A DNA stretch of 45,844 nucleotides from positions 5,468-51,311 of the forward strand of contig NZ_JADWYU010000220.1 of NCBI RefSeq assembly GCF_016786325.1, written 5' to 3'. Below the pieces are notes generated by a model, which saw only the letters and a list, made by a program, of their open reading frames with translations, had not been told where the DNA came from and searched no databases. Shown piece after piece: positions 1-45,844 of the stretch. This DNA is from Frankia nepalensis (GTDB lineage Bacteria > Actinomycetota > Actinomycetes > Frankiales > Frankiaceae). A program made the position numbers and the translations under genes. Position 1 is the stretch's first letter; each line of letters begins with the position of its first letter.

Positions 1-11
1 GGTGTTTACCA

Positions 12-63
12 GCCGGGCCCCCCGGCCCCCGCGGCCGCCGCGGGGGGGGGCCCCGGGGGGCCC
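12..63. repeat. GC-only low-complexity tract upstream of pnp
   Basis: This stretch is made almost only of G and C runs, with a 10-base G run near 41-50 followed by CCCC and six Gs. It lies in the spacer before pnp and resembles the longer tract just after pnp (2315-2474), so pnp is bracketed by similar sequence. Such tracts can form G-quadruplex or strong hairpin structures; that role is inference. Sequence assembly is also least reliable here. Confidence 0.6.
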
Positions 64-127
64 ACGACTGAGCACCGGCATCCCTTCGCCTCGAACCGGG
101 CAGGCGAAGAGGATGGAGGAGCAACGC

Positions 128-2314
128 GTGGATGACTCGACGACGGCGACCGAGGCGGTCGTCACCACCCCCCTCGGTACCCGGACGATCCGGTTCGAGA
201 CCGGCCGGCTGGCCAAGCAGGCCGCCGGCGCCGTGGTCGCCTACCTCGGCGACACGATGGTGCTGTCCGCGACGACGGTCAGCAAGCAGCCCAAGGAGAA
301 CCTGGACTTCTTCCCGCTGACGGTCGACGTCGAGGAGCGGATGTACGCCGCCGGGCGGATCCCCGGCTCGTTCTTCCGCCGGGAGGGCCGGCCCAGCGAG
401 GACGCGATCCTGACCTGCCGGCTCATCGACCGGCCGCTGCGCCCGTCGTTCGCCAAGGGCCTGCGCAACGAGATCCAGGTCGTGGAGACCGTGCTGGCGC
501 TCGACCCGGACACGCTCTACGACGTGGTCGCGATCAACGCGGCCAGCGCGTCGACGACGCTCGCCGGCCTGCCGTTCACCGGCCCGATCGGCGCGACCCG
601 GGTCGGCTACGTCGACGGCCAGTGGGTGGCCTTCCCGACGCACTCCGAGCTGGCCCGGGCGACCTTCGACATGGTCGTCGCCGGTCGGGTGCTGGAGGAC
701 GACTCCGACGTCGCGATCATGATGGTCGAGGCGGAGGCGACGCCGGGCACCGTGACGCTGCTCGAGGGCGGCGCGCCCGCGCCGACCGAGGAGGTCGTCG
801 CGGCGGGCCTCGAGGCGGCCAAGCCCGCGATCCGTGAGCTGTGCCGGGCCCAGCGGGAGCTGGCCGCCGCCGCGGCCAAGCCGACCCGCGAGTACCCGGT
901 CTTCCTGGACTACACCGACGACGTGCTCGACGTGCTCTCCGCCGCCGTCGGCGACGAGCTGGCCGCCGCGCTGCGGATCGCCGGCAAGCAGGAGCGCGAG
1001 GCCGAGCTCGACCGGGTCAAGGCGCTCGCGGTCGAGAAGGTCGGCCCGCAGTTCGACGGCCGGGACAAGGAGATCGCCGCCGCCTACCGCGCGCTGACCA
1101 AGAAGCTGGTCCGCCAGCGTGTCGTCGCGGACGGCCTGCGCATCGACGGCCGCAGCACCACCGAGATCCGCGCGCTGTCCGCCGAGGTGGACTACGTGCC
1201 GCGGGTGCACGGCTCGGCGCTGTTCGAGCGGGGCGAGACGCAGATCATGGGCGTGACGACGCTCGCGATGCTCCGGATGGAGCAGACCGTCGACACGCTC
1301 AACCCGGATCGCACCAAGCGCTACATGCACAACTACAACTTCCCGCCGTACTCGACGGGTGAGACCGGCCGGGTCGGCTCGCCGAAGCGCCGCGAGATCG
1401 GTCACGGCGCGCTCGCCGAGCGGGCGCTGCTGCCGGTGCTGCCGAGCCGCGAGGAGTTCCCCTACGCGATCCGCCAGGTCTCCGAGGCGCTGGGCTCGAA
1501 CGGCTCGACGTCGATGGGCTCCGTCTGCGCGAGCACGCTGTCGCTGCTCAACGCGGGCGTGCCGCTCAAGGCCCCGGTCGCGGGCATCGCGATGGGCCTC
1601 ATCCGCGAGGGTGACGCCTACGTCACGCTGACCGACATCCTCGGTGCCGAGGACGCCTACGGCGACATGGACTTCAAGGTCGCCGGCACCCGGGACTTCG
1701 TGACCGCGCTGCAGCTGGACACCAAGCTCGACGGCATCCCCGCCGGCGTTCTCGCCGCCGCGCTGCAGCAGGCGCGCGCCGCGCGGCTCGCGATCCTCGA
1801 CGTCATGGCCGAGGCCATCGAGGGCCCGGACGAGATGTCCGAGCACGCCCCGCGGGTCATCTCCGTCAAGATCCCGGTCGACAAGATCGGCGAGGTCATC
1901 GGCCCGAAGGGCAAGATGATCAACCAGATCCAGGCGGACAGCGGCGCCGAGATCACGGTCGAGGACGACGGCACGATCTACATCGGCGCGGCCGACGGCC
2001 CGTCCGCCGAGACCGCCCGCTCGGCGATCAACGCGATCGCGAACCCGCAGATGCCCGAGGTCGGCGAGCGCTACCTCGGCACGATCGTGAAGATCACCAA
2101 CTTTGGCGCGTTCGTGTCCCTGACCCCGGGCAAGGACGGCCTGCTGCACGTCAGCAAGCTCAAGCAGCTCTCTGGCGGCAAGCGGGTGGAGAAGGTCGAG
2201 GACGTGCTCTCCGTCGGCCAGAAGCTGCAGGTCGAGATCACCGAGATCGACAGCCGGGGCAAGATCAGCCTTTCCCCGGCGACCGAGGAGGCCGCGGCCA
2301 CCGCGGACGCGTGA
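128..2314 (+). CDS. pnp: Polynucleotide phosphorylase (guanosine pentaphosphate synthetase type)
   Basis: Phosphorolytic 3'-5' exoribonuclease of the cytoplasmic RNA decay machinery; actinobacterial members can also make (p)ppGpp-type nucleotides. About 728 residues, the usual length. Two RNase PH domains are visible: the first carries [10 protein letters not shown] and the second [14 protein letters not shown]. An alpha-helical linker lies between them. A KH domain ([16 protein letters not shown]) and a C-terminal S1 domain ([15 protein letters not shown]) follow. The GTG at 128 is preferred because GGAGGAG at 115-121 sits 6 bases before it. An in-frame ATG at 113 would leave that Shine-Dalgarno inside the gene, and the 37 residues before it are Pro/Gly/Arg junk from the GC tract. 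rpsO, the usual upstream neighbour, would lie outside the window. Confidence 0.96.
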
Positions 2315-2474
2315 CACGGGCGGGCCCACCGGGTCCGCGCGGGGGCCCCGGGCCTCCGCCCCGGGGGTGTGGCCCCCCGCGGCCGGGGGCGGGGGCCCCG
2401 GGGGGGCCCCCCGGGGCCGGGGGGGGGCCCCGGGCCCCCGGCGGGGGGTGGGTCCCCCGGGGCGGCCCCGGGGA
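2315..2474. repeat. 160-base G/C homopolymer-rich tract after pnp
   Basis: Starting right after the pnp stop, this stretch consists of alternating runs of 4-9 G and 4-6 C with almost no A or T. It fills the first third of the 442-base gap between pnp and the peptidase gene. Long reading frames across it in several phases are an artefact of the missing A/T, because stop codons cannot form. The remainder of the gap (2541-2756) holds no gene I can support. Confidence 0.7.
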
Positions 2475-2515
2475 GTTCCCGAGGGCGGCTTCCGGCGGGC
2501 CCGCCCGCGATGTCC

Positions 2516-2540
2516 GCTTCGGGGACCTGGTTCCCGAAGC
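2516..2540 (+). terminator. Hairpin, probable pnp terminator
   Basis: GCTTCGGG (2516-2523) and CCCGAAGC (2533-2540) form a perfect 8-bp stem with a 9-base loop. There is no U tract, which is normal for intrinsic terminators in high-GC actinobacteria. It lies about 200 bases past the pnp stop and about 215 bases before the peptidase start. Confidence 0.45.
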
Positions 2541-2756
2541 ACGCTCGAAGCCCTGATTTCGAGTCTCGCTCGACGAACATCCGCACGCCCCGTCCGGTGA
2601 GCTCAGGGCGGGGGAGCGGAGGGGGAATGTCTGCTCAATGCGGCCACTTTCACCTCCTGTCGGGCTTCGCTCGACGAGGATCTCGACGAGGATGCAGTAC
2701 GCCGACGGGCGTGGGCGGCCCCGGCAACCCAGCGGAGTGACCGAGGTAGAGGCGTA

Positions 2757-4109
2757 GTGACGCAGATCCACCCGACCCAGGCCCCTTCGACGCGGGCCGA
2801 GGCGCTGCTCGCCGGGCGGCCGACCGAGGAACTGCTCGCCGGGACGGTGCGGCGCACCGTGCTGCCCGGCGGCCTGCGGGTGCTCACCGAGCAGGTGCCA
2901 GGCGTGCGCTCGGCGGCCATCGGCGTCTGGGTCGGCGTCGGCTCGCGCGACGAGGACCCGGCGACGGCTGGCTGCTCGCACTTCCTGGAGCACCTGCTGT
3001 TCAAGGGCACCCCGAGCCGGGACGCGCTGACGATCAGCGCGTCCGTCGAGGCGGTCGGCGGCGACCTGAACGCCTTCACCGCCAAGGAGTACACCTGCTA
3101 CTACGCGCGGGTTCTCGACGAGGACCTGCCGATGGCCGTCGACGTCGTCTGCGACATGGTCGCGAACTCGCTGATCACGGCGGACGACGTCGAGGCGGAG
3201 CGTGGCGTGATCCTGGAGGAGATCGCCATGCACGAGGACGACCCCGGTGACGTCGTCCACGACGTGTTCGCCGAGGCCGTCCTGGGCGCGTCCGCGCTCG
3301 GGCGGCCCGTGCTCGGCACCACCGACTCGATCGAGTCGCTCAACAAGGACACGATCGCCGACTACTACCGGGGCCGCTACACGCCGCCCGCGCTCGTCGT
3401 CGCGGTCGCCGGCAACATCGACCACGACCGGACGCTCGCCATGGTCGCCGACGCGTTCGCCGACCGGCTCACCGGCCCGGCGGACGCGGACGGGCCGCGC
3501 TCCGGCGCCTACGGCTACCCGGGCAAGCCGGGCCTGCTGGTGTCGCGCCGGCCGACCGAGCAGGCGAACGTGGTGCTCGGGACCGCCGGGATGTCCCGGC
3601 GCGACCCGCGCCGCTTCGCCCTCGGGCTGCTGTCGACGGCGCTCGGCGGCGGGATGAGCTCGCGGCTGTTCCAGGAGGTGCGGGAGAAGCGCGGGCTCGC
3701 CTACTCGGTCTACTCGTTCGCGACCCACTTCGCCGACGCGGGCCTGTTCGGCCTGTACGCCGGATGCGCGCCCAAGCGGGCCCGCGAGGTGCTGGAGATC
3801 TGCCGGGACGAGGTCAGGCGGATCGCCGAGCACGGCATCACCCCCGGCGAGCTCGACCGCGCCCGCGGCCAGACCCGCGGCTCGCTCGTCCTCGGGCTGG
3901 AGGACACCGGCTCGCGGATGAGCCGGCTCGGCAAGGGTGAGCTGGTCCACGGCGAGCTGCTCTCCGTCGACCAGGTCCTCGAGCGGGTGGACGCGGTGAC
4001 CCTCGACGACGTCCGGGCGATCGCGGGCGAACTCGTCGCCCAGCCGTGGGGCCTCGGCGTCATCGGCCCGTTCAAGAACGACAACGACTTCGCCACGCTG
4101 CTCTCCTGA
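2757..4109 (+). CDS. M16 family zinc metallopeptidase (mitochondrial processing peptidase-like)
   Basis: A cytoplasmic insulinase/pitrilysin-type peptidase of 450 residues, the usual length for the single-chain bacterial form next to pnp (compare mlpA/ymxG of Bacillus and the equivalent in Mycobacterium). The inverted zinc motif HxxEH is visible as HFLEH at residues 75-79. The downstream glutamate helix follows in the VEAERGVILEEIAMHE segment. The C-terminal half is the inactive M16 domain with GGGMSSRLFQEVREKRGLAYSV. The GTG start at 2757 has AGAGG four bases upstream. The physiological substrate is not known from sequence. The gene probably forms a unit with dapB downstream, although dapB also has its own promoter-like -10. 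Confidence 0.93.
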   Translation: MTQIHPTQAPSTRAEALLAGRPTEELLAGTVRRTVLPGGLRVLTEQVPGVRSAAIGVWVGVGSRDEDPATAGCSHFLEHLLFKGTPSRDALTISASVEAVGGDLNAFTAKEYTCYYARVLDEDLPMAVDVVCDMVANSLITADDVEAERGVILEEIAMHEDDPGDVVHDVFAEAVLGASALGRPVLGTTDSIESLNKDTIADYYRGRYTPPALVVAVAGNIDHDRTLAMVADAFADRLTGPADADGPRSGAYGYPGKPGLLVSRRPTEQANVVLGTAGMSRRDPRRFALGLLSTALGGGMSSRLFQEVREKRGLAYSVYSFATHFADAGLFGLYAGCAPKRAREVLEICRDEVRRIAEHGITPGELDRARGQTRGSLVLGLEDTGSRMSRLGKGELVHGELLSVDQVLERVDAVTLDDVRAIAGELVAQPWGLGVIGPFKNDNDFATLLS

Positions 4110-4137
4110 CCGGCGCCGGCGCGTGCCGCCCCGTCGC

Positions 4138-4143
4138 TAGGCT
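4138..4143 (+). promoter_or_regulatory. Candidate -10 element for dapB
   Basis: TAGGCT fits the actinobacterial TANNNT -10 consensus and lies 29 bases after the peptidase stop and about 58 bases before the dapB start. I see no good -35, so this is a modest call. Confidence 0.35.
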
Positions 4144-4149
4144 GGCTGA

Positions 4150-4941
<792 letters not shown>

Positions 4942-4983
4942 GGCGTCTCCGGGCCGCCCTCGCGCCTCGACGCTGGGTGTTTC

Positions 4984-5718
4984 CTACCCCTCGCTGACGA
5001 GCGGGCTGGAGGCGACCTCGGTGCCGTCGTCGAGGGTGGAGAGCCGGAAGTCGGCGAACACGTTCGGGGCGACCTTCTGGAGCTCACGCAGGACCATGAC
5101 CGCGAGCTGACGGATCTCGACGTCGGCCGACTCGCTGGCTCGCATCGCGATGAAGTGGCGCCAGGCGCGGTAGTTGCCGGTGACGACGATCCTGGTCTCG
5201 GTCGCGTTCGGCAGCACCGAGCGGGCGGCCTGGCGGGCCTGCTTGCGCCGTGACGTGGGCGCGGCGACCTCGGCGAAACGCTTCTCCAGGCCCTCCAGCA
5301 GCTTCGAGTAGGCCGTGAGGGAGGCGGCCGTCGCCTCCTCGAAGAGCGCGTGCAGCTCCGGGTCGGCGGCAATGACGTCCGGCTCGACCATCTCGGCGTC
5401 GCGCTCGGGCACGTAGCGCTGCGAGAGCTGGCTGTAGGAGAAGTGCCGGTGGCGGACCAGCTCATGGGTGAGGCTGCGGGACACGCCGGTGATGTAGACC
5501 GTGACGGTGCCGTGCTCCAGCACCGACAGGTGGCCGACGTCGAGGATGTGGCGCAGGTAGCCGGCGTTGGTGGCCGTGGCCGGGTTCGGCTTGTTCCAGC
5601 TCTGGTAGCAGGCCCGGCCGGCGAACTCGGCCAGCGCCTGCCCGCCGTCGGCGTCGGTCTCCCACGGCACGTCTGCCGGCGGCAGGAACTCCGTCCGCGC
5701 GATCACCTGAACTCGCAC
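4984..5718 (-). CDS. thyX: Flavin-dependent thymidylate synthase ThyX
   Basis: Makes dTMP from dUMP using methylene-tetrahydrofolate and NADPH with bound FAD. The ThyX signature RHRxxSx4SxR is complete as [13 protein letters not shown] (about residues 89-101). 244 residues from the GTG at 5716-5718. That start is chosen because GGAGG (complement of 5724-5728) lies five bases before it; an ATG six codons further upstream would overlap the Shine-Dalgarno. A dapB-thyX-dapA neighbourhood is standard in actinobacteria. Here thyX is inverted and is followed on the same strand side by hisS instead of dapA, so the conserved block has been opened by an insertion or inversion of about 15 kb. A TANNNT -10 (TACGGT) lies about 46 bases upstream. 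Confidence 0.95.
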
Positions 5719-5763
5719 TGCCACCTCCACGATCATTCCGCCGCCCGACGAAGCGGCCGATCC

Positions 5764-5793
5764 ACCGTAACCGCCCGGCCGGCCTCGCCGGCC
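5764..5793 (-). promoter_or_regulatory. thyX upstream region: -10-like TACGGT and GC hairpin
   Basis: On the minus strand TACGGT (complement of 5764-5769) matches TANNNT and would give a leader of roughly 40 bases to the thyX GTG. Just upstream, 5777-5783 and 5787-5793 form a perfect 7-bp GGCCGGC/GCCGGCC hairpin with a 3-base loop, in the place where a -35 would fall. It could be an end for transcription coming from hisS. Confidence 0.35.
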
Positions 5794-6097
5794 AGGGAGC
5801 CACCGCTCCGACTACTGGCCCTGGTGACGCCGACCGCCTGGCCACCGCCTGACCACAGCCTGGCCGAGGCTCCATCGACATGTCCGTCGCCGATTTCCCG
5901 TCGAAGCACGACGACCGGCACAGATCCGGACTCCCCGGGCGAGTCCGCACGATCAGGCGGTGTCCGCACCCACCCGCCCGTCCGGTCACCCGGCCGGATG
6001 AGGACGGCGGCGCGGGCCCGAGACCGTGGTACACCGGAGAAGGCGACCGCTCCCAAGGCCTACCCGGCGGTCGTCACCGGCGCGGCGACCGGTACTC

Positions 6098-6118
6098 GCC
6101 TCCGGCGGAGCCGGAGGC
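6098..6118 (-). terminator. Perfect 9-bp hairpin, probable hisS terminator
   Basis: GCCTCCGGC (6098-6106) and GCCGGAGGC (6110-6118) pair perfectly over 9 bp around a 3-base loop. It lies about 140 bases beyond the hisS stop on the minus strand. No U tract follows, as usual in this GC range. Confidence 0.45.
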
Positions 6119-6250
6119 CGCGTGCCCGCCGCGTCGAACGGCCGGGAGGCTCCGCCCCCGTCACCGCCCGGTCGAGCGGCCCACCGATCGCTGGTCCCCG
6201 CCAGCTTCCGGTGGGCCGTCAACCGACCGGGGCCGGGCGGCTCCGGGAGC

Positions 6251-6279
6251 CCACGTCTCAGGGAGTCCACGTCTCAGGG
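6251..6279. repeat. 13-bp direct repeat at the hisS stop codon
   Basis: CCACGTCTCAGGG occurs at 6251-6263 and again at 6267-6279, period 16. The hisS stop (complement of 6258-6260) lies inside the first copy, and the last hisS codons read through the second copy in another phase. A small local duplication that reset the C-terminus is likely. Confidence 0.6.
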
Positions 6280-7574
6280 TCGGCGGGGGCCTGGTCTCCG
6301 GTGGCCATGTCCTTGACCTCGTGCGGGCGGCCGTCCTCGAACGGCGGGAACCAGATGGCGCCGATGCCCTTGCGGGAGGCGTAGCGGATCTGCTTCGCGA
6401 GCTTGTCGGCCTGGTGGTAGGTCTCGACCTTCAGGCCGCGGGCGCGCAGCGCCGCGGCGGTGGTGACCGCGGCGCGGCGGCGCTCGGCGCTCGGGATGAC
6501 CACCAGGACGTCCGCCGGGCTCGCCGGGCCGGGGGTGATGAGCTCCTCGGCGACCAGCTTGGCGAAGATCCGGGTCAGGCCGATCGAGATGCCGACGCCC
6601 GGCAGGTTGCGCCGGATGAACGAGCCGGCCAGGTCGTCGTAGCGGCCACCGGAGCAGATGCTGCCGAAGCCGGGCCAGTCGACGAACTTCGCCTCGTAGA
6701 CGGTGCCGGTGTAGTAATCCAGCCCACGGGCGATCGACAGGTCGGCGACGACGCTGCCCGGCGGCAGGTCGGCGAGCTCGTCGAGCACGAACGTGAGCTC
6801 GTCGAGTCCCTCGGCGAGCAGGTCGGACTTCACGCCCAGCCCGCCGACGGCCTTGACAACCGCGGCCGACCCGTCGGCCTTCACCGCGGCGAGGTCGAGC
6901 ACGGCGCGCGCCTGCGCGGACGAGAGCCCGACCTGGTCGACGAGCAGTTTCGCGACGCCGTCCGCCCCGATCTTGTCGAGCTTGTCGGCCACCCGGATGA
7001 CCGCCACCGGGTCCTCGATGCCGAGGCCCTCGTAGAAGCCCTGCAAGAGCTTGCGGTTGTTGACGTTCAGCGTCCAGGCGGGGATGCCGAGGTCGGTGAG
7101 CACCTCGTGCACGATGCGCGGCAGCTCGGCGTCGAAGTACAGCGGGACCTGGTCGACGTTGATGACGTCGATGTCGCACTGGGTGAACTCGCGGAACCGG
7201 CCCTCCTGCGGCCGTTCGCCCCGCCAGACCCGCTGGATCTGGTAGCGGCGGAACGGGAACGTCAGGTCGTTGAAGTGCGCCGCGACGTAGCGGGCGAACG
7301 GCACCGTCAGGTCGAAGTGCAGGCCGAGCCGGCCGCTGTCGTCCCCGGCCTCGGCCTGCAGCCGGCGCAGCGCATAGACCTCCTGCGAGGTCTCGCCCTT
7401 CGCGGCGAGAACGTCGAGCGACTCGACCGACGGGGTCTCCACCGAGCAGAAGCCGTAGCGCTCGAAGGTGGCGCGGATCCGGTCGAGCCAGTCCAGCTCG
7501 ACGGCCCGTACCCCGGGAAGCCATTCGGGAAAGCCGCTGATCGCGACGGGCCGGACGATCGGGGCGTCACTCAT
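6258..7574 (-). CDS. hisS: Histidyl-tRNA synthetase, eukaryote/archaeal-type
   Basis: Class II aminoacyl-tRNA synthetase charging tRNA-His; 438 residues. Visible motifs: FDLTVPFARY; motif 2 region RVWRGERPQEGRFREFTQCD; the histidine-binding signature SIARGLDYYTG; motif 3 as GVGISIGLTRIF; then an anticodon-binding domain. Several stretches resemble the cytosolic eukaryotic enzyme more than E. coli HisRS. The motif 2 tail QCDIDV matches QCDFDI in the human enzyme, where E. coli has QLGCEV. The insertion domain carries NVNNRKLLQGF and VADKLDKI, like human KVNDRRILDG and SVDKLDKV. ATG at 7572-7574 follows a purine-rich GAGAGGTCAGG. Whether a bacterial-type hisS exists elsewhere in the genome cannot be seen here. 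Confidence 0.93.
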   Translation of the reverse strand: MSDAPIVRPVAISGFPEWLPGVRAVELDWLDRIRATFERYGFCSVETPSVESLDVLAAKGETSQEVYALRRLQAEAGDDSGRLGLHFDLTVPFARYVAAHFNDLTFPFRRYQIQRVWRGERPQEGRFREFTQCDIDVINVDQVPLYFDAELPRIVHEVLTDLGIPAWTLNVNNRKLLQGFYEGLGIEDPVAVIRVADKLDKIGADGVAKLLVDQVGLSSAQARAVLDLAAVKADGSAAVVKAVGGLGVKSDLLAEGLDELTFVLDELADLPPGSVVADLSIARGLDYYTGTVYEAKFVDWPGFGSICSGGRYDDLAGSFIRRNLPGVGISIGLTRIFAKLVAEELITPGPASPADVLVVIPSAERRRAAVTTAAALRARGLKVETYHQADKLAKQIRYASRKGIGAIWFPPFEDGRPHEVKDMATGDQAPADPETWTP

Positions 7575-7878
7575 CGCGAGAAACCTGACCTCTCACATGG
7601 ACTTGGGTAGGGGACGCGGGTCGCCCGGCATTCGCGCTGGCTGTCGTCCCGGCCGCGGGCCGCGTGGCGCGGCCTGGAGGCTCTGGGTGTCATCTCCCAG
7701 ACAGACATCGCGGCGCGGGGGAGGCCGACGGGCGCTCGTGCGCGGCACTGACCAGCCTGAGCGGCCAGCTCGGGCGGCTACCGATGTCGAGAGAGGTGCA
7801 CGGCCGGCTACTCTACCCGGCGGCCTCCACGGGGAGTCCGAAGCCCGAAGTGGTCCCGAAGCGGATAGGTTTCTGCCT
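7575..7878. other. Divergent spacer between hisS and the Hsp70 gene
   Basis: 304 bases separating the oppositely oriented hisS and Hsp70 genes, so it should hold both promoters. I see no confident -10/-35 pair. A 7-bp hairpin GGCCGCG/CGCGGCC lies at 7658-7674. The Hsp70 frame stays open back to 7468, inside hisS, but the residues before 7879 have no Hsp70 similarity. Confidence 0.4.
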
Positions 7879-9729
7879 GTGCGCGCACGACGTGGTGGTT
7901 CATCCGGGCTGGCCGGCGACGGAACTGTCTTCGGCATCGACCTCGGGACCACCTTCAGCTGCCTGGCCCGCGTCTCCCCGGCCGGCGAGGCGGAGATCGT
8001 GCCGCTGCTGGACGGTTCGTTGACGCTTCCGAGTGTCGTGTTGTTCGTCGGCACCGACGACTACATCACCGGCGAGACCGCCCGCCAGCTCGCCCGCTCC
8101 CGGCCGGACGACGTCTGCTCGCTGGTCAAGCGGCGGATGGGCGACGGCGACTGGCGGTTCGCGCCCGGCGGGACCTCGCCGGGGACGGCCTGGTCCGCGC
8201 CGGCGGTCAGCGGCCTGATCCTGTCGGCGCTGGTCTCGGACGCCGAGCTCACCGGTGGCGAGCCGGTCCGCGACGTCGTCATCACCGTGCCGGCCTACTT
8301 CGGCGACGAGGAGCGCCGCGCGACGGTGCTCGCCGGCGAGTACGCCGGGCTCAACGTCATCGACGTCATCAACGAGCCGACGGCGGCGGCGCTGTCCTAC
8401 GGCTTCGCGCGGTTCGAGGTGGGTAACCGGCGCACGCTGGCCGGCCCGAGCGCCGCCGACGAGGAGGTCGCCCTCGTCTACGACCTGGGCGGCGGCACGT
8501 TCGACGTGACGATCGTGGAGCTGGCCGACCGGCGGGTCTCGGTGGTGGCGATCGACGGCGACCACCAGCTCGGCGGGGCCGACTGGGACGAGAAGCTGGT
8601 GCTGCACCTGGCGGACGCGTTCGCCGCCGCGCACCCCGAGCTGCCCGACCTGCTCGACGACGGCGCGTCCGCGCAGGCGCTGGCCCTGGCGGCCGAGCAG
8701 GGCCGCCGCGAGCTGACCGACGCGGCCACGACGACGGTGCGCGTCGAGCACGCGGGCGCCGAGCTGGACGTCGAGGTGACCAGGGCCGAGCTGGAGCGGC
8801 TGACCAGTGGCCTGCTGGACCGCACGGTCATCCTCACCCACGCGGCCATCGACGCCGCCAGGGCCCGGGGGGTGCGCGGCGTCGACCGGGTGCTGCTCGT
8901 CGGCGGCGCGTCCCGGATGCCGGCGGTCGCCCAGCGGCTCGCGGAGGAGTTCAACGTCCCGGTCGAGCTCAACGACCCGGACCTGGCCGTGGCCCGGGGC
9001 GCCGCGCTCTACGGCGAGAAGAAGGCCCTCGAGCGCCTCGTCGTCAACGACCTGGTGACCCGCGGCCAGCTGGCCGACGGCGCCGGCGTCGACGCCGCCG
9101 ACCCGGCCGACCTGGACGCGGCCTGCCGGCGGCTCGCCGAGGCGCTCGGCCTGCCGCCCGCCCGCGTGCGCCGCACCGTCGAGGTGCAGGTCGTCAACGT
9201 CATCTCTCGTGGCTTCGGCGTGCTCGCGCTCGACCGCTTCGGCGAGCACGGCGCGGTCTTCCTGGTGCATCGCAACGACCGGCTGCCCGTGATCGTCAAG
9301 CGCCCGTTCGGCACGGTCCGCGATGACCAGGACACGGTGACGGTCTACGTCGTCGAGCAGGCCGGCGGCACCGAGTCCCGCCGGATCGAGGACAACAAGA
9401 TCATCGCCTCCGCCGAGATCACCGACATCCCGCCCGGCTACCCGGCCGGCACGGAGATCGAGATCACGTTCCGGATGGGCTTCGACGGGATCCTCGAGGT
9501 CACCGCCCGGCACGAGGGGCTCGCGGACCGGGCGCTGACGGTGCGGGTGGAGACGTCCGCCGCGCTCAGCCAGGCCGACGTCGCGCGCGAGCGCGAGCAG
9601 GTCGCGCGGGCCCGGCGGTCCAGGGACGCGAGCCGGTTCAGCAAGCCCGGCGACAGCGGCCCGGGAAAGGGCCCAGGGCCCGGGTTCCGGCGCGGCGGGC
9701 TAGGCGGCCCGCCGACCGGCTGGACCTGA
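7879..9729 (+). CDS. Hsp70-family protein without lid (DnaK paralogue)
   Basis: An ATP-dependent Hsp70-like protein of about 616 residues from GTG 7879; the start is uncertain. The actin-like ATPase domain is complete: phosphate-1 GIDLGTTFSCLAR at residues 19-31, INEPTAAALSYGFA, phosphate-2 VYDLGGGTFDVTIVE near residue 200, and adenosine motif LLVGGASRMPAVAQRL. A beta-sandwich substrate-binding region (about 434-560) follows, with RMGFDGILEVTA. The alpha-helical lid and EEVD-like tail of DnaK are absent; instead there is a short basic coil and a Gly/Pro-rich tail ending RRGGLGGPPTGWT. It has no grpE/dnaJ neighbours, so it is not the housekeeping DnaK. The next gene starts about 100 bases downstream and looks like its dedicated partner. 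Clients are unknown. Confidence 0.9.
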   Translation: MRARRGGSSGLAGDGTVFGIDLGTTFSCLARVSPAGEAEIVPLLDGSLTLPSVVLFVGTDDYITGETARQLARSRPDDVCSLVKRRMGDGDWRFAPGGTSPGTAWSAPAVSGLILSALVSDAELTGGEPVRDVVITVPAYFGDEERRATVLAGEYAGLNVIDVINEPTAAALSYGFARFEVGNRRTLAGPSAADEEVALVYDLGGGTFDVTIVELADRRVSVVAIDGDHQLGGADWDEKLVLHLADAFAAAHPELPDLLDDGASAQALALAAEQGRRELTDAATTTVRVEHAGAELDVEVTRAELERLTSGLLDRTVILTHAAIDAARARGVRGVDRVLLVGGASRMPAVAQRLAEEFNVPVELNDPDLAVARGAALYGEKKALERLVVNDLVTRGQLADGAGVDAADPADLDAACRRLAEALGLPPARVRRTVEVQVVNVISRGFGVLALDRFGEHGAVFLVHRNDRLPVIVKRPFGTVRDDQDTVTVYVVEQAGGTESRRIEDNKIIASAEITDIPPGYPAGTEIEITFRMGFDGILEVTARHEGLADRALTVRVETSAALSQADVAREREQVARARRSRDASRFSKPGDSGPGKGPGPGFRRGGLGGPPTGWT

Positions 9730-9832
9730 CCGACGGCCAGGAGGTGCGCGCCCGAGCCTTTCCCGCGCACCCGGCGGCCGACGAGAACGTTCCTGGCGGA
9801 TGCGGGAAGGGCGACGGAGGGCGGAATCACCA

Positions 9833-12178
9833 ATGCGGCCGTTCGACGCCAATGACTACCGAAGCCGGGTACTTGGGCCGATCCACGCCCGCGGCGGTGT
9901 GGAGTACAGCGACCCGTTCGAGGTGTACGACATCCCGCTCGACGAGGCGGCAACCCTCGCGGACACCGCTGTCGCGGCCCAGATCGACGCGGTCTGGGCG
10001 TTCTGGCAGCGCAGCCGCGACCATCCCCGCTACCGCGGCGTCATCCTCGGCCTGCTGACCCACCACGACGAGCTCTCCGAGGCGCTGCGTACGCGCGCCT
10101 CGCGGACCGAGCTCGCCGAGCGGGTGCGCCTCGCCCGGTCCGAGCGCGAAGGAGAGCGCTTCAAGACCCTGGACGCGGCCGCGGCCCGGCTCGTCGAACG
10201 GTTCGGCGGGCTGCCCGAGGACAAGATCGCCGGACTGCGGGCGATCGCCGCGGCGGCCGGCGTGAGCGACGCCGAGTTCGAGGCCCGGATCGCCCACCAC
10301 AAGCGGCTCGGCGCGGGCGCGCCGGCCAGCACCGGGCGCCGCCAGGTGCCGGCGGAGGTGTTCCGCCAGGTCCGCGCCGACCTGGAGGAGCTGGGCCGGA
10401 TCGTCGGCGAGGACGCGCCCCGCAGCCTGTTCGAGCTGCTCGGGATCTCGCCTGGCGCCGACCGGGAGACGATCCGCGCGGTCCGCGAGGAGACGGCGGC
10501 CCGCAACCGCGCCCGCCGGCCCGACCGGCGCCGCGCGCTGATCGACGACCTGCTCGCCGCCGTGACCACCCTGCTCGTCGACGGCGACCCGGAGGCCTAC
10601 CTCGACGCGCTCGCCGCGGCGGCGGCCCAGGTGCTGCGCCCCCGGCTCAAGGCGGCGCTGCTCGTCGAGGACCGGCTCACCCCGGACGACGCCAGGACCC
10701 TGGTCAAACTGGCGCGCGACGAAGGGCTCGACCCGGCCAGGGCCACCGCCCTGGTCCGCTCCCTGGCCAGGGAGGAAGGCCTCGACGAGGCCGCCGTGGC
10801 CGCCGCGCTCGGTGGCGCCGCCGAGCCGCGGACCCAGCCTCGCCCGGCGGCCCCGGTCACTTCGACTCCGACACCGGCGCCGACGCCCCGGACGGAGCCT
10901 CGTCCGCTGCCGGCGCCGACGCCGCGGGTCGAGCCCCGCCCACCGGCCCGGCCCGGTCCGGGCACGACCGGCGCGCGGCCGGGCCATCCGGGCTGGCAGG
11001 AGGTGCTCGCCCAGGCCAGGGCCGCGCTGGAGGCCGGGACGCCGATCGCCGCCAGCGACGGGCGCGCGTTGGCGCAGGAGCTCGCGGGCGGCGCGCTGCC
11101 CCCGATCCGCCAGCTCGGCGAGGAGATCGAGGCCGCCGTCCGACGGTCCATCGAGTGGTGGGCCCAGCTCGTCAGGGCCGTCGCCGACGGCCGCCTCGAG
11201 CAGGCCAGCCGGCTGGCCGAGAGCCTCGCCAGGACTGGCCGCGACGTGCCCGGCCCGGAGGGCGCCGAGCTCGCCGAGGTGACCGCGCGGATCGAGGAGC
11301 GGCTGCGCCAGGCCGCCGAACTGGTCGCGTCCGCGCCCGCCGGGGGGCCGTCCGAGCGCGCCGCCGTGGCGCTCGCGGCGCTCGAGCTGGTGACCGACTC
11401 GGTCGCGGCGCGCGCCCTGCTCGCCGAGAGCCTCGCTCCGCCCTCGGCGCTGGCGGTCACGCGTGGCTCGGGCGCCGTCGAGGTGCGCTGGGCTCCGTCC
11501 CCCACCCCCGGGGTCCGTTACCGGGTCACGAGGATCGGAGCCGACGGCTCGGCCCGCACCGTCGGCTCGACCGAGGCGACCTACATCGAGGACGGCGGAG
11601 TGCGGGCCGGCGCCGACCTGCCCGGCTACGAGGTCCGCGCCGGCGTCGGCGACATCTGGTCGCGGCCCGCCGTGTGGCCCCAGGTGGTCGAGCCCGAGCC
11701 CGAGCCGCCGGCCGTCCCGGTGGCCGAGCCCGCGGCGGACCCCGCCGAACGGCCGGCGGCGGGCGCGCTGGCCGAGCCGCCCGTCAGCCCCGCCACGGCG
11801 ACGGACCCGGACGCCGGCGCGGACGACGACGAGCGCACCCGGCTGCTCACCCGCACCCCCGCCGACGCCCTCGAGCCGGCCCGTGACCTGGCCGTCGTCG
11901 CCGGCAGGCTTCGCTGGGTCTGGCCCGACGGCTGCACCGAGGTCTTCGTCGTCTGGCGGCCCGACGCGCCGCCGATCGCGGCGAACGACCCGGCCGCGCA
12001 GTCCCGCAAGGTCACCAACACTCGCTACGAGCTCGACGACGGCTTCGCCCTGCCCGCCGCGCGCCCGTTGCACGTCGCCGTCTTCGGCTGCCTGCGCGAT
12101 CCGGCCGGCCGCCTCGTCGTCGCCTCCCTCGCCGCCGCGCCGGCCCGCCGCTACCTGCCCGCCCGCGACCGCCTGTAG
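9833..12178 (+). CDS. Large Hsp70-partner candidate: J-like segment, helical region, two FN3-like modules
   Basis: About 781 residues; no single family is recognised. In order: a conserved-looking N-terminal segment (1-160) with Trp/Arg-rich helices; a short J-domain-like stretch (about 197-245) beginning SLFELLGISPGADRETIR; a helical segment with LTPDDARTLVKLARDEGLD; a Pro/Thr-rich linker (about 328-383); a long helical region around IEWWAQLVRAVADGRLEQA; an FN3-like beta domain (about 536-620, AVEVRWAPSPTPGVRYRV); an acidic Pro/Ala linker; and a second FN3-like domain at the end (about 681-780). Where a J domain has HPD this has RPD (ARRPDRRR), so stimulation of ATPase by the canonical mechanism is doubtful. 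No signal peptide. Directly after the Hsp70 gene, so joint function is inferred. Start ATG 9833 chosen over ATG 9800; GGAGGGCGG lies about 12 bases upstream. Confidence 0.75.
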   Translation: MRPFDANDYRSRVLGPIHARGGVEYSDPFEVYDIPLDEAATLADTAVAAQIDAVWAFWQRSRDHPRYRGVILGLLTHHDELSEALRTRASRTELAERVRLARSEREGERFKTLDAAAARLVERFGGLPEDKIAGLRAIAAAAGVSDAEFEARIAHHKRLGAGAPASTGRRQVPAEVFRQVRADLEELGRIVGEDAPRSLFELLGISPGADRETIRAVREETAARNRARRPDRRRALIDDLLAAVTTLLVDGDPEAYLDALAAAAAQVLRPRLKAALLVEDRLTPDDARTLVKLARDEGLDPARATALVRSLAREEGLDEAAVAAALGGAAEPRTQPRPAAPVTSTPTPAPTPRTEPRPLPAPTPRVEPRPPARPGPGTTGARPGHPGWQEVLAQARAALEAGTPIAASDGRALAQELAGGALPPIRQLGEEIEAAVRRSIEWWAQLVRAVADGRLEQASRLAESLARTGRDVPGPEGAELAEVTARIEERLRQAAELVASAPAGGPSERAAVALAALELVTDSVAARALLAESLAPPSALAVTRGSGAVEVRWAPSPTPGVRYRVTRIGADGSARTVGSTEATYIEDGGVRAGADLPGYEVRAGVGDIWSRPAVWPQVVEPEPEPPAVPVAEPAADPAERPAAGALAEPPVSPATATDPDAGADDDERTRLLTRTPADALEPARDLAVVAGRLRWVWPDGCTEVFVVWRPDAPPIAANDPAAQSRKVTNTRYELDDGFALPAARPLHVAVFGCLRDPAGRLVVASLAAAPARRYLPARDRL

Positions 12179-12234
12179 CGGGCCGTCGCGCGCGGGCGCG
12201 TGAACCCCGGTGGCCACATCGGGCAAATAAGGGT

Positions 12235-12933
12235 GTGAGCACAGAGACCGGTGTCCCCGCGGATGCCGAGGGCTCGGCGGGCTCGGCGCCCGCGCGCCCC
12301 GCCGGCCCGGCTGGCGTCGCGGAACCGGACCGGCCACCGGCCCGGTCCGGGCCGACCGACGCGCAGGTCGTAGCCCGCTCGGTCGGCGCGCCCGCGGACT
12401 TCGCGGCGCTGTTCGACCGGCACGCGCCGGCGATCCATCGCTACCTGGCCCGCCGGGCCGGCCCCCAGGTCGCCGACGACCTGGTGGCCTCGACCTTCCT
12501 GGTCGCCTTCGAGCGGCGGGCCAGTTACGACGGCGCCAGGGCCGACGCGCGCCCCTGGCTGTACGGCATCGCCTCCAACCTCCTCGGCCGGTTCCACCGG
12601 GACGAGGAGCGCAGGTTGCGGGCCTACGCCCGCGCCGGCGTCGACGGGCTGGCCGAGGACGGGATCGAGCGCGCCCTGGAACGGGCGGACGCTCAGGCGT
12701 CGAAGCGAGCCGTCGCGGCGGCGGTGGCCGAGCTGTCCCCCGAGGACCGGGACGTGCTGCTGCTGTTCGCCTGGGCCGCCCTCTCCTACGCCGAGATCGC
12801 CGAGGCGGTCGGCATCCCGCTCGGGACCGTGCGCTCACGACTGAACCGCGCGCGCCGCCGCCTGCGCGCCGCCCTCGGCGCCGACGGCCCCGCCACGGCC
12901 CCGCGCCTGATCAAGGAGAGCCACCATGGATGA
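12235..12933 (+). CDS. ECF-type RNA polymerase sigma factor
   Basis: Sigma-70 family group IV factor, 232 residues, directing RNA polymerase to a specific regulon. The N-terminal 45 residues are Pro/Ala/Gly-rich. Region 2 runs from FAALFDRHAPAIHRYLARR through PWLYGIASNLLGRFHRDEER. Region 4 is LSPEDRDVLLLFAWAALSYAEIAEAVGIPLGTVRSRL with a clear helix-turn-helix. There is no C-terminal extension. The GTG start lies in an unusually AT-rich spot (12224-12232), which may be the promoter, possibly leaderless. The stop overlaps the next start by 8 bases, indicating translational coupling with the membrane protein that follows, which is its likely regulator. Confidence 0.9.
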   Translation: MSTETGVPADAEGSAGSAPARPAGPAGVAEPDRPPARSGPTDAQVVARSVGAPADFAALFDRHAPAIHRYLARRAGPQVADDLVASTFLVAFERRASYDGARADARPWLYGIASNLLGRFHRDEERRLRAYARAGVDGLAEDGIERALERADAQASKRAVAAAVAELSPEDRDVLLLFAWAALSYAEIAEAVGIPLGTVRSRLNRARRRLRAALGADGPATAPRLIKESHHG

Positions 12934-14110
12934 CAGCCTGCCGGGGACCCCGGCGGACGAGTCGGCCGCCCGCGCCGAGCTCGCGCCGCTGGCGTCGCTG
13001 TGGACGGACGTGGCGGAGCCAGCCCCCGCCCAGCTCGCCCAGGCCCGCCGACGCCTCCTGGACCGCGTGGCGGCCGTGGACGAGTCCCCGGAGCCGGGCG
13101 CCACGGTCACCGGCGCCACGGCGCGGCGGCGCGGCCGGCGGCGCCGGTTCGTCACGGCGCGCCGGGCGGTGGCGGTCGCGGTCGCCGCGGTGGTCGCGGC
13201 CGCCGGCCTCTTCGCGGTCGACACCCTGCGCGTGGGCGGCTCGGCCGGGGCCACGGCGGAGGCGGCGACGCTGCTGGAGCAGGCGGCCGTCAACTCGGCG
13301 GGGACGGCCGACCCGCCGGTCGGCCCCGCCCAGTACCGGAAGATCACGGTAAGGGCGGTGTGGTCGTCCACCGTGAACGACGAGCACGGCGACGAGGTCA
13401 CCTGGCTGGACGAGGAGATCATCGAGACCTGGATCCCCGCCGACCCGGCGAGGCCATGGGTCCTGCGCAGGAGCGGCCGTCAGCCGGTGCACTGGTTCGA
13501 CCCGGCCGACGAGGCCGCCGTCCGGGGAATGGGATTCATGACGCCACCCCAGCCGACGCTGATCCGCGCGGCCGGCGGCGCGTTCTACGGCCCGGCTGCC
13601 CCCGGCTGGCAGAACCCGACGCCCGACTTCGTCGCCAGCCTGCCACGCGACCCGGGTCAGCTCCTCGACCGGATCTACCGCGACTCGAAGGGCCAGGGAA
13701 GGTCGAGGCACGGCGAGGCGCTGGTGTTCATCGCCGACCTGCTGCGGGGCGGGTTCGTGCCGGTGGACCTGCGGGCCGCCCTGTTCCGCGCGGCGACAGG
13801 CATTCCCGGGGTGGAGGTGACCGACCATGCCGCGAACCTGGCCGGCCGGGCCGGCGTCGCGATCGGCCGGGACGAGGGCGGCGACACCCGTCAGGAGATC
13901 ATCTTCGATCCGGCGACCGGCGAGTACATCGGCGAGCGGGAGGTCGTCCTGCGCGACGGCTGGATGTCCGGCGTGCCGGCGGGTACCGCGATCTCCTACA
14001 CGGCCGTGACCACCGAGGTGGTTGACTCCACCCCGGACGGCCCGGAGATCCGTGACCCGGTACCGACCAAGGCTCCCGAGAGCGGGCAGCCGGCGAGCCC
14101 GACGGGCTGA
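12926..14110 (+). CDS. CU044_5270-family membrane protein, probable regulator of the ECF sigma factor
   Basis: 394 residues. A short cytoplasmic N-terminus (1-75, LASLWTDVAEPAPAQLAQAR) is followed by an Arg-rich stretch, one transmembrane helix (about 78-98, AVAVAVAAVVAAAGLFAV) and an extracytoplasmic domain of about 290 residues. This is the usual plan of the actinobacterial CU044_5270 family, routinely encoded after an ECF sigma factor. AAGGAGAG at 12913-12920 gives a strong ribosome site for ATG 12926. By context it is an anti-sigma or sensor, but no zinc-binding HxxxCxxC motif is present, so the mechanism differs from ZAS anti-sigma factors. Function is inferred from position. Confidence 0.8.
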   Translation: MDDSLPGTPADESAARAELAPLASLWTDVAEPAPAQLAQARRRLLDRVAAVDESPEPGATVTGATARRRGRRRRFVTARRAVAVAVAAVVAAAGLFAVDTLRVGGSAGATAEAATLLEQAAVNSAGTADPPVGPAQYRKITVRAVWSSTVNDEHGDEVTWLDEEIIETWIPADPARPWVLRRSGRQPVHWFDPADEAAVRGMGFMTPPQPTLIRAAGGAFYGPAAPGWQNPTPDFVASLPRDPGQLLDRIYRDSKGQGRSRHGEALVFIADLLRGGFVPVDLRAALFRAATGIPGVEVTDHAANLAGRAGVAIGRDEGGDTRQEIIFDPATGEYIGEREVVLRDGWMSGVPAGTAISYTAVTTEVVDSTPDGPEIRDPVPTKAPESGQPASPTG

Positions 14111-14244
14111 GCCGGCCGCGTCGACCCGCCCGACGGCCGCGTGCCGTGGAGCCGACGCCAGCGGGAGCCCGAGGCGAGGGCCGAAAGCGTTACGAGCGGG
14201 CGTCGCGTCAGGTCTGGCGGGCCACATTTCTCAGGAAGGAGGTC

Positions 14245-14382
14245 ATGAGTGCCAGGGCCGCGGGGCAGGACATCGGGGCGGCGGGAGGATGGTCGAATGG
14301 ACCTACGCGACCCGTGACCCGCCGAACCAGCAGTGCTGCGGGGCCCTGGGCGCGCTCAGGCCAGATGTCCCCCTCAGCCTGA
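14245..14382 (+). CDS. Possible 45-residue ORF upstream of phosphoketolase
   Basis: ATG at 14245 directly follows AAGGAGGTC, one of the strongest Shine-Dalgarno matches in the window, but the spacing is only one to two bases. The peptide starts [15 protein letters not shown] and ends 32 bases before the phosphoketolase gene. It has no recognisable domain. It lies in the 303-base gap 14111-14413, in which nothing else is seen. Could be a leader ORF or chance. Confidence 0.2.
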
Positions 14383-14413
14383 CCAGCCGGCCTCCACAGG
14401 AAAGGGCCAGTCG

Positions 14414-16897
14414 ATGACCGGTGCCGCGGACGCCCCCGCCACGCAGCTCGCCGAGTTCACCGCCGACCTCCCCGCCGGGCCGTCGCCCGCGGCCGCGAAC
14501 GCCGGCGGGCCGATCTCCGACGAGGAGGTGGCGCTGCTCGACGCCTACTGGCGGGCGGCGAACTACCTGTCCGTCGGGCAGATCTACCTGCTGGACAACC
14601 CGCTGCTGCGCGAGCCGCTCGAACCGGCGCACGTCAAGCCACGCCTGCTCGGCCACTGGGGGACCACCCCAGGGCTCAACCTGGTCTACGCGCACCTCAA
14701 CAGGGTGATCAGGGCACGTGACCTGGACATGATGTACATCATCGGCCCGGGGCACGGCGGTCCTGGCATCGTCGCGAACGCGTATCTCGAGGGCACCTAC
14801 TCCGAGGTCTATCCGACGATCGGCCAGGACGAGGCCGGGATGCGCCGGCTGTTCCGACAGTTCTCGTTTCCCGGTGGGATCCCGAGCCACGTGGCCCCGG
14901 AGACACCCGGCTCGATCCACGAGGGCGGTGAGCTGGGCTACGCGCTGGCGCACGCCTACGGCGCCGCGTTCGACAACCCCGACCTGGTCGTCGCCTGCGT
15001 CGTCGGCGACGGCGAGGCCGAGACCGGTCCGCTGGCGGCCAGCTGGCATTCGAACAAGTTCCTCGACCCCACGCACGACGGCGCCGTGCTGCCGATCCTG
15101 CACCTCAACGGCTACAAGATCGCCCAGGCCACCGTGCTCGCCCGCATCCCCGAGGCCGAGCTGGACGCGCTGATGCGTGGCTATGGCTACGCCCCGCTGC
15201 ATGTCACCGCCGAGGTGGGCGAGGACCCGGCCGACACCCACCGCCGGCTCGCCGCCGTGCTGGACGAGGCGCTCGACGAGATCGCCCGGATCCAGCGCGA
15301 GGCCAGGGCCGCCACGGCCGCGGGCACAGAGGTTCCCCGGCAGGCCTGGCCGATGATCGTGCTGCGGACCCCCAAGGGCTGGACGGGGCCGCGCGAGGTC
15401 GACGGCAAGCCGGTCGAGGGCACCTGGCGCTCGCACCAGGTACCGATCACCGATGCGCGGGCGCACCCGGACCGGGTCGCCGAGCTCGCGGACTGGATGC
15501 GTAGCTACCGTCCCGAGGAGCTTTTCGACGCCACCGGGCGGCTGCGCCCGGAACTGGCCGCGCTCCCCCCGGCGGGGCAGCGGCGGATGAGCGCGAACCC
15601 GCACGCCAACGGCGGCGAGCTGCTGCGCGCGCTCACGCTGCCCGACTTCCGCGGCTACGCCGTCGAGGTGGCCGCTCCCGGCCGTTCGTCCACGTCGGCG
15701 ACGACGGTGCTCGGCGCGCTGCTGCGTGACGTCATCCGAGCCAACCCGACGACCTTCCGGCTGATGGGCCCGGACGAGACCGCCTCGAACCGGCTCGGCG
15801 CGGCCTTCGAGGTCACCGACCGGGTCTGGGAGGGGGAGATCCTGCCGACGGACGAGCACCTCGCCCGCGCGGGACGTGTCATGGAGGTGCTCTCCGAGCA
15901 CCTGTGCCAGGGCTGGCTGGAGGGCTACCTGCTCACCGGCCGGCACGGCCTCTTCTCCTGCTACGAGGCGTTCATCCACATCGTCGACTCGATGGTCAAC
16001 CAGCACGCCAAGTGGCTGAAGACCACCCGCGAGATCCCCTGGCGCCGCCCGATCGCGTCGCTGAACTACCTGCTCACCAGTCACGTCTGGCGCCAGGACC
16101 ACAACGGCTTCTCCCATCAGGACCCCGGCTTCATCGACCACGTCGTCAACAAGAAGGCCGAGGTCGTCCGCGTCTACCTGCCGCCGGACACGAACACGCT
16201 GCTCTCGGTCGCCGACCACTGCCTGCGCAGCCGGGACTACATCAACGTGATCGTGGCTGGCAAGCAGCCGGCGCTGAACTACCTGACCATGGAGGAGGCG
16301 ATCGCCCACTGCACCCGGGGCCTGGGGATCTGGGACTTCGCCAGCAACGACCAGGACGGCGCGGACGCCGGCGGGGACGGGCTGCCGGACGTGGTCATGG
16401 CCTGCGCGGGCGACGTTCCGACGCTGGAGACGCTCGCCGCCGTCGACCTGCTGCGCCGCCACCTCCCGAAGCTGCGGGTCCGGGTGGTCAACGTCGTCGA
16501 CCTGATGGCGCTGCAGAGCGAGTCGGAACACCCGCACGGCATCTCCGACGCCCGGTTCGACGCGCTGTTCACCCCTGACCGGCCGGTCATCTTCGCGTAC
16601 CACGGCTATCCGTGGCTCATTCACCGGCTGACCTATCGGCGGACGAACCACCACAACATGCACGTCCGTGGCTACGTCGAGGAAGGCACCACGACCACGC
16701 CGTTCGACATGGTGATGATGAACCGGCTGGATCGGTTCCATCTGGTCGCGGACGTGATCGACCGGGTTCCGGCCCTCGGTGCCCGGGCCGCGCACGTCCG
16801 GCAGGCGATGGTCGACGAGCGGCTGCGGGCGCGTGCCTACACCCGCGAGCACGGCGAGGACCCGCCCGAGATCCGCGACTGGGTCTGGCCGTACTGA
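14414..16897 (+). CDS. xfp: Xylulose-5-phosphate/fructose-6-phosphate phosphoketolase
   Basis: Thiamine-diphosphate enzyme splitting xylulose-5-P (or fructose-6-P) with phosphate into acetyl phosphate and glyceraldehyde-3-P (or erythrose-4-P). 827 residues, normal for the family. Visible: [33 protein letters not shown], the ThDP-binding [17 protein letters not shown] (about residues 196-212), then [17 protein letters not shown] and the C-terminal [13 protein letters not shown]. Start ATG 14414 has AGGAAAGG (14398-14405) eight bases upstream; longer frames to 14333 lack such a site. Acetate kinase follows 110 bases later, completing conversion of the product to acetate with ATP formation. Confidence 0.96.
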
Positions 16898-17007
16898 GCC
16901 GCTGCCGGACGTCCTTGCATACCTCCTGGTCGCGGGTCGGGCGTGAACCACGACCACGGGGGATGAGTCGTACGGCAATCCCGGCAACTCGCTGGAGCTG
17001 ATGACGC

Positions 17008-18219
17008 GTGATCAGGAGATCTCCACCCGCCGACGGGCACGCCGCGGCGCGACCGGCCGCGCCAGCCGGCCCTGCGGTGGCGACCGGCCCGGACGTGCTG
17101 GTGGTGAACGCGGGCTCGGCGACGCTGAAGCTGGCGCTGGTCGCGCCTGACGACGAGCTGCGCGGCGCGCGCGAGCTGGCCGCGCCGGGCGGCCGGGCCG
17201 ACCTCGCCGAGGTCCGCGCCGCGGTCGACGAACTGCTCGCCGAGGCTGGTCTCGACCGGCGCGCGGACGGCGGCGCCCGGGTGGCCGTGGGCCACCGGGT
17301 GGTGCACGGCGGCAGGGACTTCGCGGCGCCCGTCCGGATCGACGCGGCGGTGGCCGCGCGCCTGGCCGAGCTCACGGCGCTCGCGCCGCTGCACCAGCCG
17401 GCGGCGCTCGCGGCGCTCGACGAGGTCCGCGAGGTGCTTCCCGGTGCCGTCCAGGTCGCCTGCTTCGACACCGCCTTCCATGCCACCCTGCCGCCAGCCG
17501 CCGCCACGTACGCGGTTCCGGCGTCCTGGCGGGAGCGGTACGGAGTCCGGCGCTACGGCTTCCACGGCCTGTCCCATGCCTACGCCTCCCGCCGGGCCGC
17601 GGAGCTGACCGGCGCCCGCCGGGTCGTCACCTGCCACCTCGGTTCGGGCGCGTCGCTCGCGGCCGTCCTGGACGGGGCGAGCGTCGACACCACGATGGGC
17701 TTCACCCCGCTCGAAGGGCTGGTGATGTCGACCCGGTCCGGCGACGTCGACCCGGGGCTGCTGCTGTGGCTGCAGACCTCGGCCGGCCTCGGCGCCGGCG
17801 AGCTCCAGGACGCGCTGTTCCACGCGTCCGGGCTGCTCGCGCTCGCGGGCACCGCCGACATGCGCGCCGTCGTCGACCGTGCCGCCGGGCGCGACGAGGC
17901 CGCCGTCCTCGCGCTGGACGTCTACCTGCGTCGCCTACGCGCCGGCATCGCCGCGATGACGGCTTCCCTCGGCGGTCTGGATGCCCTGGTCTTCACCGGC
18001 GGCGTCGGCGAGCGTTCCCCCCAGATCCGGGCCGCCGCGGCGGACGGCCTGGCCTTCCTCGGCGTCGGGATAGACCCCGCCCGCAATGCCGGTCACGCCG
18101 CCTCGGCCGGAGACACGGACCTCACGGGCGAGGGCGCTTCCACCCGCGTCCTCGTGGTCGCCGCTCGCGAGGACCTGGAGATAGCCCGCGGCGTCCGTTC
18201 CGTGCTGGCCGCCGGGTGA
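17008..18219 (+). CDS. ackA: Acetate kinase
   Basis: Converts acetyl phosphate and ADP to acetate and ATP, or the reverse; cytoplasmic. The ASKHA fold motifs are present: VLVVNAGSATLK (family usually NAGSSSLK), GHRVVHGG, CFDTAFHATLPP, RYGFHGLSHAYASRRAAEL, CHLGSGASLAAV and TRSGDVDPGL. FTGGVGERSPQIR stands where most members have FTAGIGENSP. 403 residues from GTG 17008; the first 29 residues are a low-complexity Ala/Pro stretch, so a start near GTG 17077 is possible. Paired with xfp. No phosphotransacetylase is seen, so acetyl phosphate from phosphoketolase is the expected substrate. Confidence 0.94.
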   Translation: MIRRSPPADGHAAARPAAPAGPAVATGPDVLVVNAGSATLKLALVAPDDELRGARELAAPGGRADLAEVRAAVDELLAEAGLDRRADGGARVAVGHRVVHGGRDFAAPVRIDAAVAARLAELTALAPLHQPAALAALDEVREVLPGAVQVACFDTAFHATLPPAAATYAVPASWRERYGVRRYGFHGLSHAYASRRAAELTGARRVVTCHLGSGASLAAVLDGASVDTTMGFTPLEGLVMSTRSGDVDPGLLLWLQTSAGLGAGELQDALFHASGLLALAGTADMRAVVDRAAGRDEAAVLALDVYLRRLRAGIAAMTASLGGLDALVFTGGVGERSPQIRAAAADGLAFLGVGIDPARNAGHAASAGDTDLTGEGASTRVLVVAAREDLEIARGVRSVLAAG

Positions 18220-18278
18220 CACCGGGCCCGCCCAGGGTGCCGAGCCCCGCGCGCGGCGACCGGTTGATCTCGACCAGC

Positions 18279-19883
18279 TCACCGGGGCCGGTCGTGGTCG
18301 GGCGCGTTCCTCGCGGAGGCGGGCGACGGCGCCGGCGCGGAGTCGCCCGACTGGTGCCAGCCGAGGGCGCGCAGGCCGGACAGGACGGCGAGCGCGACCA
18401 GGAGGGCCAGCATGGCGACCTTGGCCGGGCCGAGGACCCAGGCGGCGAGACTGCTGCGCTCCCGGGTGAGCAGGATCGTCGCGGCGAACGACGACGGAAC
18501 GGCGATGACCGCCACGGCGTCGGGGCCGAGCTCGAACGGCAGCGCCGCCAGGGCCACGGCCAGCGCCATCAGCACGAGGATGGCGACGGTCACCCGGGAG
18601 ACGTCGGGTGAGATCGACAGGCCGACGGCGAGCTGGGCCCGGCTCGGACGGCGCACGTCTGTCGTGTAGTACGCGTAGACCTCCCGGTTGTGCTGCACGT
18701 CCTCGACGTAGGTCCGCTCGACCGGGCGGCCGAGCAGGTCGAGGACGACCGGGTGGCTGATCTCGATGCTCGAGTCGTCGGTGCCGATGCTGACGTGATA
18801 GCTGCCGAAGCTGCCAGGGTCGAGGTCGAGCAGCGCGACCGGCGCCAGCGCGACCGCGCCGGCCACGCGCCGCCACCGCCAGCCGCGGCTCGCGAGCACC
18901 GGCGCGGGGGGACGGCGGCTCAGGGCCGCCCGGCGTTCCTCGGTCATCTTGATGAGGCTGGGCCGGTACGGGTCCAGGGTGACCGCGGCCAGGGCCTCCC
19001 AGCGCCGGCCGTACTCGGCGACCGTCGAGAGCACCGGCACGGCGGCGGGCCCGGCCGTGGCGAGGTCGCCGACCCAGTCGACGAACGCGGCCAGGTAGCC
19101 CTCGATGTCGTCGAGGCCCAGCGGGGTGGGCACGTCCGGGTCGCGCCACAGCTCGCCGACGGCGATCAGCAGCGTGTCCGCGCTGGACAGCGGGTCGAAC
19201 GGCTCGTCGAGGGCCGCGACCAGCTCGCGCTGCGCGGGCGCGGCGAGCGCCGCCCAGCGACGCAGCCTCGGCTCGGGCACCGCCAGGTCCGCCGACTGCT
19301 CCAGGTAGGTGCGCAGCTCGCCGACGGCCAGCGGACGGCGCCGGCTCGGCGAGACGAGCCCGAGGTGGTTGCCGGAAAGCTTCCCTGGCCGGAACCGGGA
19401 GATGGCGTCCACGACCCGGCGCACGGTCGGCGCCGCCGGCAGGCCGATCTCCTCGGCGAGCCGCGTGACGACGTTGCCCTGCAGGGCCACCGAGGTGGGG
19501 TAGGGCACCAGGTGGGCGGCGTCACCGCCAGGGCCGGCGAGGTCGAAGGCGACCAGCGCCCGCTTCGGCAGCGTGGACAGCGGAAGCAGGACGGACACCT
19601 CGGCCGGCAGATGGCCGCGGGTGTCGACCCGGCCGGTCGGCGGGACGACGGCGGCGAGCAGGCCGTCCAGCGGCCCCCAGTTGACCGACCGGGCCAGCCG
19701 CGCGCGGTTCGCCGACAGCAGGGTGAACTGGTCGACGACCCGCCGGCGCAGGCCGCGGAACTCCTCCGGCGGCGCGAGCAGCGTCGTGGTCACCTCGTCG
19801 ACGTCGGTCAGGTCGAGGACCGGCGCCTCCGACGCGTCGTCCCGCCGCCGCCACCTGCGCGCGGGGTCATCCGCGGCTGTCAT
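18279..19883 (-). CDS. Hypothetical membrane protein, 534 residues
   Basis: I do not recognise the family. The N-terminal ~400 residues look soluble and mostly helical, with many Arg and Leu and an aromatic YHVSIGTDDSSIEISHP segment followed by RTYVEDVQHNREVYAYYTTD. The last ~110 residues contain three hydrophobic segments (about 430-455, 458-478, 484-510), including VAILVLMALAVALAALPF and VAMLALLVALAVL. A Ser/Pro/Asp-rich tail follows. The domain therefore probably sits on the cytoplasmic face of a membrane anchor. ATG at 19881-19883 has ATAGG four bases upstream. It is convergent with ackA and divergent from the small gene at 20048. Base composition matches the neighbours, so there is no sign of recent transfer. 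Confidence 0.8.
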   Translation of the reverse strand: MTAADDPARRWRRRDDASEAPVLDLTDVDEVTTTLLAPPEEFRGLRRRVVDQFTLLSANRARLARSVNWGPLDGLLAAVVPPTGRVDTRGHLPAEVSVLLPLSTLPKRALVAFDLAGPGGDAAHLVPYPTSVALQGNVVTRLAEEIGLPAAPTVRRVVDAISRFRPGKLSGNHLGLVSPSRRRPLAVGELRTYLEQSADLAVPEPRLRRWAALAAPAQRELVAALDEPFDPLSSADTLLIAVGELWRDPDVPTPLGLDDIEGYLAAFVDWVGDLATAGPAAVPVLSTVAEYGRRWEALAAVTLDPYRPSLIKMTEERRAALSRRPPAPVLASRGWRWRRVAGAVALAPVALLDLDPGSFGSYHVSIGTDDSSIEISHPVVLDLLGRPVERTYVEDVQHNREVYAYYTTDVRRPSRAQLAVGLSISPDVSRVTVAILVLMALAVALAALPFELGPDAVAVIAVPSSFAATILLTRERSSLAAWVLGPAKVAMLALLVALAVLSGLRALGWHQSGDSAPAPSPASARNAPDHDRPR

Positions 19884-19980
19884 CGTGCCTATCCGCCCGC
19901 TCGAGTAGCCAGAAGGTGGTCACTGCCCGTGGTCACCGGTGCAGACTAGGGCATATCGACCGACGGATGCGCTCGTGCCG

Positions 19981-20009
19981 CTGACGGGTGCGTCGCGGCG
20001 CGCTAGCCT
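19981..20009 (+). promoter_or_regulatory. Sigma-A type promoter (-35 CTGACG, 17 bases, -10 TAGCCT)
   Basis: CTGACG at 19981-19986 and TAGCCT at 20004-20009 are separated by 17 bases, close to the housekeeping actinobacterial consensus TTGAC-N17/18-TANNNT. The predicted start near 20016 gives a leader of about 32 bases to the ATG at 20048. It is one of the two best -35/-10 pairs in the window. Confidence 0.55.
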
Positions 20010-20047
20010 GACCGGAGGAAGTCTCGCCGCCGGACGGACGGATCATC

Positions 20048-20212
20048 ATGCCGAAGAACTTCGGTCTCGGTGTCTCGGTGCGCACGCACCCGCGTGGCGC
20101 CGGCCGCTCCCTCGTCCGGCTCGCCCGCCGGGACCTCTGGCAGCGACTCGACCGGAGCATGACCTTCCGGGGCCGTGCCGTCGACCCCACGTCGCCCAAA
20201 GCGGAGGGCTGA
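20048..20212 (+). CDS. Candidate small basic protein, 54 residues
   Basis: ATG at 20048 opens a 54-residue frame starting MPKNFGLGVSVRTHPRGAG and containing LVRLARRDLWQRLDRSMTFR. It is Arg-rich and amphipathic, with no membrane segment. Reasons to take it as real: about 89% G/C at third codon positions with mixed first and second positions; a good promoter 38 bases upstream; and a strong hairpin 21 bases after the stop, so it is a complete mini transcription unit. The ribosome site is weak (GGACGGA). No family is recognised. An alternative is a small regulatory RNA. It is divergent from the 534-residue membrane protein. Confidence 0.5.
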   Translation: MPKNFGLGVSVRTHPRGAGRSLVRLARRDLWQRLDRSMTFRGRAVDPTSPKAEG

Positions 20213-20233
20213 GCGGGCTGGGTGAACGTGGTC

Positions 20234-20250
20234 GCCGCCCTTCGGGCGGC
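20234..20250 (+). terminator. Hairpin terminator after the small gene
   Basis: GCCGCCC (20234-20240) and GGGCGGC (20244-20250) pair perfectly around TTC, or equivalently form a very stable C(UUCG)G tetraloop. It lies 21 bases after the small-gene stop. Confidence 0.55.
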
Positions 20251-20307
20251 TTCCCGGAGGCCCACTCAGCCATGTCTGCCCCGGGGGGCGACCCCCGGAC
20301 CCCCGGT

Positions 20308-20324
20308 GTCGGGCTTCGCCCGAC
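20308..20324 (+). terminator. Second hairpin downstream of the small gene
   Basis: GTCGGGC (20308-20314) and GCCCGAC (20318-20324) form a perfect 7-bp stem with loop TTC, the same loop as the hairpin at 20234. It could be a backup terminator just before the tandem repeat. Confidence 0.4.
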
Positions 20325-20353
20325 CGGGTGGTTGCCCGACCGGGTGGTTGATG

Positions 20354-20522
20354 TTCGCGGTGGCGTGAGGGTCTCAGCGGTCGCGTGAGGGCGTTCGCGG
20401 GGACGTTGGGTCTTCGCGGGGACGTGGAATGTTCGCGGTGGCGTGGGGCCTTCGTGGTCGCTGAGGGCCTTCGCGGTGGCGCGGGGATGCCCGTGGTGAC
20501 GCGGGGATTTTCGCGGGGGCGG
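20354..20522. repeat. Imperfect 19-20 bp tandem repeat, about 8.5 units
   Basis: Units begin TTCGCGGTGGCGTGGGGCC or close variants (TTCGCGGGGACGTGGAATG, TTCGTGGTCGCTGAGGGCC). Successive units are 19 or 20 bases and share the core TTCGCGG-N3-CG-N-GGGG. The array sits between the small gene's hairpins and the dapA promoter, does not encode a plausible protein and has no spacers, so it is not a CRISPR array. It shows clear strand asymmetry (G- and T-rich on +). Function is unknown: possibly a protein-binding array or a slipped-strand minisatellite. Confidence 0.75.
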
Positions 20523-20723
20523 ATCTAGGGATGGCGGCGCCTTGGGCGCGGTGTGGCCGGGGTGGTGGGATCTCGCGCCGTATCGTCGGTGTGGCTGGGC
20601 TCTCGTCCGGTGGTGAACGTCGGCGGGTCGGCGCGCGGTCGGGTCCGGCGGGAGAATGGGAGCCCGGGTCCGTGGACCCGAGGCCGGGCGGGCCGAGGCC
20701 GCCGGGAGTTCGAGCCGATCGTG

Positions 20724-20746
20724 ATGTCGGAGGTGCCAGCTAACGT
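20724..20746 (+). promoter_or_regulatory. dapA promoter: PafBC-like box and -10, probably leaderless
   Basis: ATGTCGGAG (20724-20732), 8 bases, then TAACGT (20741-20746). The layout equals the RecA-NDp/PafBC consensus TTGTCRGTG-N8-TANNNT, with 7 of 9 positions matching, and shares TGTCGGA and TAACGT with the recA element at 41704. TAACGT lies 7 bases before ATG 20754, as expected for a leaderless transcript. The GGAGG within the box could instead be a ribosome site for a GTG at 20745. Confidence 0.4.
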
Positions 20747-20753
20747 GGCCGGT

Positions 20754-21698
20754 ATGTCAGTGTTGCCCGTGGCGCCGTTCGGGCGCCTGATCACCGCCAT
20801 GGTGACGCCGTTCCTCCCGGACGGCGGCCTCGACCTCGACGGCGCGGCCGCCCTGGCGAGCCACCTGGTGGACGCGGGCAACGACGGCCTGGTGATCAGT
20901 GGGACCACCGGTGAGTCGCCGACCACCTCCGACGCGGAGAAGGACCTGCTGCTGCGCGCCGTGCTCGAGGCGGTCGGCGACCGCGCGGCCGTCCTCGCGG
21001 GCGTGGGCACCAACGACACGCGCCACACCATCGAGCTCGCCAGGTCGGCCGAGCGGGCAGGCGCGCACGGCCTGCTGGTGGTGACGCCGTACTACAGCAA
21101 GCCGCCGCAGGCCGGCCTCGCCGCGCACTTCCGCGCGGTCGCCGACGCCACCGGACTGCCGGTGATGATCTACGACATTCCGGGGCGGACCGGGGTGCCG
21201 GTGCTCACCGAAACCATGGTGGCGCTCGCCGAGCACCCGCGCATCGTCGCGGTGAAGGACGCCAAGGCCGACCTGGAGGAGTCCTCCTGGGTCATGGCCA
21301 GGACCGATCTTGCCTACTACTCCGGCGACGACGTGCTGACCCTTCCGTTCCTCGCGGTCGGTGCCGTCGGTCTCGTCAGCGTGGCCGCGCACGTCGCGGC
21401 GCCGGCGCTGGCCGCCATGATCGCGGCGTTCGACGCCGGCGACCCGGTGGCGGCCCGGCGGCTGCACCAGGACCTGCTGCCCATTTTCAAGGGCATTTTC
21501 CGAACTCAGGGAGTGATTACCACGAAGGCCGCTTTGACCCTGCGAGGGCTGCCCGCCGGCCCGGTCCGCCCGCCGCTGGCGGACGCGACCGAGGCGGAGA
21601 TCGCGCAGCTGCGCCTCGACCTGGCCGCCGCGGTTCTGGAACCGCCGGGAAGCGAGGCGCGGGCCACCGCGCCGGTCGCGGCTGGCGTGGCTTCATGA
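20754..21698 (+). CDS. dapA: 4-hydroxy-tetrahydrodipicolinate synthase
   Basis: Condenses pyruvate with aspartate semialdehyde, the committed step to lysine and diaminopimelate. A TIM-barrel aldolase of 314 residues. Visible: substrate motif GTTGES (from residue 50), VVTPYYSKPPQAGL with the catalytic Tyr, YDIPGRTG, and the Schiff-base lysine K168 in IVAVKDAKADL. ATG 20754 is preferred because a -10 lies 7 bases before it; in-frame GTG 20745 and ATG 20724 are possible. The stop overlaps the RNase J start by 4 bases (ATGA), so the two are translationally coupled, as in other actinobacteria. Third-position GC drops visibly around 21483-21548. Confidence 0.95.
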   Translation: MSVLPVAPFGRLITAMVTPFLPDGGLDLDGAAALASHLVDAGNDGLVISGTTGESPTTSDAEKDLLLRAVLEAVGDRAAVLAGVGTNDTRHTIELARSAERAGAHGLLVVTPYYSKPPQAGLAAHFRAVADATGLPVMIYDIPGRTGVPVLTETMVALAEHPRIVAVKDAKADLEESSWVMARTDLAYYSGDDVLTLPFLAVGAVGLVSVAAHVAAPALAAMIAAFDAGDPVAARRLHQDLLPIFKGIFRTQGVITTKAALTLRGLPAGPVRPPLADATEAEIAQLRLDLAAAVLEPPGSEARATAPVAAGVAS

Positions 21699-23380
21699 GC
21701 CATCCGCACCCGGGGCTCGGTGCCCCGCCGCCGCTGCCTCCCGAGGGCCTGCGGATCATCCCGCTCGGTGGACTCGGCGAGATCGGTCGGAACATGACCG
21801 TCTTCGAGTTCGACGGCCGGCTGCTCATCGTCGACTGCGGCGTGCTGTTCCCGGAGTCGGACCAGCCCGGCATCGACCTGATCCTGCCGGACTTCAGCGC
21901 GATCCGGGACCGGCTGAACGACGTCGAGGCGATCATCCTCACCCACGCGCACGAGGACCACATCGGCGCGGTTCCTTACCTGTTGCGCGAACGGGCGGAC
22001 ATCCCGCTGATCGGCTCCCGGCTGACGCTGGCGCTGATGGTCGCCAAGCTCCAGGAGCACCGGATCAAGCCGGTGACGCTGCAGATCGCCGAGGAGCAGC
22101 ACCACACCTTCGGCCCGTTCGACTGCGAGTTCCTCGCCGTCAACCACTCGATCCCCGACGCGGTCGCGGTCGCGATCCGCACGGCGGCCGGGCTGGTGCT
22201 GCACACCGGCGACTTCAAGATGGACCAGCTGCCGCTCGACGGCCGGCTCACCGACCTCGGCGGGTTCGCCCGGCTCGGCCTCGAGGGCATCGACCTGCTG
22301 ATGTCGGACTCGACGAACGCCGAGGTCCCCGGCTTCGTCACCCCCGAGCGGGAGATCGCCCCGGTGCTCGACGGGGTGTTCCGCGACGCAGGCAAGCGGA
22401 TCATCGTCGCCTGCTTCGCCAGCCACGTGCACCGGGTGCAGCAGGTCCTGGACGCGGCCGAGGCGCACGGCCGTTCCGTCGCCTTCATCGGCCGCTCGAT
22501 GGTCCGCAACATGGGTGTCGCCCGTGATCTCGGCCTGCTGCGGGTGCCGCCGGGCCTGATCGTCGACGCCCGCGACGTCGAGTCGCTGCCCGACCGCAAC
22601 ATCTGCCTGGTCTCGACCGGCTCGCAGGGCGAGCCGCTCTCGGCGCTGTCGCGGATGGCCAACCGGGACCACGCGATCCGGATCGAGGCCGGCGACACGG
22701 TCGTGCTCGCCTCCAGCCTGATCCCCGGCAACGAGGAGTCGGTCTACCGGGTCATCAACGGGCTGACCCGGTGGGGCGCCAAGGTGGTCCACAAGGGCGT
22801 CGCCAAGGTGCACACCTCCGGGCACGCGCCCGCCGGCGAGCTGCTCTACGTCCTGAACGCGACGCGGCCGTCGAACATGATGCCGATCCACGGCGAGTGG
22901 CGGCACCTGCGGGCACACGCGGCGCTCGCCGAGCTGACCGGCGTGCCCGCCGACCGGATCGTGCTCGCCGAGGACGGCATGGTCGTCGACCTCGTCGAGG
23001 GCCAGGCGAACATCACCGGGTCCGTGCCCTGCGGCTACGTCTACGTCGACGGGATGGCGGTCGGCGACGTCGGCGAGTCGAGCCTGAAGGACCGGCGCAT
23101 CCTCGGCGAGGAGGGCTTCATCACGATCACCGCCGTGGTGGACGCCGCCGCCGGCAAGGTCGTCGCCGGGCCCGACCTGGTCGCCCGTGGGTTCTCCGAC
23201 GACAGGGGCGCCTTCGACAAGGTCCGCAAGATGGTGGCCGACGGGCTCGCCGATGGCATGCGCAACGGCATGACCGACGTCAACGCCCTCCAGCAGCTCG
23301 TCCGCCGGATCGTGGGTCGTTGGGTCAGCGACACCTACCGCCGCCGCCCCATGATCGTCCCCGTCGTCGTCGAGGTATGA
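21695..23380 (+). CDS. rnj: Ribonuclease J
   Basis: Metallo-beta-lactamase/beta-CASP ribonuclease with 5'-3' exo- and endonuclease activity in RNA maturation and decay. 561 residues, family-typical. The zinc motif HxHxDH is H84-A-H86-E-D88-H89 in LTHAHEDHIGAVPYLL. Others visible: AVNHSIPDAVAVAI, LHTGDFKMDQ, the beta-CASP SDSTNAE and VSTGSQGEP, and the C-terminal VHTSGHAPAGEL and PIHGEWRHL. It starts inside the dapA stop (ATGA). With pnp and rny in the same window, three major RNA-decay enzymes are near neighbours. Confidence 0.96.
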   Translation: MSHPHPGLGAPPPLPPEGLRIIPLGGLGEIGRNMTVFEFDGRLLIVDCGVLFPESDQPGIDLILPDFSAIRDRLNDVEAIILTHAHEDHIGAVPYLLRERADIPLIGSRLTLALMVAKLQEHRIKPVTLQIAEEQHHTFGPFDCEFLAVNHSIPDAVAVAIRTAAGLVLHTGDFKMDQLPLDGRLTDLGGFARLGLEGIDLLMSDSTNAEVPGFVTPEREIAPVLDGVFRDAGKRIIVACFASHVHRVQQVLDAAEAHGRSVAFIGRSMVRNMGVARDLGLLRVPPGLIVDARDVESLPDRNICLVSTGSQGEPLSALSRMANRDHAIRIEAGDTVVLASSLIPGNEESVYRVINGLTRWGAKVVHKGVAKVHTSGHAPAGELLYVLNATRPSNMMPIHGEWRHLRAHAALAELTGVPADRIVLAEDGMVVDLVEGQANITGSVPCGYVYVDGMAVGDVGESSLKDRRILGEEGFITITAVVDAAAGKVVAGPDLVARGFSDDRGAFDKVRKMVADGLADGMRNGMTDVNALQQLVRRIVGRWVSDTYRRRPMIVPVVVEV

Positions 23381-23445
23381 CGCCCCGATGGGTCCGCGGC
23401 GCGCCCGGAAGGTCGGGGTTGCCGGGAGTGGTGCGGCGGGGCTTG

Positions 23446-23451
23446 TAACGT
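23446..23451 (+). promoter_or_regulatory. -10 element for a leaderless ftsK transcript
   Basis: TAACGT lies exactly 6 bases before the GTG at 23458 and no Shine-Dalgarno is present, the signature of a leaderless actinobacterial mRNA. No clear -35 is seen. Confidence 0.5.
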
Positions 23452-23457
23452 TCTGAC

Positions 23458-26220
23458 GTGGCCACACGCACGACCGGTACGAGTGCACGCGTCCGGGGAG
23501 GAGCGGCCTCGTCCCGGAGCGCCAGCGGCACCAGCCGGCCGGCCTCCCGTGGCCGTGGCGCGGGCACGACCCGTTCGTCGTCAGGCGGCGCCGCGCGCCG
23601 CGACCCCGGCACGCCGTGGGCGCTCGCGCTGACGCTGCTGCTCCTGCGCGGCGTGGCGCGGCTGTGGCGCGCGCTCGCGGCCATGTTCGGCTCGACGCTG
23701 CGGCACCTCAACCGTGGCGGGCGCGAGCTGCGGATCGAGCCGGAGCACCGGCGCGACGGTGTCGGGCTCGCCACGCTCGGCGGCGCGATCCTGACGATGG
23801 CCGCCGTGTGGTTCCACGCGGCCGGCCCGGTCGGCTCGGTGCTCGACGTCTCGCTGCGGTTCCTGTTCGGCGCCGGCGCCCTGCTGCTCCCCGTGATCGG
23901 GCTGTGCGCGGCCTGGCGGCTGGTGCGGGCGCCGGCGGACCCGGACAGCCGCGGCCGGGTGGTCATCGGCTGGTTCGCCACGACGCTGGGCGCGCTCGGC
24001 TTCTACCACGTGGTGCGCGGCACCCCGGACTTCTCGGGCGGCTCCAGGTCCCTGCGCGCGGCCGGCGGCGTGGTCGGGTTCGCCGGCGCCTCGCCGCTCG
24101 GGGCCGCTGTCACGCCGTACGTCGCCGCGCCGTTGCTCATCCTGCTGGCGCTGTTCGGCGCCCTTGTGATCACTCGGACGCCGCTGCGCCAGGTCCCGGC
24201 CCTGTTCGCCGGGGTCGTCGACAAGCTCGCCACCGGGCTGCGGGACGACCGGGACTCCCCGAACTCCGGCGGCCGGGCCCCGCGCGGGTCCCGGCTCCCG
24301 GGCGACGGCCTGGACGAGCTCGACGACGAACCGGTCGTCCCACCCGGCCGGGCGGGGCTCGTCGACGAGCTGCTCGACGGTGCCGCGCCGGCAGGCGGAC
24401 GGGGCCGCTCCCGGGCTCGGCGCCGGGTCGGCAAGGCCGGCGCCGAGGTGTACGACGCCGACGCCGAGTTCGCCGGCCCGGCCGGCCGGAGGGTTCCGCC
24501 GCCGGACAGCCACGGCCCAGGCGTCGAGGTCGGCGACATCCTCGATCTCGATCTGGGCCTCGACCTCGGGCTCGATCCGGAGGCCGAGGTGGCCGAGCCC
24601 GCCGCCCCCCGCCGCGCGGCACGTCAGCCGGGGCCGGCGTCCGACCGGCGGCAGGGCCAGCGATCGGCCCGGTCCGGGGCGGACGGCGGGGCTGGCGGGG
24701 GAGCGGCCGGGGCGGACGACGAGATCGAGCGGCTCGTGCCGGTCCCGGTCGAGGGCGACTACACGCTCCCGTCGCCGACGCTGCTGAAATCCGGCACCCC
24801 TCCGAAGCTGCGTTCCGCCGCGACCGACACGGTGATCGCTTCGCTCACCGACGTGTTTGCCCAGTTCAAGGTGGATGCCCGGGTCACCGGCTTCACCCGC
24901 GGCCCGACGGTCACCCGGTACGAGGTCGAGCTCGGCTCGGCCGTCAAGGTCGAGCGGATCACCCAACTGGCGAAGAACATCGCCTATGCGGTGAAAAGTC
25001 CAGATGTCCGTATCATCAGCCCGATCCCGGGTAAGAGCGCGGTCGGCGTCGAGATCCCGAACACCGACCGGGAGCTGGTCTCGCTCGGCGACGTGCTGCG
25101 AAGCTCCGACGCCACAGGCAACCCGCACCCCCTGCTCGTCGGGCTCGGCAAGGACATCGAAGGCGGATACGTCCTCGCGAACCTGGCGAAGATGCCGCAC
25201 ATCCTCATCGCCGGCGCGACTGGCGCCGGTAAGTCGACGTGCATCAACACGCTCATCACAAGCGTCCTCGCGCGGGCGACCCCCGATCAGGTACGGATGG
25301 TGCTCGTCGACCCCAAACGCGTCGAGCTGACCAGCTATCAAGGAATTCCGCACCTCATCACGCCCATCATCACGAATCCCAAGAAAGCTGCGGACGCGCT
25401 GCAGTGGGTCGTGAAGGAGATGGAAAACCGGTATGAGGATCTCGCGGCCTGCGGCGTGCGCCATGTGGACGACTTCAACCGCAAGGTCCGCAATGGTGAG
25501 ATCGTCGCGCCGCCCGGCTCGGAGCGCGTCTACACGCCCTACCCGTACATCCTGACGATCGTCGACGAGCTGGCCGACCTGATGATGGTCGCCCCGCGCG
25601 ACGTCGAGGACGCCATCTGCCGGATCACCGCGATGGCCCGTGCCGTCGGCATCCACCTCGTGTTGGCGACCCAGCGGCCGTCCGTCGACGTCGTCACCGG
25701 TCTGATCAAGGCCAACGTGCCCTCCCGGCTGGCGTTCGCGACCGCGTCGCTCGCCGACAGCCGCACGATCCTCGACCAGGCCGGGGCCGAGAAGCTCGTC
25801 GGCCTGGGCGACGCGCTGTTCCTGCCGATGGGGGCGAGCAAGCCGGCCCGCATCCAGGGCGCCTACGTCTCCGAGGACGAGATCGCGGCGATCGTCGACC
25901 ACACCAAGGAACAGGCGCCCCCCGCGTTCCGCGAGGACGTGTTCGAGGAGGAGTCCGGGCCGCGCAAGGAGATCGACGAGGAGATCGGCGACGACATGCA
26001 GCTGTTCCTGCAGGCCGTTGAGCTCGTCGTGAGCACCCAGTTCGGGTCGACCTCGATGTTGCAGCGCAAGCTGCGGGTCGGTTTCGCGAAGGCCGGGCGG
26101 CTGATGGACCTCATGGAGAGCCGAGGGATCGTCGGGCCCAGCGAGGGCTCGAAGGCCCGTGATGTCCTGGTGATGCCCGATGAGTTGGAAGGACTTCTCA
26201 CCACGCTCCGGAGTGGCTGA
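23458..26220 (+). CDS. ftsK: DNA translocase FtsK/SpoIIIE
   Basis: Membrane-anchored hexameric ATPase that pumps chromosome ends through the division septum. 920 residues. The basic N-terminus is followed by hydrophobic segments between about 50 and 245 (including [44 protein letters not shown]). A Pro/Gly/acidic linker runs from about 255 to 440. The motor domain has Walker [10 protein letters not shown] near residue 585 and Walker [13 protein letters not shown]. The C-terminal gamma winged helix ([24 protein letters not shown]) recognises KOPS orientation signals. GTG 23458 is probably leaderless. The motor region 24780-25450 uses noticeably more A/T-ending codons than the rest of the gene. 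Confidence 0.96.
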
Positions 26221-26435
26221 CGTCGGTCAGTTGCTCTGCCGGGGACTTGTGGCGGGTTTCGATTCCCGGCGGTGAATCGTAAACTCAGGCAACGTCTGTT
26301 CATCGTCGTTGACCGCTCCCACCCGTTGCCCGTTGATCGTCCTTGGCCGCCGGCGCTCGTCGCCGCCGTGTCGATGTCGAGTCATCGGCGCCGCGACGGC
26401 GCGGATCAGCGCCGGACGCGTGCGGAGGTTCGCTC

Positions 26436-27353
26436 GTGGTGGCTGTCGAACCGCGCGACCAGCACCATGACTCCGACGACGGGCCCGTCGAGGGGCGGCT
26501 CGTCGAGGGGCGGCTAGTGAAGAAGCAGGAAGCCGTCGTGCCCGACGCCCGGGCCGGCGCCGACGAGCCCGCCACGGTTGGCGGCCGCCTGGCGAGGGCG
26601 CGGGCCGCCACCGGGATGTCGGTCGACGAGGTCAGCGCTCGTACCCGGATCAGGGCGACGCTGATCCGCCAGATGGAGCAGGACGACTTCTCCATGGTCG
26701 GCGGCGTCGTCTACGCCCGCGGCCACATCCGGGGGATCGCCCGCGCCCTCGAGATCGACCCGGAGCCGCTGCTCGCCGCCTACGACTCCACCCACGAACG
26801 GGCGCCCACCCCGTCGTTCGCGCCCACGAGCTCCTTCGACCCGTTGCGGCACGGTGAGAGCCGCCGCGGCGGGCGGCGCTGGGGCACCGCCATGGTCGTG
26901 TCGGCGGCCGTGCTCTGCCTGCTCGCGCTGATCGCGCTGGTGATTCCTGGCTCGTCGGGCGACGACGGCGAGACCCCGGCCGTGGCCACGCCCACGCCGA
27001 CGGCCAGCGCCGCGCCGGCGGTCGCGGCGCCTCCCAGCACCGCGACCGCGCCGCCGACGCAGGTCAGCCTGCGCCTCGCGGCCGTCGACGCCCAGAGCTG
27101 GCTGGAGGTCAGCGACGACAGCGACCAGGTGGTGCTGCGCCAGATCCTCGCCCAGGGCGACAGCAGGACGCTGACCGCCAAGTCGCTGCGGGTCAAGATG
27201 GGCAACGCGGGCGCGATGGACCTGTCCTGCAACGGCCAGAGCCTGGGCAAGCTGGGCGGGCCGGGCCAGGTGGTCACCGTGCAGGTCGCGCTTACCCCCT
27301 CGGGGAACTGCGCGGTCAACGGCGCCCCTCCGGCGGCGGGTGGGCCCAACTAG
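26436..27353 (+). CDS. RodZ-like helix-turn-helix membrane protein
   Basis: 305 residues from GTG 26436, which has GGAGG at 26424-26428, 7 bases upstream; the frame is open further 5' without support. HTH_25 domain at about 46-115 (GGRLARARAATGMSVDEVSARTRI, then VYARGHIRGIARAL, written here as separate motifs). A single transmembrane helix at about 150-172 (VSAAVLCLLALIALVIPG), a Thr/Ala/Pro linker, and an extracytoplasmic DUF4115-like beta domain (SWLEVSDDSDQVVLRQ). RodZ in rod-shaped bacteria links MreB to wall synthesis. In this conserved position after ftsK the actinobacterial homologue has no settled role. The N-terminus includes a 15-bp duplication. Confidence 0.82.
   Translation: MVAVEPRDQHHDSDDGPVEGRLVEGRLVKKQEAVVPDARAGADEPATVGGRLARARAATGMSVDEVSARTRIRATLIRQMEQDDFSMVGGVVYARGHIRGIARALEIDPEPLLAAYDSTHERAPTPSFAPTSSFDPLRHGESRRGGRRWGTAMVVSAAVLCLLALIALVIPGSSGDDGETPAVATPTPTASAAPAVAAPPSTATAPPTQVSLRLAAVDAQSWLEVSDDSDQVVLRQILAQGDSRTLTAKSLRVKMGNAGAMDLSCNGQSLGKLGGPGQVVTVQVALTPSGNCAVNGAPPAAGGPN
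26486..26515 (+). repeat. Perfect 15-bp tandem duplication in the RodZ-like gene
   Basis: CGTCGAGGGGCGGCT occurs twice in direct succession, encoding a repeated VEGRL near the N-terminus. In frame, so it changes length without breaking the gene. Strain-to-strain copy variation is likely. Confidence 0.7.
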
Positions 27354-27450
27354 CCGCGAAACGGCGTGAGAAAGGCCGCCGAGCCCCCGGGTAGCGCGTT
27401 TTGCTCGGCGTGGGCGGCAGGAGCGGCGGCGTCCGCTCGCGGTTGCCCGG

Positions 27451-27456
27451 TAGCCT
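27451..27456 (+). promoter_or_regulatory. -10 element for a leaderless rimO transcript
   Basis: TAGCCT is followed by 6 bases and then the GTG at 27463, with no Shine-Dalgarno. The layout is the same as at ftsK. Confidence 0.5.
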
Positions 27457-27462
27457 GACCTG

Positions 27463-29100
27463 GTGTCCGCTGGTCAAACCCGTCGCGTCGCGCTCGTCAC
27501 GCTGGGTTGTTCGCGCAACGAGGTCGACTCGGAGGAACTCGCCGCCCGCCTCGCCGCGGGCGGCTGGCAGGTGGTGGACGACGCCACCACCGCCGATGCC
27601 GTGGTGGTGAACACCTGCGGCTTCGTCGACGTCGCCAAGAAGGACTCGATCGACGCGCTGCTCGCCGCCGACGGCCTGCGCGCGGCGCCCGGCGCCCAGA
27701 CCTCCCGGACCGGCGACGGGGTCGCTCCCGTCGGCGATCCGGCGGGAAGCCCGGGCGCGGGGCCGCGAGCCGTCGTCGCCGTCGGCTGCCTCGCCGAGCG
27801 CTACGGAGCGGAGCTCGCCGAGAGCCTGCCCGAGGCGGACGCCGTGCTGGGCTTCGACGCCTACCCGGACATCGCCGCGAAGCTACGCGCGGTGCTCGAC
27901 GGCGAGCGGCCGGCCGCGCACACCCCCCGCGACCGCCGGAGCCTGCTGCCGATCACGCCGGTCGACCGGGGCCGGGCGGCCGTGGCCGGCGTGGTGGTGC
28001 CGGGGCACGGCACCCTGGCGTCCGAGACGGCGCGCGCGGTGGCGGCTCCGGTGGTCCGGCGCCGGCTCGACGACGGCCCGGTGGCCGCCCTGAAGATCTC
28101 CAGCGGCTGCGACCGGCGATGCGCCTTCTGCGCGATCCCTTCGTTTCGAGGCTCGCACGTCTCCCGGCCGCCCGAGGACATCCTCGCCGAGGCGGAGTGG
28201 CTCGCCGGGCAGGGCGCCCGTGAGCTGGTGCTGGTCAGCGAGAACTCCACCTCCTACGGCAAGGACCTCGGCGACCTGCGCGCGCTGGAGAAGCTGCTGC
28301 CCCAGCTCGCCGCGACCGCCGGGATCGTCCGGGTCCGGCCCGTCTACCTGCAGCCGGCCGAGCTGCGCCCCTCGCTGCTCGAGGTGCTGCTGACGACGCC
28401 CGGCGTCGCGCCCTACCTGGACCTGTCGTTCCAGCACGCGAGTCCCACGGTGTTGCGCCGGATGCGCCGTTTCGGCGGCTCGGTCGACTTCCTCGATCTC
28501 CTGCGCCGGGGCCGCGCCCTCGCGCCCGCGCTCGGCGCCCGCTCGAACGTGATCGTCGGTTTCCCCGGCGAGACCGCGGCGGACTTCGACATCCTGACCG
28601 CCTTCCTCGAGGAGGCGGATCTGGACGCGGTGGGCGTGTTCGGCTACTCGGACGAGGAAGGCACCGAGGCCGTCGGGCTGCCCGGCAAGCTCGACCCGGA
28701 CGAGATCGAGGATCGCCGCGCCCAGGTCGCCGACCTGGTGGAGCAGCTGACGGCGGCGCGCGCCGAACGGCGCGTCGGCGAGACCGTCGAGGTGCTCGTC
28801 GAGGAGATCTCCGACGGCGGCCACGCCTACGGCTGCGCGGCGCACCAGCAGCCCGAGACCGACGGCGCCTGCGCCGTGCGGCTGCCGGGCGCGCCCGGCG
28901 GGCCGGGCGGGGCGGACGGTCCGCCGGTGGCGGTCGGCGACCTGGTGGCGGCCCGGGTGATCGGCGCGGAGGGGGTCGACCTCGTGGCCGACTTCGTCTC
29001 GGTGCTCGATCGGGCCCGCGTTCCCGGCACGCCCCCCGGGGTCCGCGAGGGGACGGCCATGCCAGGCCGGGACGTCCCGCTGGCCGGGGCGCGCGCGTGA
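27463..29100 (+). CDS. rimO: Ribosomal protein S12 methylthiotransferase RimO
   Basis: Radical-SAM enzyme adding a methylthio group to Asp89 of ribosomal protein S12. 545 residues, longer than the usual ~440-500. The N-terminal MTTase domain has its iron-sulfur cysteines in [15 protein letters not shown] (C16), VVNTCGFVD and [11 protein letters not shown]. The radical-SAM CxxxCxxC is C216-DRR-C220-AF-C223. A C-terminal TRAM-like domain follows ([14 protein letters not shown]). The extra length lies in a Gly/Pro/Ala insertion around residues 70-100, another near 145-200, and a Gly-rich loop late in the TRAM region. It ends 28 bases before pgsA. Confidence 0.94.
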
Positions 29101-29128
29101 CGGTGACCGGCGTCCGGGTGGGGACACC

Positions 29129-29866
29129 GTGAGCGGCTCCGCGGTCACCTCCGGCGTGCCGGCTCCGGACGACGAGGCCATGCCCGCCGCGATGCCCCCT
29201 CCGGTCGCCGACCTCCCGGGTCCTCCGGCACCCCCCGCGACTCAGGCACGGCTGCTCAACATCGCCAACATATTGACGATCATGCGGCTGGTGCTCGTGC
29301 CGGTCTTCGTCGCCTTCCTGTTCGTCGGCCCGGATGACGCCGTCTGGCGGATCGCCGCGTTCGCCGCGTACGCGGTCGCCGCGATCACCGACCAGATCGA
29401 CGGCGCCGTCGCCCGTAGCCGGGGACTCGTCACCGACTTCGGCGCGTTCGTCGACCCGGTGGCCGACAAGGCGCTGACCGGCGCCGCGCTGGTGTCGCTG
29501 TCGATCCTCGACGAGGTCCCGTGGGCGGTCACGGCCGTCATCGTCGTCCGTGAACTGGGAGTAACCCTCCTGCGGCTGTGGGTGATCCGGTTCGGCGTGA
29601 TCGCGGCGAGCCGTGGTGGCAAGCTCAAGACGTTGCTGCTCAACATCTCGCTCGGGCTGGCCGTGCTGCCGCTCACCGGTCCGGCGGCCGCGGTGAGCTC
29701 GGCGGTGCTCGCCGCCGGCGTGCTGGTCGCGGTCGTCACCGGCGTCGACTACGTCGCCCGGGCGCTGCGGCTGCGGCGCGTCTCCGCCGTGAGAGACGCC
29801 CCCGCGGCCGGGGCCGGGTCAGGGGAGGTCGCCGATGGGGGCGGACGGGACATCGATGCTGGCTGA
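29129..29866 (+). CDS. pgsA: CDP-diacylglycerol-glycerol-3-phosphate 3-phosphatidyltransferase
   Basis: Integral membrane enzyme making phosphatidylglycerol phosphate. 245 residues with a Pro/Ala-rich N-terminal extension of about 35 residues. The CDP-alcohol phosphotransferase signature DGx2ARx8Gx3Dx3D is complete in DGAVARSRG and DFGAFVDPVADK. Hydrophobic helices include LVLVPVFVAFLFVG and VSSAVLAAGVLVAVVTGV. GTG start 29129 follows GTGGGGA. The last 32 bases overlap cinA, so the two are probably co-translated. This is the pgsA-cinA-clgR order known from mycobacteria and Streptomyces. Confidence 0.93.
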   Translation: MSGSAVTSGVPAPDDEAMPAAMPPPVADLPGPPAPPATQARLLNIANILTIMRLVLVPVFVAFLFVGPDDAVWRIAAFAAYAVAAITDQIDGAVARSRGLVTDFGAFVDPVADKALTGAALVSLSILDEVPWAVTAVIVVRELGVTLLRLWVIRFGVIAASRGGKLKTLLLNISLGLAVLPLTGPAAAVSSAVLAAGVLVAVVTGVDYVARALRLRRVSAVRDAPAAGAGSGEVADGGGRDIDAG

Positions 29867-31145
29867 GATCGTCGCGGTCGGCGACGAGCTGCTCTACGGC
29901 GACATCATCAACGGCAACGCCGCGTGGCTCGGCCGTCAGCTCGCCGACGTCGGGATACGGGTCGCCACCTCGGTGGTGGTCGGCGACGACGTCGAGATGA
30001 TCGAGCGGGCGTTGCGGGCCGCCGCCGGGCGCGCCGACGTCGTCATCGTCAGCGGCGGGCTCGGACCCACCCAGGACGATCTCACCAGGGAAGGGATCGC
30101 CGCGGCCGCCGGGGTGGCGCTGCGCCGCGACGAGTTCCTGGAGTCGCTGCTGCGGCGCCGGTTCACCGAGCTGCGCCGCGACGTCCCGGCCATGAACTAC
30201 CGGCAGGCCGACCTGCCCGAGGGCGCCGAGCCGCTGCCCAACGGGCCGGGAACCGCGCCAGGGATCCGGATCGAGATCGGCCGCGCCGCGCTCTACGCGC
30301 TGCCCGGCGTGCCCCACGAGCTGTACGCGATGTTCACCGCGAGCGTGCTGCCCGACCTGCTGCGCCGGGCCGGCCAGCCGTCGGTGGTGGTGCACCGGGT
30401 GCTGCGCACGGCGGGCATCTGGGAGTCGTCGGTCGCCGAGGCGCTGTCCGGCGAGGTCGACAGGCTGCGCGACGTCGGCAACCCGACGATCGCGTTCCTC
30501 GCCAGCGAGGGCCAGACCCGGGTGCGCGTCACCGCCAGGGCCGGCGACCGGGCCGAGGCGCTGCGGCTGATCGCGCCGGTCGAGACCGCGGCGCGCGCGG
30601 CGCTCGGGCCGGCGGTCTACGGCGTAGACGACGAGACCCTGGCGGGGGTGGTGGGGGCGTGGCTCGCCACCCTGGGCGCCACGGTCGCGGTGGCCGAGTC
30701 GCTCACCGGCGGCCGGCTGGCCGCGGCCCTCACCGAGACGCCCGGCGCCTCCACCTACTTCCGGGGCGGCGCGGTCGTGTACGCGACAGACACCAAGGCG
30801 TCGGTGCTGGGCGTCGACGCGGAGATCCTGGCGACCGACGGGGCGGTGTCGGCGCGGGCGGCCGCGGCGCTCGCCGCCGGCGCGCGCGATCTGTTCGGCG
30901 CGACCTGGGGGCTGGCCACCACAGGTGTCGCCGGGCCGGACGAGCAGGAGGGCAAGCCGGTCGGCACCCTGCACCTGGGACTGGCCGGTCCGGACGGCAC
31001 GACCACTCGCTCGCTGCGGCTGCCCGGTGACCGTCCACGCATCCAGACGTTCGCCGTCGTGCAGGCGCTCGACGTGTTACGTCGTACGCTCTCGGGACTG
31101 CCGGTGCACGGCGCCGGGCCAACGGGAGAGATCCCCGCCAGTTGA
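29835..31145 (+). CDS. cinA: CinA family protein (nucleotide pyrophosphatase/deamidase)
   Basis: 436 residues, full-length two-domain type. The N-terminal molybdopterin-binding-like/COG1058 domain ([45 protein letters not shown]) is a nucleotide pyrophosphatase in characterised members. The C-terminal domain ([39 protein letters not shown]) is the NMN deamidase. The ATG at 29835 has GGGGAGG (29822-29828) six bases upstream and lies inside pgsA. A role in NAD recycling is the best-supported function; the competence name is historical. Confidence 0.93.
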
Positions 31146-31165
31146 CGGCGGAAGGAGGCGTGCTG

Positions 31166-31453
31166 ATGCTCGTGGCGGTCGGTCACGCGTCCAGGTGCCC
31201 TCCTCCCGGGTCCCCGCGGCCGTCGGCGCGCCAGGCCGGCGGCACGCCCCGCTGGCCGGTGTCGGCCGTCCCGTTCTCCCAGGACGCTTCCGAGGCCGCG
31301 TCCTGGGCATCCCTGGGACTGTTCGCCGGTCGCATGGTGGTTACTCAGCTACGGTCCCGTCAATGGCCGCCCGGTGGCGGCGCCGGTGGGTATACGGTGA
31401 AACCCAGCCCGTGGACGAAGGAGGAGGCGCGATGGTCCTGCTCCGACGCATGA
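31166..31453 (+). CDS. Possible small ORF between cinA and clgR
   Basis: ATG 31166 has AAGGAGG (about 31152-31158) seven bases upstream, a better ribosome site than many real genes here. The 95-residue product starts [15 protein letters not shown] and resembles nothing I know. The first half has coding-like third positions; the second half does not, and it runs 22 bases into clgR. It may be a decayed gene, a leader ORF or chance. Confidence 0.2.
31321..31334 (+). promoter_or_regulatory. Candidate ClgR operator upstream of clgR
   Basis: GTTCGC-CGGTC-GCA closely matches the GTTCGC-N5-GCG motif reported for Streptomyces ClgR, with one mismatch at the last base. It lies about 100 bases before clgR, so self-regulation is suggested. 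Based on one site and remembered consensus. Confidence 0.35.
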
Positions 31454-31758
31454 TCGGTGAGGCGCTCCGCCGTCGCCGCCAGGATCAGCACCGGACGCTG
31501 CGGGAGGTGTCGTCCGCGGCCCGGGTGTCGCTCGGCTACCTGTCCGAGGTCGAGCGCGGGCAGAAGGAGGCAAGCTCCGAGCTGCTCGCGTCGATCTGCG
31601 ACGCCCTCGGGGTGCGGCTCGCGGACCTGCTCCGTGAGGTCAGCGACGACGTCGAGATGGCCGAGGTGGCCGAGCTCGCGGCCGGCGCGGCCCGCGTCGG
31701 CGCGTCGGTCGTCGTCCCGGCCCGCTCGCCCGCCCCGATGGTCGACCGCGCCGCGTAG
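31432..31758 (+). CDS. clgR: Xre-family transcriptional activator ClgR
   Basis: 108-residue DNA-binding protein that activates clp protease and, in mycobacteria, psp genes. The helix-turn-helix spans about residues 8-62 ([41 protein letters not shown]). AAGGAGGAGG at 31418-31427 strongly supports ATG 31432. The protein ends RAA; a C-terminal Ala-Ala is the known Clp-recognition tail of ClgR/PopR regulators, consistent with turnover by its own target protease. Next to cinA, dps and pspA. A C/G-rich hairpin follows the stop. Confidence 0.92.
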
Positions 31759-31778
31759 GCCCGGCCGGGCACCCGGGC

Positions 31779-31796
31779 CGGCCGGTGCGCCGGCCG
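31779..31796 (+). terminator. Hairpin terminator after clgR
   Basis: CGGCCGG (31779-31785) and CCGGCCG (31790-31796) pair perfectly with a TGCG loop, 21 bases after the clgR stop. An overlapping 7-bp stem (31758-31764 with 31773-31779) precedes it, so alternative pairing is possible. Confidence 0.5.
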
Positions 31797-31963
31797 CGGC
31801 GTGCGCGCCGCGCGGCATGCCCGCGGCTCGCCCTGCCCACGGGCAGGCGCTGACGCGCGGTCAGGCATCGGCGTGACGGAGCGCATGCTGGCGTGATGCT
31901 CGGTTAGTTCGCCCACCTCGGGGCACGGTCGCGTCGACCAGATCCCGAGGTGAGAGGACGACG

Positions 31964-32431
31964 ATGAGCACCATTCGCAGTCCCTTGGCGGAGGACGCCC
32001 GGACGACCACCGGCGAGGCGTTGCAGGCCGCGCTGGTCGAGCTGATCGACCTCTCGCTGCTCGCCAAGCAGCTGCACTGGAACGTCATCGGTCACAGCTT
32101 CCGTAGCGTCCACAAGCAGCTGGACCAGGTCGTCGACCTGGCCCGCCGGTACACCGACCTGACCGCCGAACGCGCCGTCGCGATCGGGTACAACCCCGAT
32201 GGCCAGGCCTCGACGGTGGACGACCGGTCGCCGTTGCACGGCGTCGAGACCGGCTACCTCCCCGACGAGAAGGTCGTGCGGGTGATGACCGACCGGCTCA
32301 GCGAGGTGAGCCGGCACATGCGGGCCCATATGGCGGCGACCGAGCAGGCCGACCCGGTGACGCAGGACCTGTTCATCAGTCTGCTCCGTGAGGTCGAGGA
32401 ACAGCACTGGATGTTCCAGGCGATGAGCTGA
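31964..32431 (+). CDS. dps: Dps-family ferritin-like DNA-protection protein
   Basis: 155 residues. The Dps dodecamer ferroxidase signature is visible as LAKQLHWNVIGHSFRSVHKQLD, given as the key residues H-W-N, H and D, with further acidic ligands in EEQHWMFQAM at the end. Protects DNA by iron/peroxide detoxification. The N-terminus MSTIRSPLAEDARTTT is short, without the long Lys-rich DNA-binding tail of E. coli Dps. GAGAGGA lies upstream of ATG 31964. It stands between clgR and pspA, a position where mycobacteria have no gene, suggesting a link to oxidative and envelope stress. Confidence 0.9.
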   Translation: MSTIRSPLAEDARTTTGEALQAALVELIDLSLLAKQLHWNVIGHSFRSVHKQLDQVVDLARRYTDLTAERAVAIGYNPDGQASTVDDRSPLHGVETGYLPDEKVVRVMTDRLSEVSRHMRAHMAATEQADPVTQDLFISLLREVEEQHWMFQAMS

Positions 32432-32622
32432 CCGCGACGCGGCGGTGAGCCGATCGCGACGCACCCGGGCCGGCCAGTGAGCCGGCCCGGGCATCGCCGT
32501 CCCACGCGTGAAGTCGGACGGGCGCCATGGCTGTTGAACTTGTCCGGGATGAGACATCCGCTGGCATACGGCGGTCCGCCGGGAGGGCTTTCCGTCCGGC
32601 GTGGACGTGCGACGATCGAAGC

Positions 32623-33501
32623 ATGGCGAATGTCGTTCGCAAGGTCTACCGGTACCTGTCCGCGTCGGCGAACCGGAAGTTCGACGAGAAGGCCGACGTA
32701 CGGGTCCAGATCGACCAGGCCATCGAGGAGAGCCGCCGCCAGCACGAGGTGCTGCGCCAGCAGGCCGCGCGGGTGATCGGCAACCAGCGCCAGCTCGAGA
32801 TGCGGATGGCGCGCCAGATCGAGAACGTCACCATGCTGACCGACTCCGCCCGCTCGGCGCTCACCTTCGCCGACAACGCCCGCGCGGACGGCGAACGGGC
32901 GGCGGCCGACCAGTACGAGCAGACGGCGCGGGCGTTCGCCAGCGAGCTGGTCGCCGCCGAGTCGTCGCTGGAGGACATGCGGGCCCTGCACCAGCAGGCG
33001 GTCGAGTCGTCCGAGCTCGCGCGCCGCGCCGTGGACGACAACACGGAGCGGCTGCGCCAGCAGCTGGCCGAGCGGGCCCGGCTGCTCACCCAGATCGAGC
33101 ACGCCGCCATGCGCGAGCAGATGAGCAAGGCGATGGACTCGATGTCCGATCTCACCCCGGCGGGCGACACGCCGACGCTCGCCGAGATCCGGGAGAAGGT
33201 CGAGCAGCGCTACGCCGTCGCCATGGGCCGCCACGAGCTGGCGTCGTCCGGGGTGGAGGCGCGGATGCTGGAGGTCCGCCGGGCCAGCATCGACGCCAGG
33301 GCGAGCAACCGCCTCGCCGAGCTGCGGGCTGGCATGACCGCCGGGGCGGGCGCCGAGGGCGGCGCGTCCGGCCAGCCGGCGGGGCAGGTGCCCGCCGGCG
33401 CCGACCGCGTCGCCCTCGGCAAGACCGCGCCGCCGCCTTCGCCGGGCGCGCACCAGGCGCGCGGCGCCGGCTCCGTGAACGCGGCGGGGCCCGACCAGTG
33501 A
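32623..33501 (+). CDS. pspA: PspA/IM30-family phage shock protein (35 kDa antigen type)
   Basis: 292 residues. A long alpha-helical coiled-coil (about 1-225, starting MANVVRKVYRYLSASANRKF, with QIDQAIEESRRQHEVLRQQA) matches PspA/IM30 of the mycobacterial 35 kDa antigen type (Rv2744c). It assembles on the inner face of a stressed membrane. The last ~50 residues are a Gly/Ala/Pro-rich tail. ATG 32623 has no Shine-Dalgarno but GACGAT ends 6 bases before it, a weak leaderless -10. pspM follows 28 bases later, the clgR-pspA-pspM arrangement of the actinobacterial Psp system. Confidence 0.9.
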   Translation: MANVVRKVYRYLSASANRKFDEKADVRVQIDQAIEESRRQHEVLRQQAARVIGNQRQLEMRMARQIENVTMLTDSARSALTFADNARADGERAAADQYEQTARAFASELVAAESSLEDMRALHQQAVESSELARRAVDDNTERLRQQLAERARLLTQIEHAAMREQMSKAMDSMSDLTPAGDTPTLAEIREKVEQRYAVAMGRHELASSGVEARMLEVRRASIDARASNRLAELRAGMTAGAGAEGGASGQPAGQVPAGADRVALGKTAPPPSPGAHQARGAGSVNAAGPDQ

Positions 33502-33529
33502 CCCGCAGCCGCGGCGAAGGAGCCGCAGA

Positions 33530-34564
33530 GTGACCTGGCCGGGACACCACCAGGCACCAGGCCCGGGCCACGGCTGGGGCCCGGGCCAGCGTCCGCCCGG
33601 CGCGCCGCCGCCCTATGGCGCGCCGCCGTCGTGGCCGTACCCGCCCGCGCCGCCGCCCACGGGCGGTCCACGTGGCCTGGGCCGTCGGCCCTGGGTCCGG
33701 ACGGAGGGCTGGGACTGGCGCAGGGCCGTGACGCCCAAGGTGTCGGACGCGGTGGCCGGCGATCTCGACCGGCGCGCGGCGTGGCGGGAGGCCAGGCAGG
33801 CCACCCGGTTCTCCAGGCGGGCCCGGTGGACCGCCGGCTGCTGGGCCGCGTTCGCCGCGGTCAGCACCCCGGTGGGGGTGGCGGTCGGTGGCGCCGACTG
33901 GTGGCTCTGGCTGGCCACCGGCGCCGGCGCGCTGGCCAACGGAGGGTTGTGGGCCTGGCAGGCGGCCCGGGCCGAGCGGCGCAACCCCGGCCCGCCGATC
34001 CCTCAGGCGCCGGCGCCGAGCGTGCGCGCGCTGAGCGGTTCGGCCGCCGCCGGGCCGCTGCGCCGGGGCGAGGGGACGATCACCGCGTTCCTGGCGCTTT
34101 CCCGCCCGGTGCCGCCCGGCCCGACGGCGGAGGTGATCCGCTCCGCGATGGCGGCCGCCGCCGAGGTGGTCGACGGGCTGCGGCTGCGGGCCGGCAGGGT
34201 GGTGGCCTGCGAGGCGGCGGCCAAGGCCGTGGCCGACCCGGCCGGGCGCGCCCAGCTCACCGCCACGGCCAAGGCGCTCGTCGAGGAGATGACCGCCGCG
34301 GCACGCGCGCTCGACGACCTGGTAGCGGCCACCGCCGAGGTGGTCGGCGCCGGAGTGCGCGCCACCGCGGGCGACGCCTCCGCCGGGCTCGCCGCGGGCG
34401 GCGCGGCTCTCGGGGTCACGCCGGTCGACCTGGCGGGGCTCGCCGAGCGGGCCGAGAGCCTGCGCGGCTACGCCGCCGCCCTGCGCGACCTCAGTGTCTC
34501 CGCGCCCGGCCTGGCGCCGACGCGCCGCGTCGCTTTGCCGGGGGACGAGCCAGCCGGGCACTGA
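33530..34564 (+). CDS. pspM: Phage shock envelope-stress membrane protein PspM
   Basis: 344 residues. The N-terminal ~55 residues are Pro/Gly-rich (GHHQAPGPGHGWGPG). A Trp-rich segment follows, then two membrane helices (about 100-118 WTAGCWAAFAAVSTPVGVAV and 122-140 WWLWLATGAGALANGGLWAW). The C-terminal half is helical and Ala-rich (EVVDGLRLRAGRVVACEAAA). Position directly after pspA and the two-helix plan match PspM (Rv2743c), the membrane partner of PspA in actinobacteria. GTG 33530 has AAGGAG at 33516-33521, 8 bases upstream. Its own stop is 93 bases before lhr. Confidence 0.82.
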   Translation: MTWPGHHQAPGPGHGWGPGQRPPGAPPPYGAPPSWPYPPAPPPTGGPRGLGRRPWVRTEGWDWRRAVTPKVSDAVAGDLDRRAAWREARQATRFSRRARWTAGCWAAFAAVSTPVGVAVGGADWWLWLATGAGALANGGLWAWQAARAERRNPGPPIPQAPAPSVRALSGSAAAGPLRRGEGTITAFLALSRPVPPGPTAEVIRSAMAAAAEVVDGLRLRAGRVVACEAAAKAVADPAGRAQLTATAKALVEEMTAAARALDDLVAATAEVVGAGVRATAGDASAGLAAGGAALGVTPVDLAGLAERAESLRGYAAALRDLSVSAPGLAPTRRVALPGDEPAGH

Positions 34565-34627
34565 CGGCGCCGGCTCCCAGCCGGCGGTCGCCCCACGCGC
34601 CGTGGCGGCGTGTCGTGGGGGCGCGTC

Positions 34628-34650
34628 GTGTCACAGGTGGGAGGCAGACT
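34628..34650 (+). promoter_or_regulatory. PafBC-like (RecA-NDp) promoter of lhr
   Basis: GTGTCACAG (34628-34636), exactly 8 bases, then CAGACT (34645-34650). It resembles TTGTCRGTG-N8-TANNNT with the TGTCR core intact and 6 of 9 box positions matching. CAGACT lies 7 bases before GTG 34658, so the transcript is probably leaderless. Confidence 0.4.
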
Positions 34651-34657
34651 GGCCAGT

Positions 34658-37600
34658 GTGTCAGCCTCCGACCCACTCGCCGGTTTCTCGGCGCCGACCA
34701 GGGCGTGGTTCACGGCCGCCTTCCCCGAGCCGACCCCGGCCCAGGCCGGCGCCTGGGCGGCCGTGCGCGCCGGCGGCAGCGCGCTCGTGGTCGCGCCGAC
34801 GGGCTCGGGCAAGACGCTGGCGGCGTTCCTGTGGTCGCTGGACGAGCTGGGGCGCACCGGCCCGCCGGCGGAACCGGAACGGCGTTGCCGCGTCCTCTAC
34901 GTCAGCCCGCTGAAGGCGCTCGCCGTCGACGTGGCCCGCAACCTGCGCGCGCCGCTGGCCGGCATCCAGGCGGCCGCGACCCGCCTGGGCCTCGAGGTAC
35001 CCGAGGTGAAGGTCGCGATGCGCACCGGCGACACCCCGGCGGCCGAGCGGCGCGCGTTCGGCCGTACCCCGCCGGACATCCTGATCACCACCCCCGAGTC
35101 GCTGTTCCTGGTACTGACCAGCCAGGCGCGCGAGGCGCTGCGCGGGGTCGAGACGGTGATCGTGGACGAGGTGCACGCGGTCGCGAGCACCAAGCGGGGC
35201 GCCCACCTGGCTCTCAGCCTGGAGCGGCTGGACGCGCTGCTGGAGACTCCCGCGCGCCGGATCGGCCTGTCGGCCACGGTGCGCCCCGTCGAGGAGGTCG
35301 CCCGGTTCCTCGGCGGCGCCCGCCCCGTGACCGTGGTGCGGCCGCCGGCCGACAAGACGCTGCGGGTGGACGTGGTCGTGCCGGTGCCCGACATGACCGA
35401 GCCGGGCGACCCCGTCGGCGTGGCGGGGCTCGCCGGGCTGGCGGACCCCGACGAGGGCCCGCCGGCCGCCGTCGCGACCCGGCCGTCGATCTGGCCGGCG
35501 GTGGAGGCCCGGGTCCTCGACCTGATCGAGGCGCACACGTCGACGATCGTGTTCGCCAACTCCCGGCGGCTGGCGGAGCGGCTCTGCGCCCGGCTGAACG
35601 AGCTGCGCGCCGAACGGCTGCTCGCCGCCGAGGCGGCGTCGGTCGAGCGGGGCGCGGGCAGGGTGGACCTCGACGACCTGCTCGCGCCGGGCGCGCCGAG
35701 GTTCACGCCGGCCGAGATGATGGGCGCCGCGGGCCTCGCCCAGCCACCGCCCGCGTTCGCCGAGATCGCCCGCGCGCACCACGGCAGCGTCAGCCGGGAG
35801 CAGCGGCTGCTGATCGAGGAGGACCTCAAGGCGGGCCGGCTGGCGGCCGTGGTCGCCACCTCGAGCCTGGAGCTGGGCATCGACATGGGCGCCGTCGACC
35901 TGGTCGTGCAGATCTCGGCGCCGCCGAGCGTCGCCGCCGGGATGCAGCGGGTCGGCCGCGCGGGCCACCAGGTCGGGGCGTCGAGCCGCGGGGTGGTGCT
36001 GCCCAGCCACCGCGGCGACCTGCTGGAGTGCGCGGTCGTCGCCGAGCGGATGCGCGACGGCGAGATCGAGCAGGCCCACTACCCGCGCAACCCCCTGGAC
36101 GTCCTCGCCCAGCAGATCGTCGCGATGACGGCGGTGGACACCTGGGGGGTCGACGAGCTGGGAGCGCTGATCCGCCGGGCCGCCCCGTTCGCGACGCTGC
36201 CGGCGTCCGCGTTCGACGCCACCCTGGACATGCTCGCCGGCCGTTACCCGTCGGACGCGTTCGCCGAGCTGCGCCCCCGGATCGTCTGGGACCGCGCGGC
36301 GGGCACGGTGAGCGGCCGGCCCGGGGCGCAGCGGCTCGCGGTCACCAGCGGCGGCACGATCCCCGACCGGGGTTTGTTCGGCGTGTTCCTGGTGGGCGAG
36401 AAGGCGAGCCGCGTCGGCGAACTCGACGAGGAGATGGTCTACGAGTCCCGGACCGGGGACGTCATCCTGCTCGGCTCGTCGAGCTGGCGGATCGAGGAGA
36501 TCACCCCGAACCGGGTGGTCGTCACCCCGGCGCCGGGCCGGCCGGGCAGGCTGCCGTTCTGGCACGGCGACTCGCCCGGCCGGCCCGTCGAGCTCGGCCG
36601 GGCGATGGGGGCCTTCCTGCGCGAGCTCGCCCGGCTGGCCCCCGACGAGGCCGACGCGCGGCTGCGCGCCGCCGGCCTCGACGCGTGGGCGGCGGGCAAC
36701 CTGCTCGCCTACCTGGCCGAGCAGCGGGAGGCGACCGGGCGGCTGCCCGACGACCGCGCGCTCGTCGTCGAACGGTTCCGCGACGAGCTGGGCGACTGGC
36801 GGCTCGCGGTGCACTCCCCGTTCGGCGCGCGGGTGAACGCCCCCTGGGCGCTGGCGATCGGCGCCCGGCTGCGCGAGCGTCACGGCGTCGAGGTCCAGAT
36901 CATGCACACCGACGACGGCATCGTCGCCCGCGTGCCCGACGCCGACACCCCGCCCACCGCCGCCGACGTCGTCTTCGACCCGGAGGAGATCGCCGCGGTC
37001 GTGCGCGCCGAGGTCGGGGGCAGCGCGCTGTTCGCCAGCCGGTTCCGGGAGTGCGCCGGGCGGGCGCTGCTGCTGCCGCGCCGGTCGCCCGGCCGGCGCA
37101 CCCCGCTGTGGCAGCAGCGCCAGCGCAGCGCGGCGCTGCTGTCGGTGGCGGCCGAGTTCGAGAACTTCCCGGTGGTGCTGGAGACGATGCGCGAGTGCCT
37201 CCAGGACGTCTTCGACCTCCCGGGCCTCGTCGGCCTGCTGCGCGACGTCGACGCCCGCCGGCTGCGCGTGGTGGAGGTGGAGACGCCCGCGCCGTCGCCG
37301 TTCGCCCGATCCCTGCTGTTCGGCTACGTCGCCACCTTCCTCTACGACGGGGACGCGCCGCTGGCCGAGCGGCGCGCGCAGGTGCTGTCGCTGGACAGCC
37401 GCCTGCTGGCGGAGCTGCTCGGCGAGGCGGACCTGCGGGAGCTGATCGACCCGGAGGCGCTCGCCGCCGTCGAGGCGGAGCTGGCCCGGCTGACGCCGGA
37501 CCGCCAGGCCCGCGACGTCGAGGGGACCGCGGACCTGCTGCGGGTCCTGGGCGACCTGACCACCGCCGAGGCGCTGGCCAGAGGCGCGACCGAACAGTGG

Positions 37601-39562
37601 CTCGAGGCGCTGGCGGCGGCGGGCCGGGCCCTGCGGGTCCGGATCGGTGGCGAGGCGCGCTGGGTCGCCGTCGAGGACGCCGGCCGGCTGCGCGACGCCC
37701 TCGGGGTGCCACTCCCGGTGGGCGTGCCGGCGGCGTTCACCGAGCCCGTGCGCGACCCGCTGGGCGACCTGGTCTCCCGCTTCGCGCGCACCCGGGGCCC
37801 GTTCGACGCCGACGAGCTCGCCGCCCGGTTCGGCCTCGGGGTCTCGGTCGTGGTCGCCGCGCTGGAACGACTGGTCGGCGCCGGCCGGCTGGTGCGCGGC
37901 GAGCTGCGGCCCGGCGGCTCCGGGGAGCAGTGGTGCGACGCGGAGGTACTGCGCCGGCTGCGCCGCCGCAGCCTCGCCGCGCTGCGCCGCGAGGTCGAGG
38001 CGGTGCCGCCGCGGGCGCTCGGCGCGTTCCTGCCGGCCTGGCAGTCGGTGAGCTCCGGTCGCGCGCGCGGCGTCGACGCGGTCGCGCGCGCGGTCGAGCA
38101 GCTGCAGGGCGCGCTGATCCCGGCCAGCGCCTGGGAACGGCTGGTGCTGCCGGCGCGCGTCACCGACTACGCGCCGTCGATGCTCGACGAGCTGTGCTCG
38201 AGCGGCGAGGTGCTGTGGGCGGGCGCCGGCGGGCTGCCCGGCGACGACGGCTGGATGACGCTGGTGCTCGCCGAGGCCGCCCCGGTGCTCCTTGCGCCGG
38301 TGGAGCCCGCGTCCGCGGCCTCGGGGACCGGCGATGGCGCCGCGGGGGACGAGGTGGTCGACCTCGCGAGCCTGGGCGCCGCGGCCGCGACGCCGCTGCA
38401 CCAGGCGGTCCTGGAGACACTCGCCGACGGGGCCGCGCTGTTCTTCCGCGCGCTGTCGGACCGCGTCGGCGGCCCCGACGACACCGCGCTGGCGGACGCC
38501 ATCTGGGACCTGGTCTGGGCGGGGCTGATCACCAACGACACGCTCGCGCCGCTGCGCGTGCGCCTTGGCGGCGGTTCGGGAGTCACCCACCGAGCGCCAG
38601 CCAGGCCACGCCGGACCAGCCTGCGCTTCGCCTCCGGCTACGGAACCGGAAGCTTCTCCCAAGCGGCCGCCGGAGGCGCGAAGGACGAACATCTTCGCGC
38701 CTCCCCGGGCCGGGGCCGCCCGGTGACGCCCAGGCGCTCCGGGCCGCCCACGGTGGCGGGCCGGTGGTCGTTGCTGCCGGACCGCGACCCCGACCCGACC
38801 AGGCGGGCGCACGCGCTCGCCGAGACACTGCTCGACCGGCACGGCGTCGTCACCCGCGGCGCGGTCGCCGCCGAGCACGCGCCGGGCGGGTTCGCCGCCG
38901 TCTACCGGGTCCTGTCGGCCTTCGAGGACGCCGGGCGGGCGCGGCGGGGCTACTTCGTCGAGGGCCTCGGCGCCGCCCAGTTCGCCATGCCCGGCGCCGT
39001 GGACCGGCTACGCGCCGTCGCGGGCGAGCTGCGCGCCGCCGACGAGGAGCCCGAGTGGGCCACCGGGCCAGCGAGCGGACCGGTCCCCGCCGGAATGCCG
39101 GGCGCCCTCGGCGCGGTTGGAGCTCCCGGCGGATTCGCGCCACCCCCTCGGGGCAGCCAGCCCCGGGAGGATCGGCGGGCCGTCGTGCTCGCCGCCACCG
39201 ACCCGGCGAACCCCTACGGCGCGGCGTTGCCCTGGCCGGCGCGGCTCGACGGCGACGAGGGGCCCGCCCACCGCCCGGGCCGCAAGGCGGGGGCGCTGGT
39301 GGTGCTGGTCGACGGCGACCTGGTGCTCTATGTCGAACGCGGAGGGAAGACCTTGCTGTCCTGGCCTGAGGCGGCGCGGGCGCTGCGGCCCGCGGTGGAC
39401 GCCCTCGCGCTGGCCGTGCGCGACGGCCGGCTGGGTCAGCTCACCGTCGAACGCGCCGACGGGCGTCCCGTCGTCGACGGCGCGCTCGGCGAGGCGCTGC
39501 TGGGGGCCGGCTTCCACCCGACCCCGCGCGGCGGCCTGCGGCTGCGGGCACAGCCGCGATGA
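34658..39562 (+). CDS. lhr: Giant ATP-dependent helicase Lhr
   Basis: About 1634 residues, in the normal range for actinobacterial Lhr. The superfamily 2 helicase core has Q/I motif VVAPTGSGKTLAAFLW (Walker A near residue 46), motif II VDEVHAVASTKRGAHL near 169, motif III LSATVRP, motif V SLELGIDMGAVDLVV and motif VI QRVGRAGHQ near 429. A winged helix and the Lhr-specific C-terminal domain follow. It unwinds RNA:DNA hybrids 3'-5' in DNA repair. Two low-complexity linkers lie late in the protein (38570-38740 and 39080-39170); the first contains a perfect inverted repeat. GTG 34658 is supported by a -10 seven bases upstream; the open frame continues back to 34610. The stop overlaps the MFS start by 4 bases. 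Confidence 0.93.
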   Translation: MSASDPLAGFSAPTRAWFTAAFPEPTPAQAGAWAAVRAGGSALVVAPTGSGKTLAAFLWSLDELGRTGPPAEPERRCRVLYVSPLKALAVDVARNLRAPLAGIQAAATRLGLEVPEVKVAMRTGDTPAAERRAFGRTPPDILITTPESLFLVLTSQAREALRGVETVIVDEVHAVASTKRGAHLALSLERLDALLETPARRIGLSATVRPVEEVARFLGGARPVTVVRPPADKTLRVDVVVPVPDMTEPGDPVGVAGLAGLADPDEGPPAAVATRPSIWPAVEARVLDLIEAHTSTIVFANSRRLAERLCARLNELRAERLLAAEAASVERGAGRVDLDDLLAPGAPRFTPAEMMGAAGLAQPPPAFAEIARAHHGSVSREQRLLIEEDLKAGRLAAVVATSSLELGIDMGAVDLVVQISAPPSVAAGMQRVGRAGHQVGASSRGVVLPSHRGDLLECAVVAERMRDGEIEQAHYPRNPLDVLAQQIVAMTAVDTWGVDELGALIRRAAPFATLPASAFDATLDMLAGRYPSDAFAELRPRIVWDRAAGTVSGRPGAQRLAVTSGGTIPDRGLFGVFLVGEKASRVGELDEEMVYESRTGDVILLGSSSWRIEEITPNRVVVTPAPGRPGRLPFWHGDSPGRPVELGRAMGAFLRELARLAPDEADARLRAAGLDAWAAGNLLAYLAEQREATGRLPDDRALVVERFRDELGDWRLAVHSPFGARVNAPWALAIGARLRERHGVEVQIMHTDDGIVARVPDADTPPTAADVVFDPEEIAAVVRAEVGGSALFASRFRECAGRALLLPRRSPGRRTPLWQQRQRSAALLSVAAEFENFPVVLETMRECLQDVFDLPGLVGLLRDVDARRLRVVEVETPAPSPFARSLLFGYVATFLYDGDAPLAERRAQVLSLDSRLLAELLGEADLRELIDPEALAAVEAELARLTPDRQARDVEGTADLLRVLGDLTTAEALARGATEQWLEALAAAGRALRVRIGGEARWVAVEDAGRLRDALGVPLPVGVPAAFTEPVRDPLGDLVSRFARTRGPFDADELAARFGLGVSVVVAALERLVGAGRLVRGELRPGGSGEQWCDAEVLRRLRRRSLAALRREVEAVPPRALGAFLPAWQSVSSGRARGVDAVARAVEQLQGALIPASAWERLVLPARVTDYAPSMLDELCSSGEVLWAGAGGLPGDDGWMTLVLAEAAPVLLAPVEPASAASGTGDGAAGDEVVDLASLGAAAATPLHQAVLETLADGAALFFRALSDRVGGPDDTALADAIWDLVWAGLITNDTLAPLRVRLGGGSGVTHRAPARPRRTSLRFASGYGTGSFSQAAAGGAKDEHLRASPGRGRPVTPRRSGPPTVAGRWSLLPDRDPDPTRRAHALAETLLDRHGVVTRGAVAAEHAPGGFAAVYRVLSAFEDAGRARRGYFVEGLGAAQFAMPGAVDRLRAVAGELRAADEEPEWATGPASGPVPAGMPGALGAVGAPGGFAPPPRGSQPREDRRAVVLAATDPANPYGAALPWPARLDGDEGPAHRPGRKAGALVVLVDGDLVLYVERGGKTLLSWPEAARALRPAVDALALAVRDGRLGQLTVERADGRPVVDGALGEALLGAGFHPTPRGGLRLRAQPR
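38626..38704. repeat. Palindromic element within the lhr linker
   Basis: GGAGGCGCGAAG (38672-38683) and CTTCGCGCCTCC (38693-38704) form a perfect 12-bp inverted repeat with a 9-base loop. A third related copy, CTTCGCCTCCGGC (38626-38638), pairs with 38669-38683 with a 2-base gap, so two hairpins can compete. All are in frame inside a linker between conserved Lhr domains. Confidence 0.65.
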
Positions 39563-41215
39563 CGGAGGCGGTGCTGGACCGGCCGCGTCCGCCGGCGGCG
39601 CCGGCACGGATCTGGGGCCCCGAGCTGCGGGTCCTGACCGTCGGCCTGGTCTCGACGATCACCCTGGTCGCCTTCGAGGCGCTGGCCATCGTGACGGTCG
39701 CGCCGATGGTGTCGGCGGAGCTGCGCGGCCTCTCCCTGTACGGCTGGCTCACCGGGGCGTTCTTCCTCACCACGGTGGTCGGTCTCGTGCTGGCCGGCTC
39801 GGCGATGGACCGGGCCGGGCCCGGTCCGCCCGTTCGTCATCGGCCTGGTGCTGTTCGGCGGGGGCCTGGCGGTCGCCGCGACCGCCGTCAGCATGCCCAT
39901 GGTGATCGTCGGCCGAGGGCTGCAGGGGCTCGGGGACGGCGCGATCGCCGCGGTCAGCTTCGCGACGATCGGCCGGACATATCCCCAGCAACTGCGGCCA
40001 AAGGTGTTCGCCGTGCTGGCCAGCGCCTGGGTGATCCCCAGCCTCGGCGGGCCGGCGGCGGCCGCGTTCCTCGCCGAGCACGTCGGCTGGCGGTGGGTGT
40101 TCGGCGGCCTGATTCCGCTGGTCGTCGTCGCCGGCGGCGTCACGGCCAGGGCGCTGCGCCGCGCCACCGCCCGGCCCGCGCCGGCCGCCGCGGGCGTGGA
40201 TCCTCCCGCGGGCGTGGATCCTCCCGCGGGCGTGGACCTCCCCGCGGACGCCGTGGACGGCGGGTCGGGGTCTCCTCGGGAGTCATCGGCCGCGGGGCCG
40301 GCGCCCGCCGGCATCCGGGCGGCCGGGAGCGCCCCGGCGGCGTGGGACGAAGGCGGTCCGGACATCTGGCCCGCCGTGGAGGGCGGGAAGGGGCCGTTGC
40401 TGAGGGCGGTCCGGGTGTCGGTGGGAGCTGCCCTGGTACTCGCCGGCCTGACCAGCCGGTCCGCCCTCGGCATCCCGCTGGTCGCGGCCGGTCTGCTGAC
40501 CGGGGCCGGGCCGCTGCGCCGCCTGTTACCCGTCGGCGCGCTGCGGGCCCGCCCCGGCGCCCCGGCCGCGGTCGCCGTGCGAGGGCTGCTCACGTTCGCC
40601 TTCTTCGGCGCGGACACGTTCATCCCGCTGGCCATCACGTCGGCGCGGCACGCCTCGACCGCGGTCGCGGGGATAGCGGTCTCGGTGGCGGCGGTGATCT
40701 GGACCGTCGGCTCGTGGACCCAGGCCAGGCTCGCCGCCCGCCGTTCCGCCCGGTTCCTGGTCACCCTCGGGATGAGCACGGTGGTGCTCGGCGTGGCGGG
40801 CGCGGGGACGACGCTGCTCGTGCCCGCGGTACCCCTCCCGGTCGGGATCGCCCTGTGGGGCGTCGCCGGCTTCGGCATCGGCGTCGCCTACTCGCCGATC
40901 ATGAACGTGACGCTGAACGCGGCGCCGGCGGACCGCCAGGGCGCGGCGAGCAGCGCGGTCTCGTTGTCGGACAACCTGGGGGTCGCCTTCGGCGCGGGGC
41001 TTGGGGGCGTCATCGTCGCCGGCACCGCGAAGAGCGGCGGGACGGCCGCGGACACGGTGGCCACCGCCGCGCACACGACATCCATGGCGTCCACGTCCAC
41101 GGCGTCCACGGCTGGGCTGGCGGCCGCGTTCGCGCTCGCCTCGGCCGTGGGCCTCGTCGGCGTGCTCATCGCCCGCCGGCTGCCCACCACGGTGCTCGCG
41201 CCCGAGTCGCGGTAG
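39559..41215 (+). pseudogene. MFS transporter, interrupted by a +1 frameshift
   Basis: Major facilitator family drug/solute exporter, about 551 residues if repaired. The first frame (39559 to ~39820) encodes the N-terminus and helices 1-2 (LVSTITLVAFEALAIVTVAP, FFLTTVVGLVLAGSAMDRAG). From about 39824 the protein continues in the next frame (RPFVIGLVLFGGGLAVAATA, MVIVGRGLQGLGDGAIAA) to the stop at 41213-41215. One extra C in the CCC at 39820-39822 explains it: removing it restores AGP-VRPFVIG, the expected loop 2-3. Genuine mutation or sequencing error cannot be told apart here. Coupled to lhr by an ATGA overlap. A hexapeptide repeat sits in the central cytoplasmic loop. Confidence 0.8.
40190..40243 (+). 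repeat. Three tandem 18-bp repeats in the MFS gene
   Basis: GCGGGCGTGGATCCTCCC at 40190-40207 and 40208-40225, and a variant at 40226-40243, encode AGVDPP-AGVDPP-AGVDLP in the loop between transporter halves. In frame, so length variation is tolerated. Confidence 0.75.
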
Positions 41216-41263
41216 CCGCCCCGACCGCCCCGACCGCCCCGCCGGCCCGCCGGCCGGGCGCGG

Positions 41264-41269
41264 CAGACT
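41264..41269 (+). promoter_or_regulatory. -10 element for the DUF3046 gene
   Basis: CAGACT is followed by 6 bases and GTG 41276. The same hexamer is used before lhr. GAAGGG in between is too close to the start to be a normal ribosome site, so a leaderless transcript is likely. Confidence 0.4.
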
Positions 41270-41275
41270 GAAGGG

Positions 41276-41470
41276 GTGCGACTTACCGAGTTCTGGGCCC
41301 AGATGAACCGACAGTTCGGTTCCGGGTACGCGGAGTCCATCGCCCGTGATCATGTGCTGGCCGGCCTCGGCGGCGCCACCATCGAGGGCGCGCTCGCCCG
41401 CGGCGACGACGCGAAGGCCGTCTGGCGGGCCGTCTGCCAGGAGTTCGACGTGCCCGCCAGGGAGCGCTGA
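41276..41470 (+). CDS. DUF3046 family small protein
   Basis: 64 residues, starting MRLTEFWAQMNRQFG and containing IARDHVLAGLGG and AVWRAVCQEFDVP. This is the conserved actinobacterial family encoded just upstream of recA (Rv2738c in M. tuberculosis). Function unknown; acidic-basic mixed, no membrane segment. Its position next to recA is far better conserved than expected for an unrelated gene, so a role around RecA is often suspected, without proof. The 305-base gap that follows is the recA control region. Confidence 0.9.
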   Translation: MRLTEFWAQMNRQFGSGYAESIARDHVLAGLGGATIEGALARGDDAKAVWRAVCQEFDVPARER

Positions 41471-41634
41471 GAGTCCGGCGGGCCTGACGGGCGCCGGGTT
41501 CGTGTCGGGGAACTCGGGTGGGACGCCCAAGGTGTCGGCCGGGGTGCCGCGGGCCGTCGGCGGTCCGGCACGTGGCCCGTCGCGGCCCATGTGGAGTGGG
41601 CTCCGGGGTAGCCCGGGCGTGTCGAGTTCGAAGT

Positions 41635-41656
41635 CGAACGGATGTTCGGCTAGGGT
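41635..41656 (+). promoter_or_regulatory. LexA (SOS) box and -10 of the recA damage promoter
   Basis: CGAACGGATGTTCG at 41635-41648 is a perfect actinobacterial SOS box (GAAC-N4-GTTC with flanking C and G). TAGGGT (41651-41656) three bases later is a TANNNT -10, so bound LexA would block this promoter. Confidence 0.8.
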
Positions 41657-41664
41657 TATCCACA
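41656..41664 (+). promoter_or_regulatory. DnaA box TTATCCACA
   Basis: Perfect match to the strongest DnaA box, TTATCCACA. It overlaps the last base of the SOS-promoter -10 and would cover the predicted transcription start. Same orientation as the second box 18 bases downstream. Confidence 0.55.
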
Positions 41665-41673
41665 TGCGCGCCG

Positions 41674-41682
41674 TTGTCCACA
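41674..41682 (+). promoter_or_regulatory. DnaA box TTGTCCACA
   Basis: Perfect match to the Streptomyces-type DnaA box TTGTCCACA. Starts 18 bases after the first box on the same strand. Both lie between the two recA promoters. Confidence 0.55.
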
Positions 41683-41703
41683 GTTCCGGGCCGGGTCTCG
41701 AAA

Positions 41704-41726
41704 CTGTCGGACCCACGTCCTAACGT
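41704..41726 (+). promoter_or_regulatory. RecA-NDp/PafBC-type promoter of recA
   Basis: CTGTCGGAC (41704-41712), exactly 8 bases, TAACGT (41721-41726). It matches the LexA-independent DNA-damage promoter layout TTGTCRGTG-N8-TANNNT of mycobacterial recA, with 6 of 9 box positions. Predicted leader to the recA ATG about 43 bases. Confidence 0.6.
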
Positions 41727-41775
41727 CGCCCTCGTGGCCACAAAGACTCGACGACCTCAGCCAGGAGTAGCTCCC

Positions 41776-42807
41776 ATGGCAGGACCCGACCGCGAGAAGG
41801 CGTTGGAAAACGCTCTTGCGCAGATCGACAAGCAGTTCGGCAAGGGCTCCGTGATGCGCCTGGGGGACGACACACGCCCGCCGATCCAGGCCATCCCCAC
41901 CGGTTCGATCGCGCTCGACGTCGCGCTCGGGATCGGTGGCCTCCCGCGGGGCCGGATCATCGAGATCTACGGCCCCGAGTCATCCGGCAAGACGACGGTC
42001 GCGCTGCACGCGGTCGCCAACGCCCAGGCCGCCGGCGGCCTCGCCGCCTTCATCGACGCCGAGCACGCGCTCGACCCGGACTACGCCGCCAAGCTCGGCG
42101 TGGACACCGACAACCTGCTGGTCTCCCAGCCGGACACCGGTGAGCAGGCACTGGAGATCGCCGACCTGCTGGTCCGCTCCGGCGCGCTGGACATCATCGT
42201 CGTCGACTCGGTCGCCGCGCTGGTGCCCCGCGCCGAGATCGAGGGCGAGATGGGCGACAGCCACGTCGGCCTGCAGGCCCGGCTGATGTCCCAGGCGCTG
42301 CGGAAGATGACCGGTGCGCTGTCGAACTCCAACACCACCGCGATCTTCATCAACCAGCTTCGCGAAAAGATCGGCGTGATGTTCGGTTCGCCGGAGACCA
42401 CCACCGGTGGCAAGGCGCTGAAGTTCTATGCATCGGTCCGTCTCGACGTCCGCCGGATCGAGACCCTCAAGGACGGGCAGGACGCCGTCGGCAACCGGAC
42501 CAGGGTGAAGGTCGTCAAGAACAAGGTTGCTCCGCCGTTCCGCACCGCCGAGTTCGACATCGTCTACGGCGGCGGCATCAGCCGTGAAGGCTCGCTCATC
42601 GACATGGGTGTGGAACACGGAATCATTCGCAAGTCCGGCGCCTGGTACACCTACGACGGCGACCAGCTTGGCCAGGGCAAGGAGAACGCCCGCAACTTCC
42701 TGCGCGACAACCCCGACCTCGCCGACGAGATCGAGAAGCGCATCAAGGAGAAGCTCGGCATCGTCCCCACCCTCGAGAGCGACGCCCCCGTCCCGGTCGA
42801 CCTGTAG
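41776..42807 (+). CDS. recA: Recombinase RecA
   Basis: DNA-strand exchange ATPase and LexA co-protease. 343 residues. Walker A GPESSGKT at 66-73, Walker [11 protein letters not shown], the L1/L2 DNA-binding region [19 protein letters not shown] and [15 protein letters not shown], and an acidic C-terminus ending VPVDL. No intein, unlike M. tuberculosis RecA. ATG 41776 follows AGGAG at 41763-41767 with 8-base spacing. Control region upstream: SOS box, DnaA boxes and PafBC-type promoter. recX lies 277 bases downstream, with a hairpin between. Confidence 0.98.
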
Positions 42808-42894
42808 AGGAGCGACGGGCCGCCGGAAGGCCGCCGATGGCGGTGAACACGGCGGCCCGGCCCGCGAGGAGGCCGGGTGCGGCGGACTCCGCGG

Positions 42895-42912
42895 CAGGGG
42901 GCCTCGCCCCTG
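42895..42912 (+). terminator. Hairpin between recA and recX
   Basis: CAGGGG (42895-42900) and CCCCTG (42907-42912) with a 6-base loop, 87 bases after the recA stop. May end part of the transcripts, giving less recX than recA. The rest of the gap (42808-43084) has open frames that look non-coding. Confidence 0.35.
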
Positions 42913-43084
42913 GCCCCCGCCGGTTGGACGTCTCGGTCAGGCGGCCTCGTGACATCCGCCGTGCCGGGTGTGCCGCGGCTCGTCCGACGGTCGGCGGCAC
43001 GCGTGGTCGTGGGGGCGGCCCGGCCCCGGCGCCCGACGGCCGGGCCACCCTAGATCTCAACGGTGAGCTGGTTCAGGAGGATCG

Positions 43085-43639
43085 ATGGTGGGGTCGGGGT
43101 CGGCGGGACGTGGGGCGGTGGACGCCGGTCGGGACCCGGTGGGCGTCGCCCGGGAGATCTGTCTGCGGCAGCTGACGGTGCGGGCGCGCAGCCGGGCGGA
43201 ACTGGCGGCGACGTTGCGGCGGCGTGGGGTCGCCGACGACGTCGCCCAGGAGACCCTGGACCGGCTGACAGCGGTCGGGCTGATCGACGACGACGCCTTC
43301 GCCGCCGCGGTGATCTCCTCGGGCCGCGAGAACAAGGGTCTCGCGAGGCAAGGGCTCGCGGCCGAGCTGCGCCGCCGGGGGGTCGACGACGAGGTGGCGG
43401 CGAGCGCGCTCGCCGGCCTCAGCGGCGACGAGGAGGCGACTGCCCGCGCGCTCGCCGCCCGCCGGCTGCGAACCATGGACGGACTGGAGCGGCGCGTCCA
43501 ACTGCGTCGACTGGTCGCCATGCTCGGCCGGAAGGGGTATTCGACGGACCTCGCGGTCCGGGTGGTCACCGACCTGCTCGGACCCGGCGGCGACGAGGCC
43601 GGCGACGAGGCCGAAGCCGATCTCGCGGACGACATCTGA
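43085..43639 (+). CDS. recX: Regulatory protein RecX
   Basis: 184 residues, small helical protein that caps and inhibits RecA filaments. Three-helix RecX repeats are visible: ICLRQLTVRARSRAELAATL, RLTAVGLIDDDAFAAAVI, LAAELRRRGVDDEVAASAL and the final LVAMLGRKGYSTDLAVRVV. The C-terminus is acidic (GDEAEADLADDI). AGGAGGA upstream of ATG 43085. Conserved recA-recX order. Confidence 0.93.
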   Translation: MVGSGSAGRGAVDAGRDPVGVAREICLRQLTVRARSRAELAATLRRRGVADDVAQETLDRLTAVGLIDDDAFAAAVISSGRENKGLARQGLAAELRRRGVDDEVAASALAGLSGDEEATARALAARRLRTMDGLERRVQLRRLVAMLGRKGYSTDLAVRVVTDLLGPGGDEAGDEAEADLADDI

Positions 43640-43736
43640 CGACCCGACGATCGGTCCGTGATCCACTGAGGGCGCCTCCAGGGGTGTCGGCTCATCTGGA
43701 CCGGGCGGGAACCGTCGGTCCGCTCATCGCTATTTC

Positions 43737-43766
43737 TTGACCCAGGAAAAGCGATCGACCTACGCT
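43737..43766 (+). promoter_or_regulatory. Sigma-A promoter upstream of rny (TTGACC-N18-TACGCT)
   Basis: TTGACC (43737-43742), 18 bases, TACGCT (43761-43766). This is the best -35/-10 pair in the window. Transcription would start near 43773, about 275 bases before the rny start codon. Confidence 0.65.
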
Positions 43767-43772
43767 CGCCAA

Positions 43773-44047
43773 CAGTGCGAGGACTCCCGCGGACAACGCG
43801 GTCGCGATAGTTGGCTAACTGCACACGAGGGCAACTCCGAGCGTTCGGCGAACGTGCTCAAGGGCCCTGCCACGGCGTGGTGTCGTTGTTCACGCCGCTG
43901 TCGGCTCAGGATCACACGTCGATTGTCGACGGTGCATGAAGGCGTGGCCGCGTCTTCTCCCCGCCCTGGTGGACGCCGCCGTCTTGCGCGGGTCCTTCGC
44001 CGCTCCGGCCCGTTCCACGGGCATTGGCGGCAGCGGGAGGAGCAGCT
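43773..44047 (+). other. Long structured rny 5' leader
   Basis: About 275 bases between the predicted start site and the TTG of rny, with lower GC than the genes around it. Hairpins visible: CGTTC/GAACG around 43850, CCAC/GTGG near 43870, and a perfect CGTCGA-TTG-TCGACG at 43917-43931. The 408-base gap 43640-44047 has no recognised gene or tRNA. An open frame from ATG 43936 runs into rny and looks non-coding. Confidence 0.45.
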
Positions 44048-45763
44048 TTGGTCAGCGTGCTCGTGGCCCTCGTCGCGGTGGTGCTGGTCGCCGTCGTCGC
44101 CCTGACCGTGGTCGTCCTGAGACTGATGCGCGCGGGGGCTCGGGCCACCGGCGCCGCGGCCGTCCCCCCACCTCCCACGGCCGAGGCCGCCGCGCGGATC
44201 TCCCCGCTCGATGAGGCCGATCCGGGCGGAACCGAGAGGACCGCCGCGCTGCTGGCCGCCCAGGCCGAGGCCGTCGCCCGCGCGGAGGCCGCCGCGCGGG
44301 AGAAGGCCGAGGCCACGACCCGGGAACAGGCCGAGGCACTCGCCCGCAAGCTCGCCGAGGCGGAACGAGACCGCGCCGAGGCCGCCCGCCGCGAGGCGCT
44401 GGCCGAGCGGGACAAGACCCTCGCCGAGCTGCGCGGCCAGCGCGAGGAACTGCGCGAGTGGGACAACCGGCTCGGCCAGCGGGAGGCCCGCATCGAGGAA
44501 CGGCTCGCCGCCCTGGAGGACCAGACCCGTCGGATCGAGACCCGCGACCGGGAGCTGGCTGAGCGTGACGCCGCGCTGGCCCGGCGCGCCAGGGAGGGTG
44601 AGGAGCTCGACGCCCGCCGCGTGTCCGCGCTCGAGCAGGCGGCCGGCATGACGTCGGCGGAGGCGCGTACCGAGCTGTTGGCCGTCGTCGAGCGGCAGGC
44701 CCGCCTGGAAGCCGCCACGCTCGCCCGCGAGATCGAGGCCCGCGCCGAGGAGGAGGCCACCGACCGGGCCCGCCGGATCGTCACCCTCGCGATCCAGCGG
44801 GTCGCCGCCGAGCAGACCGCCGAATCGGTGGTCTCGGTGCTGCACCTGCCAGGCGACGAGATGAAGGGGCGGATCATCGGCCGGGAGGGCCGCAACATCC
44901 GCGCCTTCGAGTCGGTCACCGGGGTGAACGTCGTCATCGACGACACCCCGGAGGCCGTCCTGCTCAGCTGCTTCGACCCGGTCCGCCGGGAGGTCGGCCG
45001 GATCACCCTGTCCGCGCTGGTCGCCGACGGCCGGATCCATCCGCAGCGCATCGAGGAGGAGTACGAGCGCGCCCAGCGCGAGGTCGAGGCCCGCTGCGTG
45101 CGTGCCGGACAGGACGCCCTCGTCGAGGTCGGCATCGGTGAGATGCACCCGGACCTGGTCGTGCTGCTCGGCCGGTTGCGCTACCGCACCAGCTATGGCC
45201 AGAACGTGCTCGCGCATCTCGTCGAGTCGGCGCACCTGGCCGGCGTGATGGCCGCCGAGCTGCGGCTGCCCGGGGCGATCGCCAAACGCGGCACCCTGCT
45301 GCACGACCTGGGCAAGGCGCTCACCCACGAGGTCGAGGGCTCGCACGCGCTCGTCGGCGCCGAGATCGCCCGCCGTTACGGCGAGCACGAGGACGTCGTC
45401 CACGCCATCGAGGCCCACCACAACGAGGTCGAGCCCCGCTCGGTCGAGGCGGTGCTCACCCAGGCCGCCGACGCGATCTCCGGCGGCCGCCCAGGTGCCC
45501 GCCGCGACAGCCTCGAGTCCTACGTCCGGCGCCTCGAACGGATCGAGCAGATCGCCGGCGAGCGGCCAGGCGTCGAGCGGGTGTTCGCGATGCAGGCCGG
45601 ACGCGAGGTCCGGGTGATGGTCGTCCCCGACGAGGTCGACGACACCGCCGCGCACCTGCTCGCCCGCGACGTCGCCCGCCAGATCGAGGACGAGCTCACC
45701 TACCCGGGCCAGATCCGCGTCACCGTCGTCCGCGAGACCCGCGCCATCGAGACCGCGCGCTGA
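44048..45763 (+). CDS. rny: Ribonuclease Y
   Basis: Membrane-anchored endoribonuclease that initiates mRNA decay. 571 residues. An N-terminal transmembrane helix (about 4-28, VALVAVVLVAVVALTVVVL) is followed by a long Ala/Glu/Arg coiled coil (about 55-215). The KH domain near 260-330 has MKGRIIGREGRNIRAFE. The HD domain has LLHDLGKALTHEVEGSHAL near 417 and IEAHHNEVEPRS. The TTG at 44048 is chosen because GGGAGGAG (44035-44042) lies five bases before it; GTG 44057 is the alternative. Third RNA-decay enzyme in the window, next to recA-recX as in other actinobacteria. Confidence 0.95.
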   Translation: MVSVLVALVAVVLVAVVALTVVVLRLMRAGARATGAAAVPPPPTAEAAARISPLDEADPGGTERTAALLAAQAEAVARAEAAAREKAEATTREQAEALARKLAEAERDRAEAARREALAERDKTLAELRGQREELREWDNRLGQREARIEERLAALEDQTRRIETRDRELAERDAALARRAREGEELDARRVSALEQAAGMTSAEARTELLAVVERQARLEAATLAREIEARAEEEATDRARRIVTLAIQRVAAEQTAESVVSVLHLPGDEMKGRIIGREGRNIRAFESVTGVNVVIDDTPEAVLLSCFDPVRREVGRITLSALVADGRIHPQRIEEEYERAQREVEARCVRAGQDALVEVGIGEMHPDLVVLLGRLRYRTSYGQNVLAHLVESAHLAGVMAAELRLPGAIAKRGTLLHDLGKALTHEVEGSHALVGAEIARRYGEHEDVVHAIEAHHNEVEPRSVEAVLTQAADAISGGRPGARRDSLESYVRRLERIEQIAGERPGVERVFAMQAGREVRVMVVPDEVDDTAAHLLARDVARQIEDELTYPGQIRVTVVRETRAIETAR

Positions 45764-45787
45764 GTTGTCTGGTTCGCTCCGTCCGGG

Positions 45788-45840
45788 CGCGGCGCTCCGG
45801 CCCCTTGCTCGCTGCGCTCCCAAGGGACCTCCGCGCCGCG
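45788..45840 (+). terminator. Long imperfect hairpin after rny
   Basis: CGCGGCGC (45788-45795) pairs with GCGCCGCG (45833-45840) and CCCTTG (45802-45807) with CAAGGG (45821-45826), with a small internal loop and a 13-base apical loop. It lies 25 bases past the rny stop. Either a terminator or a dispersed palindromic element; it runs to the window edge. Confidence 0.5.
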
Positions 45841-45844
45841 TCCT

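Follow-up and report, generated by a model that had tools for sequence, protein, structure and literature searches.

A conserved small-protein gene of the Frankiaceae and its probable pairing with a neighbouring membrane-protein gene

The 45,844-nt stretch of Frankia nepalensis DNA analysed here (the window) contains a 54-codon reading frame, sp54, that by its pattern of sequence change is a genuine conserved protein-coding gene of Frankiaceae. It adjoins memb, the gene of a 534-aa membrane protein. The two are kept, rearranged and lost together, and on this comparative evidence they probably work as a pair. We favor, as a rather likely reading, that sp54 is a small cytoplasmic partner dedicated to memb, i.e. 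an accessory or regulatory subunit of an undescribed module. The apparently new gene pair, a conserved small gene with a membrane-protein gene, adds a small protein under selection to this actinorhizal nitrogen-fixing family and provides a conserved membrane protein with a testable partner. The annotation gap could be filled from conservation alone. The features discussed below are collected in Table 1.

Table 1. Features of the sp54 region and of two family loci without memb (window coordinates unless a locus is named)
Feature	Coordinates	Strand	Remarks
memb	18279..19883	-	534 aa; no described family; proposed sp54 partner
Possible memb -10 element	19943..19948	-	TAGTCT on the minus strand, assigned by eye; L001-L004 and L010 retain GCAGACTAG
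Predicted sp54 promoter	19981..20009	+	CTGACG 19981-19986, TAGCCT 20004-20009, 17 bases between
sp54	20048..20212	+	ATG 20048, TGA 20212; 54 aa; core residues 1-38, variable tail
Hairpin GCCGCCC-TTC-GGGCGGC	20234..20250	+	7 bp, TTC loop; starts 21 bases past the sp54 stop
dapA	20754..21698	+	next gene downstream in the family; Pfam DHDPS, 1.9e-79; start codon read by eye
DUF222-HNH genes at the place of memb	L097 7440-9194; L075 4482-6023		two family genomes, G018 and G021

RESULTS

The sp54 reading frame is under selection

The region between 17000 and 23500 is overlapped by 44 open reading frames of at least 40 aa, so ORF length by itself is no proof of a gene. The GC content of sp54 at codon positions 1, 2 and 3 is 0.72, 0.59 and 0.89, respectively, the last value being the one given in the original prediction. 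With the 54 residues as query, matches were obtained in 28 of 58 genomes, comprising all 8 from the genus of the window, 20 of 27 from the rest of the family and none of 23 from other families. With a profile, 29 of the 35 family genomes were matched, one of them (G021) only partially. Reading of the ORFs yielded 29 intact copies in 28 of the 35 genomes, a weak match (L030) having been excluded before counting. The memb-sp54 locus of one genome (G026) is found on two contigs of the same assembly (L022 and L029), perhaps an assembly duplicate.

The core of the protein reads MPKN[FY]GxGV ... RL[GA]R[RIV][ED]LWxRLDR[NS]M. Residues M1, P2, K3, N4, G6, G8, R24, L25, R27, L30, W31, R33, L34, D35, R36 and M38 are invariant in the alignment, which holds 26 of the 29 copies. 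Across codons 1-38 mean pS was 0.52 and mean pN 0.16, while in the low-complexity tail the two were equal (0.53 and 0.54), as expected of an unconstrained segment; dN/dS ranged from 0.03 to 0.61 in the 12 pairs given. Stops interrupt the five alternative frames in 5 to 23 of the 29 copies. This is the pattern of purifying selection acting on the core (codons 1-38). The gene predicted at this position was thus borne out, as its frame is kept and synonymous change exceeds non-synonymous change; breakage of the frame in relatives was looked for, and all 29 copies were intact.

The protein contains 10 Arg and 2 Lys residues versus 4 Asp/Glu, giving a net charge of +8. It has no membrane helix and is predicted to be soluble and basic. 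The structural model is weak (mean pLDDT 61.5) and consists of one helix at residues 21-44. The peptide had been described as Arg-rich and amphipathic. The former holds, whereas the hydrophobic moment of an 18-residue segment was no better than that of shuffled sequences, 32-78% of which matched it in six copies (a misplaced L021 segment was left out).

Neither sp54 nor memb matched a Pfam or NCBIfam family, and a sequence search of sp54 against solved structures gave nothing useful. The window contained no Rfam match at the gathering threshold and no tRNA. The sp54 profile gave weak matches in 8 of 358 genomes of other families (E from 1.7e-4 to 6e-3); none of these has an MPKN start or a memb homolog nearby, and on reading they were rejected as relatives of sp54.

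Signals flanking sp54

No strong Shine-Dalgarno sequence precedes the sp54 start codon; a GGACGG-like stretch recurs there by eye. The hexamers of the proposed promoter were present as described, and xTGACG-N17-TA[AG]CCT had its sole match in the window at this site when both strands were scanned. The same motif, with differing spacer sequences, lies at -67 to -181 upstream of sp54 in 5 of the 8 genomes from the genus. Two of the carriers (L003 and L004) are close relatives, leaving at most 4 independent sequences, and the motif never occurred in 16000 shuffled upstream regions. More broadly, TAnnCTG is found within 130 bases of the sp54 start in 25 of 29 copies, mostly at -36 to -56. A sigma-70 consensus scan found no promoter, so the call is based on conservation of the upstream motif rather than on the sigma-70 consensus. 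This footprint suggests that sp54 has its own promoter.

The hairpin was also found where it had been predicted, although a role as terminator did not stand up. It has no U-tract, and a consensus terminator scan did not detect it. Its folding z-score depended on the length folded (-2.7 at 63 nt and -0.96 at 81 nt). Among 11 downstream regions folded, only that of L003 besides the window's had a z-score below -2, and the 10 relatives shared no common hairpin. As the U-tract is absent and the structure is not conserved, the terminator assignment is not supported. The sp54-dapA gap also contains a degenerate, TTCGCGG-rich tandem repeat with a 38-base unit (3.5 copies, 20353-20486).

The neighboring membrane protein

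Hydropathy and an AlphaFold2 model of low confidence (mean pLDDT 59.9) agree on three C-terminal hydrophobic helices in memb, at about residues 426-447, 454-472 and 478-506. In the model these helices follow a long soluble N-terminal part and a beta-rich stretch. The gene was detected in 28 of the 35 family genomes, and the protein is 64-77% identical across genera. Comparison with distant homologs left 14 invariant columns, including the R-E pair in RERSSL, located between the second and third helices; this TM2-TM3 stretch reads RERSSLA in Frankiaceae and RE..[ST].L elsewhere.

A sequence search of memb against solved structures returned one match only, at E 0.61, which was not useful. Foldseek with the low-confidence model gave no match at E<=0.001, the best rows having TM values of 0.10-0.15. 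One of the 23 members aligned matched Pfam Sdh_cyt at E = 0.1, below the cut-off. The trait in common is three hydrophobic helices, and homology to Sdh_cyt has no support. Pfam gave no match at E<=0.01 to two other long ORFs of the window, 9800-12178 (792 aa) and 12926-14110 (394 aa).

memb and sp54 remain adjacent through a change of layout

In the 27 family genomes where one contig carries both genes, they are always adjacent; as these genomes are related, the counts are not mutually independent. The layout differs among genera. In all 8 genomes of the window's genus the genes diverge head to head, whereas in all 19 genomes outside it sp54 follows memb on the same strand, with gaps of 21-163 nt in the 17 co-directional loci measured (three other genera). 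The locus is chromosomal and has the fixed order thyX/ack-memb-sp54-dapA-rnj-ftsK. In two further genomes the pair is split by contig ends. In G025 memb ends 8 nt before the end of a contig and the dapA contig opens with the last residues of sp54, while the contig of G034 stops 119 nt upstream of sp54 within bases that encode the last residues and stop codon of memb. These are therefore not true exceptions; 29 genomes have both genes, and no family genome with intact memb is without sp54.

The original prediction had described sp54 as divergent from an unknown membrane protein. This is correct within the genus but does not extend beyond it, and the notion of a self-contained unit is not supported. 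In the three other genera that carry it, sp54 sits directly behind memb.

Loss of the pair

Four family loci without memb were read, and in each of them sp54 was gone or decayed. G016, a one-contig genome, has neither gene, and its ack-dapA gap holds no remnant of the motif. Both genes are likewise absent from G011, in which dapA lies close behind thyX. Remnants of the sp54 frame persist in G021, where the core motif is missing, and in G018, where only the two ends are left. In these last two genomes a DUF222-HNH gene on the opposite strand takes the position of memb in the ack-dapA interval. As this gene is shared by G018 and G021, the four loci represent at least two independent losses. G010 and G013, which had no dapA match at 1e-60, are outside this count. 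Joint loss, together with the conserved adjacency, supports the functional link to the membrane protein that had been proposed. dapA stays in position where memb and sp54 have been lost, which makes it an unlikely partner of sp54.

Four of five distant memb homologs are followed by small MxKNxG proteins

Homologs of memb were detected in at least 3 of 358 genomes of other families (G067, G145 and G374) and in two plasmid records; since the class-wide search scores the best few candidates per genome, memb may be commoner than this count. Behind 4 of these 5 homologs lies a small ORF on the same strand that begins M[AP]KNTGR, at gaps of about 49-90 nt or with a 20-nt overlap. The 55-aa MAKNTGR protein of G067 overlaps the end of memb by 20 nt. 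In G374 a 54-aa MAKNTGRG protein starts 90 nt past memb, or 48 nt past it should an upstream ATG be the start. Plasmid pKRAD01 of Kineococcus has an annotated 55-aa MAKNTGR protein 67 nt past memb, and G145 a 55-aa MPKNTGRG ORF 49 nt past a memb that is without about 100 residues. No ORF of the MxKNxG type lies behind the Streptomyces homolog.

The small proteins of G067, G374 and Kineococcus match the PADLOC family PDC-S38 (E values of 2e-22, 6e-23 and 8e-21, respectively). The G145 ORF had no PDC-S38 match, although its score against a model of that family exceeded those of all 400 shuffled sequences. PDC-S38 was detected in 2 of 60 genomes of this class and in none of 14 controls. Because the family is this rare, its three occurrences behind memb are not due to chance. 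Next to these pairs we noted a protein kinase gene after the pair in pKRAD01 (L198, 4700-5524) and a Hypoth_Ymh (PF09509) gene before the pair in G374 (L180, 3106-3849).

DISCUSSION

Function of the pair

If sp54 is a dedicated partner of memb, its MPKNxGxGV N-terminus and basic helix (LWxRLDRNM) would bind the membrane protein, either at the large cytoplasmic part or at the conserved TM2-TM3 stretch. Binding might serve to assemble, stabilize or gate memb, and a separate promoter would allow sp54 to be made in excess of it. The small number of losses, the weak structural model of sp54, its lack of amphipathicity above chance and the presence of dapA on its other side count against this interpretation, as do the Streptomyces memb homolog with no small ORF of this type behind it and the shortened memb of G145.

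The main rival is a toxin-antitoxin or immunity pair, in which memb would be a toxic or abortive-infection effector acting on membranes, with sp54 as its antitoxin or trigger, kept in excess by its own promoter. The presence of sp54 in every family genome with intact memb (29) speaks for such a pair, and three of the distant small partners match a phage-defense candidate. Outside Frankiaceae, moreover, the pair is found on the Kineococcus plasmid or beside the Hypoth_Ymh gene. However, the fixed ack-dapA locus and the conservation of memb across genera are unlike a mobile module, and neither protein of the window matches a defense model. The sp54 remnants that persist without memb fit this or another reading alike. 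On balance we consider a toxin-antitoxin pair unlikely.

Alternatively, sp54 could be an independent basic nucleic-acid-binding protein whose proximity to memb is historical. Its net charge, Arg richness and variable low-complexity tail would suit such a role, but an independent protein would not be expected to disappear or decay jointly with memb, or to stay next to it through a change of layout. We regard this as improbable, somewhat more so than an antitoxin role. A leader peptide or attenuator of dapA is very improbable. Although dapA lies downstream on the same strand in the mapped sp54 loci, what is conserved in sp54 is the amino acids and not the codons or an RNA structure. The distance and sequence between the two genes vary with no common hairpin, and dapA outlasts sp54 where the latter is lost, so we reject this role. 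Finally, long ORFs are common in this GC-rich region and sp54 matches no database family, yet a chance ORF has virtually no likelihood given that the frame is conserved with synonymous change across 28 genomes (over the core, pN below pS in 404 of 406 pairs).

Comparison with known systems

PDC-S38 (PDLC05010), also represented by phrog_12550, is a widespread small protein with no listing to date other than as a phage-defense candidate. Like sp54 it is about 55 aa long, basic and starts with MxKNxG; all 29 copies of sp54 start with MPKN[FY]G. By residue shuffling of the window's sp54, the chance of K3-N4-G6 is about 0.9e-4. PDC-S38 also has RSQ, TGRF and FKGVR stretches, which sp54 does not. 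The profile HMMs of PDC-S38 and phrog_12550 gave no match to sp54 at E<=1; L012 had no match among the phrogs at E<=1, and neither L012 nor L024 had one in PADLOC at E<=10. Alignment of the sp54 and PDC-S38 profiles with hhalign covered 13 N-terminal columns with a probability of 3.2%, which is not significant. Against a 17-row PDC-S38 model with 400 shuffles, the score was reached in fewer than 5% of shuffles for 14 of 29 sp54 copies and in up to 78% for the others. Model matches thus do not support membership of sp54 in PDC-S38. A search of the literature outside subscription journals and preprints found no paper on sp54 or PDC-S38.

The settings also differ, sp54 occupying a fixed chromosomal locus and not the mobile or defense-island setting of PDC-S38. 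PDC-S38 occurs without memb in 69 plasmid and 15 phage records, and tblastn of the 14 loci read with five memb homologs gave no match at E<=0.1. Neighbors of PDC-S38 include HTH/ImmA, SIR2 and TIR proteins, and on plasmids it recurs beside genes of defense type (SAVED, SIR2-TIR, retron HNH, ThiF and WYL). The position behind a homologous gene and the MxKNxG start nonetheless suggest common descent. We tentatively propose an undescribed actinobacterial module that couples a membrane protein, with its three helices at the C-terminus, to a small MxKNxG protein, the latter being PDC-S38 outside the family. Frankiaceae would possess a domesticated version at a core locus, with sp54 as a PDC-S38 descendant that has become unrecognizable by divergence except at its N-terminus. 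The pair in any case offers a handle on PDC-S38, and if the domestication proposal is true, memb would be the first partner protein for this orphan defense candidate.

AcrZ, CydX and KdpF are small subunits of bacterial membrane proteins, each with its own membrane helix. sp54 differs from them in being predicted soluble and basic and in having a neighbor of no described family. It resembles them in being encoded by a small gene next to or downstream of that for a large membrane protein, in its conserved core and, as we propose, in its dedication to that partner.
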